The translations under genes and the position numbers were made by a program. A stretch of 64,000 nucleotides of DNA from assembly GCF_036347135.1 (NCBI RefSeq), contig NZ_CP108938.1, positions 6,882,001 to 6,946,000 of the forward strand. Direction: 5' to 3'. Source of the DNA: Streptomyces sp. NBC_00775 (lineage in GTDB: Bacteria; Actinomycetota; Actinomycetes; Streptomycetales; Streptomycetaceae). This document shows, piece after piece, positions 1 through 64,000 of this stretch; the first letter of the stretch is position 1, and each line of letters starts with the position of its first letter. Under the pieces are notes generated by a model. The model was not told where the DNA came from and did not search any database. It worked only from the letters and a program-made list of their open reading frames with translations.

Positions 1-1
1 G

Positions 2-745
2 GGCGACATCGCCTTCGAGGACGTCGACTTCGCGTACGGGGACGACGAGGAGGCGTTGAGCGGGGTCTCGCTGAGCATCCCCGCCGGGCAGACCGTCGCC
101 TTCGTCGGCGAGACCGGCGCGGGCAAGTCGACCCTGGTGAAACTGGTCGCCCGGTTCTACGACCCGACGGGCGGGCAGGTCACGGTCGACGGCATGGACC
201 TGCGCGACCTCGACATCACCTCCTACCGCCACCGGCTCGGCGTCGTCCCCCAGGAGGCGTACCTCTTCCAGGGCACGGTCCGCGACGCCATCGCCTACGG
301 CCGCCCCGACGCCACCGACGCCGAGGTGGAGGCCGCGGCCCGCGCGGTCGGCGCGCACGACATGATCGCCACGCTCGACGGCGGCTACCTCCACGAGGTC
401 GCCGAACGCGGCCGCAACCTCTCCGCGGGCCAGCGCCAGCTGATCGCCCTGGCCCGCGCCGAACTCGTCGACCCGGACGTGCTGCTCCTCGACGAGGCGA
501 CGGCGGCCCTGGACCTGGCCACGGAGGCCCTGGTCAACCAGGCCACCGATCGCCTGGCCGGCCGCCGTACGACCCTGGTGGTCGCCCACCGCCTGACGAC
601 GGCCGCCCGTGCGGACCGGGTCGTGGTCATGGACCACGGCCGGGTGGCGGAGGACGGTACGCACGCTGAGCTGATTCAACTCGGGGGAATGTACGCCGAG
701 TTGTGGCGCACGTTCATCGGGGAGCCGGTCAGCTCCGCTGTCTGA
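2..745 (+). CDS. ABC exporter ATP-binding domain, C-terminal part (5' end outside window)
   Basis: The reading frame is already open at base 2, so only the last 247 residues are present. They form a complete nucleotide-binding domain of the MsbA/multidrug exporter type. Visible motifs are the Walker A GETGAGKS, the Q-loop region VVPQEAYLF, the signature LSAGQRQ, the Walker B VLLLDEATAALD and the H-loop VVAHRL. In this family the domain is fused to an N-terminal six-helix membrane domain and powers substrate export by ATP hydrolysis at the cytoplasmic membrane. The membrane half would lie upstream of the window. The substrate cannot be told. It converges on the secreted-protein gene that follows, with 29 bases between the two stop codons and no clear terminator hairpin. 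Confidence 0.93.
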   Translation, partial: GDIAFEDVDFAYGDDEEALSGVSLSIPAGQTVAFVGETGAGKSTLVKLVARFYDPTGGQVTVDGMDLRDLDITSYRHRLGVVPQEAYLFQGTVRDAIAYGRPDATDAEVEAAARAVGAHDMIATLDGGYLHEVAERGRNLSAGQRQLIALARAELVDPDVLLLDEATAALDLATEALVNQATDRLAGRRTTLVVAHRLTTAARADRVVVMDHGRVAEDGTHAELIQLGGMYAELWRTFIGEPVSSAV

Positions 746-774
746 TCGGCTCTTCGACGTGATCTTCCGCTCGG

Positions 775-1251
775 TCAGCTTTTCTGCTTGATGTCGGAGA
801 TCTTCTTCGTCGCGAGATCCGACTGCACCGTCAGATAGGTGTACGTCGGATGCTTCGCGGAGCCCCAGGTCAGGCGGACCGTCGACCAGGTGTGGCCCAT
901 GCCGCTGTCGCCTGCCGTCACCTTCCAGGCGCGCGGCACGTCCTGGGCGCGCAGGACGCCGTCGGCGTGCTCGCGGTTCTCCCAGGTGGTCAGGCGCGAG
1001 CGGAGGCCGGAGGTCAGGTAGAACGCGCGCAGCTGGGTGTCGAGGTGGCCGGATCCCGAGTCGGTCACCGCGTCGATGTAGGCGCCGTAGAAGTCGGCCA
1101 CCCGGTCGTAGGCGGGACCGTTGCTCCCGCTGCGGGCCGGTGGCGGGGTGGTGGAGCCGGCGACGGCCGGTACGGAGGCGCCCGCGGTCAGCAGGAGCGC
1201 CGCGGCGACGAGGGCACGACCGGTCGTGCGTGAAGGAATCATGCGTGACAT
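775..1251 (-). CDS. Small secreted protein of unknown function
   Basis: This 158-residue protein begins with a basic N-terminus and a hydrophobic stretch (about residues 12-30) ending in VPAVAGS, which looks like a Sec signal peptide with cleavage near VAG. The mature part has no cysteine, no membrane segment and no motif I recognise; it is rich in Thr, Ser and aromatic residues (DFYGAYIDAV, HPTYTYLTVQ). Such small exported proteins are common in Streptomyces. It is transcribed away from the next small secreted-protein gene, with about 165 bases between them that should hold both promoters. Function is unknown. I am confident that it is coding because of the signal peptide and codon bias. Confidence 0.75.
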   Translation of the reverse strand: MSRMIPSRTTGRALVAAALLLTAGASVPAVAGSTTPPPARSGSNGPAYDRVADFYGAYIDAVTDSGSGHLDTQLRAFYLTSGLRSRLTTWENREHADGVLRAQDVPRAWKVTAGDSGMGHTWSTVRLTWGSAKHPTYTYLTVQSDLATKKISDIKQKS

Positions 1252-1416
1252 GGACTACCGCCTTTCCCTTTCTGACCAGTTGGACACCGGATAAACGGGT
1301 GAGGTTGCCCCAAACCCGAGGAAAACCTCTCCTGGGTGAGTCCCGGGGCGCGCAACCATCCGGTGTACGTCGTGCGTCCGTACACCAGTACGCTGATTGC
1401 TGCGGGAGGGACGACA

Positions 1417-1806
1417 GTGGACAGTGGTGCGATACGCCGATGGTTGGCGCTCGGTGTGACCGTGCTGACCGCCTCCGGGCTGCTCGCGCTCGCGAGTCCC
1501 GGCAGCGCGCAGGCGGCCACCTCGTACTGCTCGGGCCGCAAGGTCCGTACGCTGCCCTTCTCGACCGGATCCGTGCAGGTCTTCAAGCGCAGCGGTTACG
1601 TCTGCGCGGTGACCTTCCCCAAGACGCACGGGGTCCGTAAGTCGATGTCCGTCAGCGTGCAGGCGCGCGGCGGCCGGCCGGTGGTCGACAGGGGGCAGTT
1701 CGCGCACCACGCGGGCCCGGTGACCGTGCACGTGGGCCACCGCTGCGTCCGGATCAAGGGCTCGGTCGGCTCGGGTTCGGTGGACTCGGGCTGGATCCTC
1801 TGCTGA
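1417..1806 (+). CDS. Small secreted cysteine-containing protein, function unknown
   Basis: The start is placed at a GTG (1417) that has GGGAGGG six bases upstream; an upstream in-frame extension lacks a ribosome site. The 129-residue product has a signal peptide with cleavage expected after GSAQA. The mature chain has four cysteines (YCSG, YVCAV, HRCVR and the C-terminal ILC), which would allow two disulphides in an exported fold, and many basic residues. It has no enzyme motif that I recognise. It is a single gene between a divergent secreted-protein gene and the S37 peptidase, so this stretch groups several exported products. Function unknown. Confidence 0.75.
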   Translation: MDSGAIRRWLALGVTVLTASGLLALASPGSAQAATSYCSGRKVRTLPFSTGSVQVFKRSGYVCAVTFPKTHGVRKSMSVSVQARGGRPVVDRGQFAHHAGPVTVHVGHRCVRIKGSVGSGSVDSGWILC

Positions 1807-1874
1807 GCCGGCGGGACCGAGGCTGAGCCGGCGGGACCGGGTCGCCGCCCGGCCGGTTTCTCAGGTACCTCACC

Positions 1875-1909
1875 GCAAACCCACAGGTTTGCTCAAACAC
1901 CCCTGGTGT
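1875..1909 (+). promoter_or_regulatory. Two short inverted repeats upstream of the S37 peptidase gene
   Basis: GCAAACC and GGTTTGC (1875-1881 and 1886-1892) are separated by four bases, and ACACC/GGTGT follows at 1897-1909. They sit 60-90 bases upstream of the peptidase start in an otherwise empty gap, where an operator or transcript leader would be expected. Assignment is by position and symmetry only. Confidence 0.3.
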
Positions 1910-1967
1910 CACGGGAGTTGCTCCGCTAGGTTCCGGCGGACATCTGCGTATTCCCAGGGGAGGGTGC

Positions 1968-3416
1968 ATGCGCAAGCCGCTCAGATGGCTGCTGGCGCTC
2001 ACGGTGCTCATAGGCACACTGAGCACGGCCGGGGCGGCCACCGCCGCCCAGCCGGAGGCCACGGGTACCACGGCTTCCACCGACGTCGACATCAAGGACC
2101 GGCTCCTCGCGATACCGGGCATGAGCCTGGTCCAGGAGAAGCCGTACACCGGCTACCGGTTCTTCGTCCTCAACTACACCCAGCCGATCGACCACCGGCA
2201 CCCGTCCAAGGGCACGTTCCAGCAGCGGATCACCGTGCTGCACAAGGACACCTCGCGCCCGACGGTCTTCTACACCAGCGGCTACAGCGTCTCCACGAAC
2301 CCCGGCCGCCGCGAGCCGACCCAGATCGTGGACGGCAACCAGGTCGCGATGGAGTACCGCTTCTTCACTCCGTCCCGGCCCGACCCGGCCGACTGGTCCA
2401 AGCTCGACATCTGGCAGGCGGCGAGCGACCAGCACCGTATCTTCGAGGCCCTCAAGCCGATCTACGGCCAGAAGTGGCTGTCCACGGGCGGCTCCAAGGG
2501 CGGCATGACCGCCACCTACTACGAGCGCTTCTACCCGCGTGACATGGACGGCGTCGTCGCGTACGTCGCCCCCAACGACGTGGTGAACGACGAGGACTCG
2601 GCGTACGACCGCTTCTTCACGACCGTCGGCACCAAGGAGTGCCGCGACAAGCTGAACGCCGTGCAGCGCGAGGCGCTGGTGCGCCGCGAACCGCTGGAGA
2701 AGAAGTACGAGGCGTACGCGGCCGACAACGGCTTCACGTTCACCACGGTCGGCAGCCTCGACAAGGCGTACGAGGCGGTCGTGCTCGACTACGTGTGGGG
2801 CTTCTGGCAGTACAGCCTGCTCTCGGACTGCGATGCGATCCCGGCGGACGCGGCGACCGCGAGCGACCAGGACATCTGGGACTCGGTGGACACCATCTCC
2901 GGCTTCTCCGCCTACACCGACCAGGGCCTGGAGCCGTACACGCCGTACTACTACCAGGCGGCCACCCAACTGGGCGCGCCGACGATCCACTTCCCGTACA
3001 TCGAGAAGCAGTACGTCCGCTACGGCTACCAGCCGCCGCGGAACTTCGTACCGAGCTCGATTCCGACGCGGTGGCAGCCGGGTGTGATGCGTGACGTGGA
3101 CTCCTGGGTCCGCCACCACGCCCACCACATGCTGTACGTCTACGGCCAGAACGACCCGTGGGGCGCGGAGCGCTTCCGCCTCGGCTCGGGGGCGCGCGAC
3201 TCGTACGTCTTCACGGCGCCGGGCCTGAACCACGGCGCCAATGTCGCGGGACTCGTCGCCGATGAGAAGGCGCTGGCTACGGCGCGGATTCTGGAGTGGG
3301 CGGGGGTTGCATCGTCCGCGGTCAAGTCGGACCCGTCGGCGGCGAAGCCGTTGGCGAAGTTCGACGCCAAGTTGGATGTGCGGGACGTGGAGCGGGAGCC
3401 GGGGTTGCGTCCGTAG
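1968..3416 (+). CDS. Secreted S37-family tripeptidyl/prolyl aminopeptidase
   Basis: This 482-residue serine peptidase of the PS-10/S37 family (Peptidase_S37) removes peptides, often tripeptides or proline-containing ones, from the N-termini of extracellular proteins. It has a signal peptide (residues 1-27, ending GAATAA). The nucleophile motif GGSKGGM places the Ser near residue 176. A candidate acid lies in YGQNDPWG and a candidate His in GLNHGAN near the C-terminus, in the order expected for an alpha/beta hydrolase. Length agrees with the family. The ATG is preceded by GGGGAGGG. In Streptomyces such enzymes mature secreted proteases and transglutaminase or scavenge peptides. It is monocistronic and converges on the large WD40 gene, with 9 bases between the two stop codons. 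Confidence 0.9.
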   Translation: MRKPLRWLLALTVLIGTLSTAGAATAAQPEATGTTASTDVDIKDRLLAIPGMSLVQEKPYTGYRFFVLNYTQPIDHRHPSKGTFQQRITVLHKDTSRPTVFYTSGYSVSTNPGRREPTQIVDGNQVAMEYRFFTPSRPDPADWSKLDIWQAASDQHRIFEALKPIYGQKWLSTGGSKGGMTATYYERFYPRDMDGVVAYVAPNDVVNDEDSAYDRFFTTVGTKECRDKLNAVQREALVRREPLEKKYEAYAADNGFTFTTVGSLDKAYEAVVLDYVWGFWQYSLLSDCDAIPADAATASDQDIWDSVDTISGFSAYTDQGLEPYTPYYYQAATQLGAPTIHFPYIEKQYVRYGYQPPRNFVPSSIPTRWQPGVMRDVDSWVRHHAHHMLYVYGQNDPWGAERFRLGSGARDSYVFTAPGLNHGANVAGLVADEKALATARILEWAGVASSAVKSDPSAAKPLAKFDAKLDVRDVEREPGLRP

Positions 3417-3425
3417 CGCTGAACA

Positions 3426-6400
3426 TCAGCGTGACGGGCACACGTGGCCCACCGACTGGCCCCGCAGGTACGCCGTTCGTTCCGGCGGGGTCAGATCGCG
3501 GTTGACGGTATGGCACAACTTCTGGATCGCTGAGGCCGGTTTGGGGAGTACGGCGTTCCACAGCCTCACGGTGTGGTCGGCGCTGCCGGTGGCGAGGGTG
3601 CGGCCGTCCGGGCTGAACGCCACCGCATACACCCAGTCGGTGTGCCCGAGCATGGTCCTCTGTGGTTCACCGGTGTCCGCATTCCACAGCCTCACGGTGG
3701 AGTCCTGGCTGCCGGTGGCGAGGGTGTGGCCGTCGGGGCTGAACGCCACGTCAGATACCTGGTCGGTGTGGCCGGTCAGGGTTGTGCGGGTCTTGCCGGT
3801 GGATATGTCCCACAGTCGCACGGTGTAGTCGTCGCTGCCGGTGGCGAGGGTGTGGCCGTCGGGGCTGTAAGCCACCGCCTGCACGGCGTTGGTGTGGCCG
3901 GTCAGGGTGGTGCGGGTCTTGCCGGTGGATATGTCCCACAGTCGCACAGTGTTGTCGGCGCTGCCGGTGGCGAGGGTGTGGCCGTCGGGGCTGAACGCCG
4001 CCGACCACACCTCGTCGGCGTGGCCGGTCAAGGTTGCGCGGACCTTCCCGGTGGTCACGTCCCACAGTCGCACGGTCTTGTCGGCGCTGGCGGTGGCGAG
4101 GGTGTGGCCGTCCGGGCTGAACACTGCCGAATACACCTGGTCGGTGTGGCCGGTCAGGGTGGTGCGGGTCTTACCGGTGGATATGTCCCACAGTCGCACG
4201 GTGTAGTCGGCGCTGGCGGTGGCGAGGGTGTGGCCGTCGGGGCTGAACGCCGCCGACCACACCCAGTTGGTGTGGCCGGTCAGGGTTGTTCGGGGCTTCC
4301 CGGTGGTCACGTCCCACAGTCGCACGGTGTTGTCGGCGCTGCCGGCGGCGAGTGTGCGGCCGTCGGGGCTGTATGCCACGGAAAACACCTGGTCGTGCCC
4401 CGCCAGGGTGGCGCGAATCGCGTCGGTGGTCACATTCCACAGCCTCGCGGTACGGTCGGCGCTGCCGGTGGCGAGGGTGTGGCCGTCGGGGCTGAACGCC
4501 GCCGACCACACCTCGTCGGTGTGCCCCATCAGGGTGGTGCGGATCGCACCGGTGGTCACGTCCCACAGTCGCACGGTGTGATCAGTGCTGGCGGTGGCGA
4601 GTGTGTGACCGTCCGGGCTGAACGCCACCGACTCCACCGAATTGGCATGTCCACTCAGGACTGTGCGGGTCTTTCCGGTGGCCACGTCCCACAACCGCGC
4701 CTGGTAGTCCCAACTGCCGGTGGCGAGGGTGTGGCCGTCGGGGCTGAAAGCCACCGAACTCACCGAGTCGGTGTGGCCGGTCAGGGTGGTACGGGTCTTT
4801 CCAGTCGTCGGGTCCCACAGTCGTGCGGTGTGGTCGGAGCTGCCGGTGGCGAGGGTGTGGCCGTCGGGGCTGAATGCCACCGAACTCACCGAGTCGGTGT
4901 GGCCGGTCAGGGTGGTACGGGTCTTTCCAGTCGTCGGGTCCCACAGTCGTGCGGTGCGGTCGGAGCTGCCGGTGGCGAGGGTGCGGCCGTCCGGGCTGAA
5001 TGCCACCGAACTCACCCAGTCGGTGTGGCCGGTCAGGGTTGTGCGGGTTTTTCCGGTGGTCACGTCCCACAGTCGCACGGTGTGGTCGTCGCTGCCGGTG
5101 GCGAGGGTGTGGCCGTCGGGGCTGAACGCCACTGCCTCCACGGCGTTGGTGTGGCCGGTCAGGGTTGTGCGGGTTTTTCCGGTGGTCACGTCCCACAGTC
5201 GCACGGTGCGGTCGCCGCTGCCGGTAGCGAGGGTGTGGCCGTCGGGGCTGAACGCCACCGAACTCACCGAGTAGGCGTGACCCGTCAGGCGCCGATGAAG
5301 TGGGAGGCCTGCGACGGTTTGCAGGATCGCCTTGGATTCGGGAGTGGGGCTGGTGCGGTATGCCTGGACGGCCAGCAATGAGGCGAGTTCGGGGTTCGTC
5401 GTGATGAGCGTGTAGGACTGGGCGGCCAGCTGCCGCGACAGCGCCGCCTGCCTCTCACCGCGAGCCGTCCGCCACTGCCAGACGGCACCCGCTCCGGCCA
5501 GGAGCGCGAGCACCAACAGCGAAGCGAGGACCGCGATCACGCGCCTGCTGCGCCGAGCGGCAGCCTGCTGGCGCTCCTTGCTCGCAGCGAGAAACGCCGC
5601 GATGTCGGCCGGCAGCCGCCGTTTCCGTGACCACTCGATGCCTTCCGCGAGTGCCGATCCGCCGAGCAGGTCTCCCGGCTGCTTCTCCTCGGCCCAGCGG
5701 GCACGTCGTCCGTGGGTGTGGTTGAGCCATTCATGGAAACGGTGGTCCTGGTCGACCCACTTGCGCAGTGCGCCCCAGTCACGGATGAGTGCCTCATGAA
5801 TCAGCTCGGCCACCGGTTCCCCGGGAGGGGCGTCGGGGTTTTGGGGCGTGCCAAGCGTCTGGGTGGTGATGATGCGATGGCGCGCGAGGGCGGCGATGAC
5901 GTCGTCGACGGCCGTCTTCTCACCGCCGGGACCGCTGGGGCCGCCCGGACTGGCTGCCAGGTCGCGCAGTTCGTCCAAGGGAACCTGCGCCCGGACGGCG
6001 GTGATGTGGTGGCTGGGGTCGGCGGGGTGCACCAGGGAGGTCAGCGTCCGCCGGGCGATGAGCCGTTGCTCCTCGGACAGCTCGCCGAGGGCACTGTCGC
6101 ACCACGTGGTCACGCTCCCGCTGACCGCTCCGATGCGCCGGTACGCCTCATGCGTGAGGTACCCGTCCTTCCGCCGGAGCCACAGCTGGCTGAGCGTCAT
6201 CTCCAGCAGGGGCAGCACGGTGACGGGCGCCTGGCCGGTGAGGGCCGCTTCGGGGGTGATGGCCAGGACGTCGTTGATGATCTGCTCGGGCAGCCCGGGC
6301 TGGAAGCGGAGGCCCACGTCCTGGGCGGGCAGGGTGATGATGTCGTGCAGGTCCTGCTGGCTCAGGGTGCCCGGTACGTTGAGGAGTCCTGGCATCGCGG

Positions 6401-7601
6401 CTTCCAGCAACCTGGGTGCCAGGGCGGCCAGTTGGGGATAGAAGTCGTCGCGCATGACCATGATCACGCTGAGCTTGGTGTAGACGTCGGTGACCGTGGT
6501 GATCTCGTCGATCACGGCCAGGAGGTCCCGCAGCCGGCCGTCGGTGCCCTGCACCAGGAGCTCTTCGAACTGGTCGATGACCAGCAGGACGCGCTGGTAG
6601 TCGCCCTCTCCGCCCAGCCTGCGGTTGACCGCTGTCGTGATTCCGTCACTCGTCGCCCCGGGCAGTCCGGCACGCTCGATCTCGGCGAGCAGATCCTGCC
6701 TCGGCCGGGCCACCACGGGCAGCCACCGGTCACTGCCCGGCAGTTCCCCCGCCGCCAGCGCGCACAGCACACCCGCCTGGATCAGGGACGACTTCCCCGA
6801 CCCGGACGGCCCGAGCAGCACCGTCAGCTGCCGCTGCTGGGCCAGGTTCGCCATGACCTGCCGTACCGCGTCCTTCCGCCCTTCGAACCACCGGGCATGC
6901 TCAGCCGTGAACGGCTCCAGCCCCCGGTAGGGACACACCTCCCGCGCGGCCAGCTCCGGCATGATCTGCCGCAGGACCTGCGTCGGAGTGACGTACGCGA
7001 TGTCCTGCCCTTTCCCGTACTGATCAGGGGCGGTGATCTCGGTCAGCATGCCGATGACCAGGCCGGTCACCTCATCGAGGACAGGCCCGCCACTGAACCC
7101 GGTGGTGAGGTCGTTCGCGGCGGTCAGCTGCAGATGCGCGCCTCTGCCCTGTGAGCCCGGCAGCAGATCCCCGGCCACCCCGAAGCCGAAGTGGCCGCCC
7201 GGCGGAGCCTGCGCGGGGAACCCGAACGACCGCACCTCGTGACCCCGGCAGCCCTCCGCGGAGCCCAGCGGCAGCGCCCTCATGCCCGCCGGCGTACCGC
7301 TCAACCGGATGAAGGCCACGTCCTCGTCCTCAGGGGCCCGCCACTGATCGCCGTTCAGGACCTGCCCTTCCACCCCTTCCACCCCTTCCACCCCGTCCGC
7401 ACGGTCCGCATGGGGGAAGGCCAGCCCTACCCGCTCGCCGGGCCCACCCCCCGCCGCCAGGACGACGTGCGCGCAGGTGACCAGGACGTCCTCGGCCACC
7501 AGGAAGCCGGCGCCGGCCACTCTCCCGTCCGGTCCGAGGAGCTGGGCCACCGCCGGGGGCAGTTCCGTCTCTGCGCTGTCCACGCTGTCCGCGCTGTCCA
7601 C
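3426..7601 (-). CDS. Trypsin-like protease / STAND NTPase / WD40 repeat protein
   Basis: This 1391-residue protein has four parts. Residues 30-215 form a trypsin-like protease domain with a complete triad: His45 (TCAHVV), Asp94 (EDVAFIRL) and Ser170 (GFSGGPV). Residues 223-650 form a STAND-type NTPase of the nSTAND1 kind, opening with CPYRGLEPF, with Walker A GPSGSGKSS (264-272) and Walker B VLLVIDQFEEL (338-348). Residues 687-709 are a strongly hydrophobic single helix. Residues 774-1361 are fourteen WD40 repeats of 42 residues (GHT...FSPDGHTLATGS...VRLWD), enough for two seven-bladed propellers. The GTG start lies four bases after the stop of the Trypco1 gene, so the two are probably co-translated. 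The family is known from bacterial conflict and signalling systems in which the WD40 part senses, the NTPase switches and the protease acts as effector. That role is inferred here. Confidence 0.93.
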   Translation of the reverse strand: MDSADSVDSAETELPPAVAQLLGPDGRVAGAGFLVAEDVLVTCAHVVLAAGGGPGERVGLAFPHADRADGVEGVEGVEGQVLNGDQWRAPEDEDVAFIRLSGTPAGMRALPLGSAEGCRGHEVRSFGFPAQAPPGGHFGFGVAGDLLPGSQGRGAHLQLTAANDLTTGFSGGPVLDEVTGLVIGMLTEITAPDQYGKGQDIAYVTPTQVLRQIMPELAAREVCPYRGLEPFTAEHARWFEGRKDAVRQVMANLAQQRQLTVLLGPSGSGKSSLIQAGVLCALAAGELPGSDRWLPVVARPRQDLLAEIERAGLPGATSDGITTAVNRRLGGEGDYQRVLLVIDQFEELLVQGTDGRLRDLLAVIDEITTVTDVYTKLSVIMVMRDDFYPQLAALAPRLLEAAMPGLLNVPGTLSQQDLHDIITLPAQDVGLRFQPGLPEQIINDVLAITPEAALTGQAPVTVLPLLEMTLSQLWLRRKDGYLTHEAYRRIGAVSGSVTTWCDSALGELSEEQRLIARRTLTSLVHPADPSHHITAVRAQVPLDELRDLAASPGGPSGPGGEKTAVDDVIAALARHRIITTQTLGTPQNPDAPPGEPVAELIHEALIRDWGALRKWVDQDHRFHEWLNHTHGRRARWAEEKQPGDLLGGSALAEGIEWSRKRRLPADIAAFLAASKERQQAAARRSRRVIAVLASLLVLALLAGAGAVWQWRTARGERQAALSRQLAAQSYTLITTNPELASLLAVQAYRTSPTPESKAILQTVAGLPLHRRLTGHAYSVSSVAFSPDGHTLATGSGDRTVRLWDVTTGKTRTTLTGHTNAVEAVAFSPDGHTLATGSDDHTVRLWDVTTGKTRTTLTGHTDWVSSVAFSPDGRTLATGSSDRTARLWDPTTGKTRTTLTGHTDSVSSVAFSPDGHTLATGSSDHTARLWDPTTGKTRTTLTGHTDSVSSVAFSPDGHTLATGSWDYQARLWDVATGKTRTVLSGHANSVESVAFSPDGHTLATASTDHTVRLWDVTTGAIRTTLMGHTDEVWSAAFSPDGHTLATGSADRTARLWNVTTDAIRATLAGHDQVFSVAYSPDGRTLAAGSADNTVRLWDVTTGKPRTTLTGHTNWVWSAAFSPDGHTLATASADYTVRLWDISTGKTRTTLTGHTDQVYSAVFSPDGHTLATASADKTVRLWDVTTGKVRATLTGHADEVWSAAFSPDGHTLATGSADNTVRLWDISTGKTRTTLTGHTNAVQAVAYSPDGHTLATGSDDYTVRLWDISTGKTRTTLTGHTDQVSDVAFSPDGHTLATGSQDSTVRLWNADTGEPQRTMLGHTDWVYAVAFSPDGRTLATGSADHTVRLWNAVLPKPASAIQKLCHTVNRDLTPPERTAYLRGQSVGHVCPSR
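3519..5282 (-). repeat. Fourteen tandem 126-bp units encoding WD40 blades
   Basis: The 3' part of the gene consists of fourteen head-to-tail units of 126 bases, one of them (the eighth blade) three bases shorter. Several units are nearly identical at DNA level: the stretches around 4771-4850 and 4897-4976 match almost base for base. The changes concentrate at the loop positions before the first strand (GHTDxV, GHTNxV) and at the residue pairs in GSxDxT. Because the unit is a multiple of three and GC-rich, the opposite strand also stays open for about 600 codons; that frame is not a gene. Confidence 0.95.
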
Positions 7602-7605
7602 GGGA

Positions 7606-7956
7606 TCAGCCCGAACCCTCGGCCGACTGAGCCGGGTGACCGGAGCCGTCCTTCTTCCACGACACCGTCACCCGCAGATGACCCGTGGCCGCGCTCTTGG
7701 TGATCACGGCTCCGGCCTCGACCGCGAGGTCGACGCCGAACTCGACCACGATCTCGTCGGGGCGAGCCTTGCGCAGCTGGTCGAGCGTGGCGCGGGCCGT
7801 TTCCGTGATCGGCTCCAGGGCCGCTTGCAGAGTCCCCGGCAGTTCGTGAACGGCATCGCTGATGCGGCCGGCCTTCACCGGCCCTTCGAGCCCAGCGGGT
7901 GCCTCGACCAGTACGCAGCCCCCACCGTCCAGCGGAATCCGAGTCAGAGGTGCCAC
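7606..7956 (-). CDS. Trypco1 (CU044_2847-type) small protein, partner of the protease-NTPase
   Basis: The start is set at a GTG (7956) with GGAGGA six bases upstream, giving 116 residues that begin APLTRIPLDGGGCVLVE. This matches my recollection of the trypsin-co-occurring domain 1 family (also called CU044_2847 family): a short beta-rich start, a middle helix (AALEPITETARATLDQL), then a DEIVVEFGVDLAVEAGAVI segment and a final VTVSW strand. Members are usually encoded next to trypsin-like/STAND proteins, as here, where only four bases separate the two genes. The biochemical role is not established; a regulator, substrate or adaptor of the protease are options. There is no signal peptide or membrane helix. 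The tail is Gly/Ser-rich and may be disordered. Confidence 0.82.
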   Translation of the reverse strand: MAPLTRIPLDGGGCVLVEAPAGLEGPVKAGRISDAVHELPGTLQAALEPITETARATLDQLRKARPDEIVVEFGVDLAVEAGAVITKSAATGHLRVTVSWKKDGSGHPAQSAEGSG

Positions 7957-8051
7957 AACGCTTCCTCCGTCTCTCTCACACTCACGCCCAGGGATCTCCG
8001 CCAGAATCCGCGCCCCTGGCATATGCCGCACCTAGAGGTAGGCCATCCGCG

Positions 8052-8696
8052 TCACACGGGCCGGGCGCAGCCCACCGGTTTTGTGCCGCCCAGCTGGACG
8101 TACAGGGCCGTGGAGGCCGGGCACTTCGACCGGGCGGTGACCGCGGAGGTCACCTTGTACTCCGGGGGCTTCTTGCCCTTGCCGTCGCACGCCGTCTCGC
8201 GGACCTGGCCTCCGCCCGAGCCGTAGACGCAGTCGCCCACGATGGTGCGGGGGCCCCCGCCGCCGCCCGGGTCGCCGGGGTGCGGGGGTTCGAGCTTGCG
8301 CATGCAGGCGTAGCCCTGCGGGACCGCGCCGTCGCCGTCCTCGTCGGAGGCGGGCCGCGTCTCGCTGATGTGCAGGACGAAGTCCGTGGTCGCGGGGCAG
8401 GACGGGCCGTCGGCCACCTTGCCGTCGTAGCGGGCGGTCACCCGGGCGGCCGCCCGTTCACTGGTGCAGGGCACCTCCGTGAAGCTGGTCGTCCCGAAGG
8501 AGCTGCACTCGTCGACGGCGAGGAACTCCACCCCGTAGCCGGAGGGACGCGTCGACGTCGCGCTCGCGCTCGGCTCACCGTTCCCGGAATCGGAGTCGGA
8601 GCCGGACCAGCGCTGGCACCCGGCGAGCACCACCACGGCGAGCAGCAGCGCGCACACCGCTCCAACGGAACGCCGGCCCAACGCGCCTGCTCGCAT
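8052..8696 (-). CDS. Secreted lipoprotein, function unknown
   Basis: Translation is placed at the ATG at 8696, which has GGGGGAA four bases upstream; a longer in-frame start has no such site. The product of 214 residues has a type II signal peptide with the lipobox LAGC near residue 26, so it should be lipid-anchored on the outer face of the membrane. The mature part starts with a Ser/Asp-rich linker and then has about nine cysteines (for example DECSSF, EVPCTS, PSCPAT, GYACMR, VGDCVYG, SKCPAS, VGCARP), arranged as two similar halves: a Cys-containing strand, then TARYDGKVADGPSCPATTDF against TSAVTARSKCPASTALY. The family is not recognised. It is a single gene between the Trypco1 unit and the hexosaminidase. 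Confidence 0.8.
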   Translation of the reverse strand: MRAGALGRRSVGAVCALLLAVVVLAGCQRWSGSDSDSGNGEPSASATSTRPSGYGVEFLAVDECSSFGTTSFTEVPCTSERAAARVTARYDGKVADGPSCPATTDFVLHISETRPASDEDGDGAVPQGYACMRKLEPPHPGDPGGGGGPRTIVGDCVYGSGGGQVRETACDGKGKKPPEYKVTSAVTARSKCPASTALYVQLGGTKPVGCARPV

Positions 8697-8807
8697 GGCT
8701 TCCCCCCGATACCCCCGCCCAGCGTGACCCGCGACAGCGGGCACACGCCAGACGTGTGGGGTGCTTTGGGCCACTTGGGGGTGGTCCGCCGGGTGTGCGG
8801 CGTACGG

Positions 8808-10676
8808 CTAGTACGTCAGGCCGTACCCGATCGGATACAGCACCTGTGCCGGGTCGTCCGCCCGCTGTACCGGCACCGGCAGGGTGCCCCGCGGGTGCCT
8901 GCGGCCCGCGATCACCCGGGCGGCCGCGCGCAGTTCGACGTCCGTCCAGGAGTACGCGGCCAGGCAGGCGCCCACGCCCGGGAGCTGGGCCACGTCGTAC
9001 GGGTTGCGGATGGCGATCGCGATCACCGGGACGCCGGTGGCGACGAGCTGGTCGACGAGGGTCTTCTGGGAACCGGTCGCCGTCACGTTGTACGTCCCGA
9101 CGACCACGGCGTCGGCGTCCCGCGCCGCCGCGACCGCCTTGGCGATCGTCGCCGTCGAGGGTGCGGTGCCGGTGGACAGGGCCGTGGCCGTGAAGCCCAG
9201 CTCGGTGAGGGCGCCGGCGAGGACGGTGGTGGGCGGTCCGTCGGAGAGGGAGGGCGAGGCCGGGTCGGCGCCCACGACCAGCACCTTCGGGGTGTGCCGC
9301 CGGGACAGCGGCAGCAGGCCCTCCTTGTTGACCAGCAAGGTGGTGGTGCGGTCCGCGATCTGGTCGGCGGTCCTGAGATGTGCCGGAGTTCCGACCGCGC
9401 GGTCGACGCCGGAGCCGGTGACGAACGGATCGTCGAGCAGGCCCAGCTTCGACTTGAGGCGCAGGACGCGCAGGATCGACTCGTCGAGCCGGGCCTCGGT
9501 CAGCTCACCGCCGCGTACGGCCTTCAGGACCGCGTTCCACGCGACGTCCAGGTTGGGCGGGTTGAGCAGCTGGTCGACGCCGGCCTTCAGCGCGAGGACG
9601 GGGACGCGGTCGTCGCCGTACTTCGTCCGTACGCCCTCCATCATCAGGGAGTCCGTCACCACGACCCCGTCGTAGCCGAGTTCCTCGCGCAGGATGCCGG
9701 TGAGGATCGGGTGCGAGAGCGTGGCCGGGTCGCCGGACGGGTCGAGTGCCGGGACCATGATGTGCGCGGTCATGATCGAGTCGATGCCGGCGCGGATCGC
9801 CGCGCGGAACGGCACGGCGTCGAGGGCCGACCACACCTCGCGGGTGTGCGTGATGACCGGGAAGCCGAAGTGGCTGTCGACGGCCGTGTCGCCGTGGCCG
9901 GGGAAGTGCTTGGCCGTGGCCGCGACGCCCGAGCGCTGATAGCCCTTCACCTCGGCAGCCACCAGGCCGGCCACCGCGTCCGGGTCGGCGCCGAAGGAAC
10001 GTACGCCGATGACCGGGTTGGCCGGATTGACGTTCACGTCGGCGACCGGGGAGTAGTCCTGGCGGATGCCGATCGCGTGCAGCTCGGCGCCGGCGATCCG
10101 GCCCACCGTGCGGGCGTCGTCCCGCGACCCGCCCGCACCCAGCGCCATCGCGCCCGGGAACAGCGTCGCGGGCTTGCCCACGCGTGCCACTATCCCGTGC
10201 TCCTGGTCGGTGGAGACGAGGACGGGCAGCCCGCGGGGCTGGGCGAGGGACGCCTGCTGGATGCCGTTGGACAGGGCCGCGATCTGGTGGGGATCACGGG
10301 TGTTGTGCGCCCAGGCGAAGTAGATGATCCCGCCGACCCGGTACTTGGCGACCAGCTCGGCGGCGGTCCTGACGCCGATCTCCTTGAGGTTGGCGTCGAT
10401 GTCGGCCTGGTCGGGCGCGGTCGCCGAATGGCCGTACACCCGCATCACGAAGAGCTGGCCGACCTTCTCCTCCAGCGTCATACCGGAGACGAGGGCGCGG
10501 AGTTCCTGGTCGCGGGACCCCTGATCGGCGGCGTACGCACTGGTGCGGGTGGCGAGAGCGGCGGTGACGCCGGCGGTGGCGGCGAGAACCGTACGTCTGG
10601 AAGGTCTGGAAGGTGTGGAAGATCCGGCAGGCCTGGACGTTCGATGTGCGGTGCTTCCCGTGCTGGAGTCGCGCAC
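8808..10676 (-). CDS. Secreted GH3 beta-N-acetylhexosaminidase
   Basis: The GTG at 10676 is chosen because AAGGAG lies six bases upstream; an ATG six codons earlier has no good site. The 622-residue product carries a twin-arginine signal (PSRRTVLAATAG ... TSAYA). The GH3 N-terminal domain then follows, with the NagZ-type signature KHFPGHGDT (catalytic His/Asp loop) and the nucleophile segment VVVTDSLMMEG. A second alpha/beta domain follows, starting around LVNKEGLLPL. The family hydrolyses terminal beta-GlcNAc from chitin oligomers or peptidoglycan fragments, outside the cell here. It stands alone and is preceded by a GAAACTTCC/GGAAGTTTC inverted repeat. It may supply GlcNAc for growth and signalling, but the true substrate is not shown by the sequence. 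Confidence 0.9.
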   Translation of the reverse strand: MRDSSTGSTAHRTSRPAGSSTPSRPSRRTVLAATAGVTAALATRTSAYAADQGSRDQELRALVSGMTLEEKVGQLFVMRVYGHSATAPDQADIDANLKEIGVRTAAELVAKYRVGGIIYFAWAHNTRDPHQIAALSNGIQQASLAQPRGLPVLVSTDQEHGIVARVGKPATLFPGAMALGAGGSRDDARTVGRIAGAELHAIGIRQDYSPVADVNVNPANPVIGVRSFGADPDAVAGLVAAEVKGYQRSGVAATAKHFPGHGDTAVDSHFGFPVITHTREVWSALDAVPFRAAIRAGIDSIMTAHIMVPALDPSGDPATLSHPILTGILREELGYDGVVVTDSLMMEGVRTKYGDDRVPVLALKAGVDQLLNPPNLDVAWNAVLKAVRGGELTEARLDESILRVLRLKSKLGLLDDPFVTGSGVDRAVGTPAHLRTADQIADRTTTLLVNKEGLLPLSRRHTPKVLVVGADPASPSLSDGPPTTVLAGALTELGFTATALSTGTAPSTATIAKAVAAARDADAVVVGTYNVTATGSQKTLVDQLVATGVPVIAIAIRNPYDVAQLPGVGACLAAYSWTDVELRAAARVIAGRRHPRGTLPVPVQRADDPAQVLYPIGYGLTY

Positions 10677-10698
10677 GTGCGCTCCTTCCCTCATGAAG

Positions 10699-10735
10699 GA
10701 AACTTCCGAGGAGTCACGAATATCCGGGAAGTTTC
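10699..10735 (-). promoter_or_regulatory. Inverted repeat upstream of the hexosaminidase
   Basis: GAAACTTCC (10699-10707) and GGAAGTTTC (10727-10735) are perfect complements 19 bases apart, two helical turns centre to centre measured at about 28 bases. Each arm extends into a near-palindrome (GGAAACTTCC; GGAAGTTTCTTCC). They lie 22-60 bases before the start codon, the expected place for a regulator of a glycosidase gene. The regulator is not identified. Confidence 0.5.
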
Positions 10736-10770
10736 TTCCAGTCAAGGGTGTGCACAGTAACCGGGAGGGG

Positions 10771-10812
10771 GCCGTCACCGGCGCAGTTGGAGGGGGGCGC
10801 GCCGGTGACGGC
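10771..10812 (-). terminator. Strong hairpin downstream of the LysR gene
   Basis: GCCGTCACCGGCGC (10771-10784) pairs perfectly with GCGCCGGTGACGGC (10799-10812) across a 14-base loop. There is no T-tract, which is usual for Streptomyces terminators. It lies 200 bases past the stop of the LysR gene and before the hexosaminidase promoter, so it would stop read-through. The rest of the gap (10813-11010) shows nothing else I can name. Confidence 0.6.
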
Positions 10813-11010
10813 GTGCTGCCGGCCGCAGGCGGCGGAGAGGGTGGTCAGCGTTCGCAGCCAGCAGCGAGGCCGACACCGCACTGCGGAGACTCTTCCGACA
10901 GCATGCGGATTGGACGAAGGGAAGGGGGTCCGGGTTCCCGGGATTCCGGGGAACTACGGAAGTTGGGGTGAGGGTGTCGGCTGGGGGCGCTGGGGCTTGC
11001 CGGCGGGGCG

Positions 11011-11928
11011 TCAGGAGGTGTGGTGGGCCGACACCGACGGCCAGTGGGACTGAAGCGTGCGGACCGTCTCGGCGATGGCCGGCCGCCGAGCCGCCCCCGT
11101 GCGCCACAGCGCGTACAGCCGTCGTACGGGCATCGGGTCGAGCGGCACCTCCACCACACCGTCGGGAAGGGGCCCGCGGCCGAGGCGAGGGATCAGCGCG
11201 ACCCCCAGCCCCGCCGCGACGAGCGCGACCAGGGTCGGGTTCTCGTCCGCCTGGTGCACGATGTCCGGCTCGCACCCGGCGGCCCGCAGCGTCCGGACGA
11301 GCCAGTCGTGACACACCCGCCCCGGCGGCTGACAGATCCACCGCTCACCCCCCAGATCCTCCCGCCGCACGGACTCCCGCCCGGCGAAGGGATGCCCCGC
11401 CGGGACCAGCAGATCGCACAGGTCGTCCCCGATCACCGCCTGCTCCACCCCCGGAGGGGCCGGCAGCGGCGCGATGTCCCAGTCGTGCGCGACGGCCACG
11501 TCCACCGCCCCCTTGGCGACCAGGTCGACGGAGAGGTGCGGATCGACCTCCGTGAGGCGGGTGTCCAGCCCCGGATGCCGCCGCGCGAGATCCGCGAGCA
11601 CCCCGGGCAGCAGTCCCCGCGCCGCCGAGGCGAACGCGGCCACGGTCAGCCGCCCGGCGGGCAGCCCGCGCCGCTCCTCCAGCTCGGTCTCGGCGCGCTC
11701 CACGATGGCCAGCAACTCCTGTGCTGTGGCGGCGAGTTGCTCGGCCTGCTCGGTGAGCCGCACGCCGCGCCCCTGCCGTTCGAGGAGTACGGTCCTGGTC
11801 TCCCGCTCCAGCTTCGCGATCTGCTGGGAAACGGCCGACGGCGTGTACCCGAGCGCTGCCGCGGCGGCGCCGACCGTGCCGTGCACGGAGACGGCGTGCA
11901 GGGCGCGCAGACGTTGCAGATCGAGCAT
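11011..11928 (-). CDS. LysR-family transcriptional regulator
   Basis: The start is taken at the ATG giving MLDLQRLRAL, four codons inside a longer frame, with GGGGTGG upstream. The 305-residue protein has the N-terminal winged helix-turn-helix ([25 protein letters not shown]) and a LysR substrate-binding domain from about residue 90. The family binds as tetramers to divergent promoters and is switched by a small ligand. It is read away from the EamA transporter gene with 166 bases between them, so that transporter and the EPSP-synthase paralogue behind it are the likely targets. A 14-base inverted repeat sits in that gap. Confidence 0.9.
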   Translation of the reverse strand: MLDLQRLRALHAVSVHGTVGAAAAALGYTPSAVSQQIAKLERETRTVLLERQGRGVRLTEQAEQLAATAQELLAIVERAETELEERRGLPAGRLTVAAFASAARGLLPGVLADLARRHPGLDTRLTEVDPHLSVDLVAKGAVDVAVAHDWDIAPLPAPPGVEQAVIGDDLCDLLVPAGHPFAGRESVRREDLGGERWICQPPGRVCHDWLVRTLRAAGCEPDIVHQADENPTLVALVAAGLGVALIPRLGRGPLPDGVVEVPLDPMPVRRLYALWRTGAARRPAIAETVRTLQSHWPSVSAHHTS

Positions 11929-11963
11929 GGCCCACCCCATTCATTGGCCCACCGGCCAGTTGA

Positions 11964-12015
11964 CCAGTGAGCCGGCCGGCGCGCTGACCGGCGCACTGGC
12001 TGGTCGGCTCACTGG
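11964..12015. promoter_or_regulatory. Inverted repeat in the LysR-EamA divergent promoter region
   Basis: CCAGTGAGCCGGCC (11964-11977) and GGTCGGCTCACTGG (12002-12015) are complementary at 13 of 14 positions. They lie between two divergent genes, where LysR proteins bind. The whole stretch 11945-12015 is also made of variants of ACTGGC/GACCGG. Likely operator by position; not proven. Confidence 0.4.
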
Positions 12016-12094
12016 CTTTCATTAGTGATGCTTCATCCATCCTTGCAGTAATCATCGCTGGTGCTTCACGGTCCCAGGGAGTGATCCTCGACCC

Positions 12095-13030
12095 ATGCGA
12101 CCCGCCCACATCTGCCTCGCCGTCCTCGTCGCCGCCGTCTGGGGCGTGAACTTCACCGTCATCGAGGTCGGCCTCGGCCACTTCCCGCCCCTCCTCTTCT
12201 CGGCCCTGCGCTTCCTGGTCGCCGCCCTGCCCGCGGTCTTCTTCGTGGGCCGCCCGAAGGTGGCGTGGAAGTGGATCGTGGCGGTGGGGCTGGTGCTCGG
12301 GGTCGCCAAGTTCGGGCTGCTGTTCATCGGCATGGACGCGGGCATGCCGGCCGGGCTGTCCTCCCTCGTCCTCCAGATCCAGGCGGTCTTCACGGCCCTG
12401 ATCGCGTTCGTGGTCCTCGGCGAACGCCCCACCCGCGTACGGCTGTCGGGCATGGGCGTGGCCCTGTGCGGGGTGGGGCTGGCCGCCGTCGACGAGGGCG
12501 CGGCCGGTCCCCTCGGCGCCTTCGCCCTGGTGATCGCCGCCGCGGCCTGCTGGGGTCTGTCCAACGTCCTCACCCGCAAGGCGTCCCCGCCGGACTCGCT
12601 GAACTTCATGGTGTGGGTCAGCACCGTCCCCGTACTGCCGCTCCTCGGTCTGTCGCTCCTGACGGAGGGCCCGTCCCGGGATCTGGCGGCCCTGCGCGCC
12701 CTGGACTGGCAGGGCGCGGGCGTCGTGGTCTACGTCGCCTGGATCACCACGGTCTTCGGCTTCGGGGCGTGGGGCTGGCTGCTGCACCGGCACCCCGCGT
12801 CCACAGTGGCTCCCTTCTCCCTCCTGGTCCCGGTGTTCGGCATGTCGTCCGCGGCGCTGTTCCTGGGGGAGTCGGTGAGCCCGCTGCGGTGGGCGGCCAC
12901 GGCGCTGCTGGTGGGAGGGGTGGCGCTGACGTCCCTGGTACCGGGATCGGGGCCGGGGTCGGGGCCGGGATCGAGGAAGGTCCACGTGGCGGACGCTCCA
13001 GCACGGGAGCAGGTCGGCGAGCCAGCATGA
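12095..13030 (+). CDS. EamA/DMT-superfamily transporter
   Basis: This 311-residue protein has ten hydrophobic segments arranged as two repeats of five, the pattern of the drug/metabolite transporter (EamA) family. Recognisable family traits are the opening LAVLVAAVWGVNFTVIEVGL, FSALRFLVAALPAV, and the end of the second repeat (LVPVFGMSSAALFLGE). Members export amino acids, their derivatives or other small metabolites from the cytoplasm. The C-terminal tail is GPGSGPGSGPGS repeats, probably disordered. The gene runs divergently from a LysR regulator and is followed after only four bases by the aroA-like gene, so the two are an operon. Export of an aromatic-pathway product is possible but inferred. 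Confidence 0.9.
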   Translation: MRPAHICLAVLVAAVWGVNFTVIEVGLGHFPPLLFSALRFLVAALPAVFFVGRPKVAWKWIVAVGLVLGVAKFGLLFIGMDAGMPAGLSSLVLQIQAVFTALIAFVVLGERPTRVRLSGMGVALCGVGLAAVDEGAAGPLGAFALVIAAAACWGLSNVLTRKASPPDSLNFMVWVSTVPVLPLLGLSLLTEGPSRDLAALRALDWQGAGVVVYVAWITTVFGFGAWGWLLHRHPASTVAPFSLLVPVFGMSSAALFLGESVSPLRWAATALLVGGVALTSLVPGSGPGSGPGSRKVHVADAPAREQVGEPA

Positions 13031-13034
13031 GGGC

Positions 13035-14276
13035 ATGGCCGCAGTCGACATCCCAGGTTCCAAGTCCATCACCGCCCGCGCCCTCTTCCTGGCGGCGGCG
13101 GCCGACGGGGTCACCACCCTCGTACGCCCGCTCCGCTCGGACGACACCGAGGGCTTCGCGGAGGGTCTGACCCGGCTCGGCTACCGGGTCGGACGGACCC
13201 CGGACGCCTGGCACGTCGATGGCCGTCCGCAGGGTCCCGCCGCCCGGGAGGCCGACGTGTACTGCCGGGACGGCGCGACCACGGCCCGCTTCCTCCCCAC
13301 CCTGGCCGCCGCCGGACACGGCACCTACCGCTTCGACGCCTCAGCGCAGATGCGCCGCCGCCCGCTGCTCCCGCTCACCCGGGCGCTGCGCGACCTGGGC
13401 GTGGACGTGCGGCACGAGGGGCCGGAGGGCCACCATCCGCTGACGGTCGAGGCGGCGGGCGTCGACGGCGGGGAGGTGGTGCTGGACGCCGGCCAGTCGT
13501 CCCAGTACCTGACGGCTCTGCTGCTCCTGGGCCCGCTGACCCGCAAGGGCCTGCGGATCACGGTGACGGACCTGGTGTCCGTGCCCTACGTCGAGATCAC
13601 CATGGCGATGATGCGGGCGTTCGGGGCGGAGGTGCGGCGCGAGGGGGATGCGTTCGTGGTCCCGCCCGGCGGCTACCGCGCCACCACGTACGCCGTCGAG
13701 CCCGACGCCTCCACCGCCAGCTACTTCTTCGCCGCGGCGGCCCTGACGGGCGGCGAGGTGACGGTCCAGGGGCTCGGATCGGGCGCCCTGCAAGGGGACT
13801 TGGGCTTCGTGGACGTACTGCGGCGGATGGGCGCGCGCGTCGACGTGGGCAGCGACCGTACGACGGTCGCGGGCACCGGCGAACTGCGCGGCCTCACGGT
13901 CAACATGCGGGACATCTCCGACACCATGCCCACGCTCGCCGCCATCGCGCCCTTCGCCTCCGGCCCCGTCCGCATCGAGGACGTCGCCAACACGCGGGTG
14001 AAGGAGTGCGACCGCCTCGACGCCTGCGCGGAGAACCTCCGGCGGCTCGGTGTCCGAGTGGAGACCGGCCCCGACTGGATCGAGATCCACCCGGGCGCGG
14101 CTCCCGTGGGCGCGGAGATCAGGACGTACGGCGACCATCGCATCGTCATGTCCTTCGCGGTGACCGGACTGCGGGTGCCGGGGATCTCGTTCGACGACCC
14201 CGGGTGTGTACGCAAGACGTTCCCCGGTTTCCACGAGGCGTTCGCGACGACGGGGGCGGAACTGCCGCGCGGGTAA
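13035..14276 (+). CDS. aroA: EPSP synthase (3-phosphoshikimate 1-carboxyvinyltransferase) paralogue
   Basis: This 413-residue enzyme of the EPSP synthase family transfers the enolpyruvyl group of PEP to shikimate-3-phosphate. Conserved active-site elements are PGSKSITAR (lysine and arginine of the first loop), QSSQYLTALL, VSVPYVEIT, DISDTMPTLA (catalytic Asp), RVKECDRL, YGDHRIVMSF and VRKTFPGF. The glyphosate-contact loop differs from the usual GNAGTAMR: here it reads RDGATTARF, with Ala at the place of the conserved Gly (E. coli residue 96). It sits in an operon with an exporter under a LysR gene, not with other shikimate genes, so it may be an accessory paralogue. A second, housekeeping aroA elsewhere is expected but not visible. 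Use of the symbol reflects family, not proven role. Confidence 0.85.
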   Translation: MAAVDIPGSKSITARALFLAAAADGVTTLVRPLRSDDTEGFAEGLTRLGYRVGRTPDAWHVDGRPQGPAAREADVYCRDGATTARFLPTLAAAGHGTYRFDASAQMRRRPLLPLTRALRDLGVDVRHEGPEGHHPLTVEAAGVDGGEVVLDAGQSSQYLTALLLLGPLTRKGLRITVTDLVSVPYVEITMAMMRAFGAEVRREGDAFVVPPGGYRATTYAVEPDASTASYFFAAAALTGGEVTVQGLGSGALQGDLGFVDVLRRMGARVDVGSDRTTVAGTGELRGLTVNMRDISDTMPTLAAIAPFASGPVRIEDVANTRVKECDRLDACAENLRRLGVRVETGPDWIEIHPGAAPVGAEIRTYGDHRIVMSFAVTGLRVPGISFDDPGCVRKTFPGFHEAFATTGAELPRG

Positions 14277-14282
14277 AGGCGG

Positions 14283-14681
14283 TTGGGCTCTGGTGCGGGA
14301 CAGGCGGGTGATCCGGCCGTAGGGTTGGAGACCGCGCGCCAGGTACTGGACTACGTGGGCGGCACGCTGGTCGTCACACAGACCGTCCTCAACGAGGAGT
14401 ACTGGCGCGAGATCCGCACGGGGCTGACGGAGGCGGGCATCCCCGTACGCCACTACCTCCTCCACACCGACCACGACACCCTCGTCCACCGCATCGAGAC
14501 CGACACCGGTCCCGAGAGCGCCGGCGCCCGACAGTGGCGCCTCGACCACCTCGCCGACTACGACCGCGCCCTGCCCTGGCTCCGCCGGGAGGCGACCACC
14601 ATCGACACCACCACCATTCCGCCCTCCCGCGTCGCCGAACTCGTCCTCACCGGGCTGGGGGTGGAGTCGCGGAGTCCATGA
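14283..14681 (+). pseudogene. 5'-truncated P-loop nucleotide kinase-like gene
   Basis: The frame encodes the C-terminal two thirds of a protein resembling actinobacterial AAA/shikimate-kinase-like ATP-binding proteins. It shows LETARQVLDYVGGTLVV, TVLNEEYWREI, IPVRHYLLH and IDTTTIPPSRVAELV. In intact relatives that I recall, about 65 N-terminal residues with the Walker A loop come first. Here the frame upstream of 14330 codes for nothing similar, and the aroA-like stop lies just before it. No ribosome site precedes the possible TTG start at 14283. I therefore read it as a gene that lost its 5' end, probably in a deletion that fused it to the aroA region. A functional short protein is possible but would lack the nucleotide-binding loop. 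Confidence 0.6.
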
Positions 14682-14768
14682 GCCCCACCGACGACCGCCG
14701 CTTCCCGACCGCGCCCGGCGCCGGAATTTCGTTCGACGGTTCCGGGCGCGTACGGAACACTTCGAGCC

Positions 14769-15419
14769 GTGACTTTCAAGCTGGAGGGACCCGTCCTGGA
14801 AGGCGCGCTCGTACGACTTGAGCCGCTGGACCCACGCCACACCGAAGACCTGGCCGCCGCGGCGGAGGAAGAGCGGGACTCGTACGCGTTCACCTGGGTG
14901 CCCCGGGCGGACGAGGTCGGGCAGTACATCGACGCACAGCTCGCCCGCGCCGCGACCGGCCAACTCGCACCGTACGCCCAGGTGTCCGTCGCCTCGGGCC
15001 GAGCGATCGGCGCCACGTCCTTCTGGGAGCCGCGCTCCTGGCGGACGGACGATCAACTCGACGCCATCGAGGTCGGCTTCACCTGGCTCGCGTCCTCCGC
15101 CCAGGGCACGGGCATCAACGCCGAGGCCAAACTCCTGCTCTTCCGCCACGCCTTCGAGGAGTGGGGTGTCGCCCGGGTGGACCTGAAGACCGACGCCCGC
15201 AACGCCCGTTCGCGTGCGGCGATCGCGGGTGTGGGTGCGCGTTTCGAGGGCGTCCTGCGCAACTGGTCCCGCTCCTGGGCACCGGGCGAGGACGGCCGCC
15301 TCCGTGACTCCGCGATCTATTCGATTACGTCGGATGAGTGGCCGGAACGGCGGAAGAAGCTGGAGGAGCGGGTGGCGAGGCGCGTGGGGGCGCGGGCGAC
15401 CCCGACGGTTCTCAGCTGA
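14769..15419 (+). CDS. GNAT acetyltransferase, RimJ/RimL-like
   Basis: This 216-residue N-acetyltransferase has the RimJ/RimL layout. It opens with [19 protein letters not shown] and has the strand [11 protein letters not shown]. The acetyl-CoA loop follows but is degenerate ([13 protein letters not shown] in place of RxxGxG/A), and the arrangement continues as [43 protein letters not shown]. The family acetylates ribosomal protein N-termini, amino acids or small amines. The target here is unknown. The GTG start follows the pseudogene by 87 bases. Its 3' end overlaps the stop region of the convergent LysR gene by 8 bases. The acidic and basic tail after residue 195 is extra to the fold. Confidence 0.88.
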
Positions 15420-16347
15420 TCAAGTCGCCGGCCGTGAAGCGCAGTTGGTCACGCACGGCGGTCAGTACCGGATCCCCTTCCGACCCCGCCCGTACGGCCA
15501 CGAACACGTTTCGCGACGGCGGCGTCCCCTCCGTGGTCAGCAGGGTCACGCGGCGGTGGGCGTACAACGGCCGCACCAGCCGTGGGATCAGGGCCACTCC
15601 CTGGCCCGCCTCGACGAGCGCGGCCAGTGCTCCCCAGTCGTTGACGGCGTGCCGGATGTCCGGTGTGAAACCGGCCGCCGCGCAGACGGAACGGGCGACC
15701 GCACCGCAGCAGCTGCGGGCGTCGCCGACGATCCAGGCGTCGGTGGCGAGGTCCCGCAGGGCGACCCGTTCGCGGTCCGCGAGGCGGTGGCCGGCCGGGA
15801 CGGCGAGGTCCAGGACATCGGTGAACAGGTCGGTACGGGTGTAGCGCAGGTCGGTGTGCGGCGGCGCGGCGGCGAAGTCGACGGCCACGGCGACATCGAC
15901 CTGGCCCGCGTCGAGCGCGGTGAACAGGTCCGGCGGCTCGGCCTCGACGACGTCCACGCGCACGTGGGGGAGCCGGGCGGACAGCGCGCGCATCGCGCCC
16001 GGGAGCAGCCCCAGGATCCCGCTGGAGAAGCAGCCGATGGTGACCGAACCGCGCCCGCCCGCCCCGTACGCCGCCAAGTCGGCGCGCGCCCGCTCCAGTT
16101 GGGCCGCGATCAGATCGGCGTGCGCCAGCAGAACCCGTGCCTGCCCGGAAAGCCGTACGCCCCTGCCGTCCCGCTCCGTCAGCGGTACGCCCACCTCCCG
16201 GGCCAGCGCCGCGATCTGCTGGGAGACCGCCGACGGGGTCAGGTGCAGGGCCTCCGCCGTCCTCGCCAGAGTGCCCCGGCGCTGGAGTTCGCGCAGGACG
16301 GTCAGGCGACGCAGATCGACAGTGAAGGTCTCGCTTATCGGTTCCAC
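15412..16347 (-). CDS. LysR-family transcriptional regulator
   Basis: The 311-residue protein has a LysR helix-turn-helix near residues 20-60 ([24 protein letters not shown]) and a ligand-binding domain starting near [19 protein letters not shown]. It resembles the first LysR protein of the window in layout, but the two differ too much to be a recent duplication. It is divergent from the RBBP9-type hydrolase gene with 50 bases between start codons, which makes that hydrolase its probable target and allows autoregulation. The ligand is unknown. Confidence 0.9.
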
Positions 16348-16397
16348 CCTGAAAGATTAACTGGACCGCAATACCGGTGATCGGAAACCATCGCCCC

Positions 16398-17048
16398 ATG
16401 ACCGAGACGACTGAGACGACCGAGACGACCGAGATGGTCAAGACGACGGCGATGACCACGAAGACCAGGAGCTTTCTGATCCTCCACGGCTGGCAGAACC
16501 GCCGCCCGGATGCCCACTGGCAGCACTGGCTCGCCGACCGGCTGACGGAGCTCGGCCATCACGTCACGTATCCGCAGCTGCCGGACCCGGACGACCCGGA
16601 CCTGGAGGTGTGGCTGACGGAGCTGGTCCGGTACCTCGACGGGCTGCGGGGCGCCGGCTCGGAGCGCGTGGTGCTCGCCCACAGCGCGTCCGCCGTGCTC
16701 TGGCTGCACGCCGTCGCGCGGGGCGTGCCGGGCCTCGACGTCGACCGGGTGCTGCTCGTGGCGCCGCCGTCCGCCTCCGTACTCGTAGGACTCCCGGAGA
16801 TCGCCGCGTTCGCCCCGCCCCCACTGGACTTCACGCTGCCCGGCCCCACCCTCCTGGTCGCGGGCGACGACGACCCGTACTGCCCTGAGGGTGCCCTCGC
16901 CGTCTACGGCGACCCCCTCGGCGTACCGACCGAGATCATCCCCGGGGCCGCTCACCTCGACCTGGACGCGGGGTACGGATCCTGGCCCGCCGTACTGGAG
17001 TGGTGCCTGGACGGGGCGGCGAAGCTCACGGCTCGGCCGGCGGGCTGA
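16398..17048 (+). CDS. RBBP9/YdeN-type serine hydrolase
   Basis: This is a small alpha/beta hydrolase of the RBBP9 (DUF1234/YdeN) family, about 216 residues from the ATG at 16398. It has the opening ILHGWQNRRPDAHWQHWL, the nucleophile motif LAHSASAVLW (Ser in the HSxSA context), GDDDPYCPEGA for the acid and AAHLDLDAGYG for the His. These are cytosolic hydrolases whose natural substrates are mostly unknown. The N-terminus has an odd low-complexity TETTETTETTE run encoded by a 9-base repeat, so the true start could be one of the internal ATGs (16434 or 16452). It is divergent from a LysR regulator that probably controls it. Confidence 0.85.
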   Translation: MTETTETTETTEMVKTTAMTTKTRSFLILHGWQNRRPDAHWQHWLADRLTELGHHVTYPQLPDPDDPDLEVWLTELVRYLDGLRGAGSERVVLAHSASAVLWLHAVARGVPGLDVDRVLLVAPPSASVLVGLPEIAAFAPPPLDFTLPGPTLLVAGDDDPYCPEGALAVYGDPLGVPTEIIPGAAHLDLDAGYGSWPAVLEWCLDGAAKLTARPAG

Positions 17049-17051
17049 GGC

Positions 17052-17969
17052 TCACCATTCCTCGATGTGCGCCTCGGCCTCGCGCCGGTCGCGGGGGTGC
17101 CGGACACGGTTGGCGGACGGGCCGAAGAGCGAGGCGGAGTGCGCCGCCCACTGCGCGGTGGGCTGCGGTCCGGGGCGCTCCCCCCGGTCGGCGGTGGCGC
17201 GCTGTCGCGGGGTGGGCCGGCCGCTCCAGTCCCCGTCGCCCAGGACCAGGAGGGGGTCGAACATCACGACCACTCCGGCCAGGACCAGGAAAATGAACGG
17301 GCCGATGAGCATGGGGAGCAGCAGCGAGGTGGGCGAGTCGCCGGTGAACGACCCGTCGGGGCTGCCGTGGAGGTGCACGTCGACGGCGGCCATGCCGGTG
17401 TAGTGCATGCCGGTCACGGCGACACCCATGATCAGACTGGCTCCCAGCGCCGGCAGGAAGCCCCGGATCGAGACGGCCGCCCACAGTGCGGCGGTCGCGG
17501 CGACGACCGCGATCACCACGGAGAGCGCGACGGTGACCGGGTCGTACTGGATGGAACCGTTCAGTGTGAGCGCCGACATGCCCATGTAGTGCATGGCTGC
17601 GACGCCGAGACCGGTGACCATGCCCGCGGTGAGCAGTGTGCCGCCGGTGGCGCCCCGGTATCCCACGGCGAAGACGCCGACGCCGACCACGGCGATCGCG
17701 ACGGCGAGGCTCAGCACCGTCAGGCCGACGTCGTAGCGGATACGGGTCTCCTCGACACGGAAACCGACCATGGCGATGAAGTGCATCGTCCAGATCCCGC
17801 ATCCGATCGACGCCGCCCCCAGCGCCAGCCAGCCAGGCTTCCATGACAGCTCGTTGCGCATGGACCGGACGACGCAGCGCAGCCCCAGAGCGCTTCCCAG
17901 ACAGGCGATGAGGTAGGCCGCCACCGGTGTGACGGCCCCGTATCTGAATCCGTCCACTGTGCCCTGCAT
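17052..17969 (-). CDS. MHYT-domain membrane sensor protein
   Basis: The 305-residue membrane protein contains three copies of the MHYT signature on successive helices (WTMHFIAM, AAMHYMGM, TGMHYTGM) among seven predicted membrane segments. MHYT domains are thought to bind a metal such as copper through Met and His residues near the outer face and to sense O2, CO or NO. In other bacteria they are joined to signalling domains. Here the cytoplasmic tail is only about 70 residues, polar and rich in Arg and Pro, with no output domain, so a partner would be needed. It is tail-to-tail with the RBBP9 gene, 3 bases apart. No operon is seen. Confidence 0.9.
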   Translation of the reverse strand: MQGTVDGFRYGAVTPVAAYLIACLGSALGLRCVVRSMRNELSWKPGWLALGAASIGCGIWTMHFIAMVGFRVEETRIRYDVGLTVLSLAVAIAVVGVGVFAVGYRGATGGTLLTAGMVTGLGVAAMHYMGMSALTLNGSIQYDPVTVALSVVIAVVAATAALWAAVSIRGFLPALGASLIMGVAVTGMHYTGMAAVDVHLHGSPDGSFTGDSPTSLLLPMLIGPFIFLVLAGVVVMFDPLLVLGDGDWSGRPTPRQRATADRGERPGPQPTAQWAAHSASLFGPSANRVRHPRDRREAEAHIEEW

Positions 17970-18100
17970 ATGCCAACTCCCCCCGAGTCATGGCTACTTG
18001 AGGGAGAAAGGTCTCCTGTCGAGGCGGCGTAAGCAAGCCTTTACGGACGGTATTCGAGTTAACTCTGTGATGGTGGTGAAGGGATTTCGGGCATACGTGG

Positions 18101-18133
18101 GTGAAATCCGGTGAAATCCAGTCGGTGAAATCC
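18101..18133. repeat. Three short direct repeats GTGAAATCC
   Basis: GTGAAATCC occurs at 18101, 18111 and 18125, within a 194-base gap upstream of the MHYT gene and downstream of the sugar isomerase gene. The spacing is 10 and 14 bases. It may be slippage or a tandem binding site. I see no promoter motif that would decide. Confidence 0.5.
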
Positions 18134-18163
18134 AGCGGGACGGTAATGGGCGGGGGAGGGAAA

Positions 18164-18964
18164 TCAGGCAGCGTCGTTCAGGAGGCGGGAGAGGTGCTCG
18201 CGGCCCGGGCCCAGCAGCCCGGCCAGCGGTGCCGCCGCCTCGTACCACCGCTTCTCGTACTCCCAGCACAGCCAGCCGTCCCAGCCCTGACGGGAGAGGA
18301 GTTCGACGCACTCGGCGAGCGGGAGGACCCCGGCGCCGAGGGCGAGCGGGGTGGTGTCCTCGGCGGAGGCGATGTCCTTGACCTGGACGTATCCGAGGAA
18401 CGGGGACAGCGCCGCATACGTCTCCGCCGGCTGCTCGCCGCCCAGCCAGGTGTGCATCACGTCCCACAGCGAGCCCACCTGGCGGTGGCCGACCGCGCCC
18501 AGGACGCGGATCGCGTCGGCGCCGGTGCGGTGCGAGTCGTGGGTCTCCAGCAGGATCCGTACGCCCAGGTCGGCGGCGTACTCCGCCGCCGTGCCGAGAC
18601 GGCGGGCCGCCGTCGCGTCGGCCTCGCCGGGGTCCTGGCCGGGGTCGGCGCCAGGGAAGACGCGGATGAAGGGGGCGCCCAGATCCCGGGCCAGGCCGAG
18701 GAGCTCGCGGATCTCGTCCAGTACGGGTGTGTCGTCGCCCGGCGCCGCGACGCGCGCGTACCCGGCCAGTCCCAGGACCTCGATGCCGCCCGCCTTGAAC
18801 TCCGCCACCACGTCGGCCCGTTTGGCCGGACCGAGGCCCGGGTGCACGGGTTCCTCGGGGTGGGCGCGCAGTTCGACGCCGTGGTAGCCGTGTGCGGCGG
18901 CGAGGCGTACGACGTCGGGGATCGGGAGGCCGGGTACACCGAGCGTGGAGAAGGCGAACTTCAT
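18164..18964 (-). CDS. Sugar phosphate isomerase/epimerase (xylose isomerase-like TIM barrel)
   Basis: The 266-residue protein has the AP endonuclease 2 / xylose isomerase-like TIM barrel. It begins MKFAFSTLGVPGLP and shows HGYHGVELRAHP, a metal-ligand Glu in RILLETHDSHRTG, His in LWDVMHTW and a final Glu in WLCWEYEKRW. The family covers hydroxypyruvate isomerases, inosose dehydratases and epimerases, all divalent-metal enzymes in the cytosol. No substrate can be given. It stands alone, so context does not help. Two other members of the same fold are in this window (24788 and 46952), each in a sugar operon. Confidence 0.87.
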   Translation of the reverse strand: MKFAFSTLGVPGLPIPDVVRLAAAHGYHGVELRAHPEEPVHPGLGPAKRADVVAEFKAGGIEVLGLAGYARVAAPGDDTPVLDEIRELLGLARDLGAPFIRVFPGADPGQDPGEADATAARRLGTAAEYAADLGVRILLETHDSHRTGADAIRVLGAVGHRQVGSLWDVMHTWLGGEQPAETYAALSPFLGYVQVKDIASAEDTTPLALGAGVLPLAECVELLSRQGWDGWLCWEYEKRWYEAAAPLAGLLGPGREHLSRLLNDAA

Positions 18965-19023
18965 GGGGCGGACCTTACGGGGTGAAGATTGCCTGAGAAA
19001 CGCTGTGTTCGGCTCGTGGGCGG

Positions 19024-19407
19024 ATGCTTGAGCCCATTATCTTCCGCGGCATGGCAGATGTCCTGGGGGGAGCCCGGAAACGGGTGTGGGAGCGGGAACG
19101 GGAGCGGGAACGGGGATGGGGTCTCGGTTCGCGTGAACGGCGGACCGCCGCCGTGGCCGAGTCGCTGGTCAGCGCCGTGTCCGTGGTGTGGTGGTGCCGT
19201 CTGCTGTGGCGGGGGCGGAGCGAGCTGTACATGGTGGCGCCCGCGACCGCCCTGATCGTCACGGTGGCCGTGTCGCTGGCGGTGAGCTGGACCCTGTGGC
19301 TTGGCGGCGGCGAGGGCGGGCGGCTGCGGCGGCTGAACCTGGCGTTGATCGCCGTACGCGGTGTGGGGGTACTGACGCTGTCGCTCTGGCTGCTCCACGA
19401 GGTGTAG
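19024..19407 (+). CDS. Small membrane protein, unknown function
   Basis: The 127-residue product has an Arg/Glu-rich N-terminus (an RERERER run) and then three hydrophobic segments: LVSAVSVVWWCRLLW, VAPATALIVTVAVSLAVSWT and NLALIAVRGVGVLTLSLWLL. Hydrophobicity and codon bias favour this strand over the opposite, proline-rich frame. Neither the ATG at 19024 nor that at 19051 has a clear ribosome site, so the start is uncertain. No family is recognised. It is divergent from the sugar isomerase and convergent with the MarR-GNAT gene. Confidence 0.6.
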   Translation: MLEPIIFRGMADVLGGARKRVWERERERERGWGLGSRERRTAAVAESLVSAVSVVWWCRLLWRGRSELYMVAPATALIVTVAVSLAVSWTLWLGGGEGGRLRRLNLALIAVRGVGVLTLSLWLLHEV

Positions 19408-19413
19408 TGGGCC

Positions 19414-19441
19414 GGGGGCTCCAGCCTTCCGCAGAGCCCCC
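19414..19441. terminator. Bidirectional hairpin between convergent genes
   Basis: GGGGGCTC (19414-19421) pairs with GAGCCCCC (19434-19441) over a 12-base loop. It lies just between the stop codons of the small membrane protein and the MarR-GNAT gene, and could serve both. Confidence 0.55.
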
Positions 19442-19459
19442 TTGGGTCTCGGTCCCAGG

Positions 19460-20392
19460 TCAGTCGGAAGCGCCGTGCAGGTCCAGCCGCCAGTCCTGGC
19501 CGAGGAGGTCCACGCCGAAGGAGCGGTGCGGTTTCTCGGAGACGAGGACGAAGCCGTGGCGCTGGTAGATGCGGCGGGCGGCGGCGAGGACGTCGTTGGT
19601 CCACAGGACGAGTTCGCGATAGCCGACGCTGCGCGCGAAGCCGATGACGGCCTCGACGAGCCGGTCCCCGATCCGCAGCCCGCGCGCGTCCGGCTCGACG
19701 AGGAGCAGCCGGAGCCGGGCGGTTCCGGGCGCGTCGTCCCGTACGCACATCACGCAGCCCACCGGCCGCCCGTCGAGCTCGGCGATCCACACCCGCTCCA
19801 GGTGCGGATCGTGGTCCTCGGCGAAGTCGGCGACGATCCTCGCCACCAGGCCCTCGTAGTCGGTGTTCCACCCGAACTCGGCCGCGTACCGCGCGGCGTT
19901 GCGCTGCACGATCCAGCCGAGGTCACCGGGCCCCGGCTCGCGCAGCACGACGTCCTCGCGGCGGGGGACCCGGTCGTCGCCCAGGATCGTCCGCACCGTA
20001 CGCATCGCCTCCGCGAGCCGCTGCCGGTCGTCCGGGGCCACGGAGGCGAGCAGCGCCCCGACGGTTTCCCGGGCCCGCTCGTCGAGCAGGTCGGCGGCGT
20101 CCCGGCCCCGCGCGGTGAGCGTGATCCGCCGGCGGCGCGGGTCCTGCTCGGACGGGGCCCGTTCGACCAGCCCGTCCTGCTCGAACTTGTTGAGGATCCG
20201 GCTCAAGTACCCCGAGTCCAGGGAGAGTTCGGTACGCAGGTCCACCGCGTCGGTGCGCGGGGAGTGGGCGAGTTCGTACAGGACGCGTGACTCGGTGAGG
20301 GTGTACGGCGCGTAGAGGTGGCGCCCGTAGTCGAGCGCGCCGATGACGTTCGTGTAGAAGCGGTTGAAGGAGCGGATGTCCTGAACCGTCAT
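19460..20392 (-). CDS. MarR regulator fused to GNAT acetyltransferase
   Basis: This 310-residue protein has two domains. Residues 1-150 are a MarR winged helix (YTLTESRVLYELAHSP, LDSGYLSRILNKFEQDGLVERAPSEQDPRRRRITLTARG). Residues 160-305 are a GNAT acetyltransferase (EPGPGDLGWIVQRNAARYAAEFGWN, WIAELDGRPVGCVMCV, LRLLLVEPDARGLRIGDRLVEAVIGFARSVGYRELVLWTND, RIYQRHGFVLVSEKPH). The ARGLRIG loop fits acetyl-CoA binding. This fusion is a known actinobacterial and proteobacterial arrangement annotated as bifunctional regulator/acetyltransferase; target and ligand are not known. A lone gene. Confidence 0.92.
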   Translation of the reverse strand: MTVQDIRSFNRFYTNVIGALDYGRHLYAPYTLTESRVLYELAHSPRTDAVDLRTELSLDSGYLSRILNKFEQDGLVERAPSEQDPRRRRITLTARGRDAADLLDERARETVGALLASVAPDDRQRLAEAMRTVRTILGDDRVPRREDVVLREPGPGDLGWIVQRNAARYAAEFGWNTDYEGLVARIVADFAEDHDPHLERVWIAELDGRPVGCVMCVRDDAPGTARLRLLLVEPDARGLRIGDRLVEAVIGFARSVGYRELVLWTNDVLAAARRIYQRHGFVLVSEKPHRSFGVDLLGQDWRLDLHGASD

Positions 20393-20662
20393 GATCGCCC
20401 CCGGATTCCCGGATTTATGGCTGACTCAGTCAGAGATACCGACGCTCCGAGGATAGAACCGACACCCACGCACCGCCTAGCCCTCGTCGCCCGCCCGGTA
20501 GACGCACACGTCCACCCCCGTCTTGCTGGTGACCGTGGAGACCAGTTCCAGCGGGCGCTTCACACCGTCCTCGGTGTCCTCGTCGGGGCCGCCGGGCGCC
20601 TGCACGACGCCGTCCACACCCACGAGATTCGCCCCCGCCGCCCCTACCCGTCCCATCCCGTT

Positions 20663-21090
20663 CCTGGGGCTCCGCCCCAGACCCCGTTCGGTTGTGTGTC
20701 GGGTGCGGGTGGGTGGGGGCTGGCCGCGCAGTTCCCCGCGCCCCTAAAAGATTGCGCAGTTCCCCGCGCCCCTTGGGTGGGTGGGGGTGGGGTTGTTTGT
20801 TGGGTGCGGCGTGGTGGGGGCTGGTCGCGCAGTTCCCCGCGCCCCTAAAAGATTGCGCAGTTCCCCGCGCCCCTTGGGTGGGTGGGTGGCGTGGGTTTGT
20901 TTGTTGGGTGCGGCGTGGTGGGGGCTGGTCGCGCAGTTCCCCGCGCCCCTTAAAGGCGCCTGGGGCGGGCCGGCGGTTGTTCAGGGGCGCGGGGCTGTGT
21001 CGATATGCGGCTCCGCCGCGTGGGCGCGACCAGCCCCCACCGGCCCGCAGCCGACACACAACCGAACGGGGTCTGGGGGCGCAGCCCCTA
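20663..21090. repeat. Long inverted repeat flanking a tandem array
   Basis: The arm at 20663-20723 (GGGGCTCCGCCCCAGACCCC ... CGGTTGTGTGTCGGGTGCGG ... GGGGGCTGG) recurs in reverse complement at 21030-21090 over about 60 bases with a few mismatches. Between the arms are five direct copies of GCGCAGTTCCCCGCGCCCCT at 20726, 20754, 20827, 20855 and 20931 and one partial inverted copy at 20983-20994. A 101-104 base unit is repeated (20726-20826, 20827-20930). This motif is frequent in Streptomyces intergenic DNA as I recall. No gene is seen in 20393-21136. Confidence 0.85.
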
Positions 21091-21136
21091 GCGAGCCCCG
21101 CATCAACGCCGGATGCCCGATCAACCACCGGCCCGC

Positions 21137-22186
21137 TTACAACCGCGGCCCTCCGGAGGACCCCCGCACCATCAACTCCCCCCGCACCGTAGCGATCCCC
21201 CCAGGCGGCGGCTCCTCCCGCCCCATGGCGATCCGCCCGGCCCGGGCCCCCGCCTCGGAGAGCGGAAGCCGCACGGTGGTGAGCGCGGGCACGGCATCGA
21301 TGCTGAACGGCAGATCGTCGAACCCCGCGACGGACACGTCGTCCGGGATACGCAGCCCGGAGTCCCGCAGCGCGGCACACGCACCGAGCGCCACCGTGTC
21401 GTTCGCGGCGACGACAGCCGTCAACGATGGGTCACGGCGCAGGAGTTCGAGGGTCGCCTCGTACCCGGAACGGCGGTCGTAGCGGCCGTACACCGTCCAT
21501 CGCGGATCGTCCTCGATACCGTGCGCGGCCAACGCGACCCGGTGGCCTTCGAGACGGTGCCGCGTCGTCGTGCGCTCCTGCGGGCCCGCGATGTAGCCGA
21601 GCCGCCGGTGTCCGAGCCCGATCAGATGCTCGGTGAGCTGCTGGCCGCCCCCGCGGTTGTCGAAGGTGAGCGCGATCGCCTCGGCGGCCTCGGGCGCGGG
21701 CGGCCGGCCGCACAGGACGACCTTGGTCCCGGCCTCGGCCAGCTTGCGCAGCTTCGCGGAGACGGCGCTGGCGTGCGCGGTGTCCTCGACGGCGCCGCCG
21801 GTGAGCACGACCGCGGCGGCGCGTTGGCGCTGAAGGAGCGTGAGGTAGGTGAGTTCGCGCTCCGGGGAGCCGCCGGTGTTGCACACGACCCCGAGCCGCT
21901 CGCCGCCCGCGCGCCCCCCGGGGCCGCCGATCTCCGACTGGATCGCGGCCGCCATGATCCCGAAGAAGGGGTCGGCGATGTCGTTGACGAGGATTCCGAC
22001 GAGGTCGGAGGTGGCCGCGGCGAGTGAACTCGCCGGTCCGTTCAGTACGTAGTCCAGCTCGTCCACCGCGCGCAGGACCCGCTCACGGGTGGAAGTGGCC
22101 ACGGGATAGTTCCCGTTCAGCACGCGCGACACCGTCGCGGGGGAGACCTGGGCGCGGGCCGCCACGTCCGCCAGGGTCACCGTCAT
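21137..22186 (-). CDS. LacI-family transcriptional regulator
   Basis: Start at the ATG giving MTVTLADVAARAQVSPATV, with GAGG eight bases upstream. The 349-residue protein has a LacI helix-turn-helix and hinge (NYPVATSTRERVLRAVDELDYVLNGPASSLA) and then a periplasmic-binding-protein-like sugar sensor domain (VGILVNDIADPFFGIMA ... VSVAGFDDLPFSIDAVPALTTVRLP). Family members repress sugar genes until an inducer binds. It is divergent from the Gfo/Idh-DUF993-epimerase operon, whose upstream region has a LacI-type box at 22411-22420, so that operon is the likely target. Inducer unknown. Confidence 0.92.
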   Translation of the reverse strand: MTVTLADVAARAQVSPATVSRVLNGNYPVATSTRERVLRAVDELDYVLNGPASSLAAATSDLVGILVNDIADPFFGIMAAAIQSEIGGPGGRAGGERLGVVCNTGGSPERELTYLTLLQRQRAAAVVLTGGAVEDTAHASAVSAKLRKLAEAGTKVVLCGRPPAPEAAEAIALTFDNRGGGQQLTEHLIGLGHRRLGYIAGPQERTTTRHRLEGHRVALAAHGIEDDPRWTVYGRYDRRSGYEATLELLRRDPSLTAVVAANDTVALGACAALRDSGLRIPDDVSVAGFDDLPFSIDAVPALTTVRLPLSEAGARAGRIAMGREEPPPGGIATVRGELMVRGSSGGPRL

Positions 22187-22408
22187 CTCGTAGTCCTCCG
22201 GTCGCGCATTTCGTCGTACCTCTTCGTACGTCGTCGAGCCGAGTCGTGCCTCGTCGAACACGGGGGTGTAAGTCGCGCATACCGCTTCCCCTGGCCACGG
22301 CCTGTGCAGACCTTAAGGCCACCAGCCCCCGTTGTTCGCCCCCTCGAACAACTCGTCCTCGTCACGGTCTTGTCCAGACCGCTGCAGAGAGGCTAGCTTC
22401 TCTCTGGA

Positions 22409-22423
22409 TAGAAAGCGCTTGCT
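22409..22423 (+). promoter_or_regulatory. LacI-type operator upstream of the sugar-catabolic operon
   Basis: AGAAAGCGCTTGCTG contains the palindrome AAGCGCTT (22413-22420) and matches the general LacI/GalR operator form with a central CG. It lies 70 bases upstream of the first operon gene and about 225 bases upstream of the divergent lacI start, so it could serve the operon promoter directly. Confidence 0.6.
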
Positions 22424-22488
22424 GTCACGCTCACCAGTTCGTCAGTGGGGCGTACGCGGCGCGGAACCCGTGTACGAAGGGGAATGAC

Positions 22489-23640
22489 GTGACACGCAAG
22501 ACGGTGCGTATCGCCATGAACGGCGTGACGGGGCGCATGGGCTACCGCCAGCACCTCGTCCGCTCGATCCTCGCCCTGCGTGAGCAGGGCGGCCTCGACC
22601 TGGGCGACGGCACCGTGCTGTGGCCCGAACCCGTGCTCGTCGGCCGCCGTGAGCACGCCTTGAAGGCGCTCGCCGAGCAGCACGGCTTGGAGCACTGGTC
22701 CACGGACGTGGACGAGGTCCTCGCCGACCCGAGCGTCGACATCTACTTCGACGCGCAGGTGACTTCCGCCCGCGAGGAGGCGCTCAAGAAGGCCATCGCC
22801 GCGGGCAAGCACATCTACACCGAGAAGCCGACCGCGACCGGCCTCGACGGCGCCCTGGAGCTGGCCCGCCTCGCGCACGCCGCCGGGATCAAGCACGGCG
22901 TCGTCCAGGACAAGCTGTTCCTGCCGGGGCTGCTGAAGCTCAAGCGGCTCATCGACGGCGGCTTCTTCGGGCGGATCCTCTCCATCCGCGGGGAGTTCGG
23001 CTACTGGGTCTTCGAGGGCGACTGGCAGCAGGCCCAGCGCCCCTCCTGGAACTACCGCGCCGAGGACGGCGGCGGCATCGTCGTCGACATGTTCCCGCAC
23101 TGGGAGTACGTCCTGCACGAGCTGTTCGGCCGGGTCACCACCGTCCAGGCACTCACCGCCACCCACATCCCGCAGCGCTGGGACGAGCAGGACAAGCCCT
23201 ACGACGCCACGGCCGACGACGCCGCGTACGGCATCTTCGAGCTGGAGGGCGGCGCCATCGCCCAGATCAACTCCTCCTGGGCGGTGCGCGTCAACCGCGA
23301 CGAGCTGGTCGAGTTCCAGGTGGACGGCACGGAGGGCTCGGCGGTGGCCGGGCTGCGCAACTGCCGCGTCCAGCATCGCAGTTCGACCCCCAAGCCGGTC
23401 TGGAACCCCGACATCCCGGCCACCTACTCCTTCCGCGACCAGTGGCAGGAGATCCCCGACAACGCCGAGTTCGACAACGGCTTCAAGGCCCAGTGGGAGC
23501 TGTTCCTGCGGCACGTCTACGCCGACGCGCCCTACCACTGGGACCTCCTGGCCGGCGCCCGCGGCGTCCAGCTCGCCGAACTGGGCCTGAAGTCCTCGGC
23601 GGAGGGCCGCCGTCTCGACGTACCGGAGATCTCCCTGTGA
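22489..23640 (+). CDS. Gfo/Idh/MocA-family oxidoreductase
   Basis: The GTG at 22489 has GAAGGGGA seven bases upstream and starts a 383-residue NAD(P)-dependent oxidoreductase. The Rossmann part is atypical at the start (IAMNGVTGRMGYRQHLVRS) but has the family segment DIYFDAQVTSAREEALKKAI followed by GKHIYTEKPTATG, with the catalytic-region EKP. The C-terminal Gfo/Idh domain has RPSWNYRAEDGGGIVVDMFPHWEYVLHELFG. These enzymes oxidise sugars, inositols or sugar acids. It is the first gene of a tightly packed operon (GTGA overlap with the next), with LacI control upstream. The substrate is not known. Confidence 0.9.
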   Translation: MTRKTVRIAMNGVTGRMGYRQHLVRSILALREQGGLDLGDGTVLWPEPVLVGRREHALKALAEQHGLEHWSTDVDEVLADPSVDIYFDAQVTSAREEALKKAIAAGKHIYTEKPTATGLDGALELARLAHAAGIKHGVVQDKLFLPGLLKLKRLIDGGFFGRILSIRGEFGYWVFEGDWQQAQRPSWNYRAEDGGGIVVDMFPHWEYVLHELFGRVTTVQALTATHIPQRWDEQDKPYDATADDAAYGIFELEGGAIAQINSSWAVRVNRDELVEFQVDGTEGSAVAGLRNCRVQHRSSTPKPVWNPDIPATYSFRDQWQEIPDNAEFDNGFKAQWELFLRHVYADAPYHWDLLAGARGVQLAELGLKSSAEGRRLDVPEISL

Positions 23641-24791
23641 CCATCCAACTGCCGTCCGGCGATGGCCGGTCGAGGGCGTACGAGCCACGCGCCACCCCCC
23701 TCGCCCTCACCACCGGAGCCCCCTTCGCCTCCCGTACGGTCTTCTCGGCCGCGCACGTCGTCGCCGACCCGTACGCGGACGTCTCGCCGGACTCGCCCGC
23801 CGCCGTCGACTGGGACGCGACCCTCGCCTTCCGCCGCCACCTGTGGTCCCACGGCCTCGGCGTCGCCGAGGCGATGGACACCGCACAGCGCGGGATGGGC
23901 CTGGACTGGGCGGGCGCGGCGGAGCTGATCCGCCGCTCGGCCGCCGAGGCCAGGGCGGTCGGCGGCCGCATCGCGTGCGGCGTCGGCACGGACCAGCTCA
24001 CCGGGCCGGCGTCCCTGGCCGAGGTCCGGGCCGCGTACGAGGAGCAGCTCGCCCTCGTCGAGGAGTCGGGCGCCCAGGCGATCCTGATGGCCTCGCGGGC
24101 GCTGACGGCGGCCGCCTCCGGCCCCGAGGACTACCTCGACGTCTACGGCCACCTCCTGCGCCAGTCGTCCGACCCCGTGATCCTGCACTGGCTGGGCCCG
24201 ATGTTCGACCCGGCCCTTGAGGGCTACTGGGGCTCGTCCGACCTGGACGCGGCGACGGAGGTGTTCCTGGAGGTCATCGCCGCGCACCCCGACAAGGTCG
24301 ACGGCATCAAGGTCTCGCTGCTGGACGCCCAGCGGGAGGTCGACCTCCGCCGCCGCCTCCCCGTCGGCGTCCGCTGCTACACGGGCGACGACTTCAACTA
24401 CCCCGAGCTGATCGCGGGCGACGAACAGGGCTTCAGCCACGCGCTGCTCGGCATCTTCGACCCGCTGGGCCCGCTGGCGGCGCAGGCGGTACGCGTCCTG
24501 GACACCGGCGATGTGAAGGGCTTCCGCGAACTCCTCGACCCCACCGTCGAGTTGTCCCGCCACCTCTTCCAGCCGCCCACCCGCTTCTACAAGACGGGCG
24601 TGGTCTTCCTGGCCTGGCTGGCCGGCCACCAGGAGCACTTCACCATGGTCGGCGGCCTCCAGTCGGCGCGCTCGCTCCCGCACTTCGCGCGCGCCTACGA
24701 ACTGGCCGACACCCTGGGCCTGTTCCCGAACCCGGAGCTCGCGGAGTCCCGTATGAAGAACCTGCTGTCGCTGTACGGAGTGAACCAGTGA
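23637..24791 (+). CDS. DUF993-family protein (dihydrodipicolinate synthase-like)
   Basis: The GTG overlaps the previous stop by four bases. The 384-residue protein matches the DUF993 family, usually placed near dihydrodipicolinate synthase/N-acetylneuraminate lyase-like aldolases. It shows DWDATLAFRRHLWSHGLGVAEAMDTAQRGMGLDW, ILMASRALTAAASGPEDY, VILHWLGPMFDP, VDGIKVSLLD and RCYTGDDFNYPELI. A lysine in the DGIKVS strand is in the place of a Schiff-base Lys in related lyases. A role in cleaving a keto-sugar made by the oxidoreductase is plausible from context, but no member has a function I can cite. Confidence 0.87.
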   Translation: MTIQLPSGDGRSRAYEPRATPLALTTGAPFASRTVFSAAHVVADPYADVSPDSPAAVDWDATLAFRRHLWSHGLGVAEAMDTAQRGMGLDWAGAAELIRRSAAEARAVGGRIACGVGTDQLTGPASLAEVRAAYEEQLALVEESGAQAILMASRALTAAASGPEDYLDVYGHLLRQSSDPVILHWLGPMFDPALEGYWGSSDLDAATEVFLEVIAAHPDKVDGIKVSLLDAQREVDLRRRLPVGVRCYTGDDFNYPELIAGDEQGFSHALLGIFDPLGPLAAQAVRVLDTGDVKGFRELLDPTVELSRHLFQPPTRFYKTGVVFLAWLAGHQEHFTMVGGLQSARSLPHFARAYELADTLGLFPNPELAESRMKNLLSLYGVNQ

Positions 24792-25621
24792 CCTCTCTCG
24801 CGCGATTCAGCATCAACCAGATGACGGTGAAGCAGCTGTCGATGCCCGAACTGGTCGACACCTGCCTGGAGTTGGGTGTCCCCGGCGTGGGCCTGTGGCG
24901 CGAGCCCGTCCAGTCGTACGGCGTCGAGGCGACGGCCAAGCTGGTCCGTGACGCGGGTCTGACGGTGACAACGTTGTGCCGGGGCGGCTTCCTCACGGCG
25001 ATCGACCCGGCCGAGCGGGCGGCGGCCCTCGCCGACAACCGCCTGGCGATCGACGAGGCGGCCACGCTCGGCACGGACACGCTGGTCCTGGTCTCCGGCG
25101 GCCTGCCCACCGGTTCGAAGGACCTGCACGGCGCCCGGGAGCGGATCGCCGACGCGCTGGGGGAGCTCGGCCCGTACGCGGAGGAGCGGGGGGTCAAGCT
25201 GGCCATCGAACCGCTCCACCCCATGTACGCCGCCGACCGCTGCGTGGTGTCGACCCTCGCCCAGGCCCTGGACCTCGCGGAACGCTTCCCCGCGCACCAG
25301 GTCGGCGTCACGGTGGACACGTACCACATCTGGTGGGACGACACGGCCCCCGCCCAGATCGCCCGCGCGGGCGCCACCGGCCGTATCCACACCTTCCAAC
25401 TCGCCGACTGGACCACCCCGTTGCCCGAGGGTGTCCTCAACGGCCGCGGCCAGATCGGCGACGGCTCGATCGACATGCGCGAGTGGAAGGCGTACGTCGA
25501 GGCGGCCGGCTACACCGGTCCCATCGAGGTCGAGCTGTTCAACGACGGGCTGTGGGCACGGGACGGGCGCGAGGTGCTGGCGGAGACGGCGGCACGGTTC
25601 GTGGAGCACGTGATCCAGTAA
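24788..25621 (+). CDS. Sugar phosphate isomerase/epimerase (TIM barrel)
   Basis: The GTG start overlaps the preceding stop by four bases. The 277-residue product is a xylose isomerase-like TIM barrel: FSINQMTVKQLSMPELVDTC, VPGVGLWREPVQ, VKLAIEPLHPMY (metal Glu), VGVTVDTYHIWWD (Asp and His ligands), RIHTFQLADWT and PIEVELFND (Glu). All usual metal positions are present, so it should be active. It closes a three-gene operon and would isomerise or epimerise an intermediate of that pathway. A hairpin terminator follows at 25645-25686. Confidence 0.9.
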   Translation: MTSLARFSINQMTVKQLSMPELVDTCLELGVPGVGLWREPVQSYGVEATAKLVRDAGLTVTTLCRGGFLTAIDPAERAAALADNRLAIDEAATLGTDTLVLVSGGLPTGSKDLHGARERIADALGELGPYAEERGVKLAIEPLHPMYAADRCVVSTLAQALDLAERFPAHQVGVTVDTYHIWWDDTAPAQIARAGATGRIHTFQLADWTTPLPEGVLNGRGQIGDGSIDMREWKAYVEAAGYTGPIEVELFNDGLWARDGREVLAETAARFVEHVIQ

Positions 25622-25644
25622 GTCCGTGGGGGCACGGGCACGTC

Positions 25645-25686
25645 GCGGGCGGCACCGCTCACTTCCGGGTGCCGCGTGCCGCCCGC
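25645..25686 (+). terminator. Hairpin after the sugar-catabolic operon
   Basis: GCGGGCGGCAC (25645-25655) pairs with GTGCCGCCCGC (25676-25686) over a 20-base loop, beginning 24 bases after the operon stop. It overlaps the 3' end of the small minus-strand frame that follows. Confidence 0.5.
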
Positions 25687-25853
25687 TTCGTCAGGACCGT
25701 CAGCAGTACCGGAATCAGGATCTCGACGACCCGGGAGACGGTCGCGGGCGGCAGGCCCGTCTTCTTGGCGACGGCTTTCGCGACCGGTCCCGCGGCCTTG
25801 GCGAGCACCCCGGCCATGAGGCCGCCGCTCGCCAGGCCGCCCAGGGTGGCCAC
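25659..25853 (-). CDS. Short DUF937-like fragment
   Basis: A 64-residue frame starting with GTG reads MATLGGLASGGLMAGVL, then VAKAVAKKTGLPPATVSRVVEILIPVLLTVLTKRA. The second half resembles the C-terminal helix pair of DUF937/YidB-like proteins, which are normally about 150-200 residues. An in-frame stop lies 15 codons upstream, and an AGGAGG there is 14 bases from the start, too far for normal use. It may be a remnant or a short family variant. The 3' end overlaps a terminator-like hairpin, which lowers confidence. Confidence 0.45.
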   Translation of the reverse strand: MATLGGLASGGLMAGVLAKAAGPVAKAVAKKTGLPPATVSRVVEILIPVLLTVLTKRAARGTRK

Positions 25854-26042
25854 GCCCTGGGGCGGGGCCTCCTGCCTTAGCTCATGCCTGAAAAGCTACG
25901 TCTGCCCCGGTTCGTCGTCATGCCGAAAAAAACTTGAAGAGACCGTGCAACCCTTCCCGTACCTCGCGGGTCGTACTTGGCATCAGGACTTCTGGAGGGG
26001 GATCTGGGGGGATCGCGGGGGTTCTGATACGGAGGGGAAAGC

Positions 26043-26083
26043 CGAGGGGCCCGGTCGACGGATCGGGCCCCTCGAAGTTTTTT
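26043..26083. terminator. Terminator hairpin with T-tract after rbsD
   Basis: CGAGGGGCCCG (26043-26053) pairs perfectly with CGGGCCCCTCG (26064-26074) over a 10-base loop. On the plus strand it is followed by a run of six T (26078-26083); on the minus strand by CTTTCCCC. It starts 14 bases past the rbsD stop, so it ends the ribose operon and can also stop plus-strand read-through. Confidence 0.8.
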
Positions 26084-26087
26084 CCGG

Positions 26088-26477
26088 CTAGAAGAACACC
26101 CCGCAGCGCAGCAGCACATTCGCGTACGGCCGTGCCTCACCGGTGCGTACGACGAGCCGGGCGCCCGCCGACAGGGACTTCAGTTTCTCGTGCGGGACCA
26201 GTTCGAGCGCGGGGAAGTGAGCCTCCAGCAGCGCCGTCGCCGCCGGGTTCGCCGCGCGGACCTCGTGCGCGGCGGTGGCGCCCTCGATCACCAGCTCGTC
26301 CAGCAGCCCGTCCAGCACCTCCGCGAACGACGGCACCCCGGCCCGGAACGCCAGGTCCACCACCCGTGGGCCCGCCGGTATCGGCATCCCCGCGTCGCAC
26401 ACCAGGACCTCGTGCCCGTGGCCCAACTCGGCGAGCGCGCCCGCGAGATGACGGTTCAGAATTCCGGACTTCCGCAC
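26088..26477 (-). CDS. rbsD: D-ribose pyranase
   Basis: This 129-residue RbsD/FucU family protein converts the pyranose form of D-ribose to the furanose form so that ribokinase can use it. It has the family start SGILNRHLAGALAELGHGHEVLVCDAGMP, with the catalytic His in GHGHE, and the ending VRTGEARPYANVLLRCGVFF. Its GTG start lies 22 bases inside the 3' end of rbsK, so the two are translationally coupled. It is the last gene of the ribose operon and is followed at once by a strong terminator. Confidence 0.95.
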   Translation of the reverse strand: MRKSGILNRHLAGALAELGHGHEVLVCDAGMPIPAGPRVVDLAFRAGVPSFAEVLDGLLDELVIEGATAAHEVRAANPAATALLEAHFPALELVPHEKLKSLSAGARLVVRTGEARPYANVLLRCGVFF

Positions 26478-27376
26478 AGGGAGGCCACCTCCTCGGCCGT
26501 CGGGAAGGACTCCTGCGCACCGGGCCGCGTCACGGCGGCGGCACCGACCCGGGCCGCGTATCCGGCGGCCTTGGCGAGCGGCTCCCCGAGCCCCAGCCGC
26601 CAGGCCAGCGCGGCGGTGAAGGCGTCGCCCGCGCCCGTCGTGTCCACGGCCTCGACCTTCACCGACGGCACCCGGACCCGCGCACCCGCCCGCTCGGCCA
26701 CCAGCGCGCCGCCCGCGCCCAGCGTGATGACCACCGAACGCGGACCGAGGGCGAGCAGGGCGGTCGCCCAGTCCTCGGGGGAGTCCCCGAGAGCCGTACC
26801 GACGATCACTCGCGCCTCGTGCTCGTTGACGATGAGCGGATCGCAGGCGGCCAGCACCTCGCGCGGCAGCGGGCGCGGCGGCGAGGGGTTCAGTACGAAG
26901 CGGCCGTCGGCGGCGAGATTCCGTACGGTCTCCACGACCGTCTCCAGCGGGATCTCCAGCTGTGCCGAGACCACCCGGGAGGCCTGGAAGAGGCTTCCGG
27001 CGGCGCTCACGTCCTCGGGCGTGAGCCGGCCGTTCGCCCCCGGTGAGACCACGATGCTGTTGTCCCCGGACGGGTCCACCGTGATCAGCGCGACCCCGGT
27101 GGGCGCCCCGCCGACGAGCACGCCCACGGTGTCGACGCCGGCCGCCCGCTGCGAGTCGAGCAGCAGCCGGCCGTGCGCGTCGTCGCCGACCCGGGCCAGC
27201 AGGGCCGTGCGGGCCCCGAGGCGGGCGGCGGCGACCGCCTGGTTGGCGCCCTTGCCGCCGGGGTGGACGGCGAGGTCGGAGCCGAGCACCGTCTCGCCGG
27301 CCGCGGGCCTGCGCTCGACCCCGATCACCAGGTCGGCGTTGGCCGATCCCACGACCAGAAGGTCGTAGTCGTACAT
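26456..27376 (-). CDS. rbsK: Ribokinase
   Basis: The 306-residue PfkB-family sugar kinase phosphorylates D-ribose at O5 with ATP. It has the N-terminal signature HPGGKGANQAVAAARLG, the sugar-contact region VVGSANADLV, NEHEARV near the middle and the C-terminal anion-hole signature DTTGAGDAFTAAL with the catalytic Asp. GGGAG precedes the ATG by seven bases. It lies downstream of the transporter gene, separated by 119 bases with a 16-base perfect hairpin, and overlaps rbsD. Ribose is the most likely substrate because rbsD is linked; another pentose cannot be fully excluded. Confidence 0.95.
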   Translation of the reverse strand: MYDYDLLVVGSANADLVIGVERRPAAGETVLGSDLAVHPGGKGANQAVAAARLGARTALLARVGDDAHGRLLLDSQRAAGVDTVGVLVGGAPTGVALITVDPSGDNSIVVSPGANGRLTPEDVSAAGSLFQASRVVSAQLEIPLETVVETVRNLAADGRFVLNPSPPRPLPREVLAACDPLIVNEHEARVIVGTALGDSPEDWATALLALGPRSVVITLGAGGALVAERAGARVRVPSVKVEAVDTTGAGDAFTAALAWRLGLGEPLAKAAGYAARVGAAAVTRPGAQESFPTAEEVASLCGSPEF

Positions 27377-27425
27377 GAACTGTCTCCCTGTGTAGGTGAG
27401 TTGAGGCGGCCCGTACGTGAGTCGA

Positions 27426-27460
27426 GGCGGCCGGGCGGTCAGTGTGACCGCCCGGCCGCC
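27426..27460 (-). terminator. Intra-operon hairpin between transporter and kinase genes
   Basis: GGCGGCCGGGCGGTCA (27426-27441) pairs with TGACCGCCCGGCCGCC (27445-27460) with only GTG as loop. It lies in the one sizeable gap of the ribose operon, 36 bases past the transporter stop. It could cause partial termination or protect the upstream message from 3' decay. Confidence 0.6.
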
Positions 27461-27495
27461 CGGCCGCCCGCGTGTGTGTCCGGCCGCCGGCCGGG

Positions 27496-29445
27496 TCAGC
27501 CGCCGAAGCCGGCCACGTTCTCCTTGGTGACCACCTTCACCGGCACCATCACCGTCTTCTCGACCTTCTTGCCCTCGGCGGCCTTCAGCGCGTTCTCCAC
27601 CGCGATCCGGCCGAGCTCCTTGGGCTGCTGGGCGACGGACGCGTACAGCGTGCCCGCCTTGACCGCCTTCAGACCGTCGGGGGTGCCGTCGAAGCCGATG
27701 ACGGAGACCGACGTGCCCGCCTTGGAGCCGAGCGCCTTGATCGCGCCGAGCGCCATCTCGTCGTTCTCGGCGAAGACGCCCTGGATGTCGGGGTGGGCTT
27801 GGAGCAGGTTCGTCATGACGTCGAGGCCCTTGGTGCGGTCGAAGTCGGCCGGCTGCTGGGCGACGACCTCGATACCGGGGTAGGCCTTCAGACCCTCGGC
27901 GAAGCCCGCGCCGCGCTCACGGCTCGCGGACGTACCGGCCAGACCCTGGAGGATCACGATCTTGCCCTTGCCGCCCAGCTTCTCGGCCATCGCCTTGGCG
28001 CCCAGCTTGCCGCCCGCGATGTTGTCGGAGGCGACGAGCGCGGCCGTGTCCGCCTTGTTCACGCCCCGGTCGACGCCGACGACGGGGATGTCGGCCTTGT
28101 TCGCGGAGCGCACCGACGGGCCCGCCGCGTCCGAGTCCACCGGGTTGACGATGATCGAGTCGACGCCCGAACTGGTGAAGTTCTGGAGCTGGTTGGCCTG
28201 CTGCGAGGCGTCGTTCTGCGCGTCCGTGACGGTCAGGTCCGCGCCGAGCTTCTTGGCCTCCTCCTGCGCACCCGCCTTGATCTGTACGAAGAAGGGGTTG
28301 TTCAGGGTGGAGAGGGACAGGCCCAGCTTCCGCGTCGTCGCCGCGGACGAGCCGGTGTGCAGGAAGGACATCGCGCCCACGAGCGCGGTCGCGACCACGG
28401 CGGCGATCACGTAAGTGGCCGCCTGCCTGCCCTTGCCGCCGCCCGAAGTGCCGACAGCCACCGGAGCCGCCCCGGCCTTGCGCCGCACCGTGTCGAGCAG
28501 CACCGCCAGCGCGATCACGACACCGATGACGACCTGCTGCCAGAACGCGGACACGGACAGGAGGTTCAGCCCGTTGCGCAGCACCGCCAGGATCAGCGCG
28601 CCGATCAGCGTCCCGGACGCCTTGCCGGTGCCGCCCGCCAGCGAGGCGCCGCCGATGACGACCGCGGCGATCGCGTCGAGCTCGTAGCCCTGCGCGGCCT
28701 GCGGCTGCGCGGAGGAGAGGCGGGAGGCGAGGACGATGCCCGCGGCGGCCGCGAAGAGACCGGAGAGGGCGTAGATCGCGAGCTTCTGCTTCTTCACCCG
28801 CAGGCCGGACAGGCGCGCGGCCTCCTCGTTGCCGCCGATCGCGTACATGGAGCGGCCGATGTACGTACGGCCCAGGATCACGGCGGTGATCAGGCCCATG
28901 ACGACCATCACGAGGACCGGCACCGGAAGCCAGCCGCCCAGCGTGTCACCCAGGTGCGAGACCGAGCTGGGGAAGGCGATCGGGCTGCCCTGCGAGATGA
29001 CCAGCGAGAGACCGCGGCCCACCGAGAGCATGGCGAGGGTCGCGATGAACGGCGGCAGCTTCCCGTACGAGATCAGCACACCGTTGACCAGGCCGCACGC
29101 TATGCCGGTGGCCACCGCGAGGATCACCGCGATCCAGACGGGGACGCCCTCCGAAGTCGCCATCCAGGCGAGGACGGTGGCCGACAGCGCGGCGACCGAG
29201 CCGACCGACAGGTCGATGCCCGCCGAGACGATCACGAAGGTGACGCCGAAGGCGAGGATGGCGGTGACGGCCGCCTGGACGCCGATGTTGAGCAGGTTGT
29301 CCGTCGTCAGGAAGTCGCCGGACAGCGCCGACATCGCGATGACGAGGGCGATGAGCGCGGTGAGCGCCCCGTTGTCGAGCAGGAGGCGGCGGACCGCCGA
29401 GGCGCCACTCGCGCCCGTCGTGCTCTTGAGCGTGTCAGTGGCCAC
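27496..29445 (-). CDS. Ribose-type ABC permease fused to its substrate-binding protein
   Basis: The GTG at 29445 is preferred, with GGAGGG five bases upstream and an 11-base overlap with rbsA. The 649-residue product joins two proteins that are normally separate. Residues 1-320 are an RbsC-type permease (FLTTDNLLNIGVQAAVTAIL, VSAGIDLSVGSVAALS, VIGGASLAGGTGKASGTLIGA). About residues 340-362 are an extra membrane helix. Residues 368-649 are an RbsB-type sugar-binding domain (LGLSLSTLNNPFFVQIK, IIVNPVDSDAAGPSV, VVGVDRGVNKADTAALVASDN, GVFAENDEMALGAIKALG). The extra helix would place the binding domain outside, tethered to its channel. No separate binding protein is encoded in the operon. The same fusion is, as I recall, known in other Streptomyces. 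Confidence 0.93.
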   Translation of the reverse strand: MATDTLKSTTGASGASAVRRLLLDNGALTALIALVIAMSALSGDFLTTDNLLNIGVQAAVTAILAFGVTFVIVSAGIDLSVGSVAALSATVLAWMATSEGVPVWIAVILAVATGIACGLVNGVLISYGKLPPFIATLAMLSVGRGLSLVISQGSPIAFPSSVSHLGDTLGGWLPVPVLVMVVMGLITAVILGRTYIGRSMYAIGGNEEAARLSGLRVKKQKLAIYALSGLFAAAAGIVLASRLSSAQPQAAQGYELDAIAAVVIGGASLAGGTGKASGTLIGALILAVLRNGLNLLSVSAFWQQVVIGVVIALAVLLDTVRRKAGAAPVAVGTSGGGKGRQAATYVIAAVVATALVGAMSFLHTGSSAATTRKLGLSLSTLNNPFFVQIKAGAQEEAKKLGADLTVTDAQNDASQQANQLQNFTSSGVDSIIVNPVDSDAAGPSVRSANKADIPVVGVDRGVNKADTAALVASDNIAGGKLGAKAMAEKLGGKGKIVILQGLAGTSASRERGAGFAEGLKAYPGIEVVAQQPADFDRTKGLDVMTNLLQAHPDIQGVFAENDEMALGAIKALGSKAGTSVSVIGFDGTPDGLKAVKAGTLYASVAQQPKELGRIAVENALKAAEGKKVEKTVMVPVKVVTKENVAGFGG

Positions 29446-30976
29446 GGGAGCCCTCCACAGCGGTAGTTGCATGGGTTGGTGTGCTGACGGCGAGTGCCAT
29501 CACGGAGTCCTGGGTGGCCTCGGCCGCGGACAGTTCGCCGGCGATCCGGCCCTGCGCCATCACCAGCACCCGGTCGCTCATGCCGAGCACCTCGGGCAGA
29601 TCGCTGGAGATCATCAGGACGGCGGCACCGGCTGCCGTCAGCTCGTTGACGAGCTGGTAGATCTCGACCTTGGCGCCGACGTCGATGCCCCGGGTCGGCT
29701 CGTCGAGGATCAGCACCTTGGTGTCGGCGAGCAGCCACTTGCCGATGACGACCTTCTGCTGGTTGCCGCCCGACAGGGTGCGCACGTGCTGGCCGAGGCC
29801 CGCCATCCGGACGCCGAGCTGCTCGGCGATCCGCGCGGCGGACTCCCGCTGGCCCTTGAGGTCGACGAGCCCGCCACGGGTCGCCGCCCGCAGGGTGACC
29901 AGGCCGAGGTTCTCCTCGACGGACGCGTCGAGCACGAGCCCCTGGCCCTTGCGGTCCTCGGGGACGAGCCCGATGCCGGCCTCCATCGCGGCGTTCACGT
30001 CATGGCGGCGCAGCTCGGCACCGGCCACCTTCACGGCGCCCTTGTCGTAGGGGTCGGCGCCGAAGACGGCCCGGACCACCTCCGTACGTCCGGCCCCCAC
30101 GAGCCCGGCGATGCCGACGACCTCACCGGCCCGCACCTCGAAGCTGACGTTGTGGAAGACCCCGTCACGGGTCAGCCCCTCGACGGTCAGCAGCGCGGAC
30201 CCGGAGCCGTCGTCACCGTGGGCACGCTCGCGCGGATACTGCTGCTCGATGGACCGGCCCACCATGAGGCGTACGAGTTCGTCCTCGGAGGTGGAGGCCG
30301 GGACCTGCCCGACGCTCCTGCCGTCGCGGATGACCGTGACGCGGTCCCCCAGGGCGGCGATCTCCTCCAGGTGGTGGGTGATGAAGACGATGCCGACGCC
30401 GTCCTCGCGCAGCCGGCGCACGATGGTGAAGAGTTTCTCGACCTCTTCGGAGGTGAGCACCGCGGTCGGCTCGTCCATGATCAGGACGCGTGCGTTCAGG
30501 CTCAGGGCCTTCGCGATCTCGACCATCTGGAGGCGTGCGATGCCGAGTTCGCGCACCCGCGCGCGGGGGGACACGTTCACCCCGACGCGTTCGAGCAGTC
30601 CGGCGGCCTGGGCCTCCATCGTCTTGCGGTCGATCAGCCCGAAGCGGCGCGGCTGCCGGCCCAGGAAGATGTTCTCGGCGACCGTCAGATCGGGAACGAG
30701 ATTGAACTCCTGGTAGATGGTGGCGATCCCGAGGCGCTCGGAGTCCTGTGCGCCATGGATGCGCACCTCCTCACCGCCTACCAGGATCCGCCCCGCGTCG
30801 GGGCGGTAGGCGCCGGAGAGCATCTTGATGAGGGTGCTCTTGCCCGCGCCGTTCTCACCGAGCAGCACATGCACCTCGCCCCGGCGCAGACCGAAGTCGA
30901 CGCCGTCGAGCGCGACCACGCCGGGGAAGGCCTTGCGTATGCCTTCGATGCGCAGCAACTCGTCCTGGTTGCTCAC
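29435..30976 (-). CDS. rbsA: Ribose-type ABC transporter ATPase
   Basis: This 513-residue protein has two nucleotide-binding domains in tandem, as in RbsA/MglA. The first has Walker A GENGAGKST and Walker B VLIMDEPTAVL. The second has the degenerate Walker A GLVGAGRTE and a full signature LSGGNQQKV with LILDEPTRGID, the usual asymmetry of this group. It drives sugar uptake through the fused permease encoded next. Its GTG overlaps the lacI stop by four bases (GTGA), so regulator and transporter share one transcript and the regulator's operator controls both. Confidence 0.95.
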   Translation of the reverse strand: MSNQDELLRIEGIRKAFPGVVALDGVDFGLRRGEVHVLLGENGAGKSTLIKMLSGAYRPDAGRILVGGEEVRIHGAQDSERLGIATIYQEFNLVPDLTVAENIFLGRQPRRFGLIDRKTMEAQAAGLLERVGVNVSPRARVRELGIARLQMVEIAKALSLNARVLIMDEPTAVLTSEEVEKLFTIVRRLREDGVGIVFITHHLEEIAALGDRVTVIRDGRSVGQVPASTSEDELVRLMVGRSIEQQYPRERAHGDDGSGSALLTVEGLTRDGVFHNVSFEVRAGEVVGIAGLVGAGRTEVVRAVFGADPYDKGAVKVAGAELRRHDVNAAMEAGIGLVPEDRKGQGLVLDASVEENLGLVTLRAATRGGLVDLKGQRESAARIAEQLGVRMAGLGQHVRTLSGGNQQKVVIGKWLLADTKVLILDEPTRGIDVGAKVEIYQLVNELTAAGAAVLMISSDLPEVLGMSDRVLVMAQGRIAGELSAAEATQDSVMALAVSTPTHATTAVEGSRGH

Positions 30977-32007
30977 GACTTACTCCTGTTCGTTACGGGG
31001 GAGTGCGGGAGGGGGGCCGGCTCGCCGCACGAGCGGCGTACGACGAGATGGGCGGGGAGGGTGACGGACCGCGGGGGCCGCCCCTCGATACGGTCGATCA
31101 GGGCGCGTACGGCGGCCCTGCCCAGCTCGCCCGTCGGCTGGGCGATCGCCGTGATCGGCGGATCGGTGTGCACGAACCACGGGATGTCGTCGAAGGCGGC
31201 GAGCGCGAGGTCCTCGGGAACCCGCAACCCGCGCGCGCGGATGGCGTCCAGCGCGCCGAGTGCCATCAGGTTGTCGGCGGCGAAGACGACCTCGGGCGGC
31301 TCGGGCAGGTCGAGGAACCCCTCGGTGACCCGCCGTCCGCTCTCGGCCTGGAAGTCGCCCTGCCCTATGTAGGCGTCCGGGAGGGGAATCCCGTACTCGG
31401 CCAGGGCTTCCCGGAAGGCCTCGACGCGCTCGCTGCCGGTGGTGGTCGCCGCGGGCCCCGCGATGATCGCGAGCCTGCGGTGCCCGAGCCCGTGCAGATG
31501 CGCGACCAGATCCCGTACGGCCGCCCGCCCGTCGGCCCGCACGACGGGCACGTCCACGCCCGGGATCCAGCGGTCCACGAAGACCATCGGCGTCCCCGCG
31601 CGCGCGGCGTCCAGCATTCCGGGGGAGCCGCCGTCGGTGGGGGAGACAAGGAGGCCGTCGATGCGCCGGTCCAGGAGCGTACGGACATGGTGGTCCTGGA
31701 GGTCGGGCCGCTCGTCGGCGTTGCCGATGATGACGCTGTAGCCGTGGGCGCGGGCCTCCTCCTCGACGGAGCGGGCCAGTTCGGTGAAGTACGGGTTGAG
31801 TACGTCGCTGATGACCAGGCCGAGGGTGCGGGTCTGGTCGGTGCGCAGGGAGCGGGCGACGGCGTTCGGGCGGTAGCCCAGGGTCTGTACGGCGGCCAGC
31901 ACGCGGGTGCGTGCGTCTTCGCTGACCGACGGATGATCGTTCAGGACGCGCGAGACCGTGGCGACGGATACGCCGGCCTCCGCGGCAACGTCCTTGATGC
32001 TCGCCAT
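30973..32007 (-). CDS. LacI-family regulator of the ribose operon
   Basis: The 344-residue protein begins MASIKDVAAEAGVSVATVSRVLNDHPSV, a textbook LacI helix-turn-helix, followed by the hinge RPNAVARSLRTDQTRTLG and a sugar-binding domain. It is the first gene of the ribose operon, and two copies of GGAATCGATTACA lie immediately upstream of its ribosome site, so it should repress its own transcript and all following genes. The inducer is most simply ribose or a phosphorylated derivative, by analogy with RbsR. Confidence 0.93.
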   Translation of the reverse strand: MASIKDVAAEAGVSVATVSRVLNDHPSVSEDARTRVLAAVQTLGYRPNAVARSLRTDQTRTLGLVISDVLNPYFTELARSVEEEARAHGYSVIIGNADERPDLQDHHVRTLLDRRIDGLLVSPTDGGSPGMLDAARAGTPMVFVDRWIPGVDVPVVRADGRAAVRDLVAHLHGLGHRRLAIIAGPAATTTGSERVEAFREALAEYGIPLPDAYIGQGDFQAESGRRVTEGFLDLPEPPEVVFAADNLMALGALDAIRARGLRVPEDLALAAFDDIPWFVHTDPPITAIAQPTGELGRAAVRALIDRIEGRPPRSVTLPAHLVVRRSCGEPAPLPHSPVTNRSKS

Positions 32008-32026
32008 CGCCGCTCCACCTCCTCGT

Positions 32027-32061
32027 GGAATCGATTACATGGAGGATTGGAATCGATTACA
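32027..32061 (-). promoter_or_regulatory. Twin LacI-type operators of the ribose operon
   Basis: GGAATCGATTACA occurs at 32027-32039 and again at 32049-32061, in direct orientation and 22 bases apart (two helical turns). The core AATCGATT is a perfect palindrome with the central CG of LacI operators. The first copy sits 19 bases before the regulator start codon, next to its GGAGGTGG ribosome site, so binding would block transcription directly. Confidence 0.78.
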
Positions 32062-32149
32062 CGGCCGTTAACAAGCCCTCGACACCGGATCGTGATGAAG
32101 TTGTCCACAGCGTCCGCGCGTTGTCGGAGGCGGGCGGTAGCGTCGGATC

Positions 32150-34396
32150 ATGTCCAATCAGGCGGGGAGCCGACCGGTACAGCTGGCGGTGGTCGAGGGC
32201 GTACTGGAGCGCATCACGTACGCCAACGAGGAGAACGGGTACACGGTCGCCCGGGTAGACACCGGCAGAGGCGCCGCCGACCTGCTCACCGTCGTGGGCT
32301 CACTCCTCGGCGCCCAGGTCGGCGAGTCGCTCCGCATGGAGGGCCGCTGGGGCTCCCACCCGCAGTACGGCAAGCAGTTCACGGTGGAGAACTACACGAC
32401 GGTGCTCCCCGCCACCGTCCAGGGCATCCGCCGCTATCTCGGCTCCGGCCTGGTCAAGGGCATCGGCCCGGTCTTCGCCGACCGCATCACCCAGCACTTC
32501 GGCATCGACACCCTCCAGATCATCGAGGAGGAGCCGAAGCGGCTCATCGAGGTGCCGGGCCTCGGTCCCAAGCGCACCAAGAAGATCGCCGACGCCTGGG
32601 AGGAGCAGAAGGCGATCAAGGAGGTCATGCTCTTCCTCCAGACCGTCGAGGTGTCCACCTCCATCGCGGTCCGCATCTACAAGAAGTACGGCGACGCGTC
32701 GATCTCCGTCGTCAAGAACCAGCCCTACCGCCTCGCGGCCGACGTCTGGGGCATCGGCTTCCTCACCGCCGACAAGATCGCCCAGTCCGTCGGCATCCCG
32801 CACGACAGCCCGGAGCGCGTGAAGGCAGGACTTCAGTACGCCCTTTCGCAGTCCACCGACCAGGGTCACTGCTACCTCCCCGAGGAGCGGCTGATCGCCG
32901 ACGCGGTCAAGCTGCTCCAGGTGGACACGGGCCTGGTCATCGAGTGCCTCGCCGAGCTGGCGGCGCCGGGGGAGGACGGCGAGGACCCCGGTGTCGTACG
33001 CGAGAAGGTGCCGAGCGCCGACGGCGGCGACCCGGTGACCGCCGTCTACCTGGTCCCCTTCCACCGCGCCGAACTCTCCCTCTCCGCCCAGCTCCTGCGC
33101 CTCCTGCGCACCGACCAGGACCGGATGCCCGGCTTCCACGACGTGGCCTGGGACAAGGCGCTGACCTGGCTGAAGGGGCGTACGGGCGCGGAGTTGGCGC
33201 CCGGGCAGGAGGAGGCCGTCCGGCTCGCGCTCACCAAGAAGGTCGCCGTCCTCACCGGAGGTCCCGGCTGCGGCAAGTCGTTCACGGTCCGTTCGATCGT
33301 CGAGCTGGCGCGCGCGAAGCGGGCGAAGGTCGTCCTGGCCGCCCCCACGGGCCGCGCCGCCAAGCGCCTCGCCGAGCTGACCGGCGCCGAGGCCTCCACC
33401 GTGCACCGGCTCCTGGAGCTCAAGCCGGGCGGCGACGCGGCGTACGACAGGGACCGGCCGCTGGACGCCGACCTGGTGGTCGTGGACGAGGCCTCCATGC
33501 TCGACCTCCTGCTCGCCAACAAGCTGGTCAAGGCGGTGGCTCCGGGCGCCCATCTGCTGTTCGTGGGAGACGTCGACCAACTCCCCAGCGTGGGCGCCGG
33601 CGAGGTGCTCCGGGACCTGCTCGCGGACGGCGGCCCCATCCCCTCCGTCCGTCTGACCCAGGTCTTCCGCCAGGCCCAGCAGTCCGGGGTGGTGACGAAC
33701 GCGCACCGGATCAACTCCGGGCAGCACCCCGTCACCGACGGCATGAAGGACTTCTTCCTTTTCGTCGAGGACGACACCGAGGAGGCGGGACGGCTCACGG
33801 TGGATGTGGCTGCCCGTCGGATTCCGGCCAAGTTCGGGCTCGACCCGCGCCGGGACGTACAGGTACTCGCGCCCATGCACCGGGGCCCCGCCGGCGCGGG
33901 CAACCTCAACGGCCTGCTCCAGCAGGCGATCACGCCCGGCCGCCCGGACCTCGCCGAGAAGCGCTTCGGCGGCCGCGTCTTCCGTGTCGGCGACAAGGTC
34001 ACCCAGATTCGCAACAATTACGAGAAGGGCAAGAACGGCGTTTTCAACGGCACCGTGGGCGTTGTCACCTCGCTCGATCCGGTCGAACAGCGCCTGACGG
34101 TGCTGACGGACGAGGACGAGGAGGTTCCGTACGAATTCGACGAACTGGACGAACTGGCCCACGCGTACGCCGTGACCATCCACCGCTCCCAGGGCAGCGA
34201 ATACCCGGCCGTGGTGATCCCGGTCACCACCGGAGCCTGGATGATGCTTCAGCGGAACCTGCTGTACACGGCGGTGACCCGCGCCAAGAAGCTGGTCGTG
34301 CTCGTGGGTTCACGCAAGGCGATAGGTCAGGCGGTGCGCACGGTGTCGGCCGGACGGCGCTGCACGGCACTCGACTTCCGCCTCGCGGGCTCGTGA
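32150..34396 (+). CDS. recD2: RecD2-like ATP-dependent DNA helicase
   Basis: The 748-residue superfamily 1B helicase moves 5' to 3' on DNA. It has an N-terminal OB-like domain (EGVLERITYANEENGYTVARV), helix-hairpin-helix segments (SGLVKGIGPVFADRI, EVPGLGPKRTKKIADAW), Walker A GGPGCGKSFT, APTGRAAKRL, Walker B VVVDEASMLD, GDVDQLPSVGAGEVL, QVFRQAQQS and the C-terminal HRSQGSEYPAVVIP plus YTAVTRAKK motifs. This is the RecD2 class, which works without RecBC. The ATG lacks an obvious strong ribosome site. It is a single gene, divergent from the ribose operon and unrelated to it. Confidence 0.95.
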   Translation: MSNQAGSRPVQLAVVEGVLERITYANEENGYTVARVDTGRGAADLLTVVGSLLGAQVGESLRMEGRWGSHPQYGKQFTVENYTTVLPATVQGIRRYLGSGLVKGIGPVFADRITQHFGIDTLQIIEEEPKRLIEVPGLGPKRTKKIADAWEEQKAIKEVMLFLQTVEVSTSIAVRIYKKYGDASISVVKNQPYRLAADVWGIGFLTADKIAQSVGIPHDSPERVKAGLQYALSQSTDQGHCYLPEERLIADAVKLLQVDTGLVIECLAELAAPGEDGEDPGVVREKVPSADGGDPVTAVYLVPFHRAELSLSAQLLRLLRTDQDRMPGFHDVAWDKALTWLKGRTGAELAPGQEEAVRLALTKKVAVLTGGPGCGKSFTVRSIVELARAKRAKVVLAAPTGRAAKRLAELTGAEASTVHRLLELKPGGDAAYDRDRPLDADLVVVDEASMLDLLLANKLVKAVAPGAHLLFVGDVDQLPSVGAGEVLRDLLADGGPIPSVRLTQVFRQAQQSGVVTNAHRINSGQHPVTDGMKDFFLFVEDDTEEAGRLTVDVAARRIPAKFGLDPRRDVQVLAPMHRGPAGAGNLNGLLQQAITPGRPDLAEKRFGGRVFRVGDKVTQIRNNYEKGKNGVFNGTVGVVTSLDPVEQRLTVLTDEDEEVPYEFDELDELAHAYAVTIHRSQGSEYPAVVIPVTTGAWMMLQRNLLYTAVTRAKKLVVLVGSRKAIGQAVRTVSAGRRCTALDFRLAGS

Positions 34397-34500
34397 ACTG
34401 ACGCATCGGCGATGCATCACAAAAAATGATCGATCAAATGAGTCACGAAGGTCACAGAGCACTTCCAGATGCGGGACGAACGGGGCAGGATGAGCAGGTT

Positions 34501-34519
34501 GGCGGCACTGAGTGCCGCC
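34501..34519 (+). promoter_or_regulatory. Perfect palindrome in the citrate synthase upstream region
   Basis: GGCGGCACT (34501-34509), one G, then AGTGCCGCC (34511-34519) form a 19-base perfect palindrome 108 bases before the citrate synthase start. It could be an operator or a leader hairpin. The rest of the 230-base gap has an A-rich stretch near 34422 and no other motif I can name. Confidence 0.5.
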
Positions 34520-34626
34520 AATAGGCCCAATGGTCGACCCCGAGTGCACTCTCCAGGGCCAAATGGGGGATGGTAGAGACAGTCAGGGCACCTCGAAGAA
34601 GAGGCACAACGTCGGTGAGGGATGAC

Positions 34627-35916
34627 GTGAGCGACAACTCTGTAGTACTGCGGTTCGGCGACGGCGAGTACACCTACCCGGTGATCGACAGCACCGTCGG
34701 CGACAAGGGCTTCGACATCGGGAAGCTCCGCGCCCAGACCGGGCTGGTGACTCTGGACAGCGGGTACGGCAACACCGCCGCCTATAAATCCGCGATCACC
34801 TACCTCGACGGTGAGCAGGGCATCCTCCGGTACCGCGGCTACCCGATCGAGCAGCTGGCCGAGCGCTCCACCTTCCTTGAGGTGGCCTCTCTGCTGATCA
34901 ACGGCGAGCTGCCGAACGTGGACGAGCTGTCCACCTTCAGGAACGAGATCACGCAGCACACCCTGCTGCACGAGGACGTCAAGCGCTTCTTCCAGGGCTT
35001 CCCGCGCGACGCCCACCCGATGGCGATGCTGTCGTCGGTGGTCAGTGCCCTGTCGACGTTCTACCAGGACAGCCACAACCCGTTCGACGAGAAGCAGCGT
35101 CACCTCTCGACGATCCGCCTTCTCGCCAAGCTTCCGACGATCGCGGCGTACGCCTACAAGAAGTCGATCGGTCACCCCTTCGTCTACCCGCGCAACGACC
35201 TCGGGTACGTCGAGAACTTCCTGCGCATGACCTTCTCGGTCCCCGCTCAGGAGTACGACCTCGACCCGGTCGTCGTCGCCGCGCTCGAGAAGCTGCTGAT
35301 CCTGCACGCGGACCACGAGCAGAACTGTTCGACCTCCACCGTGCGTCTGGTCGGCTCCTCGCAGGCGAACATGTTCGCCTCGATCTCCGCCGGCATCTCC
35401 GCCCTGTGGGGCCCGCTGCACGGTGGCGCCAACCAGTCCGTCCTGGAGATGCTCGAGGGCATCCAGGCCAACGGCGGCGACGTCGACTCCTTCATCCGCA
35501 AGGTGAAGAACAAGGAGGACGGCGTCCGCCTGATGGGCTTCGGCCACCGGGTGTACAAGTCCTTCGACCCGCGCGCCAAGATCATCAAGGCCGCCGCGCA
35601 CGACGTCCTCTCGGCCCTCGGCAAGTCCGACGAGCTGCTGGACATCGCGCTCAAGCTGGAGGAGCACGCGCTCTCCGACGACTACTTCGTCTCGCGCAAC
35701 CTCTACCCGAACGTGGACTTCTACACCGGCCTGATCTACCGCGCCATGGGCTTCCCGACCGAGATGTTCACGGTCCTCTTCGCCCTCGGCCGCCTTCCGG
35801 GCTGGATCGCCCAGTGGCACGAGATGATCAAGGAGCCGGGTTCCCGCATCGGCCGCCCGCGCCAGATCTACACCGGCGAGGTCCTGCGCGACTTCGTCCC
35901 GGTCGAGGGTCGCTGA
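34627..35916 (+). CDS. gltA: Citrate synthase
   Basis: The GTG at 34627 has GAGGG five bases upstream and gives MSDNSVVLRF, the usual start of actinobacterial type I citrate synthases; 429 residues. It condenses oxaloacetate and acetyl-CoA as the first step of the citric acid cycle. Visible elements are the N-terminal beta domain (DGEYTYPVIDSTVGDKGFDI), GILRYRGYPIEQLAE, catalytic-region His in LHADHEQNCSTST and WGPLHGGANQSVLEM, the motif MGFGHRVYKSFDPR, and the terminal GRPRQIYTGE. Single gene with its own terminator. A palindrome upstream suggests control. Confidence 0.97.
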   Translation: MSDNSVVLRFGDGEYTYPVIDSTVGDKGFDIGKLRAQTGLVTLDSGYGNTAAYKSAITYLDGEQGILRYRGYPIEQLAERSTFLEVASLLINGELPNVDELSTFRNEITQHTLLHEDVKRFFQGFPRDAHPMAMLSSVVSALSTFYQDSHNPFDEKQRHLSTIRLLAKLPTIAAYAYKKSIGHPFVYPRNDLGYVENFLRMTFSVPAQEYDLDPVVVAALEKLLILHADHEQNCSTSTVRLVGSSQANMFASISAGISALWGPLHGGANQSVLEMLEGIQANGGDVDSFIRKVKNKEDGVRLMGFGHRVYKSFDPRAKIIKAAAHDVLSALGKSDELLDIALKLEEHALSDDYFVSRNLYPNVDFYTGLIYRAMGFPTEMFTVLFALGRLPGWIAQWHEMIKEPGSRIGRPRQIYTGEVLRDFVPVEGR

Positions 35917-35962
35917 GCCTCGTACGCGGGGCTCGCTGAGCCCCGTACAGAAGCAGAAAAAC

Positions 35963-36015
35963 GGAAAGCGCCCTGCTACCAGTCCCCCCACGGGCTGGCA
36001 GTCAGGGCGCTTTCC
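35963..36015 (+). terminator. Terminator after citrate synthase
   Basis: GGAAAGCGCCCTG (35963-35975) pairs with CAGGGCGCTTTCC (36003-36015), and inside it CTACCAG nearly pairs with CTGGCAG, making a long stem. It starts 47 bases past the stop codon. The remaining gap to 36455 holds one more hairpin (36351-36372) and no gene that I can support. Confidence 0.85.
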
Positions 36016-36350
36016 TTGTCCCGGTGCGGATTCCCCCCACGGGATCCGGCCGGGCGTCGGTGGGCAGCGCCTGAATCGCTGCGACGTGCTGCGAGCCAAA
36101 CGAGCAAAACTCGCTGTCCTGCGGTGCGGTCTGCCGGGACGCGCACGACGGGAGGGCCGCTCAAAGCTCCCCGGTGTACGTGCCCCGGCAACGCAATTTC
36201 CGGGAACGTCCCCCAAGACATCCCCAGATGTCAGTCACGCCCCCCAAGACGCTTCTGACACCGCCAACTTAGACTCACGAACCCCTTCGGTGGTTACGTT
36301 CACATCACTGTGATCTGCGTCTCTTGCAAATGTCCTGAAGATACGCAAGA

Positions 36351-36372
36351 GCCCCGATACGACAATCGGGGC
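36351..36372 (-). terminator. Hairpin downstream of copA
   Basis: GCCCCGAT (36351-36358) pairs with ATCGGGGC (36365-36372) over a 6-base loop, 84 bases beyond the copA stop on the minus strand. Confidence 0.5.
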
Positions 36373-36455
36373 CCAAGCGTAAGGAAGATGCGCGAGCCTT
36401 GTGAAGAGCTTATGTGAGGCTGTCGTTGGACTCTAGGGGGACTCTTACCCCGACG

Positions 36456-38693
36456 TCATGAGAATGTCCTGAGCCGAAGGCTGTTCGTCACCACGAACAC
36501 CGACGAGAAGGCCATCGCGGCCCCCGCGATCATCGGGTTCAGCAGACCGGCCGCGGCCAGCGGCAGTGCCGCCACGTTGTAGCCGAAGGCCCAGACCAGG
36601 TTTCCCTTGATCGTGGAGAGGGTCCGCCGCGACAGCCGGATCGCGTCCGCCGCCACCCGCAGATCCCCGCGCACCAGCGTCAGATCGCTCGCCTCGATCG
36701 CCGCGTCCGTGCCCGTACCCATGGCCAGGCCCAGGTCGGCGGTGGCCAGCGCCGCCGCGTCGTTGACCCCGTCGCCGACCATGGCGACGGTGCGGCCCTC
36801 GCTCCGCAGCCGCTTGATCACGTCGACCTTGTCCTCGGGCAGCACCTCCGCGATCACCTCCCCGGCGTCGATGCCGACGGCGCGCGCCACGGCCTGCGCG
36901 ACCGCCCGGTTGTCGCCGGTGAGCAGAACCGGCGTGAGCCCCAGGGCGCGCAGCGCGCGCACGGCCTCCGCGCTCGTCTCCTTGATCGCGTCGGCGACGG
37001 TCAGGACGCCGAGTGCCACGCCGTCCCGGGCGACCACGACGGCCGTACGTCCCTCCGCCTCGGCCGCGGCCTTGGCGCGGGCCAGCTCCTCCGGGAGCAC
37101 CTCCAGGAACCGGCCCACCGTGACGTCAGAGCCGTCCACGCGCCCGCGCACGCCGCGCCCCGGCACGTTCGCGAAGTCCTCCACCACCGGAAACGCCCCA
37201 GCGCGCTCCTGAGCGCCCGCCGCGACGGCCTGGGCAATGGGATGCTCGGAGGCGTGTTCCAGGGCGCCGGCGAGCCGCAGGACGTCCTTCTCGGCGGCGC
37301 CGTCGACGACGTACACCTCTTGAAGTTTCATTCGTCCCGTCGTCACCGTCCCGGTCTTGTCCAGGACGACGGTGTCGACGCGGCGCGTGGACTCCAGGAC
37401 CTCGGGTCCCTTGATGAGGATGCCGAGCTGGGCGCCGCGTCCCGTGCCGACCATCAGGGCGGTCGGTGTGGCCAGGCCCAGCGCGCACGGGCAGGCGATG
37501 ATCAGTACCGCGACGGCCGCGGTGAACGCGGCGACCGTGTCGCCCGTGACCGCGAGCCAGACCCCGAACGTGCCGAGCGCGATCAGCAGCACCACCGGCA
37601 CGAAGATCCCGGAGATCCGGTCGGCGAGCCGCTGCACCTCCGCCTTGCCGTTCTGCGCGTCCTCGACGAGCCGCGCCATCCGCGCGAGCTGGGTGTCGGC
37701 GCCGACCCGGCCGGCCTCGACGACGAGCCGGCCCCCGGCGTTCACGGTCGCGCCGGTCACCGCGTCGCCGACGGTCACGTCCACCGGCACCGACTCGCCC
37801 GTCAGCATGGAGGCGTCGACGGCGGAGTACCCCTCCACCACCGTCCCGTCGGTGGCGATCTTCTCGCCGGGCCGTACGACGAAACGGTCGCCGGCCGCGA
37901 GCTGCGAGACGGGGACACGGACCTCACGGCCGTCGCGCAGCACGGCCACGTCCTTCGCGCCCAGCTCCATCAGCGCCCGCAGCGCCGCCCCCGCGCGCCG
38001 CTTGGAGCGGGCCTCCAGGTAGCGGCCGAGCAGGATGAACGCGACGACACCGGCGGCGACTTCGAGATAGAGCGCCGAGGAACCGTCCGTACGCGAGACG
38101 GTGAGGTCGAAGCCGTGCCGCATGCCCGGCATCCCGGCGTCCCCGAAGAACAGCGCCCACAGGGACCAGCCGAACGCGGCGAGCGTGCCGACCGAGACCA
38201 GCGTGTCCATGGTGGCCGCGCCGTGCCGCGCGTTGGTGAACGCCGCCCGGTGGAAGGGCAGTCCGCCCCAGACGACGACGGGCGCGGCGAGCGTCAGTGA
38301 GAGCCACTGCCAGTTGTCGAACTGGAGGGCCGGGACCATCGACAGCAGGACGACGGGGAGGGCGAGGAGGGCGGAGACGGTGAGGCGTACGCGCAGGGCG
38401 GCGAGTTCGGGGTCGCACTCCTCGGCCGCGTCCTCGACCGGCTCGGGCGGCGGGGGCTCCTCGGCCGTGTATCCCGTCTTCACCACGGTGGCGATCAGAT
38501 CGGCGACCTGTACCCCCACGGGGTAGGAGACCTTCGCCTTCTCCGTCGCGTAGTTGACCGTGGCGGTGACGCCGTCCATGCGGTTGAGCTTCTTCTCGAC
38601 GCGGGCCGCGCAGGAGGCGCAGGTCATTCCGCCGATCGTGAGTTCGACTTCCGAGGTCGTGCCTATGGGGGTGTCAGCGAGGGTGCTGGTCAC
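36456..38693 (-). CDS. copA: Copper-exporting P1B-type ATPase
   Basis: The GTG at 38693 with GGAG seven bases upstream is preferred over an ATG ten codons earlier. The 745-residue pump has one N-terminal heavy-metal domain ([16 protein letters not shown]), the copper-site helix [11 protein letters not shown], the phosphorylation motif DKTGTVTTG, the P1B motif EHPIAQA, the [10 protein letters not shown] hinge, and a C-terminal helix pair with [15 protein letters not shown] and [12 protein letters not shown], whose N, Y, M and S residues fit Cu(I) specificity. It exports Cu(I) using ATP. It lies 96 bases after copZ, on the same strand, so both are probably induced together by copper. Confidence 0.95.
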
Positions 38694-38789
38694 GTCCGTA
38701 CTCCAGGGAGAGGACCGGGCCATGCGGAGCCAGTATCAGCTGGTCGGCACGGCCCGGTGCGGAGGAGGTGCTGCTGAGGAGCTGACCGC

Positions 38790-39029
38790 TCAGGCCTTGT
38801 CGACGAGTTCGAAGCCCGCCTCGTCGACCGCGGCGCGCACGGCGTCCTCGTCGAGCGGCGCGGCGGAGACGACGGTGACCTCGCCGGTGGAGGCTACGGC
38901 CTTCACCGAGGTGACGCCGGCGATGCCGGAGATCTCGCCGGAGACGGAGCCTTCACAGTGCCCGCAGCTCATCCCGCTGACCTGGTAGACGGTCGTGACG
39001 GAACCCGGGGTGTCGGTCTGCGCGCTCAT
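38790..39029 (-). CDS. copZ: Copper chaperone, heavy-metal-associated domain
   Basis: This 79-residue protein is a single HMA domain with the metal loop GMSCGHCEGSV and the family fold (VYQVSGM ... VTSVKAVASTGEVTVVSAAPLDEDAVRAAVDEAGFEL). It would carry Cu(I) in the cytosol to CopA or to a CsoR-type sensor. The loop has the MxCxHC form typical of actinobacterial CopZ. It is upstream of copA, and a CsoR-like palindrome sits 45 bases before its start, so it is the first gene of the copper operon. Confidence 0.95.
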   Translation of the reverse strand: MSAQTDTPGSVTTVYQVSGMSCGHCEGSVSGEISGIAGVTSVKAVASTGEVTVVSAAPLDEDAVRAAVDEAGFELVDKA

Positions 39030-39073
39030 GGCGTACTCCTCATCGAGGCGTGTGGGGCTTGGGAGACCCAGGC

Positions 39074-39092
39074 TATACCCCTAGGGGGTATT
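39074..39092 (-). promoter_or_regulatory. CsoR-like copper operator
   Basis: ATACCCCTAGGGGGTAT (39075-39091) is a near-perfect palindrome of the form recognised by actinobacterial CsoR repressors, which leave DNA when Cu(I) binds. It lies 46-62 bases upstream of copZ and covers the stop codon of the PrsW-type gene, so the copper promoter is embedded in the end of that gene. Confidence 0.78.
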
Positions 39093-40031
39093 TCTCCAAG
39101 TAGGGTCACGGCGCGCCAGCGAGCGCACCCAAGCGATCCCGGCGAGCGAGACGAGGACCAGGCCGCCGACCGAGAACAGCGTGAAGAGATGTTCCTGCTC
39201 GTCGGTGGGCCGCGGCATGTAGCCCTGCCCGAAGAGCTTCCTGTCGAGCCCCGTACTGGTCAGCCGCGCCACCAGCCAGAGCGCGATGCCGTGCGTCGAG
39301 TCCCAGAAGGCGTGCAGCAGGGAGGCGCCGAGGTAGGTGCCGAGCACCGGAGAGGGGAACTCGAAGCGCCCGTTCGGGCGGCGGTACGCCAGCAGCACCG
39401 CACCCGCGATCGCGGTCCACAGGCCGTGCCCGAACGGGGCGAGCACCCCGCGCAGGATCTCGGTCTCCAGGAGCGCGCGCAGGTCGACCCCCTTGAGGGA
39501 GACGGCGGCGTTGAGCGCGTACCCCGCGCTCTCCAGGGCCGCGAAGCCGAACCCGACGGTCGCGCCGAGCATCAGACCGGCCCGCAGCCCGCGGATACGG
39601 GGCTGCCGGCGCAGCACGAACATCAGCGCGGCGAGCTTCACCGCCTCCTCGATCAGCCCGACGCCGACGTACATCCCCAGCGAGGGGTGGAGCAGGTAGT
39701 ACTCCATCACCGACGCGCCGAGCACACCGAGCGTGCCGCCGGTCAGGAAGCAGCCGAGGATCAGGTTCACTCCCAGATCGCGGCCGTGCCGCTCGTACGC
39801 CCAGAGCGCGAAGACGATCGGGACCAGGAAGCTGCCGAGCAGGATCAGGGTCGGCAGCAGCGTGGTGTTCTTCGTCGCGTACGTGACGAGCGCGGTCAGT
39901 GCCCAGAGCGCGAGCCCGATGCCCAGGCAACGCTTCCACAGTCCGGCGCGGATCTGGGGGTACGGCTGCGGGGGCTGCTGGGGTCCGGGAATGCGGGCCC
40001 GGGGTGCACCGGGCGGCTGATTCTGGGTCAC
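39081..40031 (-). CDS. PrsW-family intramembrane protease
   Basis: The 316-residue membrane protein has a Pro-rich cytosolic start and eight or nine hydrophobic helices. It carries the PrsW motifs: LIEEAVKLAAL (the EExxK of the active site), GFAALESAGYAL, FGHGLWTAIAG and SLLHAFWDS. Members are predicted metal-dependent CAAX/PrsW-type proteases that cleave membrane-spanning anti-sigma factors in some bacteria. The substrate here is unknown, and no anti-sigma factor is encoded nearby. Its 3' end overlaps the copper operator. A 28-base palindrome sits just upstream of its GTG start. Confidence 0.9.
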   Translation of the reverse strand: MTQNQPPGAPRARIPGPQQPPQPYPQIRAGLWKRCLGIGLALWALTALVTYATKNTTLLPTLILLGSFLVPIVFALWAYERHGRDLGVNLILGCFLTGGTLGVLGASVMEYYLLHPSLGMYVGVGLIEEAVKLAALMFVLRRQPRIRGLRAGLMLGATVGFGFAALESAGYALNAAVSLKGVDLRALLETEILRGVLAPFGHGLWTAIAGAVLLAYRRPNGRFEFPSPVLGTYLGASLLHAFWDSTHGIALWLVARLTSTGLDRKLFGQGYMPRPTDEQEHLFTLFSVGGLVLVSLAGIAWVRSLARRDPTWRNTP

Positions 40032-40044
40032 GGCTCGTCCCTCG

Positions 40045-40072
40045 GGTTCGGACAGGTCAATTTGTCCGAACC
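40045..40072 (-). promoter_or_regulatory. 28-base palindrome upstream of the PrsW gene
   Basis: GGTTCGGACA (40045-40054) and TGTCCGAACC (40063-40072) are perfect complements separated by 8 bases, starting 14 bases from the start codon. Directly next to it is ATGGGGGATACCCCCTAT (40074-40091), which resembles but does not match the CsoR box. Operator is likely by symmetry and place; the regulator is unknown. Confidence 0.55.
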
Positions 40073-40127
40073 TTATGGGGGATACCCCCTATGTCGCAGT
40101 CCGGGGCACCCATTCTGATCACGCCGG

Positions 40128-40835
40128 TCAGGAACTCGGAGTCCTGGTGACGTCCGTGGGGGCCGGAGGTGTGGTCACGTCCGCCGGGGTGACCGTCCGG
40201 CCGTTGACCAGCGGCTCCAGGTAGCGGAACAGCACGTTCTTCAACTCCCGGACGTACGCCTCGCGCTCGGCTCCTTCATGGGCGAGGACCAGCTCCAGGC
40301 CCGCCTTGTACATGCCCAGGCAGACATGCGCGGTGCGGCTGATGTCGGCGGCCGGCGCGTCGGGCAGGAACGAGGAGAGCAGCACCTCGATCCGGGCGAC
40401 CAGGGTCGCGTGCAGGGCGTCGTGCTCCTCGGTGATCCGGCCCGGGATGTCCGGACCGTGCATCAGCGCGAAGAACACGGGGTGGTCGCAGTTGAAGGCG
40501 ACGAAGCGGTCGACGGCGGCGCCGACCGCCTCCTCCAGCGGAGTCGCGGGGTCGACCGGCGCGAGTGCCTCGCCGTACGTCGCGCGCATCTCGTGCATGA
40601 GCCGGTCGCCCAGCTCGATCGCGATGGCCTCCTTGTTCGGGAAGAACTGGTACAGCGTGCCCGGCGAGACGCCTGCCTCGCGGGCGATGGCGTTGGTGCT
40701 CGCGGAGGTGTAGCCGGTCGCGCAGAAGACGGCGGCGGCGGCCTCCAGCAGCTGGGCGATACGGCGCTCGCCGCGGGCCTGCCGGCGGACGGGCCGTTCG
40801 TCGGCGGTCTGCTGCTTCTCGGGCGTCTCCGGCAC
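40128..40835 (-). CDS. TetR-family repressor
   Basis: The GTG at 40835 follows GGGGA by about six bases; longer in-frame starts would run through the operators. The 235-residue protein has a TetR helix-turn-helix (RIAQLLEAAAAVFCATGYTSASTNAIAREAGVSPGTLYQFFPNKEAI) and a helical ligand domain. It is divergent from the MMPL transporter, with two similar palindromes between the genes. It most likely represses the transporter and itself, released by the transporter's substrate. The Thr/Pro-rich C-terminal tail is probably disordered. Confidence 0.93.
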   Translation of the reverse strand: MPETPEKQQTADERPVRRQARGERRIAQLLEAAAAVFCATGYTSASTNAIAREAGVSPGTLYQFFPNKEAIAIELGDRLMHEMRATYGEALAPVDPATPLEEAVGAAVDRFVAFNCDHPVFFALMHGPDIPGRITEEHDALHATLVARIEVLLSSFLPDAPAADISRTAHVCLGMYKAGLELVLAHEGAEREAYVRELKNVLFRYLEPLVNGRTVTPADVTTPPAPTDVTRTPSS

Positions 40836-40867
40836 GAGTTGTCCCCAGCTTTCCGAACGAGATTGAC

Positions 40868-40920
40868 AAACGCGAGTGCTCGCTCGCATTCTGGTGAAAC
40901 GCGAGCGATCTCTCGTGTTT
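40868..40920. promoter_or_regulatory. Two TetR-type operators
   Basis: AAACGCGAGTGCTCGCTCG (from 40868) and AAACGCGAGCGATCTCTCG (from 40897) share the left half AAACGCGAG and a right half of the form CTCGYRTTT. Each is a palindrome of about 23 bases, and they lie about 29 bases apart in the TetR-MMPL divergent region. Confidence 0.72.
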
Positions 40921-41002
40921 GCCAATTCTATGGCAATAGTCGACCCATGCTGCCTGAACGGACGGACGGGACGCAGGGTCACGGTGAAGGGGACACCGCA
41001 CG

Positions 41003-43411
41003 ATGACCGAAGACAGCAGCGCGGGCGACAGCCCTGGCCGGGGCGGGCGCCGGGGTGGGGGCGAGGGTCGCGCGAGCGGTTCGGGCGCCGGGCCGCAGGT
41101 GGATGAACCGCCGGTGAGCCGTTCGAGCGTGGGCGGCTGGACCCGTTTCGTCACCGCGAGGCCACGGCTTTCCCTGCTCGTCGCGCTGCTGCTCACCGCG
41201 CTCGCCGTGGTCGCCGGCAGCGGGGTCGCCGACCGGCTGGGCAGCGGCGGCTGGGAGGCCCCGGACGCCGAGTCCACCTACGCGACCAAGGCCCTGGAGC
41301 GGGAGTTCCCCGCCTCGCAGCCCAATCTGCTGCTCCTCCTCGACTCCGGGAGCGCCTCGGCCGACGATCCGTCGGTCGCCGCCGAGGCGAATCGGCTCAC
41401 GGCGCGGCTCGCCACCGAGCGGGGCGTCACCGGCGTCGGTTCGTACTGGCAGTCCGGCTCACCGGCACTGAAGGCGAAGGACGGGCACGAGGCGCTGATC
41501 GCCGCGCGGATCACGGGCGACGAGAAGACCGCCAGTGACACCCTGGACCGCCTCGCGCCCTCCTACCGGGGCAAGCACGGATCGGTCCAGGTCAAGGTCG
41601 GCGGCCCCGTCGCCGTGCGGCACGAAATGCAGAACACCATCCGCGAGGACCTGACCCGCGCCGAGCTGATCGCCCTGCCGGTGACCCTCGTCCTGCTGGT
41701 GATGGTCTTCGGCAGCGCGGTCGCGGCCCTGCTGCCGCTCGGGGTGGGCATCATCGCGATCCTGGGCACGAACGCGGTGCTGCGCGGCCTCACCGAGTTC
41801 ACCGACGTCTCGGTCTTCGCGATGAACCTCACCACGGCCCTGGGGCTCGGCCTCGCCATCGACTACGCCCTGTTCATCGTCCGCAGGTTCCGCGAGGAAC
41901 TCGCCACGGGCGCCGAGCCGTTGACCGCCGTCGGCACCACCCTGCGCACCGCCGGGCGCACGGTCCTCTTCTCCTCCCTCACGGTCGCCGTGTCACTGGC
42001 CGCGATGCTGCTCTTCCCGCAGTACTTCCTGCGCTCCTTCGCGTACGCGGGCATCGCCGTGGTGCTGCTGGCCGCGGCCGCCGCGCTGATCCTGCTCCCG
42101 GCGGCACTGGTGCTGCTCGGGAACCGGGTGAACTCCCTCGACCTGCGGCGCCTGTTCAGGCGCGGCAAGCCGCGCACAACCGGTGACGGAGAGGCGGGGG
42201 CGGTCGGTGAAGGCGGCCTCTGGGGACGCATGGCCGACCTCGTCATGCGCAGGGCACCGATCTTCGCGGTGGCCACCACGGTCGGCCTGATCGTCCTCGG
42301 ACTGCCCTTCCTCGGCGTCAAGTTCGGCACCGCGGACGACCGTCAGCTGCCCTCCGGCGCCGAGTCCCATGTGGTGCAGCAGCACATACGGGACGGCTTC
42401 CCGGGCAGCCCCGGCGGCGGCCTGGAGGTGCTCGCCGAGGGGCGGGCGACCGCGACCCAGTACGCGCGGTACAAGGACCGGATCGCCGCACTGCCCGAGG
42501 TGCTGCGGGTGGACGGGCCGCTGGTGAAGGGCGACTCGGCGTACTTCACGGTCCTGCCGAAGGGCGAGGCCGTCGACGAACGGGCCCAGCACCTGGTGGG
42601 CGAACTCCGCGCGACGGACGCCCCGTTCGACACGTCGGTGACCGGCACGGCAGCCGTCCTCGTCGACTCCAAGCACGCGATAGCCGACCGGCTCCCCTGG
42701 GCTGCGGCCTTCATCGCGATCGTCACTCTGCTGCTGGTGTTCCTGCTGACCGGCAGCGTGCTGATCCCGATCCAGGCGGTCCTGCTCAACGCGCTCAGCC
42801 TGACGGCGATGTTCGGCGCGGTGGTCTGGGTCTTCCAGGACGGCCATCTCTCCGGCCTGCTCAGCTTCACCAGCCCGGGCTCGATCGAGACGACCCTCCC
42901 GGTCCTGATGTTCTGCGTCGCGTTCGGCCTCTCCATGGACTACGGCGTCTTCCTCCTCTCCCGGATAAAGGAGGAGTACGACCACACCGGCGACCACCGG
43001 GAGGCGGTCCGCTTCGGCCTCCAGCGCACCGGCGGGCTGATCACCGCGGCCGCGGTCATCCTCGCGGTGGTCATGGTCGCCATCGGCACCTCGCGCGTGA
43101 CCAACACGAAGATGCTCGGCCTGGGCATCGCGCTCGCCGTGCTGATGGACGCGATGGTCGTCCGCAGCCTGCTGGTCCCGGCGGTCATGCGCCTCACGGG
43201 CCGCGCCACTTGGTGGGCACCGGGACCGCTGCGCCGATTCCACGACCGGTTCGGGCTCAGCGAGGGGGAGGGGCCGGCGGCTGCCGTCCCGGAAGGTACC
43301 GCCTCGGACCCGGAAGAAGCAGGCGAGCGGGGTGCTCGGGACAAGGAGGAAGGCGATCGGGGCAAGGAGAAGGGTGATCGGGGCCGGGACAAGGCAGAGG
43401 CGCGGGGCTAG
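41003..43411 (+). CDS. MMPL-family (RND) transporter
   Basis: The 802-residue protein has the MMPL/RND layout: a helix near residue 50, an extracytoplasmic domain (about 75-210), five helices with the intramembrane motif GLGLAIDYALFIV, then a second extracytoplasmic domain (after GVKFGTADDRQLPSG) and five helices with the matching FGLSMDYGVFLLSRIKEEY. The charged Asp in both motifs is the proton path. Members export lipids, pigments or antibiotics. The C-terminal tail is a long charged repeat (DKEEGDRGKEKGDRGRDK). Its start codon lies 167 bases from the divergent TetR gene, with its operators between. Confidence 0.93.
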   Translation: MTEDSSAGDSPGRGGRRGGGEGRASGSGAGPQVDEPPVSRSSVGGWTRFVTARPRLSLLVALLLTALAVVAGSGVADRLGSGGWEAPDAESTYATKALEREFPASQPNLLLLLDSGSASADDPSVAAEANRLTARLATERGVTGVGSYWQSGSPALKAKDGHEALIAARITGDEKTASDTLDRLAPSYRGKHGSVQVKVGGPVAVRHEMQNTIREDLTRAELIALPVTLVLLVMVFGSAVAALLPLGVGIIAILGTNAVLRGLTEFTDVSVFAMNLTTALGLGLAIDYALFIVRRFREELATGAEPLTAVGTTLRTAGRTVLFSSLTVAVSLAAMLLFPQYFLRSFAYAGIAVVLLAAAAALILLPAALVLLGNRVNSLDLRRLFRRGKPRTTGDGEAGAVGEGGLWGRMADLVMRRAPIFAVATTVGLIVLGLPFLGVKFGTADDRQLPSGAESHVVQQHIRDGFPGSPGGGLEVLAEGRATATQYARYKDRIAALPEVLRVDGPLVKGDSAYFTVLPKGEAVDERAQHLVGELRATDAPFDTSVTGTAAVLVDSKHAIADRLPWAAAFIAIVTLLLVFLLTGSVLIPIQAVLLNALSLTAMFGAVVWVFQDGHLSGLLSFTSPGSIETTLPVLMFCVAFGLSMDYGVFLLSRIKEEYDHTGDHREAVRFGLQRTGGLITAAAVILAVVMVAIGTSRVTNTKMLGLGIALAVLMDAMVVRSLLVPAVMRLTGRATWWAPGPLRRFHDRFGLSEGEGPAAAVPEGTASDPEEAGERGARDKEEGDRGKEKGDRGRDKAEARG

Positions 43412-43456
43412 CGTTCACTCCGGAAGGCGATGATCTCCGGGTGGAGGGCGAGACGG

Positions 43457-44500
43457 ATGCGGGCAGTGGTCTTCGAGCGGTACGAGGAGCCGGCCGAGGT
43501 ACGTGAGGTGGCGGACCCGACGCCCGCGGAGCACGGAGTCGTGGTGCGGGTCGAGGCCACCGGGCTGTGCCGGAGCGACTGGCACGGCTGGATGGGGCAC
43601 GACCCGGACATCACGCTGCCGCACGTACCCGGGCACGAACTCGCCGGGACCGTCGAGGCGGTGGGCGCCCGGGTGACCGGATGGCACCCCGGCGACCGGG
43701 TCACCGTCCCGTTCGTCTGCGCCTGCGGAAGCTGTCCCTCGTGCGCGGCCGGCGACCAGCAGGTGTGCGAACGGCAGACCCAGCCGGGGTTCACCCACTG
43801 GGGATCCTTCGCGCAGTACGTGGCACTCGACCACGCCGATGTGAACCTGATCGCGGTGCCGGACGAGCTGTCCTTCGCGACGGCGGCCTCGCTGGGCTGC
43901 CGCTTCGCCACGGCGTTCCGCGCGGTGGTCGCGCAGGGGCGGGTGGCCGCGGGGGAGTGGGTCGCGGTGCACGGCTGCGGCGGCGTGGGCCTGTCGGCGG
44001 TGATGATCGCGGCGGCCTCGGGAGCGCGGGTCGTGGCCGTCGACGTATCACCGCAGGCGCTGGAGCTGGCACGGAAGTTCGGGGCGGCGGAGTGCGTGGA
44101 CGCGTCCCGGGCCGAGGACACCGGGGAGGTGGTACGCGAACTGACGGGCGGAGGGGCGCACTTGTCGCTGGACGCCCTCGGTTCCCCCGTCACCTGCGCG
44201 GCCTCGGTGAACGGCCTGCGCCGCCGGGGCCGCCATGTCCAGGTCGGCCTGCTGCCCTCGCCGACGGGTTCCACCCCGGTCCCGATGTCCCGTGTGATCG
44301 GCCTCGAACTCGAACTGATCGGCAGCCACGGAATGGCGGCGCACGCCTACCCGGGGATGCTGGAACTGGTCCGCGCGGGCGCACTCCGGCCCGACCTCCT
44401 GGTCACGTCCATGATCCCGCTGGACGCGGTGCCGTCCGCGCTGGCGGCGATGGGGACGGCACCGGGGTCGGGGGTGACGGTCATCGAGCCGTGGAGCTGA
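43457..44500 (+). CDS. Zinc-dependent alcohol dehydrogenase
   Basis: Start at the ATG giving [18 protein letters not shown], with GGAGGGCGAG upstream. The 347-residue medium-chain dehydrogenase has the catalytic zinc ligands ([20 protein letters not shown]), the structural zinc loop [17 protein letters not shown], and the NAD(P)-binding [15 protein letters not shown]. It oxidises an alcohol or reduces an aldehyde; the substrate is not readable. It lies 45 bases after the MMPL gene in the same direction, so co-transcription is possible. Its end overlaps the convergent GNAT gene by 20 bases. Confidence 0.92.
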
Positions 44501-45065
44501 CGGCCTCGGGGTGCCCGCGGTGGGCGGCCCACTCATGGGCGAGGACCGACATCCGTACGGCGTCGATCCACTCGCCCTCGTGCAACAGGGTCTGCCGCTC
44601 GACACCCTCGGCCACGAATCCGGCCTTCTCGTAGGCGCGGCGGGCCCGGGGGTTGAAGGCGAAGACGTACAACGAGACGCGATGCAGGCCCAGTTGCTCG
44701 AAGGCGTGCCCGACGATCAGCCGGGTCGCCTCGGTACCGAGGCCGCGGTCCCGGCCGCGGGGGCCGATCAGAACGCGGAACGAGCAGTTGTGGTTGTGCC
44801 GGTCCCACTCGTTCAGGACGACCTCGCCGACGAGTTCACCGGTGGCCCGGTCCACCACCCCCAGGTCGAGCCGGTCGTCCTGGTCGTTGCGCGTGCCGTA
44901 CCAGGAGCGCAGCCGGTCCAGGCCGAATTCCTCGGTGGGGCTGCCGGTGAGCCGGATGACCTCGGGGTCGTCCAGGATCTCGGCCATCACGGGGACATCG
45001 TCCTCGGTGAACGGCCGCAGCACGGCCCTGTCACCGGTGAGGACGGGTTTCACGGAGAAGCTCAT
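44481..45065 (-). CDS. GNAT acetyltransferase, RimJ/RimL-like
   Basis: Start at the ATG giving [19 protein letters not shown]; the open frame continues far upstream only because of GC bias. The 194-residue enzyme shows [62 protein letters not shown] (acetyl-CoA loop RGRDRGLG) and [23 protein letters not shown]. It belongs to the RimJ/RimL acetyltransferases; the substrate is unknown. The ribosome site is weak. It overlaps the dehydrogenase gene tail-to-tail. Confidence 0.9.
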
Positions 45066-45112
45066 CCCCGGATCTTCGGCAGGCGTCCGGGCCGGGGGCA
45101 AACGAATAAAGG

Positions 45113-45146
45113 CTGTGCCCCGCTCGCGTCGGGCGGCGGGGCACAG
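45113..45146 (-). terminator. Hairpin after the small HTH gene
   Basis: CTGTGCCCCGC (45113-45123) pairs perfectly with GCGGGGCACAG (45136-45146) over a 12-base loop, 30 bases beyond the stop of the small DNA-binding protein and before the GNAT start. Confidence 0.65.
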
Positions 45147-45175
45147 CGGGGCGGGCCGGCGGGGAGGGGTGCGGG

Positions 45176-45376
45176 TCAGTCGTATCTGCGGCCGCGGTTT
45201 CCCGGGCGGGAGGCGACCCAGGCCCGGACGGTCTCCGCGTACCAGTAGGGCTTTCCGCGCTCCACATGGTCGGGCGGGGGGAGCAGTCCGTGCTTGCGGT
45301 ACGACCGCACGGTGTCCGGCTGCACCTTGATGTGCGCCGCGATCTCCTTGTACGACCAAAGCCGATGGTCGGTCAT
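45176..45376 (-). CDS. Small helix-turn-helix (MerR/AlpA-like) protein
   Basis: The ATG at 45376 has GGGAGGTG six bases upstream. The 66-residue protein is one winged-helix-like DNA-binding domain: LWSYKEIAAHIKVQPDTVRSYRKHGLLPPPD, then GKPYWYAETVRAWVASRP. This form is found in MerR-like and excisionase/AlpA-type proteins, and small Streptomyces versions are common. No integrase or phage gene is next to it, so an excisionase role is not supported. Target unknown. The 383 bases upstream hold no gene; TGTGAC occurs twice near 45546-45571 and may belong to its promoter. Confidence 0.8.
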   Translation of the reverse strand: MTDHRLWSYKEIAAHIKVQPDTVRSYRKHGLLPPPDHVERGKPYWYAETVRAWVASRPGNRGRRYD

Positions 45377-45759
45377 GAGTGGCACCTCCCTGCGCGCACC
45401 GCGGCGGCGGCCGGGGGCGGCCGTCGGGGGAGCCGAGCGCTGCGCTGGCGATCACAAACCCTGTGCCCCGTGAACGACATAGCGTGACCGCAGGGCAGCC
45501 CCTGTTGATCTGGTGTGACCGAAGACCCGCGTACACGCGACATGTGTGACAGGAAGGTGGTTTTTGTGACACGAGTGACGCATTGGCGGGCATGTGGCAC
45601 CGCCCTGGCCGCGCGCCGCGGGGGCAGAGAGTGTAGGCGGGGAGCGTGGGCAGCCCGAGGTGGGCCGGACCCGCTGCGCCGGGCCCGGCCCACCGGCTCC
45701 CCGTATCCCCCGAGCCCCCGCATTCCCTCGGGTTCGTGGCCGGAATGCACAGCGTGCCC

Positions 45760-46767
45760 TCAGCGTCGCTTTCCGGTCTTGGAAAAAATCGCACTCCGGT
45801 CGATCGCGCTCCGGTCGGAGGCGATCGCATTCCGGTCGGGAGAGAGCACCAGGCTGGTCGCCTCGCCCGCCATACGGTCGGTGCCCGGAGGGCCGGGCGG
45901 CGATACCGGTGGATTTCCCCGCGCCGCCGTGAACTCGCGCGGTGTGCACCCGGTCATCGCCCGGAACTCCCCGCTGAGGTGCGCCTGGTCGTAGTACCCG
46001 CAGGCCGCCGCCGTCTCGGCCTGCGACCGCCCCGCCGCGAGCAGCCGCCGTGCCCGCTGCAACCGCAGCACCCGGGCGGCCGCCTTCGGCCCGAGCCCGA
46101 TCTGCTCCCGGAAGCGGTTCTCCAACTGCCGTACGCTCCAGCCGACCTCGTCGGCGAGCCGGGGCACCGGTATCGCGCCCCAGGTCCGCTGGAGGTGCCC
46201 CCAGGCCCGCACCACCCGCGCCGAACTCGGCGTCCCCGCCCCCGCCCAGCGCGCGAACACGTCGTCGAGCAGCCCGAACCGCTCCGCCCAGCCGGGCAAC
46301 GCGGCCAGCGAGGCGGAGAGTTCACCGATGCTGCTCCAGCGGTCGCGGCTGGAACGGGCGCCCAGCAGATGCGGCAGTTCGTCGGGATCGACCGGCCGGT
46401 CGGTGAGTTCGTACTGCGGAATGCCGAAGAGCGTGAACGCCGCCCACGGCGCGAGCAGCACCTCGATGCCCGCGAGCCGTCCGTCGTGCTCGCCGACGGC
46501 CGCGGTGGTGGTGGGTCCGGAGAACACCGACACCAGGGTGGCGGGAGGCCGGCCCGCGCGCGAGATGCGCAGCGGCTGGCCGAAGCCCAGCAGCAGCGTC
46601 GCCGCACCGATCGGCGCCTCCAGCCTGCGCCGCGGCCCGTCGAGGGCGAGCCGGATCCCGCGGTAGCTGATCACCCCGGGCCGCAGCCGCGGATGGGGCA
46701 GCGCGACCACGGTCTCCCAGGCGCCGCCCGGCCCGTATCCCGCACGCGAGACGATTCCCGTCGCCAT
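45760..46767 (-). CDS. AraC-family transcriptional regulator
   Basis: Start at the ATG giving MATGIVSRAG, after GGGAGGGCGG. The 335-residue protein has an N-terminal ligand or cupin-like domain and a C-terminal AraC DNA-binding domain: PVPRLADEVGWSVRQLENRFREQIGLGPKAAARVLRLQRARRLL, then SQAETAAACGYYDQAHLSGEFRAMTGCTPREFTAA. The last 45 residues after the domain are low-complexity, with repeated DRNAIASDRSAIDRSAI, encoded by a short tandem repeat (CGATCGCNTTCCGGTC-like, 45789-45838). No adjacent target is obvious, and the ligand is unknown. Confidence 0.92.
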   Translation of the reverse strand: MATGIVSRAGYGPGGAWETVVALPHPRLRPGVISYRGIRLALDGPRRRLEAPIGAATLLLGFGQPLRISRAGRPPATLVSVFSGPTTTAAVGEHDGRLAGIEVLLAPWAAFTLFGIPQYELTDRPVDPDELPHLLGARSSRDRWSSIGELSASLAALPGWAERFGLLDDVFARWAGAGTPSSARVVRAWGHLQRTWGAIPVPRLADEVGWSVRQLENRFREQIGLGPKAAARVLRLQRARRLLAAGRSQAETAAACGYYDQAHLSGEFRAMTGCTPREFTAARGNPPVSPPGPPGTDRMAGEATSLVLSPDRNAIASDRSAIDRSAIFSKTGKRR

Positions 46768-46902
46768 CCGCCCTCCCGCCCCGCGCAGTCCGCACTGGGA
46801 AACCCCATGGTGCAACGCGGCAGGGGGAGGTCGGAAGGCCGGAAGGCAGGCGGGAATGCCTAAATGCCTGAAGGCCGGAGAGCCGGAGAGCCCGAGAGCC
46901 GG

Positions 46903-46937
46903 AAGGCCCGCCGAGCCCCGGGCTCCCGACGGGCCTC
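46903..46937 (-). terminator. Imperfect hairpin after the IolE/IolI-like gene
   Basis: AAGGCCCGCCG...AGCCC at 46903-46918 pairs, with mismatches, with GGGCTCCCGACGGGCCT (46920-46936). It lies just after the stop of the sugar isomerase (minus strand). The preceding bases 46862-46905 are a run of GGCCGGAGAGCC-like repeats. Confidence 0.45.
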
Positions 46938-46951
46938 CACGGCCACGGCGA

Positions 46952-47893
46952 TCAGGCCCCGCAGGACCTCAGGAACGCCCGGGTCCGCTGGGCGATCGGC
47001 AGCGGCTTGTCCGGTGGGCAGGGGTACATGTCCTGCTCCACGATCGCGAACAGGTCGACGTCGAGCCGCTGCGCGGCGGCGAGGACGGGCTCAAGGGCCG
47101 GTACCCCGGACGGCGGTTCGCACATCACGCCACGGGCCACGGCGGGCCCGAACGGCACCTCGTTCGCCCGCACCTCGGCCAGGATCAGCGGGTCCACCTG
47201 CTTGAGGTGGAGGTAGCCGATGCGCTCGCCGTAGGTCTCGATGAGCTTGACGCTGTCGCCGCCGCAGTACGCGTAGTGGCCCGTGTCCAGGCACAGCGAC
47301 ACGAGCGAGGAGTCGGTCGCGTCGAGGAAACGCGTGACGTTCTCCTCGCTGTCGATGTGCGTGTCGGCGTGCGGGTGGACGACGAGCCGCAGTCCGTAGC
47401 GCTCGCGCACCTCATGGGCGAGCCGCTCGGTCTGGGCGGTCAGATGGCGCCACTGCGCCGGCGTCAGCGTGCTGTCCTCCAGCACCTCGCCCGTCTTGTC
47501 GTCCCGCCAGAAGGCCGGGATGACGACGAGGTGCTCGGCACCCATCGCCTGGGTGAGCGCCGCGATGTCCGAGACATGCGCCCAGGTGGACTCCCACACC
47601 TCCGGGCCCCGGTGCAGCCCGGTGAAGACCGTGCCGGCCGAGACGGTGAGCCCGCGCCGCGCGGTCTCCTCCTTGAGGACGGCCGGATCGGTGGGCAGAT
47701 AGCCGTACGGGCCCAGCTCGATCCACTCGTACCCCGACGTGGAGACCTCGTCGAGGAAGCGCTGCCAGGGAACCTGCTGGGGGTCGTCGGGGAACCAGAC
47801 GCCCCAGGAGTCGGGAGCCGAACCGATCCGGATGCGGGACAGTGAGGACGGAGGCGACGACTGCGGCGATGACTGTGGTGACAACGACGTCAT
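46952..47893 (-). CDS. IolE/IolI-like sugar isomerase or inosose dehydratase
   Basis: The 313-residue protein is a xylose isomerase-like TIM barrel. It opens RIGSAPDSWGVWFPDD, then SGYEWIELGPYGYLPTDPAVLKEETARRGL, a form seen in IolE and related inositol enzymes. It has metal-ligand positions in LVVHPHADTHIDSEEN, LCLDTGHYAYCG and HLKQVDP, and a final Glu in AIVEQDMYP. IolE dehydrates 2-keto-myo-inositol to the diketone used by IolD. As no other IolE candidate is in the cluster, that activity is the best guess; isomerisation (IolI) is the alternative. It is divergent from iolC. The N-terminal SPQSSPQSSPPSS run is a short repeat. Confidence 0.8.
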   Translation of the reverse strand: MTSLSPQSSPQSSPPSSLSRIRIGSAPDSWGVWFPDDPQQVPWQRFLDEVSTSGYEWIELGPYGYLPTDPAVLKEETARRGLTVSAGTVFTGLHRGPEVWESTWAHVSDIAALTQAMGAEHLVVIPAFWRDDKTGEVLEDSTLTPAQWRHLTAQTERLAHEVRERYGLRLVVHPHADTHIDSEENVTRFLDATDSSLVSLCLDTGHYAYCGGDSVKLIETYGERIGYLHLKQVDPLILAEVRANEVPFGPAVARGVMCEPPSGVPALEPVLAAAQRLDVDLFAIVEQDMYPCPPDKPLPIAQRTRAFLRSCGA

Positions 47894-47943
47894 GGGCGTC
47901 AGCTTCCGGCGACCCCCGGAGAGGTGTCAAGGCCTCGTCCGAA

Positions 47944-47988
47944 TGTCTGGACAAAACGTTGACAGGGCTCCCCGCGCGGGACTACACC
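47944..47988 (+). promoter_or_regulatory. Candidate promoter and operator of the iol operon
   Basis: TTGACA (47959-47964) and TACACC (47983-47988) are 18 bases apart and fit a -35/-10 pair 29 bases before the iolC start. TGTCTGGACA (47944-47953), an imperfect palindrome, abuts it upstream and could bind a regulator. Confidence 0.4.
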
Positions 47989-48016
47989 TGGGGACAGCCG
48001 TAGCGAAGGGAAGTCG

Positions 48017-49000
48017 ATGGCGTACGACCTGATCACCATGGGGCGGATCGGTGTGGATCTGTACCCGTTGCAGACGGGAGTCCCGCTGGCGCAGGTGACG
48101 TCCTTCGGGAAGTTCCTCGGGGGCTCGGCGACCAATGTCGCGGTGGCCGCCGCCCGGCTCGGCCGTCGTACGGCGGTGATCACCCGAACGGGTGCGGACC
48201 CCTTCGGCACCTACCTCCACGAGGCGCTGCGCGACTTCGGCGTCGACGACCGCTGGGTCACCCCGGTCCCCGGTCTGCCGACCCCGGTCACCTTCTGCGA
48301 GGTCTTCCCGCCGGACGACTTCCCGCTCTACTTCTACCGGCAGCCCAAGGCCCCCGACCTGGAGATCGACGCGCACGACCTCGACCTGGACGCCATCCGG
48401 GAGGCCCGCGTCTTCTGGATGACGGGCACGGGCCTGAGTGAGGAGCCCAGCCGCACGGCCACCCTCGCGGCGCTGGCCCACCGCGCCAAGTCCGGTACGA
48501 CGGTCTTCGACCTCGACTGGCGGCCCATGTTTTGGAAAGACACAGCCTGGAAAGACACCGCCCGGCAGGACCCGGCCGCCTCCGCCCGCGCCTTCTACGC
48601 CGAGGCCCTGCGCCACGCCACCGTCGCCGTGGGCAACGTCGACGAGGTCGAGATCGCCACCGGTGAGCGCGAACCGCACGCCGCCGCCCGCGCCCTCCTC
48701 GACGCCGGTGTCGAACTCGCCGTCGTGAAGCAGGGCCCCAAAGGTGTCCTCGCCGTCCACCGCGACGGCACGACGGCCGAGGTCCCGCCCCTCCCGGTGA
48801 CCGTCCTCAACGGCCTCGGCGCCGGTGACGCCTTCGGCGGCTCCCTGTGCCACGGCCTGCTCGCGGGCTGGGACCTGGAGCGGATCATGCGGCACGCGAA
48901 CGCCGCCGGCGCCATCGTCGCGTCCCGCCTGGAGTGCTCCTCCGCGATGCCGACACCCGAAGAGGTCGGACACGCCCTCATGGCGGGAGCGGTGCGGTGA
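48017..49000 (+). CDS. iolC: 5-dehydro-2-deoxygluconokinase
   Basis: The 327-residue PfkB-family kinase phosphorylates 2-deoxy-5-keto-gluconate in myo-inositol breakdown. It has MGRIGVDLYPLQTGVPLAQVTSFGKFLGGSATNVAVAAARLG, VFDLDWRPMFW, NVDEVEIATG and the ATP motif NGLGAGDAFGGSLCHGL. A 15-base tandem duplication (48533-48562) adds WKDTAWKDTA after the DWRPMFW motif, in a surface loop of related kinases. It is the first gene of the plus-strand iol operon, and its stop overlaps the next start (GTGA). Confidence 0.94.
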   Translation: MAYDLITMGRIGVDLYPLQTGVPLAQVTSFGKFLGGSATNVAVAAARLGRRTAVITRTGADPFGTYLHEALRDFGVDDRWVTPVPGLPTPVTFCEVFPPDDFPLYFYRQPKAPDLEIDAHDLDLDAIREARVFWMTGTGLSEEPSRTATLAALAHRAKSGTTVFDLDWRPMFWKDTAWKDTARQDPAASARAFYAEALRHATVAVGNVDEVEIATGEREPHAAARALLDAGVELAVVKQGPKGVLAVHRDGTTAEVPPLPVTVLNGLGAGDAFGGSLCHGLLAGWDLERIMRHANAAGAIVASRLECSSAMPTPEEVGHALMAGAVR

Positions 49001-49977
49001 GGGCGGGCCACGTCGGGGGCGCGCGCCACGAAGGGGGCGACGCCTCCACCGAGAAGGGCACCCCCACCACGTACGAGCGACTGCGCTCCCCGCATCCGAG
49101 GGTGGACATCGCCGACCTCGTCCGCACCCGCACCCACCACCCCGAGGCGATCGCCGAGGCCGCCGCCCGCCGTACCCGTCGCCCCCTTGTCGACGACTCG
49201 GGCCGGCTGATGATCGTCGCCGCGGACCACCCGGCCCGGGGCGCCCTGGCCGTCGGCGACCGTACGTTCGCCATGGCGGGCCGCGCCGACCTCCTGGAGC
49301 GGCTCTGCCTGGCCCTGTCCCGTCCCGGCGTCGACGGCGTTCTCGCCACCGCCGACATCCTCGACGACCTGCTGCTGCTCGGCGCGCTCGACGGCAAGGT
49401 GGTCATCGGCTCCATGAACCGTGGTGGACTCGCGGGCGCCGCCTTCGAGTTGGACGACCGGTTCACCGGGCACCGCCCGCGCGACATCGAGCGGCTCGGC
49501 TTCGACGCGGGCAAGCTGCTGCTGCGCATCGACTACGACGACCCGGGCTCGCTGCGCACCCTGGAGTCCACCGCCCGGGTCATCGACGAGATGGCGGAGC
49601 GCCGGCTCCCGGTCTTCGTCGAGCCGTTCCTGTGCCGCCGCCGCGACGACGGCACCCTGCGCAACGACCTGAGCGCCGAGGCCGTCACCAAGTCCATCGC
49701 CATCGCCAGCGGCCTGGGCGGCAGTTCGGCGTACACCTGGCTGAAGGTCCCCGTCACCGAGAACCCCGACGACATGGCCCGTGTCATGGAGACCTCCACG
49801 CTGCCCGCCGTCGTCCTCGGCGGCGAGGTCGGCGAGGATCAGGAGGGCGCGTACGAGAAGTGGCGGGGCGCGCTCCAACTCCCCACCGTGCAGGGGCTGG
49901 TGGTCGGCCGTTCGCTGCTGTATCCGGCGGACGGCGATGTGGCCGGGGCCGTGGACACCGCAGTAGGACTGCTGTGA
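48997..49977 (+). CDS. Cgl0159-family TIM-barrel protein of inositol catabolism
   Basis: The GTG overlaps the iolC stop by four bases. The 326-residue protein belongs, as I recall, to the Cgl0159 family of beta/alpha-barrel proteins named from the Corynebacterium inositol cluster and related to deoxyribose-phosphate/LacD aldolases. Features are LMIVAADHPARGALAVGD, GVLATADILDDLLLLGALDGKVVIGSMNRGG, KLLLRIDYDDPGSLRTLEST, LPVFVEPFLCRRRDD and VTKSIAIASGLGGSSAYTWLKVPV (with a Lys suited to Schiff-base chemistry). In this pathway an aldolase must split the phosphorylated intermediate made by IolC into malonate semialdehyde and dihydroxyacetone phosphate, so this is the best candidate. Inferred. Confidence 0.87.
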   Translation: MRAGHVGGARHEGGDASTEKGTPTTYERLRSPHPRVDIADLVRTRTHHPEAIAEAAARRTRRPLVDDSGRLMIVAADHPARGALAVGDRTFAMAGRADLLERLCLALSRPGVDGVLATADILDDLLLLGALDGKVVIGSMNRGGLAGAAFELDDRFTGHRPRDIERLGFDAGKLLLRIDYDDPGSLRTLESTARVIDEMAERRLPVFVEPFLCRRRDDGTLRNDLSAEAVTKSIAIASGLGGSSAYTWLKVPVTENPDDMARVMETSTLPAVVLGGEVGEDQEGAYEKWRGALQLPTVQGLVVGRSLLYPADGDVAGAVDTAVGLL

Positions 49978-49984
49978 GGGCCGC

Positions 49985-50836
49985 ATGACCAAGGAGCTGT
50001 ACGTCCCCAGGGGCAGCACCGCCGACGCGTACTACGTACTCGACATCGACCCCGAGCGTGCCGGCTGGACCCACAGCAGCCTGCGGATCGTGGAGCTGGG
50101 GCCCGGCGGTACGCACACCTTCACCACCGGGGACAGCGAGTGGATCGTGCTCCCGCTCGGCGGCGGCTGCACGGTGCGCATAAAGGACGGCATGGAGGAA
50201 GAAGAGTTCACCCTCCTGGGCAGGGAGAGCGTGTTCGCCGGAGTCTCCGACTTCGCGTACATGCCCCGTGACGCCCGGGTCCAGATCGCCTCCGGCGTGG
50301 GAGGCCGCTTCGCCCTGGCAGGAGCGAAGTGCGAGCGCCGACTCCCCGCCCGCTACGGCCCCGCGCCGGAGGTTCCCGTCGAAGACCGCGGCAGCGGCGA
50401 CTGCGCCCGCCAGGTGCGCAATTTCGCCTCCGCCGACGCCTTCGACTGCGACAGGCTCATCGCCGTCGAGGTCGTCACCCCCGGCGGCAACTGGTCCTCG
50501 TACCCGCCGCACAAGCACGACGAGCACCGGCCGGGCGAGGAGAGCGAACTGGAAGAGATCTACTACTTCGAGATCGACGGTCCGAACGGATTCGGCTATC
50601 AGCGCGTATTCCCTTCGCGCGAGGGCGGATCCGACGTCCTCGCCGAGGTCCGCACCGGCGATGCCGTCCTGGTACCTGACGGATGGCACGGCCCGTCCAT
50701 CGCCCAGCCCGGCCACACGATGTACTACCTGAATGTGATGGCCGGACCGGGCAAGGACAGGGAGTGGCGGATCTGCTTCCACCCGGACCACGTAAACAGC
50801 ACAGACGACACAGCGAGCACAAAGGGATACCGATGA
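49985..50836 (+). CDS. iolB: 5-deoxy-glucuronate isomerase
   Basis: The 283-residue cupin enzyme converts 5-deoxy-glucuronate to 2-deoxy-5-keto-gluconate. It shows KELYVPRGSTADAYYVLDIDPERAGW, HTFTTGDSEWIVLPLGGGCTVRI, the metal-binding YPPHKHDEHRPGEESELEEIYYFEI (two His and Glu) and DAVLVPDGWHGPS (His). Length and motifs match IolB. It starts 7 bases after the preceding gene and shares ATGA with iolD, so the operon is tightly packed. Confidence 0.95.
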   Translation: MTKELYVPRGSTADAYYVLDIDPERAGWTHSSLRIVELGPGGTHTFTTGDSEWIVLPLGGGCTVRIKDGMEEEEFTLLGRESVFAGVSDFAYMPRDARVQIASGVGGRFALAGAKCERRLPARYGPAPEVPVEDRGSGDCARQVRNFASADAFDCDRLIAVEVVTPGGNWSSYPPHKHDEHRPGEESELEEIYYFEIDGPNGFGYQRVFPSREGGSDVLAEVRTGDAVLVPDGWHGPSIAQPGHTMYYLNVMAGPGKDREWRICFHPDHVNSTDDTASTKGYR

Positions 50837-52719
50837 CCTCAACGACGAGGCTGACGGTCGCACAGGCGCTGGTGCGGTTCCTGGCCGTCCAGTACACGGA
50901 ACGGGACGGCGAGAACCGGCAGCGGCTGATCGGCGCCACCTGGGGCATCTTCGGCCACGGCAATGTCGCCGGGCTCGGCCAGGCGCTCGTCGAGTACGCC
51001 GACGACATGCCGTACCACCAGGGCCGTAACGAGCAGTCCATGGTGCATGCGGCGGTCGGCTACGCACGGCAGAGCAACCGGCTGTCGGCGCACGCCGTGA
51101 CCACCTCCATCGGCCCCGGCGCCACGAACCTCGTCACCGGCGCCGCCCTCGCGACCATCAACCACCTCCCGGTGCTGCTCCTGCCCGGTGACGTCTTCGC
51201 GACCCGCCCCGCCGATCCGGTGCTCCAGCAGCTCGAAGTCCCGTACGCGGGCGATGTGTCGGTCAACGACTGTCTGCGCCCGGTGTCGAAGTACTTCGAC
51301 CGGATCACCCGCCCCGAGGCCTTGATCCCGGCCGCCCTGCAGGCGATGCGCGTGCTCACCGACCCGGTCGAGACCGGCGCGGTCACGCTCGCGCTGCCGC
51401 AGGACGTGCAGGCGGAGGCGTACGACTGGCCGGAGGAGTTCTTCGCCGAGCGGACCTGGACCGTACGCCGCCCGGCGCCCGACGCGTCCGAACTGGCCGC
51501 CGCCGTCACGACGATCCGCGAGGCCCGACGCCCCCTGATCGTCGCGGGCGGCGGTGTCCACCACAGCCGCGCCGAGGAGGCGCTCGCCGAACTCGCCGCC
51601 ACCACCCGCATCCCCGTCGCCTCCACCCAGGCGGGCAAGGGGTCCCTGCGCTGGGACCACCCCCAGGACGTCGGCGGCATCGGCCACACCGGCACGGCGA
51701 CCGCCGACGAACTCGCCCGCACCGCCGACCTGGTGATCGGCGTCGGCACCCGCTACACCGACTTCACCACCGCCTCCGGCACCCTCTTCACCGCCTCGAA
51801 CGTCCGCTTCCTGAACCTCAGCATCGCGCCCTACGACGGCCACAAGCTCTCCGGGCAGACGCTGATCGCGGACGCGCGCGTGGGACTCGAAGAGCTCACC
51901 GAGGCGCTGCTGCTGCACAAGCACCGCGCCGAGCCCGCGTACGTCACCGAGTACACCGACGACAAGGAGCGCTGGGAGTACCGCGTCGACGCCGCGTACG
52001 AGGCCGAGGACCCGGACATCCGGCCCACCCAGCCGCAGGTCCTCGGCATACTCGACGAGCTGGTCGACGAGGACGACATCCTGATCAACGCGGCCGGCTC
52101 GCTCCCCGGCGACCTGCACAAACTGTGGCGGGCGCGCTCGCGCGACCAGTACCACGTCGAGTACGGCTACTCGTGCATGGGCTACGAGATCCCGGCCGCG
52201 ATCGGCGTACGGATGGCCGCCCCCGACCGTCCGGTCTGGGCGCTGGTCGGCGACGGCACGTATCTGATGATGCCGACGGAGATCGTCACCGCCGTGCAGG
52301 AGGGCGTCGCGATCAAGGTCCTCATCGTGCAGAACCACGGGTACGCCTCCATCGGCGGCCTCTCCGAGTCCGTGGGCGGCGAGCGGTACGGCACGGCGTA
52401 CCGCTACCGCTCCGAGGACCGTACGTACACGGGGGCGCCGCTGCCCGTCGACCTCGCGGCCAACGCGGCCAGCCTGGGCATGCGGGTCCTACGCGCGAAG
52501 ACCGTACGTGACCTGCGGGCGGCCCTCGCCGAGGCGCGGGCCGCGGACACTCCCACATGTGTCTACGTGGAGACCGAAACGGCAGACACAGTGTCGGGCG
52601 CGCCTCCGGCTCAAGCCTGGTGGGATGTACCTGTGGCCGAGACCGCGACCCGATCGTCGGCGGTCAAGGCGCGCGAGGAGTACGACCGGCACGTCGCTGC
52701 CCGACGCCGCCATCTGTGA
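50833..52719 (+). CDS. iolD: Trihydroxycyclohexanedione acylhydrolase (ThDP-dependent)
   Basis: The ATG overlaps the iolB stop (ATGA). The 628-residue enzyme opens the ring of 3D-(3,5/4)-trihydroxycyclohexane-1,2-dione. It has the ThDP enzyme layout: PYR domain GIFGHGNVAGLGQAL and NEQSMVHAAVGYARQ with the cofactor Glu, the middle domain, and the PP domain VGDGTYLMMPTEIVTAVQEGVAIKVLIVQNHGYASIGGLSES, where GDG...N binds the metal and diphosphate. It is followed by mmsA after 14 bases. Fully consistent with the iol operon. Confidence 0.96.
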   Translation: MTSTTRLTVAQALVRFLAVQYTERDGENRQRLIGATWGIFGHGNVAGLGQALVEYADDMPYHQGRNEQSMVHAAVGYARQSNRLSAHAVTTSIGPGATNLVTGAALATINHLPVLLLPGDVFATRPADPVLQQLEVPYAGDVSVNDCLRPVSKYFDRITRPEALIPAALQAMRVLTDPVETGAVTLALPQDVQAEAYDWPEEFFAERTWTVRRPAPDASELAAAVTTIREARRPLIVAGGGVHHSRAEEALAELAATTRIPVASTQAGKGSLRWDHPQDVGGIGHTGTATADELARTADLVIGVGTRYTDFTTASGTLFTASNVRFLNLSIAPYDGHKLSGQTLIADARVGLEELTEALLLHKHRAEPAYVTEYTDDKERWEYRVDAAYEAEDPDIRPTQPQVLGILDELVDEDDILINAAGSLPGDLHKLWRARSRDQYHVEYGYSCMGYEIPAAIGVRMAAPDRPVWALVGDGTYLMMPTEIVTAVQEGVAIKVLIVQNHGYASIGGLSESVGGERYGTAYRYRSEDRTYTGAPLPVDLAANAASLGMRVLRAKTVRDLRAALAEARAADTPTCVYVETETADTVSGAPPAQAWWDVPVAETATRSSAVKAREEYDRHVAARRRHL

Positions 52720-52733
52720 AGGAGTTTTTGGCC

Positions 52734-54236
<1,503 letters not shown>

Positions 54237-54268
54237 GGCCGTAGGGCCGCTGTGGCCGTACGACCACC

Positions 54269-54302
54269 GGTGCCCCGCCCCTCCCACGAGGGGCGGGGCA
54301 CC
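54269..54302 (+). terminator. Strong terminator of the iol operon
   Basis: GGTGCCCCGCCCCTC (54269-54283) and GAGGGGCGGGGCACC (54288-54302) form a 15-base perfect stem with the 4-base loop CCAC, 33 bases after the mmsA stop and before the convergent lipoprotein gene. Confidence 0.85.
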
Positions 54303-54326
54303 GCCGTGTTCAGCCCTGCCGCTGCT

Positions 54327-55175
54327 TCAGCCCTGCTGCTCGGCGGCCTTCTTCATCAGCTCGGTCACGTCGCCGGTCTGCGCCGCGGGCGGGGCCTTGA
54401 CGTCGGCGGTGGCACCGAACTTCTTGAAGTCCATGGTGACCGTCATGGTGCCGAACACCTCCTTCAGCCGGACCGGCAGGTCCTTGGCGCCGACCCAGAC
54501 GTCCATGGTGATCGAGTCGGAGCCGCCGGTCACCGAGTTGAAGAGGGTGCCCTGGTTCCCGGACCCGTAGGCGTCCTTGAACTTGCCCATGTGGTCCTTG
54601 TCGATCACGGCCCGGTAGTGGGTCGTGCTCTTCCCGTCGACGGTCTCCTTGCCGAGGTCCTCGACGTCGTTCGCGTACTTGAGGCCCTTCATGGTGGCCG
54701 CCGGGCTGCCGGCGCCGGAGTTCCCGCTGAGCGCCTGGGCGCCCTTCTCGCCGAACATGGCCGACGCGTCGACCTTCATCCACTCCTTGCCCTTGAGCGG
54801 GCCGGAGGGCTGGGGGTCGGTGTCGTAGTAGTAGGCGCCGTCCACGAGCAGCATGCGGATCGACGGGTCGGTCGTCAGCGTCTGCATCTTCGCGGCCTTG
54901 GTGTCCATCTCGACGTCGTACGCGAAGCCGTCGCCCCAGGAGTAGGTGCCCTCCATGGCGATGGGGGCGCCGCCGTTCAGCTCGGTGGTCATCTTGACCT
55001 CGGCCGAGCCGAGCTGCTCGGTCCGGTCCGTCGCCCGCGTGAGCGCCGCCATGATCGTGTCGGCGTGGCTGACCGCCTCGGCCGTCTTCTTCGTGGTCTC
55101 GGCGCTGCACGCGGTCGTCCCGGCCAGCGCTGCCGCGGCCACCCCCGCCCAGACCGCGATACGTATGTGCTTCAC
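54327..55175 (-). CDS. LppX/LprG-like lipoprotein
   Basis: The GTG at 55175 follows GGGGTGGGGCAC and gives a 282-residue protein. The signal part ends ALAGTTACSAE, a plausible though non-ideal lipobox with the Cys near residue 23. The mature sequence (TRATDRTEQLGSAEVKMTTEL, GTYSWGDGFAYDVEMDT, RMLLVDGAYYYDTDP, HYRAVIDKDHMG, MDVWVGAKDLPVRLKEVFG) matches actinobacterial LppX_LprAFG-like lipoproteins, whose LolA-like half-barrel carries lipids. Function is not known. A rather AT-rich 400-base region lies upstream. Confidence 0.82.
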   Translation of the reverse strand: MKHIRIAVWAGVAAAALAGTTACSAETTKKTAEAVSHADTIMAALTRATDRTEQLGSAEVKMTTELNGGAPIAMEGTYSWGDGFAYDVEMDTKAAKMQTLTTDPSIRMLLVDGAYYYDTDPQPSGPLKGKEWMKVDASAMFGEKGAQALSGNSGAGSPAATMKGLKYANDVEDLGKETVDGKSTTHYRAVIDKDHMGKFKDAYGSGNQGTLFNSVTGGSDSITMDVWVGAKDLPVRLKEVFGTMTVTMDFKKFGATADVKAPPAAQTGDVTELMKKAAEQQG

Positions 55176-55453
55176 GTGCCCCACCCCTAGTTGTGCGTCG
55201 TCTGTGAGGCAGGACTCTACTGTTCGGTAGGCGTCCGGAGTGCGGACCAATCTCGGCGAATTTTGACGCCTCGACTGCTGTTCTCGTCATTGGGTGATGA
55301 AACGGGTAGTGCAGGTGATTTGCTGATGCGGCCTTCAAAAGCAAGGTCACATTCCGCTAGGTCTTGATGATTGCCACATAGGGGCGTACGGGCCTGCGAA
55401 AGTGATGTGACCTGCGTCGCTCCGCTATTGCGGATTCCGTAGGTAAACGGCCA

Positions 55454-55475
55454 TTGACGCAACGGTTTCCGTCAA
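55454..55475 (+). promoter_or_regulatory. Inverted repeat upstream of the APC permease gene
   Basis: TTGACGCAA (55454-55462) and TTCCGTCAA (55467-55475) form a near-perfect palindrome of 22 bases, one mismatch per arm, about 110 bases before the permease start. The stretch 55176-55453 holds no supported gene and is AT-richer than its surroundings. Confidence 0.45.
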
Positions 55476-55582
55476 GGTTCCATCAACGCCGGGAGCGATC
55501 GAAGAGACATACGACGCGAGCCGCCGGAGGCGATAACGCTCCCCCCGAATCACCTGACGCACGAGTCGATCGGAACCGCTTC

Positions 55583-56992
55583 ATGACCGACACGCTCCGC
55601 CCTGTCGAGACCGCCGTCCTGGACGCCGCCCCCACGGCGTCCGGCAGCCCCCAAAAGCTCAAGCGCTCCATCGGCATCGTCGGCGGCACCCTGCTGACGC
55701 TCTCGTGCGTGACGCCGGCCTCGACGCTGTTCGTGGTCGTGCCCGACCTGTTCTCGTCCCTCGGCACCGCGACCGCGCTCACCATCGCGATCGGCTCGCT
55801 GCTCTGTATCGCCGTGGCGTTCTGCTACTCGGAGCTGGGCACCCTCATCCCCAGCGCGGGCGGCGAGTACGCCATGGTGTCGACGCTGGCCGGACGGCTC
55901 GCGGGCTGGCTGGTCTTCGTGCTCTCCCTGCTGGTGGTCATGATCGTGCCGCCGGTGATCGCGATGGGCACGGCGGACTACCTGGCGCCGATCGTGCACC
56001 TCAACCCGTCCTACGCGGGCGCCGGGGTCATGCTGCTCGCCACCCTCGCCGGTCTGCTCGACCTGCGGGCCAACGCCTGGATCACCGGCGTCTTCCTGGT
56101 CCTCGAAGTCATCGCGGCGGGCGTCGTGGCCGTCCTGGGCTTCACGCACAGCCAGCGCGGCGCCGGCAGCCTGGTCTCGATGCAGGTCGCGGGCTCCGGC
56201 GGCCACACGGACACCGTGACGGCCATGCTGGTCGTCTCAGGGCTCGCGATCGCCCTCTTCGTCACCCAGGGCTTCTCGACCGCGGTCTACCTCTCCGAGG
56301 AACTGGAGAACCCGCGCCGCAACGTCGCCCGTACGGTCCTGGCCACCCTCGCCATCTCCACGGTCATCATCCTGGTCCCGGTCGTCGCCATCACCATGGG
56401 CGCCTCCGACCTGTCGACCCTGACCGGCGGCGACATCAGCTCCATGGTCACCGCCTGGTCCAACTCGGCCGTCGGCACCTTCGTCAGCCTCTGCGTCGCC
56501 CTCGCGATCATCAACGCGGGCATCGTCATGGTCATCCAGAACTCCCGGGTGCTGTTCGCCTCGGCCCGCGACAAGGCGTGGCCCGAGCCCGTCAACAAGG
56601 GCCTCGCGCGGCTCGGCCGCTTCGGCTCCCCCTGGGTCGCCACCCTCCTCGTGGGCGTCCCCGGCGCGCTGCTCTGCTTCGTCAACCTGGACACCCTGTA
56701 CGGCGTGACCGGTGTGTCGGTGACGGGCATGTACCTGCTGGTCGCGGTCGCCGCGCTGCTCTCCCGCCGCGGCAAGCACGCCCACACGTCCGCCTGGCGC
56801 ATGCCGCTGTGGCCCGCGATGCCGGTCCTTCTGATCGCGGTCCTCGCCTACATCCTGAGCCAGCAGGAGACCACCTACCTGCTGTGGACCGGCGGCATCA
56901 CGGCCGTCGCCACCCTGTACTGGGCCTTCTACCTGCGGCCGCGCCGCGAGACCCGCTGGCTGGTGTCGATCCCCGAGGACGCGCAGGCCTGA
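55583..56992 (+). CDS. APC-family amino acid permease
   Basis: Start at the ATG giving MTDTLRPVETAVLDAAP. The 469-residue membrane protein has about twelve hydrophobic helices and APC-superfamily features: LKRSIGIVGGTLLTLSCVTPASTLFVV, SELGTLIPSAGGEYAMVS in helix 3, FVTQGFSTAVYLSEELENPRRNVARTV and RLGRFGSPWVATLLVG. These proteins take up amino acids or polyamines by proton or cation symport. Substrate unknown. It is a single gene with a hairpin terminator. Confidence 0.9.
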   Translation: MTDTLRPVETAVLDAAPTASGSPQKLKRSIGIVGGTLLTLSCVTPASTLFVVVPDLFSSLGTATALTIAIGSLLCIAVAFCYSELGTLIPSAGGEYAMVSTLAGRLAGWLVFVLSLLVVMIVPPVIAMGTADYLAPIVHLNPSYAGAGVMLLATLAGLLDLRANAWITGVFLVLEVIAAGVVAVLGFTHSQRGAGSLVSMQVAGSGGHTDTVTAMLVVSGLAIALFVTQGFSTAVYLSEELENPRRNVARTVLATLAISTVIILVPVVAITMGASDLSTLTGGDISSMVTAWSNSAVGTFVSLCVALAIINAGIVMVIQNSRVLFASARDKAWPEPVNKGLARLGRFGSPWVATLLVGVPGALLCFVNLDTLYGVTGVSVTGMYLLVAVAALLSRRGKHAHTSAWRMPLWPAMPVLLIAVLAYILSQQETTYLLWTGGITAVATLYWAFYLRPRRETRWLVSIPEDAQA

Positions 56993-57031
56993 CGGTCCAC
57001 CCGAAGTCCCACGTCACCACCGTGCACGTCC

Positions 57032-57075
57032 CGTCGTCCTTGCCACCCGCGCAGCGGTAGGTGGCAAGGACGACG
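57032..57075 (+). terminator. Terminator after the APC permease
   Basis: CGTCGTCCTTGCCACC (57032-57047) pairs perfectly over 16 bases with GGTGGCAAGGACGACG (57060-57075); the loop is 12 bases. It begins 39 bases after the stop codon. The remaining 57076-57229 shows no gene. Confidence 0.85.
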
Positions 57076-57229
57076 TCAGTTCGTCGACGGTGATGGCGCG
57101 GCGCGGCTCAACGCCCCGCTCGTACCACGGACGCGGTATGCCGGCCCGGGCCCGTACTCCCGCGGGAGGGGCGCCGGTTCAACCCGGCGGGTGCGTTGGA
57201 TGTCAGTCGGCACCCGTACCGTTGAGGGC

Positions 57230-59875
57230 ATGGATCTTCGACTGCCCCGACCGCGCGGGCCCAGGCGGTGGATCGCGGCCGTGGCCGCGGCCGTCGTCGT
57301 GCTCGCCGGCGCGGGCACGTGGACGGCTGTCGCCTCGGACGACACCCCGCCCGTGCACCGCGCCGACCGTGTCATGGCCATGGGCGGCGGGGTGCGGATC
57401 GACACCTCGTACTTCACCGCGGGCCCGTCCTCGGACCGCCGCCCCGCCGTCCTGCTGGCGCACGGCTTCGGCGGCAGCAAGGAGGACGTACGGTCCGAGG
57501 CGGAGAAGCTCGCCCGCGACGGGTACGCGGTGCTGACCTGGTCGGCACGCGGCTTCGGGAAGTCCACCGGCAAGATCGGGCTGAACGACCCCAAGGGCGA
57601 GGTCGCCGATGTGTCGAAGCTGATCGACTGGCTGGCCGAGCGGCCGGAGGTCCAGCTCGACAAGAGCGGCGACCCGCGCGTGGGCGTCACCGGCGGCTCG
57701 TACGGAGGGGCGGTGTCCCTGCTGGCCGCCGCCTACGACCAGCGGGTCGACGCGATCGCCCCGGCGATCACGTACTGGAACCTGGCGGACTCCCTCTTCC
57801 CGAACGGGGTCTTCAAGAAGCTCTGGACCGGCATCTTCTTCAACTCCAGCGGCGGCTGCGACCAGTTCGAGGCCCAGCTGTGCGCGATGTACAACCGGGT
57901 CGCGGAGACCGGGAAGCCCGACGCGGCGGCCACGAAGATGCTGGAGGAGCGCAGCCCCTCCGCGGTCGGCGACCGCATCAAGGTGCCCACCCTCATCGTG
58001 CAGGGCCAGTCCGACTCCCTCTTCCCGCTCGGCCAGGCCGACGCGATGGCCAAGGCGATCCGCGCCAACGGCGCGCCCGTGGACGTCGACTGGATCTCCG
58101 GCGGGCACGACGGTGGCGAGATGGAGACCAGCCGCGTCGAGTCCCGCGTCGACTCCTGGTTCGACCGCTACCTGAAGGACGACAAGAACGCGGACACGGG
58201 CCCCGCCTTCCGCGTCACCCGCACCGGAGGCATCGACTCCACCGACGGCGCCGCCCAGCTGAGGGGCGCGAGCGGTGACACCTACCCCGGACTGGAGAGC
58301 GCACGGCACGCCATCGCGCTGAGCGGCAGCGAGCAGAGCTTCGAGAATCCGGCCGGCGCGAGCCCGCCCGCCATCTCGGCCCTCCCCGGCCTCGGCGGCT
58401 CGGGCGGCCTCGCCCAGCTCTCGTCCCTCGGAGTCGGGATCTCGATCGACTTCCCGGGCCAGTACGCCCAGTTCGAGTCCTCGGCGTTCGGCAGCGACCT
58501 GCGGATCACCGGATCGCCGACGGTGACGGCGCACATCAGGTCCAGCACCGACGACGCGGTCCTGTTCGCGAAGGTGTACGACGTCGGGCCGGGCGGCACC
58601 CAGCAGGTCCTGCCCTCGCAGCTGGTCACGCCGATCCGCGTCGAGGGCGCGAAGACCGGCAAGGACGTCACGATCACGCTGCCCGCCATCGACCACGAGG
58701 TGCAGAAGGGCCACCGGCTGCGCCTGGTCCTCGCCTCGACGGACCTCGGCTACGCGTCACCGGTGGCTCCGGCCACGTACACCGTGTCCCTGAAGAGCGA
58801 CCTCCAGGTCCCCACCGCACCCGGTGTGACGACTGCCGCCGCGCCGCTGCCCGCCTGGGTGTGGTGGCTGCCGCTCGCCGGAGCGCTGGTCGCGCTGACG
58901 CTGCTGCTGACAGGCCGCCGCCGTACGACTCCGGGGGCGCCCGATCCCGAGCTGGCCGAAGTCCCACTCCAGATCACGGACCTGAGCAAGCGGTACGCGA
59001 AGTCGGCGGACCGGTACGCGGTACGCGACCTGTCGTTCCGCGTGGAGAAGGGCCAGGTCCTCGGTCTGCTCGGGCCGAACGGCGCGGGCAAGACGACCAC
59101 CCTGCGCATGCTCATGGGCCTCATCAAGCCCGACGGCGGCGAGATCCGCGTCTTCGGGCACCAGATCCGGCCGGGCGCGCCCGTGCTCTCCCGGGTCGGG
59201 GCGTTCGTCGAGGGCGCGGGCTTCCTCCCGCACCTGTCGGGCCGCGAGAACCTGGAGCTGTACTGGCAGGCGACGGGCCGCCCGCCGGAGGACGCCCACC
59301 TGGAAGAGGCGCTGGCGATCGCGGGCCTCGGCGACGCGCTGGCCCGCGCGGTCCGCACCTACTCGCAGGGCATGCGGCAACGCCTCGCCATCGCCCAGGC
59401 GATGCTCGGCCTCCCGGACCTGCTGATCCTCGACGAACCGACCAACGGCCTCGACCCGCCACAGATCCGCGAGATGCGCGAGGTCATGATCCGTTACGCC
59501 GCCGCGGGCCGCACGGTCATCGTCTCCAGCCATCTCCTCGCGGAGGTCGAGCAGTCCTGCACCCACCTGGTCGTCATGGACCGCGGCCGGCTGATCCAGG
59601 CGGGCCCGGTCAGCGAGATCGTCGGCTCCGGCGACACCCTGCTCGTCGGCACCGGTTCGCCCGTGGACGAGCCGGTCGTCGAGAAGGTGGGCGCACTCCC
59701 GGGCGTGGCCTCGGCCGCCGCCACCGAGGGCGGGCTGCTGGTCCGCCTCGACCCCGGCGGAAGCGCACAACGCCTGGTCGTGGAGCTCGTGCGGCTCGAA
59801 GTGCCCGTGGCGTCGGTGGGCCCCCACCGCCGACTGGAAGACGCGTTCCTCACCCTGATCGGAGGCTCAGCATGA
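57230..59875 (+). CDS. CocE/X-Pro peptidase-like hydrolase fused to an ABC transporter ATPase
   Basis: The start is set at ATG 57230 (MDLRLPRPRGPRRW), giving 881 residues. After an N-terminal anchor (about residues 15-35), residues 50-540 form an alpha/beta hydrolase of the CocE/X-Pro dipeptidyl-peptidase type: LLAHGFGGSKED, GVTGGSYGGAVSLLAA (nucleophile Ser), GQSDSLFPLGQA (Asp), ISGGHDGGEME (His), then a jelly-roll C-domain. A membrane helix follows (WVWWLPLAGALVALTLLL, about 544-561). The rest is an ABC-type ATPase: GPNGAGKTTT, SQGMRQRLAIAQAM, LLILDEPTNGLD. The ATP part is inside, the hydrolase outside. The stop overlaps the start of the permease gene (ATGA), so the fusion and the permease form one transporter. 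Substrate unknown. Confidence 0.92.
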   Translation: MDLRLPRPRGPRRWIAAVAAAVVVLAGAGTWTAVASDDTPPVHRADRVMAMGGGVRIDTSYFTAGPSSDRRPAVLLAHGFGGSKEDVRSEAEKLARDGYAVLTWSARGFGKSTGKIGLNDPKGEVADVSKLIDWLAERPEVQLDKSGDPRVGVTGGSYGGAVSLLAAAYDQRVDAIAPAITYWNLADSLFPNGVFKKLWTGIFFNSSGGCDQFEAQLCAMYNRVAETGKPDAAATKMLEERSPSAVGDRIKVPTLIVQGQSDSLFPLGQADAMAKAIRANGAPVDVDWISGGHDGGEMETSRVESRVDSWFDRYLKDDKNADTGPAFRVTRTGGIDSTDGAAQLRGASGDTYPGLESARHAIALSGSEQSFENPAGASPPAISALPGLGGSGGLAQLSSLGVGISIDFPGQYAQFESSAFGSDLRITGSPTVTAHIRSSTDDAVLFAKVYDVGPGGTQQVLPSQLVTPIRVEGAKTGKDVTITLPAIDHEVQKGHRLRLVLASTDLGYASPVAPATYTVSLKSDLQVPTAPGVTTAAAPLPAWVWWLPLAGALVALTLLLTGRRRTTPGAPDPELAEVPLQITDLSKRYAKSADRYAVRDLSFRVEKGQVLGLLGPNGAGKTTTLRMLMGLIKPDGGEIRVFGHQIRPGAPVLSRVGAFVEGAGFLPHLSGRENLELYWQATGRPPEDAHLEEALAIAGLGDALARAVRTYSQGMRQRLAIAQAMLGLPDLLILDEPTNGLDPPQIREMREVMIRYAAAGRTVIVSSHLLAEVEQSCTHLVVMDRGRLIQAGPVSEIVGSGDTLLVGTGSPVDEPVVEKVGALPGVASAAATEGGLLVRLDPGGSAQRLVVELVRLEVPVASVGPHRRLEDAFLTLIGGSA

Positions 59876-60735
59876 GCACGCTCGTCGAGCGGACCGAGAC
59901 GGCCGACGGGTACCGGGCGCGCCGCACGCTTCCGCTGCGCGTGGAGCTGATCCGGCAGTTGAAGCGGCGCCGCACGCTGGTGATGGGCGCGATCCTCGCG
60001 GTGCTGCCCTTCGTCCTGGTCGCGGCGTTCGCGATCGGCGGCGACCCGGGCTCCCGGAACGGCCAGGTCACCCTGATGGACACGGCCACCGCGTCGGGCG
60101 CGAACTTCGCCGCGGTGAACCTGTTCGTGTCCGCGGGCTTCCTGCTGGTGATCCCGGTCGCGCTGTTCTGCGGGGACACCATCGCCTCCGAGGCGAGCTG
60201 GTCGTCGCTGCGCTATCTGCTGGCGGCCCCCGTGCCGCGGTCCCGGCTGCTGTGGTCCAAGCTCACCGTCGCGCTGGGCCTCAGCCTCGCCGCGATGGTG
60301 CTGCTGCCGGTCGTCGCGCTGGCGGTGGGCACCGCGGCCTACGGCTGGGGCCCCCTGGAGATCCCCACCGGCGGTGCGCTCTCCGCGGGCACCGCGACCC
60401 AGCGGCTCCTCGTGGTGATCGCATACATCTTCGTGTCCCAACTGGTCACCGCGGGCCTCGCGTTCTGGCTGTCGACCAAGACGGACGCGCCCCTGGGCGC
60501 GGTCGGCGGAGCGGTCGGCCTGACGATCGTGGGGAACGTCCTGGACGCGGTCACCGCCCTCGGCGACTGGCGCGACTTCCTGCCCGCGCACTGGCAGTTC
60601 GCCTGGGCCGACGCCGTTCAGCCGACCCCGGAGTGGGCCGGCATGATCCAGGGCACGGCGATTTCGATAACGTACGCGCTCGTGCTGTTCGCCCTGGCCT
60701 TCCGGGGTTTCCGGCGCAAGGACATCGTGTCGTAG
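59872..60735 (+). CDS. ABC-2 type permease, partner of the hydrolase-ATPase fusion
   Basis: The ATG overlaps the stop of the fusion gene by four bases. The 287-residue protein has a cytosolic start (PLRVELIRQLKRRRTLVMGAILAVLP) and six hydrophobic segments, as in ABC-2/NatB-like export permeases: AAVNLFVSAGFLLVIPVALFCGDTIASEASWSSLRYLLAAPVPRSRLLWSKL, LAAMVLLPVVALAVG, VVIAYIFVSQLVTAGLAFWL, and a final FALAFRGFRRKDI. It would pair as a dimer with the ATPase half of the preceding protein to move an unknown substrate outward. Confidence 0.9.
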   Translation: MSTLVERTETADGYRARRTLPLRVELIRQLKRRRTLVMGAILAVLPFVLVAAFAIGGDPGSRNGQVTLMDTATASGANFAAVNLFVSAGFLLVIPVALFCGDTIASEASWSSLRYLLAAPVPRSRLLWSKLTVALGLSLAAMVLLPVVALAVGTAAYGWGPLEIPTGGALSAGTATQRLLVVIAYIFVSQLVTAGLAFWLSTKTDAPLGAVGGAVGLTIVGNVLDAVTALGDWRDFLPAHWQFAWADAVQPTPEWAGMIQGTAISITYALVLFALAFRGFRRKDIVS

Positions 60736-60888
60736 GTCTCCGGAGGATCACCTACCGGTCTCGACGACCGCCCGCCGTGGCCGCTTCGAGATCCATCCGC
60801 AACGCTTCGGAGCGCACACTCCGGCCCCCTCGGACGTCACAGTCACAGACGTCGGCCCACATACAGGCCGCTCACTGAGGGGGCACAG

Positions 60889-62499
60889 ATGGGGATGGAC
60901 CATATACCTACGCGGACCACAGGCAGCCGTCGACTGTGCGGAACCCTGCTCGCCCTGACGGCGGCGGGCGCCCTGCTGCTGACGGGATGCGGCGCGGGCA
61001 GCGGCGGCAACTCCTCGGACGGCGCGAACAAATCCGGCGGCCGGAACCTCCCCCTGCCCGCCCCCGCCCAGCCGTCGGGCGGCACCGCCCAGGGCGAGCA
61101 GAACGGGTCACAGCAGGGCGAGCAGACCGGCGCCCCCGACCGCGAGGTCGCGCCGTCCCCCGACTACCTCTCCACCTTCGCCCTCGACGTCGACACCGCC
61201 TCGTACGGCTACGCCCGCCGTACCCTCGCGGGCGGGCACATCCCCAACCCCTCCACCATCCGCCCCGAGGAGTTCGTCAACAGCTTCCGCCAGGACTACG
61301 AACGCCCTGACGGCAACGGCTTCTCGGTCACTGTCGACGGCGCCCGCACGGACGACTCGCGCTGGTCGCTCGTCCGGGTCGGCCTCGCCACCCGCGCCGC
61401 CGACGGCGAGAGCGAACGTCCGCCCGCCGCCCTCACCTTCGTCATCGACGTCTCCGGTTCCATGCAGGAACCGGGCCGCCTCGACCTGGCGAAGGACTCC
61501 CTCGACGTGATGACGGACCGGCTGCGCGACGACGACTCGGTCGCCCTGGTCACCTTCAGCAGCGAGGCCGAGACCGTACTGCCGATGACCCGGCTCGGCG
61601 ATCACCGCGGCCGAGTCCACGACGCGATCGACGGCCTGGAGCCGCAGGACTCGACCAACCTCGGCGCGGGCGTGGACCAGGGGTACGACACGGCTGTCGA
61701 GGGCCTGCGCGAGGGCGCCACCAATCGCGTGGTCCTGATCTCCGACGCGCTGGCCAACACGGGCGACACCGACGCGGACTCGATCCTGGAGCGCATCTCC
61801 GGTGCCCGCCGCGAGCACGGCATCACCCTCTTCGGCGTCGGCGTCGGCAGCGACTACGGCGACGCCCTCATGGAGCGCCTCGCCGACAAGGGCGACGGCC
61901 ACACGACATACGTCTCCGACCGCGACGAGGCCCGCACCGTCTTCTGCGAGCAGCTCCCGCAGAACATCGACCTCACGGCCCGCGACGCCAAGGCGCAGGT
62001 CGCCTTCGACCCGCAGACGGTCGAGAAGTTCCGGCTGATCGGCTACGACGACCGCAAGGTCGCCGACGAGGACTTCCGCGACGACCGGGTGGACGGCGGA
62101 GAGGTGGGCCCCGGCCACACGGTCACGGCCCTCTACGCCGTCCGCACCAAGCCCGGCGCCTCCGGCCACCTCGCGACCGCGAGCGTCCGCTGGCTCGACC
62201 CCGACAGCCGCGCCCCGCACGAGGAATCCGGCCAGCTGGAGACGGGCTCCCTCCACGACGACCTGTGGACCTCGCCCCACGCCTTCCAAGTCGCCGCCGT
62301 GGCCGCCTACTTCGCCAACGCCCTGCGCGCGGACGGCGACGGCTGGAGCGCCCTCCCCGGCACCCTGCCCCTGGACGAACTCGCCACCCGCGCCCACAAA
62401 CTGGCGAGCGCCTCCAAGGACAAGGCTGTCCAGGACCTCGCGACCGCGATCGACCAGGCGAACGACCTGGACATCTGCGACCTCGGCTGCACCACGTAG
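60889..62499 (+). CDS. von Willebrand factor A-domain lipoprotein (YfbK-like)
   Basis: The 536-residue lipoprotein has a signal with lipobox LLTGC near residue 34, a long polar linker, then the domain pair typical of YfbK: FALDVDTASYGYARRTLAGGHIP and PEEFVNSF, a von Willebrand A domain with the metal site DVSGSMQEPGRLDLAK and VLISDALANTGDT, and a C-terminal DUF3520-like segment from LTARDAKAQVAFDPQTVEKFRLIGYDD. The VWA domain binds a divalent metal and a protein partner on the cell surface. Partner unknown. It is a single gene, 153 bases after the ABC permease. Confidence 0.92.
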   Translation: MGMDHIPTRTTGSRRLCGTLLALTAAGALLLTGCGAGSGGNSSDGANKSGGRNLPLPAPAQPSGGTAQGEQNGSQQGEQTGAPDREVAPSPDYLSTFALDVDTASYGYARRTLAGGHIPNPSTIRPEEFVNSFRQDYERPDGNGFSVTVDGARTDDSRWSLVRVGLATRAADGESERPPAALTFVIDVSGSMQEPGRLDLAKDSLDVMTDRLRDDDSVALVTFSSEAETVLPMTRLGDHRGRVHDAIDGLEPQDSTNLGAGVDQGYDTAVEGLREGATNRVVLISDALANTGDTDADSILERISGARREHGITLFGVGVGSDYGDALMERLADKGDGHTTYVSDRDEARTVFCEQLPQNIDLTARDAKAQVAFDPQTVEKFRLIGYDDRKVADEDFRDDRVDGGEVGPGHTVTALYAVRTKPGASGHLATASVRWLDPDSRAPHEESGQLETGSLHDDLWTSPHAFQVAAVAAYFANALRADGDGWSALPGTLPLDELATRAHKLASASKDKAVQDLATAIDQANDLDICDLGCTT

Positions 62500-62625
62500 C
62501 CACGATGCCGACGCACCGCGCGGCCACGCTGCCGAACCCTGCGCGATCCCTGCGCGGTCCATTGAATTTCCGTTACGCCTGAGTAAGTTGACCGCAGAGT
62601 AAGCATCCTGCGACCGGGAGCCGTC

Positions 62626-64000
62626 ATGGGCGTACGCAAGGATCTGAAACGGGCCAGGCAGCGCACCGACCTGGCCAGTCGCAGCACGGTGGAGCTGGTC
62701 AGGGACGCGGACGGCACGGTGCGTGAGGCGCGTACCGCCACGCTGGCGGCGACCCCCGCCGACGGCAGCACCGCCGACCTGCCCTTCACCAACGCGGCCA
62801 GGACACCGGACTCGGTCGTCCTGCGGCGCAAGGAGAACCACACCTGGCAGCCGGTCACCGCGGCCGCCTTCGCCCGTGAAGTCACCGACACGGCAAAGGG
62901 GTTGATCGCCGCAGGGCTCGAACCGGGCGGCCGGGTCGCGGTGATGTCGCGCACGCGCTACGAGTGGACGGTCCTCGACTTCGCGATCTGGGCGGCCGGC
63001 GGCCAGACCGTCCCGGTCTACGCGACCTCGTCCGCCGAGCAAGTGGAGTGGATCGTAAGGGACTCGGGGGCCCGCTTCGTGGTCGTCGAGACCGCCGAGA
63101 ACGCGGCCACCGTGGCCACCGGCACGGCGCGGCACCCCGAACCCCCGCGCGTCTGGCAGCTCGACGGGGACGCGATCGGTGAACTCGCCGCCCAGGGGCG
63201 GGACATCCCCGACGAGGAGGTCGCCAAGCGCCGTGCCGCCCTCACCCCCGACACGGTCGCGACGGTCTGCTACACCTCCGGAACCACGGGCAAACCCAAG
63301 GGCTGTGTCCTCACGCACGCCAACCTGCACGCGCAGGCCGCCAACACGGTCGAGCTGCTGCACCCCATCTTCAAGGAGGTCACCGGCCAGACCGCCTCGA
63401 CCCTCCTCTTCCTCCCGCTCGCCCACATCATGGGCCGCACCCTCCAGATCGCCTGCCTGATGGCCGGCATCGAGCTGGGCCACTGCCCGAGCATCAAGCC
63501 CGACGAACTCCGGCCCGCACTACGGGAGTTCCGCCCCACCTTCCTGGTCGGCGTCCCGTACCTCTTCGAGAAGATCCACGACACGGGACGCGCCACCGCC
63601 GAGAAGCTCGGCCGGGGCGCCTCCTTCGACCGCGCCGACCGCATCGGGGTCCGCTTCGGGGAGGCGTACCTGAACAAGTTCCTCGGCGTGGGCAAGGGGC
63701 CGGGGCCCGGCCTGTACGCCGCCTGGGCGCTGTACGACCTGCTGGTCTACCGCCGTATCCGCAAGGAACTCGGGGGCCGCGCCCACTACGCCATCAGCGG
63801 CGGCTCCCCGCTGGACCGCAACCTCAACCTCTTCTTCTACGCGGCCGGAATCATCGTCTACGAGGGCTACGGCCTGACCGAGACCACCGCCGCCGCCACC
63901 GTCGTCCCGCCCCTGAAACCCCGCCCCGGCACGGTCGGCCTCCCGGTCCCGGGCACGGCCGTCCGCATCGCCGACGACGGCGAGGTCCTCATCAAGGGCG
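62626..64000 (+). CDS. Long-chain acyl-CoA synthetase, AMP-forming (3' end outside window)
   Basis: The ATG has GGGAG four to five bases upstream and the frame stays open to the end of the window (458 residues seen). This is an AMP-dependent synthetase of the FadD15-like type, which activates fatty acids to acyl-CoA through an acyl-adenylate. It has FTNAARTPDSVVLRRKENHTW near the start, the P-loop YTSGTTGKPKGC, the FLPLAHIMGRTLQIA segment and YEGYGLTETTAAAT (adenylation motif). About 140 further residues with the C-terminal lid are expected beyond base 64000. No other lipid gene is visible downstream. Confidence 0.93.
   Translation, partial: MGVRKDLKRARQRTDLASRSTVELVRDADGTVREARTATLAATPADGSTADLPFTNAARTPDSVVLRRKENHTWQPVTAAAFAREVTDTAKGLIAAGLEPGGRVAVMSRTRYEWTVLDFAIWAAGGQTVPVYATSSAEQVEWIVRDSGARFVVVETAENAATVATGTARHPEPPRVWQLDGDAIGELAAQGRDIPDEEVAKRRAALTPDTVATVCYTSGTTGKPKGCVLTHANLHAQAANTVELLHPIFKEVTGQTASTLLFLPLAHIMGRTLQIACLMAGIELGHCPSIKPDELRPALREFRPTFLVGVPYLFEKIHDTGRATAEKLGRGASFDRADRIGVRFGEAYLNKFLGVGKGPGPGLYAAWALYDLLVYRRIRKELGGRAHYAISGGSPLDRNLNLFFYAAGIIVYEGYGLTETTAAATVVPPLKPRPGTVGLPVPGTAVRIADDGEVLIKG

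What the first reader, a model, noticed from the sequence alone, without database searches (positions are those of the whole stretch)
3426..7956. Two-gene Trypco1 plus trypsin-STAND-WD40 unit as a candidate conflict or signalling system
The sequence shows a small Trypco1-type gene four bases ahead of a gene whose protein joins a trypsin-like domain with intact His45/Asp94/Ser170, a STAND NTPase with intact Walker A and B, and two propellers' worth of WD40 repeats. Established knowledge: STAND NTPases with sensor repeats and protease effectors occur in bacterial and eukaryotic immunity-like switches, and Trypco domains are named for co-occurring with trypsins. Inference: ligand binding by the WD40 part triggers NTP-dependent assembly and opens the protease, with the small protein as regulator, adaptor or substrate. 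Neither the trigger nor the protease target is known.
Basis: partly seen in the sequence, partly recalled or inferred. Interest (0 to 1): 0.8.

Follow-up and report, generated by a model that had tools for sequence, protein, structure and literature searches.

The report
Membrane protease receptor with swappable sensor
This Streptomyces gene pair encodes a protease-plus-NTP-switch protein whose sensor half is predicted to stand outside the cell and differs wholesale between some nearly identical relatives, so it likely works as a fast-changing recognition receptor resembling the incompatibility receptors of fungi.

Summary
In detail: a Trypco1 gene (7956-7606, minus strand) lies 4 nt ahead of a 1391-residue protein with trypsin domain (intact His45/Asp94/Ser170), nSTAND1 NTPase and 14 WD40 repeats.

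(1) A hydrophobic helix (688-708) after basic residues separates NTPase from propellers; 77 of 79 relatives have it. After it, cysteine number is even in 56 of 65 complete relatives, mostly a C-terminal pair; relatives carry kinase, DNA-binding or TIR domains in the protease's place. So protease and switch are predicted inside, propellers outside. (2) The sensor changes fast. Repeat variation peaks at four positions matching fungal HET-E hotspots by spacing. Of 44 pairs with inner halves at least 98% identical, six (five sets) have propellers only 47-86% identical, 47-70% in three sets.

Trypco1 or a remnant adjoins 33 of 39 trypsin-nSTAND1 genes and none of 40 trypsin-less ones, but is repeatedly broken beside intact proteases, so it is no strict antidote.

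Best reading: outside-in NLR-like receptor for nonself recognition. Ligand, protease target and phenotype are unknown.

The parts
7964..7968 (-). Shine-Dalgarno-like GGAGG ahead of the small gene
   Evidence: sequence read
7606..7956 (-). Trypco1 gene (116 aa, GTG start)
   Evidence: PF19493 E 2.1e-24; NF041216 E 1.2e-18
3426..7601 (-). trypsin-nSTAND1-helix-WD40 receptor gene (1391 aa, GTG start, 4 nt after the Trypco1 stop)
7047..7514 (-). trypsin-like protease domain (residues 30-185; His45, Asp94, Ser170 intact)
   Evidence: PF13365 E 5.1e-17; triad
5676..6932 (-). nSTAND1 NTPase (residues 224-642; Walker A 264-271, Walker B 339-347)
   Evidence: PF20703 E 1e-82; motifs
5478..5540 (-). predicted transmembrane helix (residues 688-708) preceded by RRSRR
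   Evidence: Kyte-Doolittle mean 2.50; equivalent helix in 77 of 79 relatives and 121 of 121 close proteins
5289..5477 (-). linker between helix and propellers (residues 709-771); in some relative pairs identity falls from here on
   Evidence: identity profiles
3528..5288 (-). 14 WD40 repeats (residues 772-1358), predicted extracytoplasmic sensor; hypervariable repeat positions 7, 9, 25, 27
3429..3527 (-). C-terminal tail (residues 1359-1391) with cysteines 1363 and 1388, a predicted disulfide pair
   Evidence: C-x(22-28)-C tail in 108 of 112 close proteins over 1100 aa

Best explanation
The large gene encodes a trypsin-like protease joined to a STAND NTPase, a hydrophobic helix and 14 WD40 repeats, and this protein is predicted to act as an outside-in membrane receptor whose propellers would bind a nonself ligand outside the cell and thereby likely switch on the protease inside. 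Shown by sequence: the domain order, intact catalytic motifs, the helix and its conservation, the mostly even cysteine counts after it, the Trypco1 neighbour, the concentration of repeat variation at four positions, and propeller parts that differ wholesale on nearly identical inner halves. Inferred: the propellers are outside; ligand binding on their top face lets the NTPase domains assemble; the clustered proteases cut a target, perhaps with Trypco1 as adaptor or substrate; the result is death or arrest of the affected hyphal cell. The sensor likely diversifies by unequal exchange of repeats and by recombination of whole cassettes, because it must keep up with a changing ligand (phage, rival or unlike kin).
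For: Topology: hydrophobic helix (19-residue mean 1.6 or more) at this place in 77 of 79 loci (of 80; L051 too short), more positive before than after in 76 of those 77; 121 of 121 close proteins. After the helix, of 65 complete proteins 56 have an even number of cysteines, 9 odd, none zero; 60 of 65 have at least two in the last 70 residues, 41 of those 60 spaced 25 or 26; cysteine density is 0.48 per 100 on the STAND side, 0.15 in the propeller part, 2.73 in the tail. N-termini of 38 trypsin-less relatives (of 40; two too short): Pkinase in 20, HTH_31 in 10, BTAD in 8, CHAT in 5, Peptidase_C14 in 3, TIR in 1, cytoplasmic activities, so N-in/C-out. Sensor: the window's four most variable repeat positions are 7, 9, 25, 27, with pN above pS at each (0.51-0.67 against 0.24-0.34); the same four head the mean of the 24 proteins with repeat identity over 0.5 (of 33 tabled). 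Three of them are the top-face hotspots R1-2, R1 and D-1 (PMC3419727, abstract and passages), and their spacing equals positions 12, 14, 30, 32 of HET-D/E repeats (PMC12222747, passages). 13 of 14 repeats have their nearest DNA relative in the same protein. Of 44 pairs with inner halves at least 98% identical, six pairs (five sets) have propellers under 90%: P0334 with P0336/P0337 99.6 and 99.4% inside, 46.6% in the propellers; P0299/P0309 (both named S. pharetrae) 99.4/63.7; P0281/P0286 98.2/69.7; P0252/P0255 98.2/80.3; P0259/P0261 99.1/85.6. Window/P0242 95.3/56.9. One-repeat length change with identical inner half: P0293/P0294, 12 against 13 repeats. Accessory nature: 29 of 295 Streptomyces genomes; seven plasmid records; window site too short for the unit in 18 of 21 genomes.
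Against: No experiment shows location, ligand, protease activity or phenotype. The helix call is a hydropathy scan, not a topology program or a measurement, and a buried hydrophobic helix is not excluded; L085 and the truncated L061 do not show it. Cysteine counts are odd in 9 of 65 and in 20 of 112 close proteins, and two of these 112 have none. In some relatives no repeat is nearest to its own protein (L026, L028, L029, L043, L045), so recent homogenisation is not universal. pN exceeds pS at other repeat positions too (for example 34 and 35, and low-diversity ones such as 5, 11, 13, 18, 22, 23 and 42), and the counts are pairwise among recombining repeats, not a likelihood test. HET-D/E positions 10 and 11 correspond to 5 and 6 here, which vary little in the window. 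The sensor differences are seen in proteins; DNA of those pairs was not available. The other 38 of the 44 close pairs have nearly the same propellers. Variable hotspots in highly repetitive WD40 proteins were already noted in general (PMC5587647, passages).
Confidence: 0.55

Rival explanations
1. A wholly cytosolic NLR-like antiphage system: the hydrophobic segment is a buried helix of the STAND arm, and the propellers sense a phage protein inside the cell, as Avs proteins do.
For: PMC10907252 (passages) describes characterised bacterial STAND proteins of the same three-part order as binding conserved tailed-phage proteins; that this happens in the cytosol is recalled.
Against: Helix hydropathy 2.50 with RRSRR before it, kept in 77 of 79 relatives with positive-inside charge in 76; mostly even cysteine counts after the helix and a cysteine pair in the tail of 60 of 65.
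Confidence: 0.2
2. A surface sensor for ordinary developmental or nutrient signals whose protease releases a regulator; the variable propellers follow changing small ligands and no conflict is involved.
For: Relatives carry kinase and DNA-binding N-termini, typical of signalling rather than killing. Most near-identical relatives keep nearly the same propellers (38 of 44 pairs).
Against: Patchy presence (29 of 295 genomes), plasmid carriage, empty sites in most relatives and wholesale sensor differences between some near-identical alleles fit conflict or recognition better than housekeeping signalling.
Confidence: 0.17
3. Trypco1 and protease act as antidote and toxin, and the unit persists as an addiction module.
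For: Tight gene order with Trypco1 first; patchy and plasmid-borne spread.
Against: Trypco1 is broken or not adjacent beside intact proteases in L025, L026, L029, L033, L040, L047 and L113, L121, L131, L138. All ten such genomes hold another full-length Trypco1, but 31 of 41 relatives have one anyway, so rescue in trans is possible and not shown.
Confidence: 0.08

Closest known systems
Trypco1-trypsin pairs of VMAP ternary systems (PMC7159879, passages)
   Same: Same small family beside a trypsin-like peptidase; the own genome also has a Trypco1 next to a trypsin-VMAP-C protein (L100).
   Different: No VMAP-C in residues 1-771 and no MoxR or vWA among the neighbours scanned; here the protease sits on nSTAND1, a hydrophobic helix and WD40 repeats.
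nSTAND1 proteins with exchangeable N-terminal effectors (PMC8195603, passages)
   Same: Same NTPase family; trypsin is named among the effectors that occur there.
   Different: The passages read do not mention, for nSTAND1, a membrane helix before the sensor, a cysteine-paired tail, Trypco1 or sensor exchange.
Fungal HET-D/HET-E (HNWD) receptors (PMC4986451, PMC12222747, passages)
   Same: High-identity WD40 repeats, concerted evolution, repeat-number polymorphism, and hypervariable positions with the same spacing (12, 14, 30, 32 there; 7, 9, 25, 27 here).
   Different: Fungal NLRs are described as intracellular, with NACHT and a HET effector; here nSTAND1, a trypsin effector and a predicted outside sensor.
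Highly repetitive prokaryotic WD40 proteins (PMC5587647, passages)
   Same: Near-identical repeats with variable interaction hotspots were described as a class.
   Different: The text holds neither 'trypsin' nor 'NACHT'; no cassette exchange or membrane topology of this kind in the passages read.
DGR-diversified sensors of conflict systems (PMC10907252, passages)
   Same: Rapidly varied sensors on nSTAND1 and MoxR-type systems, with trypsin or Trypco components nearby.
   Different: Varied by retroelements in C-type lectin folds; here no reverse transcriptase lies in the window (two in the genome, megabases away) and variation looks like repeat exchange and cassette replacement.

Membership tests
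Trypco1 (PF19493) | match above Pfam gathering score | tested here: met
   86.4 bits against cut-off 24.6
nSTAND1 NTPases (PF20703) | full-length domain match with Walker A and B | tested here: met
   profile 1-377 of 379, E 1e-82; G-x4-GKS and the Walker B aspartate kept in 39 of 39 loci
Trypsin-like peptidases (PF13365) | domain match and catalytic His-Asp-Ser | tested here: met
   E 5.1e-17; HDS aligned in 121 of 121 proteins
Trypsin-like peptidases (PF13365) | proteolytic activity | not testable with these tools
   needs purified protein
VMAP ternary systems | VMAP domain with MoxR and vWA partner genes | tested here: not met
   no VMAP-C in residues 1-771; neighbours scanned are S37 peptidase, LppU-like, GH3, LysR, EamA, EPSP synthase, ABC and one without a match; the rest of the 64-kb window was not scanned
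NLR/STAND receptors | effector, STAND NTPase and repeat sensor in one chain | tested here: met
NLR/STAND receptors | ligand-induced oligomerisation | not testable with these tools
   needs biochemistry
Known antiphage systems in PADLOC 2.0.0 | specific model match over the protein | tested here: not met
   eight partial matches: HEAT-ARM_XIII on the WD40 repeats only (E 2.8e-44, 180 of 1972 profile positions), RT-Protease_XI on the protease part (E 2.7e-6), others weaker; none for Trypco1
HET-D/E (HNWD) receptors | high-identity WD40 repeats with hypervariable top-face positions and repeat-number polymorphism | tested here: met
   register of positions inferred from spacing
HET-D/E (HNWD) receptors | HET effector and NACHT NTPase | tested here: not met
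   trypsin and nSTAND1 instead
DGR-diversified receptors | reverse transcriptase close to the target gene | tested here: not met
   two RVT_1 hits in the genome, at 1.95 and 10.86 Mb; the window is at 6.88 Mb

The most novel reading that the evidence does not exclude
A surface allorecognition system of filamentous bacteria: a membrane-anchored NLR with an interchangeable, hypervariable outside WD40 sensor that distinguishes kin from nonself hyphae and fires a cytosolic protease, the bacterial counterpart of fungal het genes turned inside out.
Probability: 0.2. Interest if true: 0.92.

Novelty: new variant of a known kind. Interest (0 to 1): 0.72.

Why it matters
The bacterial STAND defence proteins I know of sense inside the cell (recalled). 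This family is predicted to put a variable sensor outside and the protease inside, and natural allele pairs (98-99.6% identical inside, 47-86% in the sensor) are ready-made experiments: any phenotypic difference between them would map mainly to the sensor. That makes two open questions testable: what WD40-STAND proteins of multicellular bacteria recognise, and whether bacteria have het-like allorecognition. It also gives Trypco1, a family of unknown function, a defined partner and evidence against a strict antidote role.

Tried and rejected
AlphaFold models of Trypco1 with 53 and with 103 aligned sequences were poor (mean pLDDT 53.5 and 55.6), so no fold search was made and no fold is claimed. 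The trypsin-STAND half has no convincing relative of known structure by sequence (one hit, E 0.098); the WD40 part has many (best 2ymu). A local retroelement as source of variation was rejected. A phage origin is not supported: three phage records match only the NTPase part, at 27-30% identity, with E up to 1e-5 searched. An inverted-repeat scan of the locus gave only imperfect pairs within coding sequence. An early regex count of repeats undercounted and was replaced by a profile of the window's own repeats. L052 first looked like a protease-Trypco1 fusion; the other frames show the propeller gene ending with the usual cysteine tail just ahead of a downstream Trypco1 gene. Strict toxin-antidote was set low because Trypco1 is lost repeatedly. 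Rows dropped: L051 (broken receptor gene) from the trypsin/non-trypsin table and the topology counts; L062 and L069 from the N-terminus scan (too short); incomplete ORFs, those without the helix and those with 300 residues or fewer after it from the cysteine counts (65 of 79 kept); proteins of 1100 aa or less from the tail count (112 of 121 kept); proteins with fewer than 7 usable repeats and fewer than 9. L122 and L124 are the same genomes as L025 and L029, so the two Trypco1 tallies overlap.
Full report
OBSERVATION. The two genes are present as described. The small gene (7956-7606, minus strand) is preceded by GGAGG and encodes 116 aa of the Trypco1 family (E 2.1e-24, CU044_2847 family). Four bases later starts a 1391-residue ORF (7601-3426). 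Pfam finds Trypsin_2 at residues 30-185, nSTAND1 at 224-642 and WD40; 14 repeats were laid out. His45, Asp94 and Ser170 align with the same residues in all 39 trypsin-bearing loci, in 30 of 30 further Streptomyces loci (two of these are the genome's own, some are the same genomes) and in 121 of 121 proteins.

Residues 688-708 form a strongly hydrophobic helix (mean 2.50) right after RRSRR and before the propellers. In 77 of the 79 with enough sequence a hydrophobic helix stands at this place, and in 76 of these 77 the flank before it is the more positive. In the 65 complete proteins the part after the helix holds an even number of cysteines in 56, an odd number in 9, and never none; 60 have at least two within the last 70 residues, in 41 cases 25 or 26 apart. 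The propeller part itself is poor in cysteine (0.15 per 100 residues against 0.48 on the STAND side). Among 112 closer proteins 86 have exactly two after the helix, 4 have four, 20 an odd number and 2 none. Paired cysteines of this kind are usual in extracytoplasmic domains (inference). Of 38 trypsin-less relatives scanned (of 40), 20 carry a protein kinase, 10 a HTH_31 domain, 8 BTAD, 5 CHAT, 3 a caspase domain and 1 TIR in the protease's place (one protein may match several families). Such domains work in the cytosol, so the N-terminal half is predicted inside and the propellers outside. I had no dedicated topology program, and no measurement exists.

THE SENSOR IS HYPERVARIABLE AT FIXED POSITIONS. 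The window's repeats are 72% identical on average. The four most variable of 42 positions are 7, 9, 25 and 27, and at each pN exceeds pS; pN also exceeds pS at 34 and 35 and at several positions of low diversity. Across the 24 proteins whose repeats are over 50% identical, the same four positions head the mean ranking. Positions 7, 9 and 25 are R1-2, R1 and D-1, the top-face interaction hotspots of PMC3419727 (abstract and passages). The chance that three named positions fall in the top four of 42 is 3.5e-4. In PMC12222747 (passages) HET-D/E repeats were classed by positions 10, 11, 12, 14, 30, 32 and 39, chosen for high dN/dS; the spacing 12-14-30-32-39 equals 7-9-25-27-34 here, and these five are the window's five most variable positions. 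Positions 10 and 11 would be 5 and 6 here, which vary little in the window. The register is inferred from spacing; I did not see the published logo. PMC5587647 (passages) had already noted variable hotspots in highly repetitive WD40 proteins.

REPEATS EVOLVE IN CONCERT IN SOME MEMBERS, AND WHOLE SENSORS DIFFER. For 13 of the window's 14 repeats the nearest DNA relative is another repeat of the same protein, although the inner halves of the relatives compared are 43-78% identical to the window's. Over all 24 proteins it was 133 of 278 repeats, 11 expected by chance, and none in five proteins. A protein search returned 3400 relatives, of which the best 120 were listed and used. Among the 44 pairs with inner halves at least 98% identical, six pairs in five sets have propellers under 90% identical: P0334 against P0336 and P0337 (99.6 and 99.4 inside, 46.6%), P0299/P0309 (99.4 and 63.7%, both named S. 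pharetrae), P0281/P0286 (98.2 and 69.7%), P0252/P0255 (98.2 and 80.3%), P0259/P0261 (99.1 and 85.6%). The other 38 pairs have nearly the same propellers and sometimes differ by one 42-residue repeat (P0293/P0294). In P0334/P0336 and P0299/P0309 identity falls at about residues 701-730, just after the helix, as it does between the window and P0242; in P0281/P0286 it falls at about 750; in P0252/P0255 and P0259/P0261 mainly within the repeats, from about 780. Identity returns in the last 20-30 residues in P0299/P0309, P0281/P0286 and P0259/P0261, and not clearly in the other two. Six pairs were compared repeat by repeat. The four positions differ more than the rest in the three divergent ones: 28 of 53 against 157 of 478 (P0299/P0309, p 0.006), 13 of 51 against 60 of 482 (P0259/P0261, p 0.017), 41 of 49 against 210 of 458 (P0334/P0336, not tested). 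In three near-identical pairs there are too few changes to say (2 of 139 against 13 of 1330 together). The window's own nearest relatives show both modes: P0242 has a different set of propellers on a 95% identical inner half, and P0243 has 11 rearranged repeats of the same kind.

THE PARTNER. With a profile grown from the loci themselves, Trypco1 adjoins 33 of 39 trypsin-bearing loci (28 strong, of which L052 has it downstream; 5 weak or broken) and none of 40 trypsin-less nSTAND1 loci (these sequences are related, so the p value of 1.7e-16 overstates). L050 is one of the six without, and its gene starts only 1 kb from the contig's end. In 41 related genomes 9 of 10 receptor genes have Trypco1 within about 110 nt of the match, one of them partial. 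In 295 Streptomyces genomes 29 hold a receptor at E 1e-100 or better, 37 places in all; of the 30 loci fetched, 28 have Trypco1 beside them, 24 full-length and 4 broken. In the three plasmid records inspected, of seven found, it lies 4-5 nt upstream. Yet Trypco1 is frameshifted, truncated or not adjacent beside an intact protease in L025, L026, L029, L033, L040 and L047 (L047 has one about 2 kb away on the other strand) and in L113, L121, L131 and L138. Each of these ten genomes has a full-length Trypco1 elsewhere, which could act in trans, but 31 of 41 relatives have one anyway. Trypco1 is therefore a partner of the protease, not a strict antidote. Its fold could not be predicted with confidence.

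GENOMIC SETTING. The unit lies between a peptidase S37 gene and a glycoside hydrolase family 3 gene that converge. Of 21 genomes with both on one contig, 18 have 1011 bp or less between the matches, too little for the unit; G000 and G020 carry the unit there, and G016 has other genes. The own genome has a second complete unit 53 kb from one end of its contig, one Trypco1 next to a trypsin-VMAP-C gene, and one about 1.8 kb from an AAA_5 ATPase with a sub-threshold bpMoxR match. No phage record matched the protease part at E 1e-5.

MECHANISM. Shown: anatomy, conserved catalytic motifs, gene coupling, variability, wholesale sensor differences, patchy presence. Predicted: N-in/C-out topology. Inferred: cassette exchange by recombination, ligand binding on the outer face, NTP-dependent clustering, protease firing on a cytosolic target with help from Trypco1, and cell death or arrest as output. 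The pattern suggests recognition of a changing partner; phage particles, rival toxins or unlike kin are all open.

COMPARISON. Works like fungal HNWD receptors in its sensor and like NLRs in its plan; belongs to nSTAND1, Trypco1 and trypsin-like families; is not a VMAP system and matches no specific PADLOC system. Literature searches in an open-access library found 'trypco1' in two papers and 'nSTAND1' in two; the passages I read there do not describe this membrane topology or this sensor exchange. Supplements, preprints and most subscription journals were not searched.

Noticed in passing
L100 (own genome 3530500-3540500) and L099 (7395500-7403500): Two further Trypco1 genes, one next to a trypsin-VMAP-C protein and one about 1.8 kb from an AAA_5 ATPase, hinting at VMAP-type systems in the same genome.
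   Followed up: partly
L098 (own genome 5431500-5437500): A third full nSTAND1 protein (1338 aa) with a different N-terminus and a C-terminal cysteine pair; the genome's four Trypco1 hits lie elsewhere.
   Followed up: partly
L047 and L028; G062:C198: Two units or two Trypco1 genes close together, one Trypco1 lost or decayed and the other intact, as if one could serve both proteases.
   Followed up: partly
G270:C1 231152 and 11308391: The unit occurs in two equally matching copies near opposite ends of an 11.5-Mb contig, possibly in terminal inverted repeats.
   Followed up: no
window 3417-8800 and L101: The interval between the convergent S37 peptidase and GH3 genes varies between genomes; in G016 it holds a cucumopine-synthase-like and a polyketide-cyclase-like gene.
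   Followed up: partly
L105 (G016:C3): An ORF ending in a similar cysteine-paired tail lies just downstream of the unit, perhaps a second receptor of the kind.
   Followed up: no
L069: A Chloroflexi relative ends in what looks like an FGE-sulfatase-type domain (recalled, not scanned), the sensor fold that retroelements vary in PMC10907252.
   Followed up: no
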